Made by a program: the position numbers and the translations under genes
Notes under the pieces: generated by a model
Database searches by the model: none
What the model was told of the DNA's origin: nothing
What the model saw: only the letters and a program-made list of their open reading frames with translations
Origin: Chloroflexota bacterium
GTDB lineage: Bacteria > Chloroflexota > Anaerolineae > VGOG01
Direction: 5' to 3'
NCBI GenBank assembly: GCA_030615705.1
Contig: JAUWYT010000017.1
Location: 1-12,068, forward strand
Length of the DNA: 12,068 bases
Part shown: piece by piece, positions 1 to 12,068 of the stretch
Layout of the letters: each line of letters begins with the position of its first letter
How positions within the stretch are numbered: the first letter of the stretch is position 1

Positions 1-11
1 GATGTTGAGGG

Positions 12-494
12 ATGATGAGTTTTCGATACCGATTCTGGGCGTTTGCTGGCCGCTTGAAGGACAATGAGGATGGTCAGGTTCTGGTATTGTACGCGCTGAT
101 GATTATGGCCCTGGTTGGTCTGGCTGGTCTGGTCATCGATCTGGGGATTATCTTCGTCGAGCGACAAGAGCTCCAGACCATCGCCGACGGCGCAGCCCTG
201 GCCGGCGCGATGAATCTTAATAGGCTCATTCTCGCGTGGGGCACCAATTGCTTTCAGGTCAACCCTCTAACGAGCCGATGGGCGGCGGAGGAGTACTGTA
301 GCGAATATGGTGTTGACTGCGAGATTAATGTGATCCCGGATCTTTCCTGTGGTCATACGGGCATCGCCATTGACTCGGTGACGGTGACGGCAAAACGAGA
401 CGTTGATCGGTTTTTCTTCATCCATGTTCTCACCGGTGGTGACCCAATCGAGCTGAAAGCCACTGCAACAGCTAAGATGGTGGATGATTTTTGA
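12..494 (+). CDS. TadE/TadG-like pilus-associated membrane protein
   Basis: A 160-residue protein with the N-terminal signature of TadG/TadE-like Flp pilus assembly proteins: a short basic N-terminus, a DNEDGQVLVLYALM stretch, one membrane helix at about residues 23-48, then an ERQELQTIADGAALAGA motif (residues 50-66) very like the family's RRQLQTAADAAALAGA. The rest would lie outside the membrane and has four cysteines (one in TNCF, three in the YCSEYGVDCEINVIPDLSCG segment). It is shorter than full TadG proteins with a vWA part, so it is closer to a minimal TadE/TadG-like subunit. An in-frame TGA at 6-8 rules out a start further upstream; ATG 12 and ATG 15 are both possible, with a weak GAGGG just before. 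Its stop codon shares one base with the next start (TGATG), so the two are translationally coupled. Other tad genes probably lie upstream of the window (inference). Confidence 0.85.
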   Translation: MMSFRYRFWAFAGRLKDNEDGQVLVLYALMIMALVGLAGLVIDLGIIFVERQELQTIADGAALAGAMNLNRLILAWGTNCFQVNPLTSRWAAEEYCSEYGVDCEINVIPDLSCGHTGIAIDSVTVTAKRDVDRFFFIHVLTGGDPIELKATATAKMVDDF

Positions 495-1393
495 TGCGCA
501 TCGGACGCTTTCTCCCCCTTCTGTCCAAAGACAGGTGGACGTGGGGTGCCTGGCAACTCCACGTGCGGCGCGCTGTCATCGCGGCTAGCCTATGGCTACT
601 TGCGGTAACCCTCCACACGTTGATTGCACAACCCGCGCACGCGCAGGACGAAGGCATCCCCAAAGTCACCTGTGATGTGCTCGAAACAGCCTGCGACATA
701 ACAGGGGTCTTGGAGACTTTTCCGTTGCTTGAATTGTTCGGTGATTTGTTCCTTCCGACCCCCCACGACGAGTTTGACTTCCGCTGGCGCCCGTTCTGCC
801 GGACACCGCCTCCGGGATGCTTAGTAGGGGATTTTGAGGACGACCCGGGCACCGATGTCAAGACGGCAGTCAACGTACAAACCTACTTCTGGGCAATCCC
901 CGATCTTGAGAAGAAGACGTATCTTCGTTTTGTGCCGTTAGTAGCATGCACTACGCCCGCAGGACCGCTACTAGGCTCGGCGTATACATTGACCTGGACG
1001 CCGATCTATACGCCCCAGTGGTGTTTTGGCGATGGAAACTGGGGCATTAGCCCCGGCAAGTATCTGCCAGCTGGGCGACCGGATCTGATCGGAAAGAAAT
1101 TCCCGCCTGTGCAATGGTACGAATTCAGTAGCTACGGGCAGGAGCGCCGCACGAAAGACAATCAACCGGCCTTTGAGGTGACGATGATCACCTTCTGGAA
1201 GCTGGAGATCGATTGTGTTGTCATTTGTTATATCGTAATTGAAGTCCCTCCATTCATCATCCCTTATCCATGTGGGTATAAGAAATTCGGCCCATACCAG
1301 CCGATCCCCATTTGTAAGGACCACGCCGTGGCAGTCAAACAGGTGCTGTCGGTTCTGGTCCCAGGTCCTGCCTGGCCAATCCCGCAAGAATAG
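494..1393 (+). CDS. Secreted Cys-rich protein of unknown function
   Basis: I do not recognise this 299-residue protein. It has a long basic N-terminus followed by a hydrophobic segment (about residues 27-45) ending in QPAHA|QDEG, a good signal peptidase I site after residue 50. The mature part has ten cysteines, including two C-x(6-7)-C type pairs near its start (CDVLETAC, CRTPPPGC) and CVVIC near its end, plus many Trp, Tyr and Pro residues. This composition suggests a disulfide-stabilised extracytoplasmic domain. No second membrane helix is clear. The ATG at 494 overlaps the stop of the TadG-like gene by one base; a TTG at 491 would add one residue but ATG is preferred. The coupling suggests a role with the pilus-like protein, for instance as an accessory surface subunit, but this is inference only. 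Confidence 0.75.
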   Translation: MRIGRFLPLLSKDRWTWGAWQLHVRRAVIAASLWLLAVTLHTLIAQPAHAQDEGIPKVTCDVLETACDITGVLETFPLLELFGDLFLPTPHDEFDFRWRPFCRTPPPGCLVGDFEDDPGTDVKTAVNVQTYFWAIPDLEKKTYLRFVPLVACTTPAGPLLGSAYTLTWTPIYTPQWCFGDGNWGISPGKYLPAGRPDLIGKKFPPVQWYEFSSYGQERRTKDNQPAFEVTMITFWKLEIDCVVICYIVIEVPPFIIPYPCGYKKFGPYQPIPICKDHAVAVKQVLSVLVPGPAWPIPQE

Positions 1394-1413
1394 GTCAGCC
1401 CGGGAGATCACAC

Positions 1414-2652
1414 ATGGAATTAGTCGGCCGTGTCATTAAAGGCATCTACAAACTACTGGACGAGATCGGTAGCGGCGGTATGGCGACGGTGTACGTCGCC
1501 CGCAGCTTGCTGACTAACGAAATCGTCGCCGTCAAGATCCTGCACAGCCATATTGTCGAGCAGACGAAGTTTGTCAAACGCTTCAAGCGGGAGGGCAAGA
1601 TCCTGTCAGGCCTGCTCGACCGGCACATCATACGAGTCTGTGACTATGGCGTAGATGATAACCTGCACTTTATAGTCACCGAGTACGTCACTGGATTCAC
1701 GCTAGATGCAAGCCTCGAAGGGCTTGGTCCCTTGAATGTTGATTTGGCGCTTGGTATTGCCCGGCAGGTGGCCGAGGGACTACGAGTGACTTCCGACCAC
1801 AGTATTGTGCACCGGGACATCCGGCCGGGGAACTTGATGATCACCCGTGACGGTGTCGTTAAGATCGCTGATTTCGGGATCGCGAAGAGTCTAGGACTTC
1901 CCCGTATCACCGAACCCGGCTTTCTTCCCGGAGGCACCCCGTTCTACATTTCACCGGAGCAGTTGAAGGGCGACGTAGATATCCGCTCTGACATCTACTC
2001 TCTAGGGGTGACTTTATATGAGATGTTGATCGGCCAACCCCCCTTCATAGGAGAGAATGCGGTTGAAGTTGCTTTGAAGATCGAAAAGGTCCCTCCACCT
2101 TCACTGAGCAAACAGAGAAATGACATCTCTCCCGAACTTGAGGCATTGGTGCATAGTTGCTTGGCCAAACAACCTCAGGATAGATTCCAGACCCCACAGG
2201 AATTTATAGAGGCCATAGATAAGATTCCGGGTATTACTGCGGCGGAGGAAACTACCATTGCGAAAGCAGTTGCCCAAATGGCTGATTCAATGGCTTGTAG
2301 AGAACCCACACTTCTCCCAGCAACTGCTCCCTCTGAGGGGGCCGCTTTGGTCACGAGCAGTGGGCAGCGGTTTCCCATCAGAGGTGCCGTGGTCAGGATA
2401 GGTCGCAAGGACAGGCACAGGGGTATCTATCCTGATATTGATCTGCGTCCGCTGGATTCGCGTCGCCAAGTCTCCCGGCTGCACGCGCAGATCCGGCGCA
2501 AAGGAGAACGGTGGGTCGTCCTTGAGGAGAATGGCGTCCTCAATGGGACCTGGGTGAACAACCGTAGAATACGGGCCGGAGTAGAGGTGCCTATCAAACA
2601 TGGTGACAGACTTCGTCTCGCCGGTGTCCGGTTGATCTTTGAAGAACGATAG
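1414..2652 (+). CDS. Soluble Ser/Thr protein kinase with C-terminal FHA domain
   Basis: A 412-residue Hanks-type kinase. Kinase domain at about residues 11-265: Gly-rich loop GSGGMATVY (19-27), ATP-binding Lys41 in VAVK, catalytic HRD at 133-135, Asn140, DFG at 153-155 and SPE at 180-182. The catalytic loop reads HRDIRPGN, with Arg137 where most Ser/Thr kinases have Lys. A linker (about 266-309) contains EETT (Thr280/281) and EPTLL (Thr299), possible phosphosites. An FHA domain fills about 310-410, with the phosphothreonine-pocket residues in place: IGR (Arg331), SRLHA (Ser354, His357) and NGTWVN (Asn382). There is no membrane helix or signal peptide, so it should act in the cytoplasm, where the FHA could recruit phosphorylated partners or its own phosphorylated linker. 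ATG 1414 has GGGAG seven bases upstream and follows the secreted protein by 20 bases, consistent with one operon. Confidence 0.93.
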   Translation: MELVGRVIKGIYKLLDEIGSGGMATVYVARSLLTNEIVAVKILHSHIVEQTKFVKRFKREGKILSGLLDRHIIRVCDYGVDDNLHFIVTEYVTGFTLDASLEGLGPLNVDLALGIARQVAEGLRVTSDHSIVHRDIRPGNLMITRDGVVKIADFGIAKSLGLPRITEPGFLPGGTPFYISPEQLKGDVDIRSDIYSLGVTLYEMLIGQPPFIGENAVEVALKIEKVPPPSLSKQRNDISPELEALVHSCLAKQPQDRFQTPQEFIEAIDKIPGITAAEETTIAKAVAQMADSMACREPTLLPATAPSEGAALVTSSGQRFPIRGAVVRIGRKDRHRGIYPDIDLRPLDSRRQVSRLHAQIRRKGERWVVLEENGVLNGTWVNNRRIRAGVEVPIKHGDRLRLAGVRLIFEER

Positions 2653-2745
2653 CATTCGTCTGACCGCGGCTAAGTGAGCAAAGGGTCGCTAGCCGATGGG
2701 ATAGAAGCCGGGGGTAGCAATTCGCCAAAGTCTTGTCACATACAA

Positions 2746-2752
2746 GAGGAGG
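2746..2752 (+). promoter_or_regulatory. Ribosome binding site fixing the start of the FHA protein
   Basis: GAGGAGG lies seven bases before ATG 2760 and selects this start over an in-frame upstream start near 2733. The longer string GAGGAGGCGAC is repeated exactly before the PP2C gene (7536-7546). Confidence 0.8.
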
Positions 2753-2759
2753 CGACACA

Positions 2760-3191
2760 ATGCGTCTAAGTGGGTTAGAATTGGTCAATGGGCGGATTAT
2801 CTGCATCGGTCTATTGACAATTAGTGGAGAACGAATCAAGGAGATGCGCCGTCCAAGCACACCTTCGGCAGCGCTGGTTACAAGCAGCGGACACATCTTT
2901 CCGCTAAGGAAACCGATGGTGAGCATAGGGCGAACTGACCGCTTCAATGGGATCTTTCCGGAGGTTGATCTATCTGCTGAAGATCCCATGAGATACATTT
3001 CACGGCGACATGCCAGATTGCTTCGCAAAGGCCAACAGTGGGTACTTGTTGAGCAGCCTGGGGCGAAGCACGGCACCTATCTCAATGGGCGCAGGCTGGG
3101 CTCTGGGGTTGAAACCCCGGTGAGAAGCGGTGATTCTATCCGCTTAGCAAGGACCAAGCTGACCTTCCGGTCAAGAAGCAATTACAGTTAG
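2760..3191 (+). CDS. Small stand-alone FHA-domain protein
   Basis: A 143-residue protein that is almost entirely one FHA domain (about residues 38-138), a fold that binds phosphothreonine peptides. Pocket residues are present: IGR with Arg58, SRRHA with Ser81 and His84, and GTYLNG. By hand alignment about 50 of 98 residues match the FHA domain of the preceding kinase, including the unusual ALVTSSG opening, so the two are duplicates. The first 37 residues are not FHA; they include a short hydrophobic run (IICIGLLTI) that matches the start of the next protein's signal peptide at the same positions but is interrupted by charged residues and probably no longer works as a signal. It would act as a cytoplasmic adaptor for targets of the local kinases (inference). 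The start at 2760 is chosen from the strong GAGGAGG site. Confidence 0.88.
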   Translation: MRLSGLELVNGRIICIGLLTISGERIKEMRRPSTPSAALVTSSGHIFPLRKPMVSIGRTDRFNGIFPEVDLSAEDPMRYISRRHARLLRKGQQWVLVEQPGAKHGTYLNGRRLGSGVETPVRSGDSIRLARTKLTFRSRSNYS

Positions 3192-3291
3192 ATTCCGCCT
3201 AACACTAATCTCAATGATGTTAGCCATCGCATTCAGTGCGACTTATCTTTCGGTAGCTCAATGAATTGAATTCTGAGAGCGGGGGAGCATT

Positions 3292-5493
3292 ATGAGCAAG
3301 AAGGGCTTGAAGGCAATCTATGGCTTGGTGCTTTGCATTGGCTTACTAACCGTGGTTGTTACGCCACTGATTAGCTCGGCGCAAGAGCCCAAGGACGTGA
3401 CCATCAACTACATCGAAGCGGTCCGCGTTGCTGAAATCCCGCCGTATGAGGTACACGCCTACGTAACGGTATCCGACGCCGATGGGGCCCCGATCCCTGG
3501 AATAGACGCAGCCAACTTCACAGTACTCGAAGACGCTAAGAAGATGACCATCACTGAGGTAGCAACGGCAGTGGATAGCATAGCCGTGGTCCTTGTGCTC
3601 GATACCAGCGACAGCATGCGGGTGCCAGATCAATCGGGAAGGGTGCCGATAGACGAAGCCAAGAAGGCAGCAGCGGATTTCATCTGGAGCCTGGCCGACC
3701 AGGACAAAGTTGCCGTATATAGCTTCAACGAGGAGGCGACCCTTGAGATAGACTTCACCATAGACCACGGTGCGGCGATCAATGCGGTGAATCACCTGAC
3801 CACAGAGCCAAAATGGACTTGTCTCTACGATGCGGCTTTTGAGGGGGTGAACAAGACTGCAGAGATCCCAGAAGGGAGGAGGGCTATCGTTCTTCTCACT
3901 GATGGCGTGGATCAAAGCGACTCAGAACGCAGGCCATGTAGCCAAGTGAGGCTTGAAGATGTTAAAGCTAAGGCCGCGGAGATCAATGTCCCCCTCTACA
4001 CGATAGGGTTAGGGTCCGAGGTATACCTCAATGCGCGGGCTAAGCAGGATTTGGGGAGCTTGGCCAAGCGCACTGGTGGGCGAAGCCTTTTTGCGCCTAC
4101 CTCAGCCGAGTTAGGGGGGCTCTTCGGGGTCATCGCTAATCAACTGAAGAATCAATACGTGATCAAGTATAGATCTGGGGCCGCCAGTGCGGGGCACCAT
4201 AGCCTCAAAGTAAAAGTGCAGCATAAAGCCTGGCAAGACGATGACCAAAAGGGATTCTATACGCCACCTATACCGACAATTGAATCTGTTACTGTTAGCG
4301 CGCCTGGCCCGGTAACCCAAGGTGAAATGGTGTCCATTGAAGTGACGGTTACCTACCAGAGTATGGTAAAGAAGGTCCAGTTCTATGTTGATGGCGAAGC
4401 GCAGCCTCCGGTAACCTTGCCACCCTATGTCTGGCAATGGGATACTACTGAAGTCTTGGCAGGGCCCCATACTATAAGAGTCCAGGTTCACGACGACAAG
4501 GGTCCAACGGATGCTAGAGAGCTGAGCATTGAGATCAAGGCGCTGCCGACGTTGACGCCGACACCTGCACCTAGGCCCACGCCCACACTCGCACCCACAC
4601 CCATACCTTGCAGACCAGAAATTCTTTTTGTGAGCCCACCCGAGGGGTTAGTTCAAGATGAAGTGACAATTGAAGCAGAAGTTGCCACCTGCCAAAGTAG
4701 GGTGAAGAAAGTTCAATGTTATATAAATGATAAACCAGAACCTCCCATGACCTCGCCTCCCTATCGCTTTGTGTGGGACAGTGCTCAAGCTGGTGCAGGC
4801 CATCATACGCTCAGTTGTGAGGTTTACGACAACGAGGGCGTGGCTGACACTGCGAAGAGAAGTGTACGTGTTCGAGAGGGAATTAACTGGTACACAGTTG
4901 CTCTCCTGGCTTTGGCTGTGGGGCTTATGGCAGGAATTGTAGTCTTGCGAAGACGTCGGCGGGAACTTGAGTTCTTTGAGGAGGAGTATATACCTCCAGA
5001 TGAGATCTCAGATCAGGTGACGCGTGAAATGGATGAGGAGACGAGAGACGTATCTATGGAGCCAATAGCGACTCTGGGAGTCATCCAGAGCGTCGAGCTC
5101 AGCCCAGGTGAGACGTTTGAGTTGTTCGCCCGCAGTACCAGTATTGGTCGTGGTGCGGACAACGATATTCTCATCCCAGACCGGCCTGTCTCCAGGGAGC
5201 ATGCCAGTCTCATATTTGAAGAGGGCCGCTTCCGGATTTTCGACGTAGGCAGCACTTTCGGCACTAAGGTAAATGGGGCTCCAGTCCCAGCTGAAGGAGT
5301 CCGGTTGAGAGACAAGGATAGGATACAAGTAGGAACACGCACGGTGCTGGAGTTCACCCAACTGGAAGTGGAGAGATGCCCAACGGGCGAGGAGACTCGG
5401 CAGGTGGAGGGCGAAGAGGAAACTCGGGATATGGGCGAGGAAATAGAGAGCACGGAAGACACCCGAGACATGGACAAGCTGGAACAGGACTAA
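3292..5493 (+). CDS. Membrane vWA-Ig-Ig-TM-FHA protein
   Basis: A 733-residue protein spanning the membrane once. Order: signal peptide (1-30, cleavage near SSA|QEP); a beta-rich N-terminal part (about 38-92); a vWA domain (about 97-285) with an intact MIDAS metal site, DTSDS at 104-108, Thr176 in TCLYDA and Asp204 in LTDG; an Ig-like domain (about 327-418); a Pro/Thr-rich linker (about 419-440); a second, related Ig-like domain (about 441-527; both contain VKKVQ and PPY); a membrane helix (533-552) followed by RRRRR (553-557); then a cytoplasmic FHA domain (about 600-690; Arg620, Ser634, His637, Asn661). The vWA part should bind a ligand outside, with the FHA reading phosphothreonine inside. 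Five T-R-x-(M/V) motifs flank the FHA (Thr577, 584, 702, 711, 724), set in acidic sequence. ATG 3292 follows GGGGGAG by four bases. The order is opposite to that of the kinase and phosphatase downstream. Confidence 0.93.
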   Translation: MSKKGLKAIYGLVLCIGLLTVVVTPLISSAQEPKDVTINYIEAVRVAEIPPYEVHAYVTVSDADGAPIPGIDAANFTVLEDAKKMTITEVATAVDSIAVVLVLDTSDSMRVPDQSGRVPIDEAKKAAADFIWSLADQDKVAVYSFNEEATLEIDFTIDHGAAINAVNHLTTEPKWTCLYDAAFEGVNKTAEIPEGRRAIVLLTDGVDQSDSERRPCSQVRLEDVKAKAAEINVPLYTIGLGSEVYLNARAKQDLGSLAKRTGGRSLFAPTSAELGGLFGVIANQLKNQYVIKYRSGAASAGHHSLKVKVQHKAWQDDDQKGFYTPPIPTIESVTVSAPGPVTQGEMVSIEVTVTYQSMVKKVQFYVDGEAQPPVTLPPYVWQWDTTEVLAGPHTIRVQVHDDKGPTDARELSIEIKALPTLTPTPAPRPTPTLAPTPIPCRPEILFVSPPEGLVQDEVTIEAEVATCQSRVKKVQCYINDKPEPPMTSPPYRFVWDSAQAGAGHHTLSCEVYDNEGVADTAKRSVRVREGINWYTVALLALAVGLMAGIVVLRRRRRELEFFEEEYIPPDEISDQVTREMDEETRDVSMEPIATLGVIQSVELSPGETFELFARSTSIGRGADNDILIPDRPVSREHASLIFEEGRFRIFDVGSTFGTKVNGAPVPAEGVRLRDKDRIQVGTRTVLEFTQLEVERCPTGEETRQVEGEEETRDMGEEIESTEDTRDMDKLEQD

Positions 5494-5666
5494 GTCGTGG
5501 AAGCATCAAATCGTGTGAATCAATAGGCTTGTGCGTATTCGCCACAACAAAGTCTCCCGCTTCCGGCCGGGTTGCGGACTTGACGTGGTCTAAGAGCCAA
5601 TCTTCTCAACGGTTGTGCCTAGGTTATCCCATGGTTGACTGAAGTGTACTCCGTCAGGGGAACGAT

Positions 5667-7310
5667 ATGCGCAAACTATGTTCAAGGTGCAAAACTGAAG
5701 CTGAGGACATGCAGCAGACCTTCTGTGCTCAATGTGGGGCCAGGCTGACAGTGGAGCTTGAAGAGGGTGACAAGATCGGCAGCATCGAGATCATTGCCAA
5801 GCTACCCGAAGGCGACGGAGGCATGGCCACGGTCTATAGGGCTAAGCTGCCGGGTAGAAAGGGGCATGTGGCGCTGAAAATAGCCCATGACAGACCTTAC
5901 GAATACAGTGCCTTGCAAACGGAAGCCAATGTGTTAAGTGAGCTCGACCACCCTAACATCGTGAGGATCATCCCCCTCTCTTTAACGGAAGATAAGCAAG
6001 ACGGCTATGTCGAAAAGAAATACATTGGTGGTGAACCCAAGTGCTATATCGCCTTAGAATACATTGAGGGCTACTCCTTGAGGAGGCTCCTGAAGCACAA
6101 GGGGAAACTTGAACCGCCCGAGGTCCTGAACATCGTGCGCCAGATCGGTCCGGCTTTGAGCTACGCCCATTCGAAGGGAATCGTGCATTTAGACATCAAA
6201 CCGTCCAATATTCTCCTTTCAAAGGATGGGCGTCGAACAGTGCTATCCGACTTTGGTATCATGAGGCCTTATCATACTGGCCGCCGTGACAAGACAGGCA
6301 GAACTATTGGCACAGCCGGTTATATGTCGCCCGAACACATAACCCGCGCCGGTGTGGACCATCGTTCCGACATCTTCTCCCTGGGTGTAGTCCTATACGA
6401 GATGCTGACAGGAAAGGCTGCTTTCAAGGAGAAGACCACGAGCCAAACCCTGGTCGCCGTGATCCACAAGGACCCAGCCCCACCTTCCGAAATTAACCCG
6501 GATATTTCCCCAGATTTGGAACAGGTCGTTCTGAAGGCTCTAAAAAAGGATAAGCGGGAGAGATTCCAGACTACCAAGGAGTTTATCACCGCTTTACAGG
6601 ATGCGATCCCTCAACCGAGGCCTGTCTGGAAGAAACCGGCCACCGCGTTGGCCGCTGTGGCAGTGCTTATTGGTTTGGTATGGACCTGGTTCCGAGGATG
6701 GCAACCACCCCCGGTCACGATAACACCTCTGCCAACGTTAACGCCGTCGCCCGCAGTGATCATACCGTCGGCCACGCCAACGCCTGAAGCAGCACCAATG
6801 TCGCCGACACCATCGCCTAGGGTGACCACGCCGACGGACACGCCAACGCCCGAAGTATCTCCAACATCGCCGACACCGTCGGCCACGCCAGAGCCAACCT
6901 CTACGTTGGAACCGACCGCTACCCTTACAACAACGCCTACTACACCAACCCCTGCAACACCAACCCGCCCCTTGTACACGCCAGCGCCTGTCACTGGGGC
7001 TACGCCCGAGTGTCCCAAACCCGAGGCCCGGCTTTGTTATCCAACAGTGAACGCCGTGCTCAAGGGACCGGTCGAGATCCTTGGTTCGGCAGAGATTGAA
7101 AGCTTTGACTACTACAAGTTCGAGTTTCGCCACAAGGGTGCATTCGAGTGGTCGTTCCTGCGGCGCTTTGAGGAACCTGTGGCTGATGGCCTACTCGGCG
7201 TTTGGGACACCACCAACCTACCTGCTGGCAAGTACTGGTTCCGTTTGGTGGTAGTCAAGAAAGACGCGAACTACGAGCTTTGCGAGGTGCCGGTTACCGT
7301 TGCACGCTGA
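5667..7310 (+). CDS. Membrane Ser/Thr kinase with N-terminal zinc ribbon and outer domain
   Basis: A 547-residue membrane kinase. Residues 5-23 form a CxxC-x11-CxxC zinc ribbon (Cys5, 8, 20, 23). The kinase domain (about 38-305) has GDGGMATVY (49-57), Lys71 in ALKIA, a catalytic loop HLDIKPSN (174-181), DFG (195-197) and SPE (221-223). The HRD arginine is Leu175, a non-RD arrangement, so activation may not depend on the usual phospho-loop contact. There are small insertions before the hinge (DGYVEKKYIGGEPK) and in the activation loop. A membrane helix lies at about 325-342, then a Thr/Pro-rich linker to about 445 and an outer Ig-like domain (about 448-547) with Cys449, Cys457 and Cys539 and a WDTTNLPAGKYWFRLVVV strand pattern. 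The outer domain probably senses a surface cue. ATG 5667 has AGGGGA five bases upstream. Catalysis looks intact; the substrate is unknown, with the FHA-flanking motifs of the preceding protein as candidates. Confidence 0.93.
   Translation: MRKLCSRCKTEAEDMQQTFCAQCGARLTVELEEGDKIGSIEIIAKLPEGDGGMATVYRAKLPGRKGHVALKIAHDRPYEYSALQTEANVLSELDHPNIVRIIPLSLTEDKQDGYVEKKYIGGEPKCYIALEYIEGYSLRRLLKHKGKLEPPEVLNIVRQIGPALSYAHSKGIVHLDIKPSNILLSKDGRRTVLSDFGIMRPYHTGRRDKTGRTIGTAGYMSPEHITRAGVDHRSDIFSLGVVLYEMLTGKAAFKEKTTSQTLVAVIHKDPAPPSEINPDISPDLEQVVLKALKKDKRERFQTTKEFITALQDAIPQPRPVWKKPATALAAVAVLIGLVWTWFRGWQPPPVTITPLPTLTPSPAVIIPSATPTPEAAPMSPTPSPRVTTPTDTPTPEVSPTSPTPSATPEPTSTLEPTATLTTTPTTPTPATPTRPLYTPAPVTGATPECPKPEARLCYPTVNAVLKGPVEILGSAEIESFDYYKFEFRHKGAFEWSFLRRFEEPVADGLLGVWDTTNLPAGKYWFRLVVVKKDANYELCEVPVTVAR
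6773..6881 (+). repeat. Direct repeat in the kinase Thr/Pro linker
   Basis: Two copies of a 43-bp segment begin at 6773 and 6839, 66 bp apart and 36 of 43 identical by hand count. They encode the TPTPE...SPTPS part of the linker. The spacing is a multiple of three, so linker length can change without breaking the frame. Confidence 0.65.
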
Positions 7311-7316
7311 GGTGAG
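7311..7316 (+). promoter_or_regulatory. Ribosome binding site kept in front of the der fragment
   Basis: GGTGAG lies eight bases before ATG 7325 and directly follows the kinase stop codon. It suggests that the short der-derived reading frame can still be translated. Confidence 0.5.
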
Positions 7317-7324
7317 AATCTGGT

Positions 7325-7480
7325 ATGGGTAGGCCTATCGTGGCCATCGTTGGTCGGCCCAACATTGGTAAGTCAACACTCTTCAACAGGCTGATGGGGA
7401 AGCGCTTGGCCATCGCAGATGAAGTTCCACGCACCCCCGCGACCACTATGGCATCAGATGAGATCGACTTTTGTAATTAG
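7325..7480 (+). pseudogene. der: Truncated 5' fragment of der (EngA ribosome-assembly GTPase)
   Basis: A 51-codon reading frame starting [20 protein letters not shown], which matches the N-terminus of Der/EngA, the double-GTPase needed for 50S ribosome assembly (typically about 430-480 residues). The P-loop GRPNIGKST (residues 10-18) is intact. The following switch region, normally like EDTPGTTRDR, is already degraded ([16 protein letters not shown]) and the frame ends at TAG 7478-7480 after DFCN. No G3 or G4 motif and no second G domain follow; the next 73 bases lead straight into the PP2C gene. Start codon and ribosome binding site are preserved. It is best read as the remnant of a recombination or partial gene copy, with the functional der elsewhere in the genome. 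A short expressed peptide cannot be excluded. Confidence 0.85.
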
Positions 7481-7535
7481 GCCCAAGTAGGGGAAGAATA
7501 GAGTATAGCCGACGAACTGTCATACATTCTGGTTT

Positions 7536-7542
7536 GAGGAGG
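7536..7542 (+). promoter_or_regulatory. Ribosome binding site of the PP2C gene
   Basis: GAGGAGG lies eleven bases before ATG 7554, a slightly long spacing. It is part of the 11-base string GAGGAGGCGAC shared with the site before the FHA gene at 2746. Confidence 0.65.
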
Positions 7543-7553
7543 CGACGGCCCAA

Positions 7554-9074
7554 ATGGCAGAGAAGATCAAGTTCGAGGTGGGAAAAGCCAGTCATCCTGG
7601 CCGTAAACGGGATCATAATGAGGACAGCCTCGGCTTCTTTGAGCCAGAGGATCCCGACCAGCTTGCTGAAAGAGGAGCTATTTATATTGTTGCTGATGGG
7701 ATGGGCGGCCACGAGGCGGGTGCAGTTGCCAGCGACCGCGCTTGGCGAAAAGTGATAGATGAATACTACTACGGTGATCCTGCTCTTGGCATAAAGGAAA
7801 GTTTGGAGAGGGCCATTAAGATCGCTAATGAGGAGATATATGGGTTAGCTTCCCGTAACCCGACCTGGGCCGGGATGGGATCTACCATCGTCGCAGCCGT
7901 CTTGCATGGTGAGAATGAGCTGTACGTCGCCAATGTAGGCGATAGTAGAGCTTACCTGGTGCGCGCTGATGAAATAAGGCAAATCACAAAGGATCACTCT
8001 TGGGTCCGGCAGCAGATAGATGCTGCCAATCTTACCCCAGAGGAAGCCAAGAGGCACCCTCGTCGCAGCGCCATTACTCGTTCTTTGGGCAGGCGGCCTG
8101 ATGTTCAAGTGGATGTCTTTGAGGAAGAATTGCAGCCGGACGATAAACTGATTCTTTGCTCTGATGGATTATCTGATGTCGTGAGAGATGAAGAGATTGC
8201 AAAGATCGCCTCCAGCTACAAGGCACAAGAAGCTGTTCAGAAGATGGTTGATCTAGCCAACCATCGAGGGGGACCCGACAACATCACCGCTATTGCCCTC
8301 AGCTACCCTACAGGCATTGCAGCGCCGACTGGGGTCTTGAAGTGGATCGTTGGTTTGGGCATATTAGCTGTTGTTGCGATGGCAGTCATTGTTGGACTTG
8401 AGTATATTATTGCGCCTAAGCAGCTCACTCCCACTCCTGGCCCTACTCCCATCATAACTCCAACCACTCCGCCTGCGACGGCAGCAATGCCTCCAACATT
8501 TACACCAGTGTCTCCGACACCTAGACCAATGTCTCCAACACCTACACCAGTGCCTCCAACACCTACGCCAACGCTTCCAACACCTACATCAGCAAGACCT
8601 CAGGTTGCACCAACATCAACCATAGCTCTGACTCCTGGGCCACCGGCCGTCGTGACGACATTGCCCACCCCATCGCCAACAACACTGGCCCCATCGCCAA
8701 CACCAACCCTCCTTCCAGCACCGACACTGAGCGAGCCGGTGGACGAGGTTGAATTCGTACGCGGTCAAGAGGTTGTCCTGCGATGGGAATGGACGGAGAC
8801 CCTAGGCCCTGATATGCGGTTCAGTGTGCTGATGCGACATGAAGAACAGGAGTCGCACATAGAGATTGGCTGTGTGACAAGTAAGGAATACAGCTTGGGG
8901 CATGAGCCACCGTCGTCCAAGTATGGCCACTATTTTTGGAAGGTAGTGGTAGTACGAGAGGTGGAAGATGCGACAGTTCAAGAAGTCAGCAAACTCAGCG
9001 AAGAACAGCGCTTCTGGTGGCTTTGGCCCAAAGAGGTGCCGAGACCAACGCGAACAACAGGTCCACCACACTAA
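7554..9074 (+). CDS. Membrane PP2C-family Ser/Thr phosphatase with outer domain
   Basis: A 506-residue PPM/PP2C phosphatase, the likely counterpart of the two kinases: it removes phosphate from Ser/Thr with two bound Mg/Mn ions. The catalytic domain (about 5-255) has all main motifs: RKRDHNED (17-24), VADGMGGHEAG (metal ligand Asp48, Gly49), GSTIVAAVL, GDSRAYL, KDHSWV, SDGLSD (203-208) and GGPDNIT (Asp242, Asn243). A membrane helix follows at about 264-284, then a Thr/Pro-rich linker (about 289-390) and an outer domain (about 393-506) with Ig/Fn3-like strands (VVLRWEWTE, YFWKVVVVRE) and a Trp-rich tail. The build matches the kinase upstream: catalytic domain inside, beta domain outside, joined by helix and TP linker. 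The outer domains are not clearly the same, so they may read different cues. It lies 73 bases after the der remnant, in line with the same operon. Confidence 0.95.
   Translation: MAEKIKFEVGKASHPGRKRDHNEDSLGFFEPEDPDQLAERGAIYIVADGMGGHEAGAVASDRAWRKVIDEYYYGDPALGIKESLERAIKIANEEIYGLASRNPTWAGMGSTIVAAVLHGENELYVANVGDSRAYLVRADEIRQITKDHSWVRQQIDAANLTPEEAKRHPRRSAITRSLGRRPDVQVDVFEEELQPDDKLILCSDGLSDVVRDEEIAKIASSYKAQEAVQKMVDLANHRGGPDNITAIALSYPTGIAAPTGVLKWIVGLGILAVVAMAVIVGLEYIIAPKQLTPTPGPTPIITPTTPPATAAMPPTFTPVSPTPRPMSPTPTPVPPTPTPTLPTPTSARPQVAPTSTIALTPGPPAVVTTLPTPSPTTLAPSPTPTLLPAPTLSEPVDEVEFVRGQEVVLRWEWTETLGPDMRFSVLMRHEEQESHIEIGCVTSKEYSLGHEPPSSKYGHYFWKVVVVREVEDATVQEVSKLSEEQRFWWLWPKEVPRPTRTTGPPH
8484..8588 (+). 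repeat. Five 21-bp tandem repeats in the PP2C linker
   Basis: Five adjacent copies of a 21-bp unit close to CCAATGTCTCCAACACCTAC plus A begin at 8484, 8505, 8526, 8547 and 8568. Each encodes a seven-residue unit of the PxxPTPT type. The unit is a multiple of three bases, so copy number can drift and alter the reach of the outer domain without frameshift. Confidence 0.8.
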
Positions 9075-9120
9075 GTTCTAAGCCGATTAATAGCTCGCAC
9101 GCATTTCGGTATTGCGTTTG

Positions 9121-9126
9121 GGAGGT
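9121..9126 (+). promoter_or_regulatory. Ribosome binding site supporting a GTG start
   Basis: GGAGGT lies eight bases before GTG 9135 and supports that codon as the start of the DUF11 protein. The resulting N-terminus is a plausible signal peptide. Confidence 0.8.
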
Positions 9127-9134
9127 AAGCAAAG

Positions 9135-10574
9135 GTGATACAAAGTCATAGAAGGTCTGAGTACACCATCTATTTCCACTTGCTTACTCTAGGCTTATTT
9201 GCCTTGATCATTGCGTTCCTTGCCGGAATAAGCCCTATCGCAACAAAGGTGAGTCTAGCTGACCAGCCAAGCCCCATCTTGCAGATAAGCAAGACAGCCA
9301 AGCCGGAGCCAGTGGCTCCTGGGGGGCTGCTCACGTATACACTGGCGGTGACGAATACAGGCGATGCTCGCGCGACGGTGTTGGTCATCACAGATACGAT
9401 CCCCCTGAGCACAACTTGGCACAGCGGTGGTTCCTACTTTGCTGATCGTCATGAAGTATTATGGGTTGAGCCTGCTTTGGAAATTAATGAGTGCATTACG
9501 AAGACATTCACTGTTGGAGTCGATGCGGACAGTGTCACAAATGCTGGTTTTATCAAAAATGATATGTATGGCGTCAAATGTGCGGAGAGAGTGGCCCCAA
9601 CTACGGGCACGCCGATAATAACTACCGTCAAACTTGCAGACTTGGCTATCTCCAAGACAGGACCTCCTTCGATTGCTCCTGGAGAGAGAATATCCTATCA
9701 AATCACCTATACCAACACGGGCGGAACTGCTGAGAATGTCATCATTACTGAGACACTTCCAGTACTTCTGGAGTACTTGAGTAGCAACCGAGAACCCGTC
9801 GTGCAACAAGGTCAGAGAGTAATATGGGATGTGAGGACGGTGGTGGGTGGTCCGCACACACTAGTCCTCACAGGTGTAGTGAACAGTAACATATTAAGGC
9901 CCATTACCCTCACTAATCGGGTAACAGTAAGTACAAGTGTATCGGAGGTCTTTACAGGCAACAACTTTGGCTCATGCGAAACTCGTGTTATCCCAACTGC
10001 TGTTGTCAAAAAGATCTATCTTCCAATTGTTCTCAGAGACTACTCTGTTCTTTGCAATGGGGGCTTTGAGACCGGCAATTTTGACTGTTGGGAGCACGGC
10101 GGGGATCTCCCGCAACCCATTGTAAGCTCTCCTTACGCGCACTCAGACAAGTATGCGGCATTACTTGGGGATTCTAGCTATTGTAACACCTCGGATCCCG
10201 ATGAGCTAGGAGATCACAAGGCTTGGATGTATCAAACTTTCTTTGTTCCATTTATGGATATGCCTAATCTGACATTCTGGTACCGCGTCCAAACCTATGA
10301 CCATATCAAGTGGACTGATGGCCGCTTGGGGGACTCCTTTGATGTCTACATCAACGACAATCTTATCCTACAAGATAACTACGACAACTATCCAGACCCT
10401 GCTCTTGGTTGCGACTCTCTACAGGACTTGGGTTGGAAGCAATTCATGCATGACCTTACACCTCTTAGGGGTCAGAAGATCACGTTGCGTTTCGAGAACG
10501 CGACCAGAGTTGATGGGTGGTATAACACTTGGACATATGTGGATGATGTGCAGATTCAAGCGGCGGCACAATGA
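9135..10574 (+). CDS. Secreted DUF11-repeat surface protein
   Basis: A 479-residue exported protein. A signal peptide (hydrophobic core about 13-31, possible cleavage near SLA|DQ at 42) is followed by two DUF11-type beta repeats. The first (about 47-150) begins LQISKTAKPEPVAPGGLLTY and has VTNTGDA and ITDTIP; the second (about 166-285) has LAISKTGPPSIAPGE, YTNTGGTAENVIITETLP. A KKIYLPIVLRDY spacer (about 292-303), typical of Chloroflexota surface proteins, leads to a C-terminal jelly-roll-like module (about 306-475) opening NGGFETGNFDCW and ending in WTYVDDVQI, resembling carbohydrate-binding or MAM-like domains. There is no sorting signal or C-terminal helix that I can see. Start: GTG 9135 with GGAGGT eight bases upstream; the PP2C stop is 60 bases before. 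It is the last gene before the terminator and could be a surface client of the signalling genes, but its ligand is unknown. Confidence 0.88.
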   Translation: MIQSHRRSEYTIYFHLLTLGLFALIIAFLAGISPIATKVSLADQPSPILQISKTAKPEPVAPGGLLTYTLAVTNTGDARATVLVITDTIPLSTTWHSGGSYFADRHEVLWVEPALEINECITKTFTVGVDADSVTNAGFIKNDMYGVKCAERVAPTTGTPIITTVKLADLAISKTGPPSIAPGERISYQITYTNTGGTAENVIITETLPVLLEYLSSNREPVVQQGQRVIWDVRTVVGGPHTLVLTGVVNSNILRPITLTNRVTVSTSVSEVFTGNNFGSCETRVIPTAVVKKIYLPIVLRDYSVLCNGGFETGNFDCWEHGGDLPQPIVSSPYAHSDKYAALLGDSSYCNTSDPDELGDHKAWMYQTFFVPFMDMPNLTFWYRVQTYDHIKWTDGRLGDSFDVYINDNLILQDNYDNYPDPALGCDSLQDLGWKQFMHDLTPLRGQKITLRFENATRVDGWYNTWTYVDDVQIQAAAQ

Positions 10575-10632
10575 ATTTGCCCATCTCAAGTGTAGCACTT
10601 TGGTGCTGAATTGCTGCTAGCAAAAAGAATAG

Positions 10633-10676
10633 AAAGAGGGGTCGGTCAACGATGGCCGGTCCCTCTTTGGCTTTTT
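10633..10676 (+). terminator. Rho-independent terminator of the signalling/DUF11 unit
   Basis: A 13-bp stem pairs 10633-10645 (AAAGAGGGGTCGG) with 10656-10668 (CCGGTCCCTCTTT) through eleven Watson-Crick and two G-T pairs, with a ten-base loop, then TTTTT at 10672-10676. It lies 59 bases after the DUF11 stop codon and is the only strong terminator seen in the window. Confidence 0.82.
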
Positions 10677-10718
10677 CGAGAACCTTTCGAGTTAAGGACA
10701 ACCTGTCCCCGACGAAAT

Positions 10719-10851
10719 CAGACATTTTGAAAGGGGGATATTCTCAAGCTCCTCACCCATCTTATTGTCAACTTACTCCCTCAAATCTGTGTGCCGTGCC
10801 GCGAGAATCAGGCCAAATCAGGCCACAGACGAGGGGCCTGCAAAATGTCTG
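10719..10851. repeat. MITE-like inverted-repeat unit
   Basis: CAGACATTTTG (10719-10729) and its perfect reverse complement CAAAATGTCTG (10841-10851) bound a 133-bp segment. The bases just outside, CGACGAAAT (10710-10718) and CGACGCAAT (10852-10860), match at 8 of 9 positions in direct orientation, as an aged 9-bp target-site duplication would. No reading frame of note lies inside. I do not recognise the family; chance or an operator pair remain possible. Confidence 0.4.
10806..10825. repeat. Perfect 10-bp tandem duplication
   Basis: AATCAGGCCA occurs twice in direct succession, inside the MITE-like unit. Its meaning is unknown; replication slippage is the simplest origin. Confidence 0.7.
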
Positions 10852-10878
10852 CGACGCAATTGCACTGGTTGACATTTT
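10842..10878. promoter_or_regulatory. Candidate operator dyad overlapping the -35 box
   Basis: AAAATGTC (10842-10849) and GACATTTT (10871-10878) form an inverted repeat whose centre nearly coincides with the palindrome GCAATTGC (10856-10863). The right arm overlaps the TTGACA box, so a bound repressor would block the promoter. The left arm is also the end of the MITE-like unit, so this may instead be a by-product of that repeat. Confidence 0.35.
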
Positions 10879-10896
10879 CATGCCTTGTGCTATAAT
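10869..10896 (+). promoter_or_regulatory. Near-consensus sigma-70-type promoter for the glycosyltransferase gene
   Basis: TTGACA (10869-10874) and TATAAT (10891-10896) both match consensus, with a 16-bp spacer and an extended -10 TG at 10888-10889. Transcription would begin near 10903, giving a leader of about 85 bases that contains the first heptamer array. It lies downstream of the terminator, so it probably starts a separate unit. Confidence 0.8.
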
Positions 10897-10947
10897 TTAC
10901 GCCTGTGGGGGAAGCGGGGGAAGGGTTGGCAGAGGTTGGAGAGACCA

Positions 10948-10982
10948 GTTGGAGGCTGGAAGTCGGAAATTGGAAGTTGGAA
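10948..10982 (+). repeat. Degenerate heptamer array before the glycosyltransferase start
   Basis: Five adjacent 7-bp units: GTTGGAG, GCTGGAA, GTCGGAA, ATTGGAA, GTTGGAA. Two further copies (GTTGGCA at 10925 and GTTGGAG at 10935) lie just upstream out of phase. The same heptamer forms a cleaner array inside the gene at 11545-11600. The region stays open in the glycosyltransferase frame, so it may be leader or N-terminal coding sequence. Confidence 0.8.
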
Positions 10983-10986
10983 ATGG

Positions 10987-12068
10987 GTGCCTTTGCTATT
11001 GGTGATAGCTATGGCAACGGCCCTGCGCTTCTGGGCTCTCGGATGCATACCGCCCGGCCTTTACCACGATGAAGCTTTCAACGGCCTGGATGCCCTTGGC
11101 GTTTTAGAAGGCCAAAGGCCGGTTTTCTTTGAGGCCAACAACGGCCGCGAGCCATTTTTTGTCTATCTGGTAGCTCTATCCGTGACCGTCCTGGGCCGGA
11201 GCCCAGGGGCGATACGGATCGTGGCTGCCTTGCTGGGCACTTTGACAATTCCCGCCACCTATCTCATGGCTAAAGCCGTGTTCAATCGGCGCATCGGGCT
11301 GTTGGCCGCCGCCATCACGGGCCTGACCCTGTGGCACGTCAACTTGAGCCGCATTGGCTTCCGCGCCGTGGCCATGCCCCTCTTGGTGGCCCTGGCCCTC
11401 TGGCAACTGTGGCTCGGTCTGAAGGATGGCAACAGACGCCATTTCCTGGCGGGGGGTTTGCTCTACGGGTTCACCTTCTATGCGTACCTAGCGGCACGAT
11501 TCACCATCGTAGCCCTGGCCGTCTTCGGCCTGTATCTAATCCTGGTTGGAAGTTGGAAGTTGGAGGTTGGAAGTCGGAGGTTGGAGGTTGGAGGTTGGAG
11601 GCATGGTGCTTTGACCTTTGTGCTGGCCGCCCTGGTGGTTTTGGCCCCGCTGATGGTCTATGTGGCCACGCACGGGGATGCCTTCCTTGGCCGTGTCGGG
11701 CAGGTGACGATATTCAATCCCGCGATTAACGAAGGCGACTTCTGGGGGACACTCCTGCGGCATGCAGGCAAGACACTGCTGATGTTCACCAATCGTGGCG
11801 ATTTCATCCCTCGCCACAACGTGCCCTTTCGCCCTGTCTTCGATCCAGTTCTGGGCGCCTTCTTCCTGCTGGGGCTGATCCTTTGCTTCATTAGATTTCG
11901 CCAGAGAGTTGAGCACGCCTTTGTCCTAATCTGGCTGGCGGTCATGATTTTACCCACCATACTGGCTGAGGATGCGCCGCATTTCCTGCGAAGTGTTGGC
12001 ATTTTGCCTATAGCTTTTGTCGTGCCAGCAATAGGGCTGGATTCCCTATGGCGCTTCCTGGAAAACAG
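10987..12068 (+). CDS. GT39/PMT-type membrane glycosyltransferase, 3' end cut by window
   Basis: The reading frame is open to the window end (at least 360 codons) and encodes a polytopic protein of the GT39 (PMT/ArnT-like) group, which moves sugars from polyprenyl-phosphate donors to acceptors on the outer face of the membrane. Visible hallmarks are a first helix (PLLLVIAMATALRFWALG), then GLYHDEAFNGLDALG with the acidic Asp-Glu pair (11068-11073) expected in the first outer loop, NNGREPFFVYL, several further helices, and EDAPHFLRSVG near the end. The start is uncertain: GTG 10987 keeps the first helix whole, whereas ATG 11011 would cut into it, and the frame stays open further upstream through the heptamer array. 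The internal array at 11545-11600 encodes VGSWKLE-type units in a loop between two helices. It has its own promoter and is probably not part of the signalling operon. The acceptor is unknown. Confidence 0.85.
   Translation, partial: MPLLLVIAMATALRFWALGCIPPGLYHDEAFNGLDALGVLEGQRPVFFEANNGREPFFVYLVALSVTVLGRSPGAIRIVAALLGTLTIPATYLMAKAVFNRRIGLLAAAITGLTLWHVNLSRIGFRAVAMPLLVALALWQLWLGLKDGNRRHFLAGGLLYGFTFYAYLAARFTIVALAVFGLYLILVGSWKLEVGSRRLEVGGWRHGALTFVLAALVVLAPLMVYVATHGDAFLGRVGQVTIFNPAINEGDFWGTLLRHAGKTLLMFTNRGDFIPRHNVPFRPVFDPVLGAFFLLGLILCFIRFRQRVEHAFVLIWLAVMILPTILAEDAPHFLRSVGILPIAFVVPAIGLDSLWRFLEN
11545..11600 (+). repeat. Eight-unit heptamer array inside the glycosyltransferase gene
   Basis: Eight adjacent 7-bp units, all GTTGGAA or GTTGGAG except one GTCGGAG. 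Three units make 21 bases and encode the seven-residue unit VGSWKLE, which shows here as VGSWKLEVGSRRLEVGGW. The array lies between two hydrophobic helices (VFGLYLIL and ALTFVLAALVVLAPLMVY). Gain or loss of one or two units would shift the frame. The repeated GG runs could also form a two-tier G-quadruplex. Confidence 0.92.

Follow-up and report, generated by a model that had tools for sequence, protein, structure and literature searches.

The window, by which we mean the whole 12,068-nucleotide stretch of Chloroflexota DNA analysed here, encodes a putative membrane receptor with a von Willebrand factor A (vWA) domain outside and an FHA domain inside, preceded by genes for an FHA-bearing Ser/Thr kinase and a small FHA protein and followed by genes for a second Ser/Thr kinase and a PP2C phosphatase (Table 1). 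The phosphatase, a candidate eraser, scored 248.6 bits against the NCBIfam model Stp1_PP2C (cut-off 230). The small FHA gene is listed with a TTG start at 2733, and an ATG at 2760 with AGGAGG just upstream is likelier. Genes for a TadE/G-like protein (PF13400, 12-494) and a DUF11 protein (9135-10574) flank the cluster, perhaps a hint of a pilus or surface role. A minus-strand open reading frame (5013-5477) across the tail region described below was dismissed as a mechanical listing with no sign of a gene. A role in anti-phage defence was set aside as well, as padloc returned no match for the receptor or the small FHA protein and matched the other proteins only to kinase or phosphatase models.

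Table 1 Features of the window, and small FHA adaptor genes of four other loci
Feature	Position	Strand	Evidence
Ser/Thr kinase bearing an FHA domain at its C-terminus; candidate both as kinase and as reader	1414..2652	+	Pfam
Small FHA protein; candidate reader	2733..3191	+	Pfam, start context
Membrane receptor, vWA-Big_7(x2)-TM-FHA, 733 aa	3292..5493	+	Pfam, AlphaFold2 model, NCBIfam TIGR03436 over cut-off
vWA domain, residues 99-272, MIDAS DxSxS (D104, S106, S108)	3586..4107	+	Pfam PF00092
Two Big_7 Ig-like domains, about residues 333-397 and 444-527	4288..4872	+	Pfam (two stretches, best 333-397)
Transmembrane helix, residues 533-558	4888..4965	+	AlphaFold2 helix, hydropathy
N-side predicted disordered tail, residues 559-592	4966..5067	+	pLDDT <50 for 558-587
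Thr577 site TREM, lineage-specific, Thr in 12/68 rows	5020..5031	+	sequence, alignment
Thr584 site DEE-TRDV, core N-side site, Thr in 64/68 rows	5041..5052	+	sequence, alignment
FHA domain, residues 593-690, phosphate pocket R620, S634, R635	5068..5361	+	Pfam PF00498
Thr682 TRTV, within the FHA fold, excluded from tail sites	5335..5346	+	sequence, AlphaFold2 model
C-side predicted disordered tail, residues 691-733	5362..5490	+	pLDDT <50 for 695-733
Thr702 site GEE-TRQV, lineage-specific, Thr in 12/68 rows	5395..5406	+	sequence, alignment
Thr711 site EEE-TRDM, core C-side site, Thr in 66/68 rows	5422..5433	+	sequence, alignment
Thr724 site TED-TRDM, Thr in 28/68 rows, 24 gaps	5461..5472	+	sequence, alignment
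Ser/Thr kinase, cysteine-containing N-terminus, C-terminal part past hydrophobic segment	5667..7310	+	Pfam, translation
Stp1-type PP2C phosphatase, C-terminal part past hydrophobic segment; candidate eraser	7554..9074	+	NCBIfam, translation
Small FHA adaptor, locus L038	14156-14758		
Small FHA adaptor, locus L158	4009-4698	-	
Small FHA adaptor, locus L163	4659-5273		
Small FHA adaptor, locus L165	12523-13086		

The receptor exceeded the cut-off of NCBIfam TIGR03436 (VWA domain-containing protein; 105.2 versus 81.25 bits). Its relatives were sampled as 131 proteins (38 from one search and the best 120 of 555 from another), of which eight were dropped because they had no FHA match by the profile model used; from the remaining 123, P0036 and P0037 were removed as having other architectures, leaving 121 proteins including P0001, which represents the window protein's own cluster. 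Named members include Thermodesulfobacteriota, Desulfobacterales and Anaerolineales. An alignment of 68 rows combined the window protein with 67 relatives hand-picked from the 121 for spread, without P0001, and 55 family members with less than 70% FHA identity served as representatives. In the 68-row alignment D104, S106 and T176 of the vWA domain are invariant and S108 nearly so, in keeping with the MIDAS pattern (PMC6509490). The limits of the second Big_7 domain were taken from strands of the AlphaFold2 model, which was built with 68 sequences and has a mean pLDDT of 86.5, with 93-98 in the FHA blocks and below 50 in most of both tails, so that the unmodified tails are left at low confidence. 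A basic RRRRR directly follows the transmembrane helix, and we infer that the part beyond, comprising the FHA domain between two acidic, predicted disordered tails, is cytosolic.

The FHA domain was recognised by PF00498 (65.2 bits, cut-off 20.7), and the GR and SR of its phosphate pocket are kept in all 121 family proteins. An Asn near the GT turn is a frequent, though not defining, peptide contact of FHA domains. This residue is absent from the receptor FHA domain, which has F656 (5257-5259), and the position holds Tyr in 56, Asn in 46 and Phe in 12 of the 121 relatives. The nearest solved FHA domains by sequence are GarA, Rv1827 pThr22 and OdhI, then TB39.8 (which we take to be FhaA), Rv1747, DgcB and ArnA; among the listed structural matches GarA is the nearest FHA domain (38% identity), and GarA, OdhI and ArnA are all within the first 50. 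Among these are FHA domains with known binding to their own tail or to clustered sites. The receptor FHA domain is not an OdhI equivalog by NF041660 (47.4 bits, 200 required; NCBIfam). Because the Asn at the position of DgcB N97, which contacts the peptide backbone in that protein (PMC6733907, accessible part), is mostly replaced in the family, the receptor FHA domain may grip its peptide differently.

The original prediction had named five T-R-x-(M/V) motifs at T577, T584, T702, T711 and T724, mostly preceded by acidic pairs and lying in the two tails, with none inside the FHA domain. All five stand where they were placed, within the predicted disordered segments 558-587 and 695-733, and EE or ED precedes four of them, T577 having DQV before it. 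The exclusion from the FHA domain did not quite hold, as a sixth copy (TRTV at 682) occurs in the predicted fold, in the turn before the last FHA strand and just beyond the Pfam match (616-681); it has no preceding acidic pair. Compared with a mean of 0.056 expected from composition-preserving shuffles of the tails, five tail copies are far in excess (0 of 100,000 shuffles reached five). In the assembly (1.9 Mb, 79.6% complete) a DNA pattern encoding [DE][DE]T[R/S]x[MVI], sought on both strands, has 14 occurrences versus 18 for a reversed-pattern control, and four of the 14 fall in the receptor; the motif is thus no commoner genome-wide than the control, but is concentrated in the receptor. 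A recent DNA duplication as the origin of the copies is not favoured, because codons for the same residue often differ between them (702 and 711 share three of four).

As a conserved unit T-R-x-(M/V) failed. Arg at +1 is replaced by Ala, Glu or Gln at several sites even in orthologues of 71-76% identity, three of which have TAEI and TEDI on the N-side; the C-side sites are TRRM/TRDI/TRDM in P0002, TQRM/TQDI/TRDM in P0003, and TREW and TQDI in P0004, which is shorter at the C-terminus. The full motif was also rejected for the family, with no copy in 114 of the 121 proteins, one in four, two in two and five in one. Because the orthologue sites vary at +1 (TAEI, TEDI, TQRM, TQDI), the rule that the family sequences support is a Thr preceded by acids at -3 to -1 and commonly followed by a hydrophobic residue at +3, in both tails, with Arg at +1 optional. 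The expectation that the motif threonines persist while the tails drift was borne out for two of the five: in the 68 rows, aligned by MAFFT, which can favour matching threonines, T584 (64/68) and T711 (66/68) are kept with no Ser in either column, whereas T577 and T702 (12/68 each) and T724 (28/68) are not. Ser occurs in seven rows at each of the T577 and T702 columns. Among the tail columns listed, D/E582 (Asp in 49/68) and P591 (48/68) come next in conservation, and other tail columns drift. Judged from these sequences, acid-flanked threonines are mostly kept across relatives of at least two phyla while the rest of the tails changes.

Across the 121 proteins, which came from match lists limited to those most similar to the receptor, 255 of 756 tail threonines conform to a strict rule of at least two acids in -3 to -1, versus 106.7 by shuffle (z = 16.3), and 69 of 560 serines versus 73.8 (z = -0.6). 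The 55 representatives gave z values of 8.8 for Thr and -0.4 for Ser. Strict-rule sites lie on the N-side in 93 proteins, on the C-side in 95 and on both sides in 77; under a relaxed rule these counts are 115, 114 and 109, with one protein having none, and relaxed-rule serines occur in both tails of 25 proteins and in neither tail of 50. Hydrophobic residues occupy +3 at 32 of 52 N-side sites (p = 4e-9) and 34 of 57 C-side sites (p = 2e-10) of the representatives, and the median distance between site and FHA domain is 15 residues on the N-side and 15.5 on the C-side (121 proteins). These figures bear on whether the acidic Thr stretches might be charged disordered spacers or docking segments in which Thr has no phosphorylation role. 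The acidic, predicted disordered character of the tails would suit such spacers, and tail phosphorylation is itself a deduction from sequence, yet Thr alone among 18 residue types is strongly acid-flanked (z = 16.8; next Lys, 3.7; Ser, -0.7), and neither the absence of Ser from both core columns nor the +3 bias agrees with mere spacing; we regard this explanation as very improbable.

The composition of the tail sites is similar to that of sites with measured kinase or FHA interactions. In the mycobacterial PknA-dependent logo, acids stand at -1 and -3 to -6 and Leu or Val at +3, and the self-peptides of DgcB, OdhI and GarA have a hydrophobic +3 and Glu at -2 (PMC7164672 and PMC6733907, as far as accessible). 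The predicted kinase sites read by an FHA domain fit in the preference for Thr over Ser, the acids at -3 to -1 and the +3 bias, and the motif itself had to be redefined. Counting against a phosphosite reading, PknB gave no significant motif in the accessible part of the same logo study (PMC7164672), and the strict rule leaves 10 of the 121 proteins without a site. Because acidic Thr motifs flank the FHA domain on both sides and are mostly kept, it is probable that the receptor grips itself or its neighbours by means of phosphorylated tails. With reasonable confidence we read the tails as putative kinase sites of a phosphothreonine switch on a membrane receptor, in which phosphothreonine would be gripped by the FHA domain of the receptor itself, of the next receptor or of neighbouring proteins.

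The features expected of binding to the own tail, a conserved Thr in a predicted disordered tail near the FHA domain and a hydrophobic +3, are present here, and T584 lies nine residues ahead of the FHA fold. The switch might accordingly be confined to autoinhibition as in GarA and OdhI, which are among the nearest FHA structures and whose self-peptide is described as occluding other partners (PMC6733907, accessible part): the phosphorylated tail would close on its own FHA domain and free a partner bound in the unphosphorylated state. The closeness of the family sites to the FHA domain is consistent with this, but the sites of GarA and OdhI are N-terminal and the C-side site is here equally conserved (66/68), and a single FHA domain is unable to hold two or five sites at once. 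Autoinhibition as the sole function therefore appears unlikely to us.

Kinase and phosphatase genes often lie near vWA+FHA genes beyond the window. Twenty regions were fetched and 19 examined (L146 was left out as the same place as L037); of the 23 loci compared, 16 encode vWA and FHA (the window, L036-L038 and 12 further regions, several cut by contig ends) and seven vWA with no FHA match. Kinase and PP2C genes both lie near the vWA+FHA gene in 11 of the 16 loci and at least one of them in 14, L151 and L157 having neither; in the seven loci with vWA but no FHA match, PP2C was found in one and a kinase in none. Acid-flanked threonines were not significantly enriched in 19 distinct vWA+FHA proteins of the fetched loci (10 versus 6.8, z = 1.5), which are mostly more distant and in which four of the ten sites are those of the window protein. 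Applied to the receptors of L038, L158, L163 and L165, the strict rule picks out no acid-flanked tail Thr. The small FHA adaptors of these loci have 2, 3, 2 and 0 strict-rule sites, respectively, and four N-tail Thr columns are kept in all four copies (row L168, a wrong ORF, excluded from the alignment count). No FHA protein in view at L149, L151, L157 and L159 has a strict site. This suggests, for the few loci compared, that a Thr ladder can sit on the receptor or on the small FHA adaptor and is not always present.

The separability of sites and receptor in those four loci, together with the two further FHA domains adjoining the receptor in the window, could also mean that the switch works in trans only, with tail phosphothreonines docking the FHA-kinase, the small FHA protein or both, and the receptor FHA domain reading something else; the binding of ArnB to ArnA is a precedent for reading in trans (PMC6509490, accessible part). 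The family sites nevertheless remain with the FHA-bearing receptor and usually flank its FHA domain on either side, and no FHA-kinase or small FHA neighbour was found for the site-bearing receptors of L036, L037 and L152, the first two being cut by contig ends. Docking in trans alone is a real possibility, though not the one we expect. The probabilities that we attach to the phosphothreonine switch and to its restriction to autoinhibition or to trans docking overlap and do not sum to one, as the latter two are narrower versions of the first.

Acid-flanked Thr did not emerge as a general rule for FHA proteins: such Thr is not enriched in FHA-kinases (10 proteins, z = 0.5) and moderately so in other FHA proteins (58 proteins, z = 3.1; Ser, -2.1). 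The FHA-kinase linker EETTIA was likewise rejected as a further conserved site, its Thr being kept in the four nearest relatives and lost in the next three, and the motif being absent from nine more distant ones (n = 16). Thirteen FHA proteins (L003, L016, L020, L022-L025, L027-L030, L032, L033) have a Thr shortly past the FHA domain in V[DG]A[GE]AT[AL]PL or a similar sequence, a possible further self-read site, followed by a part that presumably has a winged-helix-like look.

For the phosphothreonine switch we favour a mixed model, in which the conserved sites near the FHA domain allow self-closure and the extra sites add cross-linking or recruitment. A ligand bound to the outer vWA and Ig-like part would gather receptors or alter access to the tails, and the acid-flanked threonines would be phosphorylated by a neighbouring Ser/Thr kinase, most simply the FHA-bearing one. 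The phosphothreonines could then be gripped in cis by the receptor's own FHA domain, closing the protein on itself, by the FHA domain of the next receptor, cross-linking receptors into clusters, or in trans by those of the small FHA protein and the FHA-kinase, which would thereby be recruited; the PP2C encoded nearby would reset the state. The conserved core would be one site on each side of the FHA domain, and the extra T577, T702 and T724 may raise valency or redundancy. Starting from one phospho-reader and at least one phospho-site on each side per receptor, phosphothreonine might even link receptors into head-to-tail chains or membrane condensates, with the number of sites setting a threshold, the FHA-kinase drawn in for positive feedback, PP2C resetting the assembly, and the ladder moved between receptor and small FHA adaptor across related gene clusters while the other toolkit stays constant. 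We put this polymer forward tentatively and think it rather doubtful.

Comparison with published systems, for which we refer to the accessible parts of the sources, places the receptor closest to switches already known. The vWA protein ArnB of Sulfolobus has ETTRR-type sites repeated at its C-terminus; their phosphorylation proceeds in sequence, and an FHA protein reads them redundantly (PMC6509490, PMC12852372). ArnB resembles the receptor in its clustered threonines and in the accompanying kinase/phosphatase pair (ArnC/ArnD, PP2A), and the window encodes a predicted site cluster, vWA and FHA domains, kinases and a phosphatase. As described there, ArnB lacks an FHA and a transmembrane part, has its sites in a helical bundle and is read by a separate zinc-finger/FHA protein, whereas the receptor would combine reader and sites in one membrane protein with the sites in disordered tails. 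The top Foldseek match of the receptor model was the ArnAB entry 8s05; the two superpose poorly (TM 0.22 by query, rmsd 16.3, 13% identity), and the match does no more than hint that vWA and beta-sandwich parts are shared. GarA, OdhI and DgcB share a Thr in a tail near the FHA domain, Glu at -2 and a hydrophobic +3; they differ in that the site is in the N-terminal tail, and the accessible text describes no C-side site and no receptor part. The Mycobacterium tuberculosis ABC transporter Rv1747 is likewise a membrane protein, in which a kinase makes the region of FHA domains and disordered linker more prone to condense, an effect that a phosphatase reverses (review PMC9312465), but its two FHA domains are joined by the linker and fused to a transporter, and no vWA domain is described in that portion of the review. 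The type VI secretion (T6SS) switch PpkA-Fha-PppA also unites a Thr kinase, a phosphatase and an FHA protein, and PpkA condensates are reported (PMC12607579); unlike that system, the window has no T6SS family among the Pfam matches of the nine proteins scanned, and TagH/Fha TIGR03354 scored 39.6 bits, below its cut-off of 120.25 (NCBIfam). MoxR-vWA ternary systems (PMC7159879) were not recognised either, with no MoxR AAA+ ATPase among the Pfam matches of the same nine proteins.

The claim that such an arrangement had not been described for a vWA receptor needs qualifying, because ArnB, on the accessible evidence, is a vWA protein with clustered sites read by an FHA protein. Phosphothreonine-tail/FHA switches are already known, and the present one would add a form that sits on a membrane vWA receptor, has sites on both sides of the FHA domain and extends across the family. 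Thr sites on both sides of the FHA domain in such a receptor had no description in the titles and abstracts of open-licence literature searched, which is weak evidence of novelty as most subscription papers lie outside that scope. To our knowledge, the substrates of the kinases in bacterial vWA/FHA/kinase clusters, and the targets of the FHA domains there, are seldom known. With the two-sided site pair, a single protein offers both the likely substrate residues and a likely reader, so that peptides and purified proteins would suffice for a direct test of the circuit. If the switch proves true, bacteria could regulate receptor clustering through the number of phosphosites, in line with what the accessible accounts report for the ArnB cluster (PMC12852372) and Rv1747 (PMC9312465).
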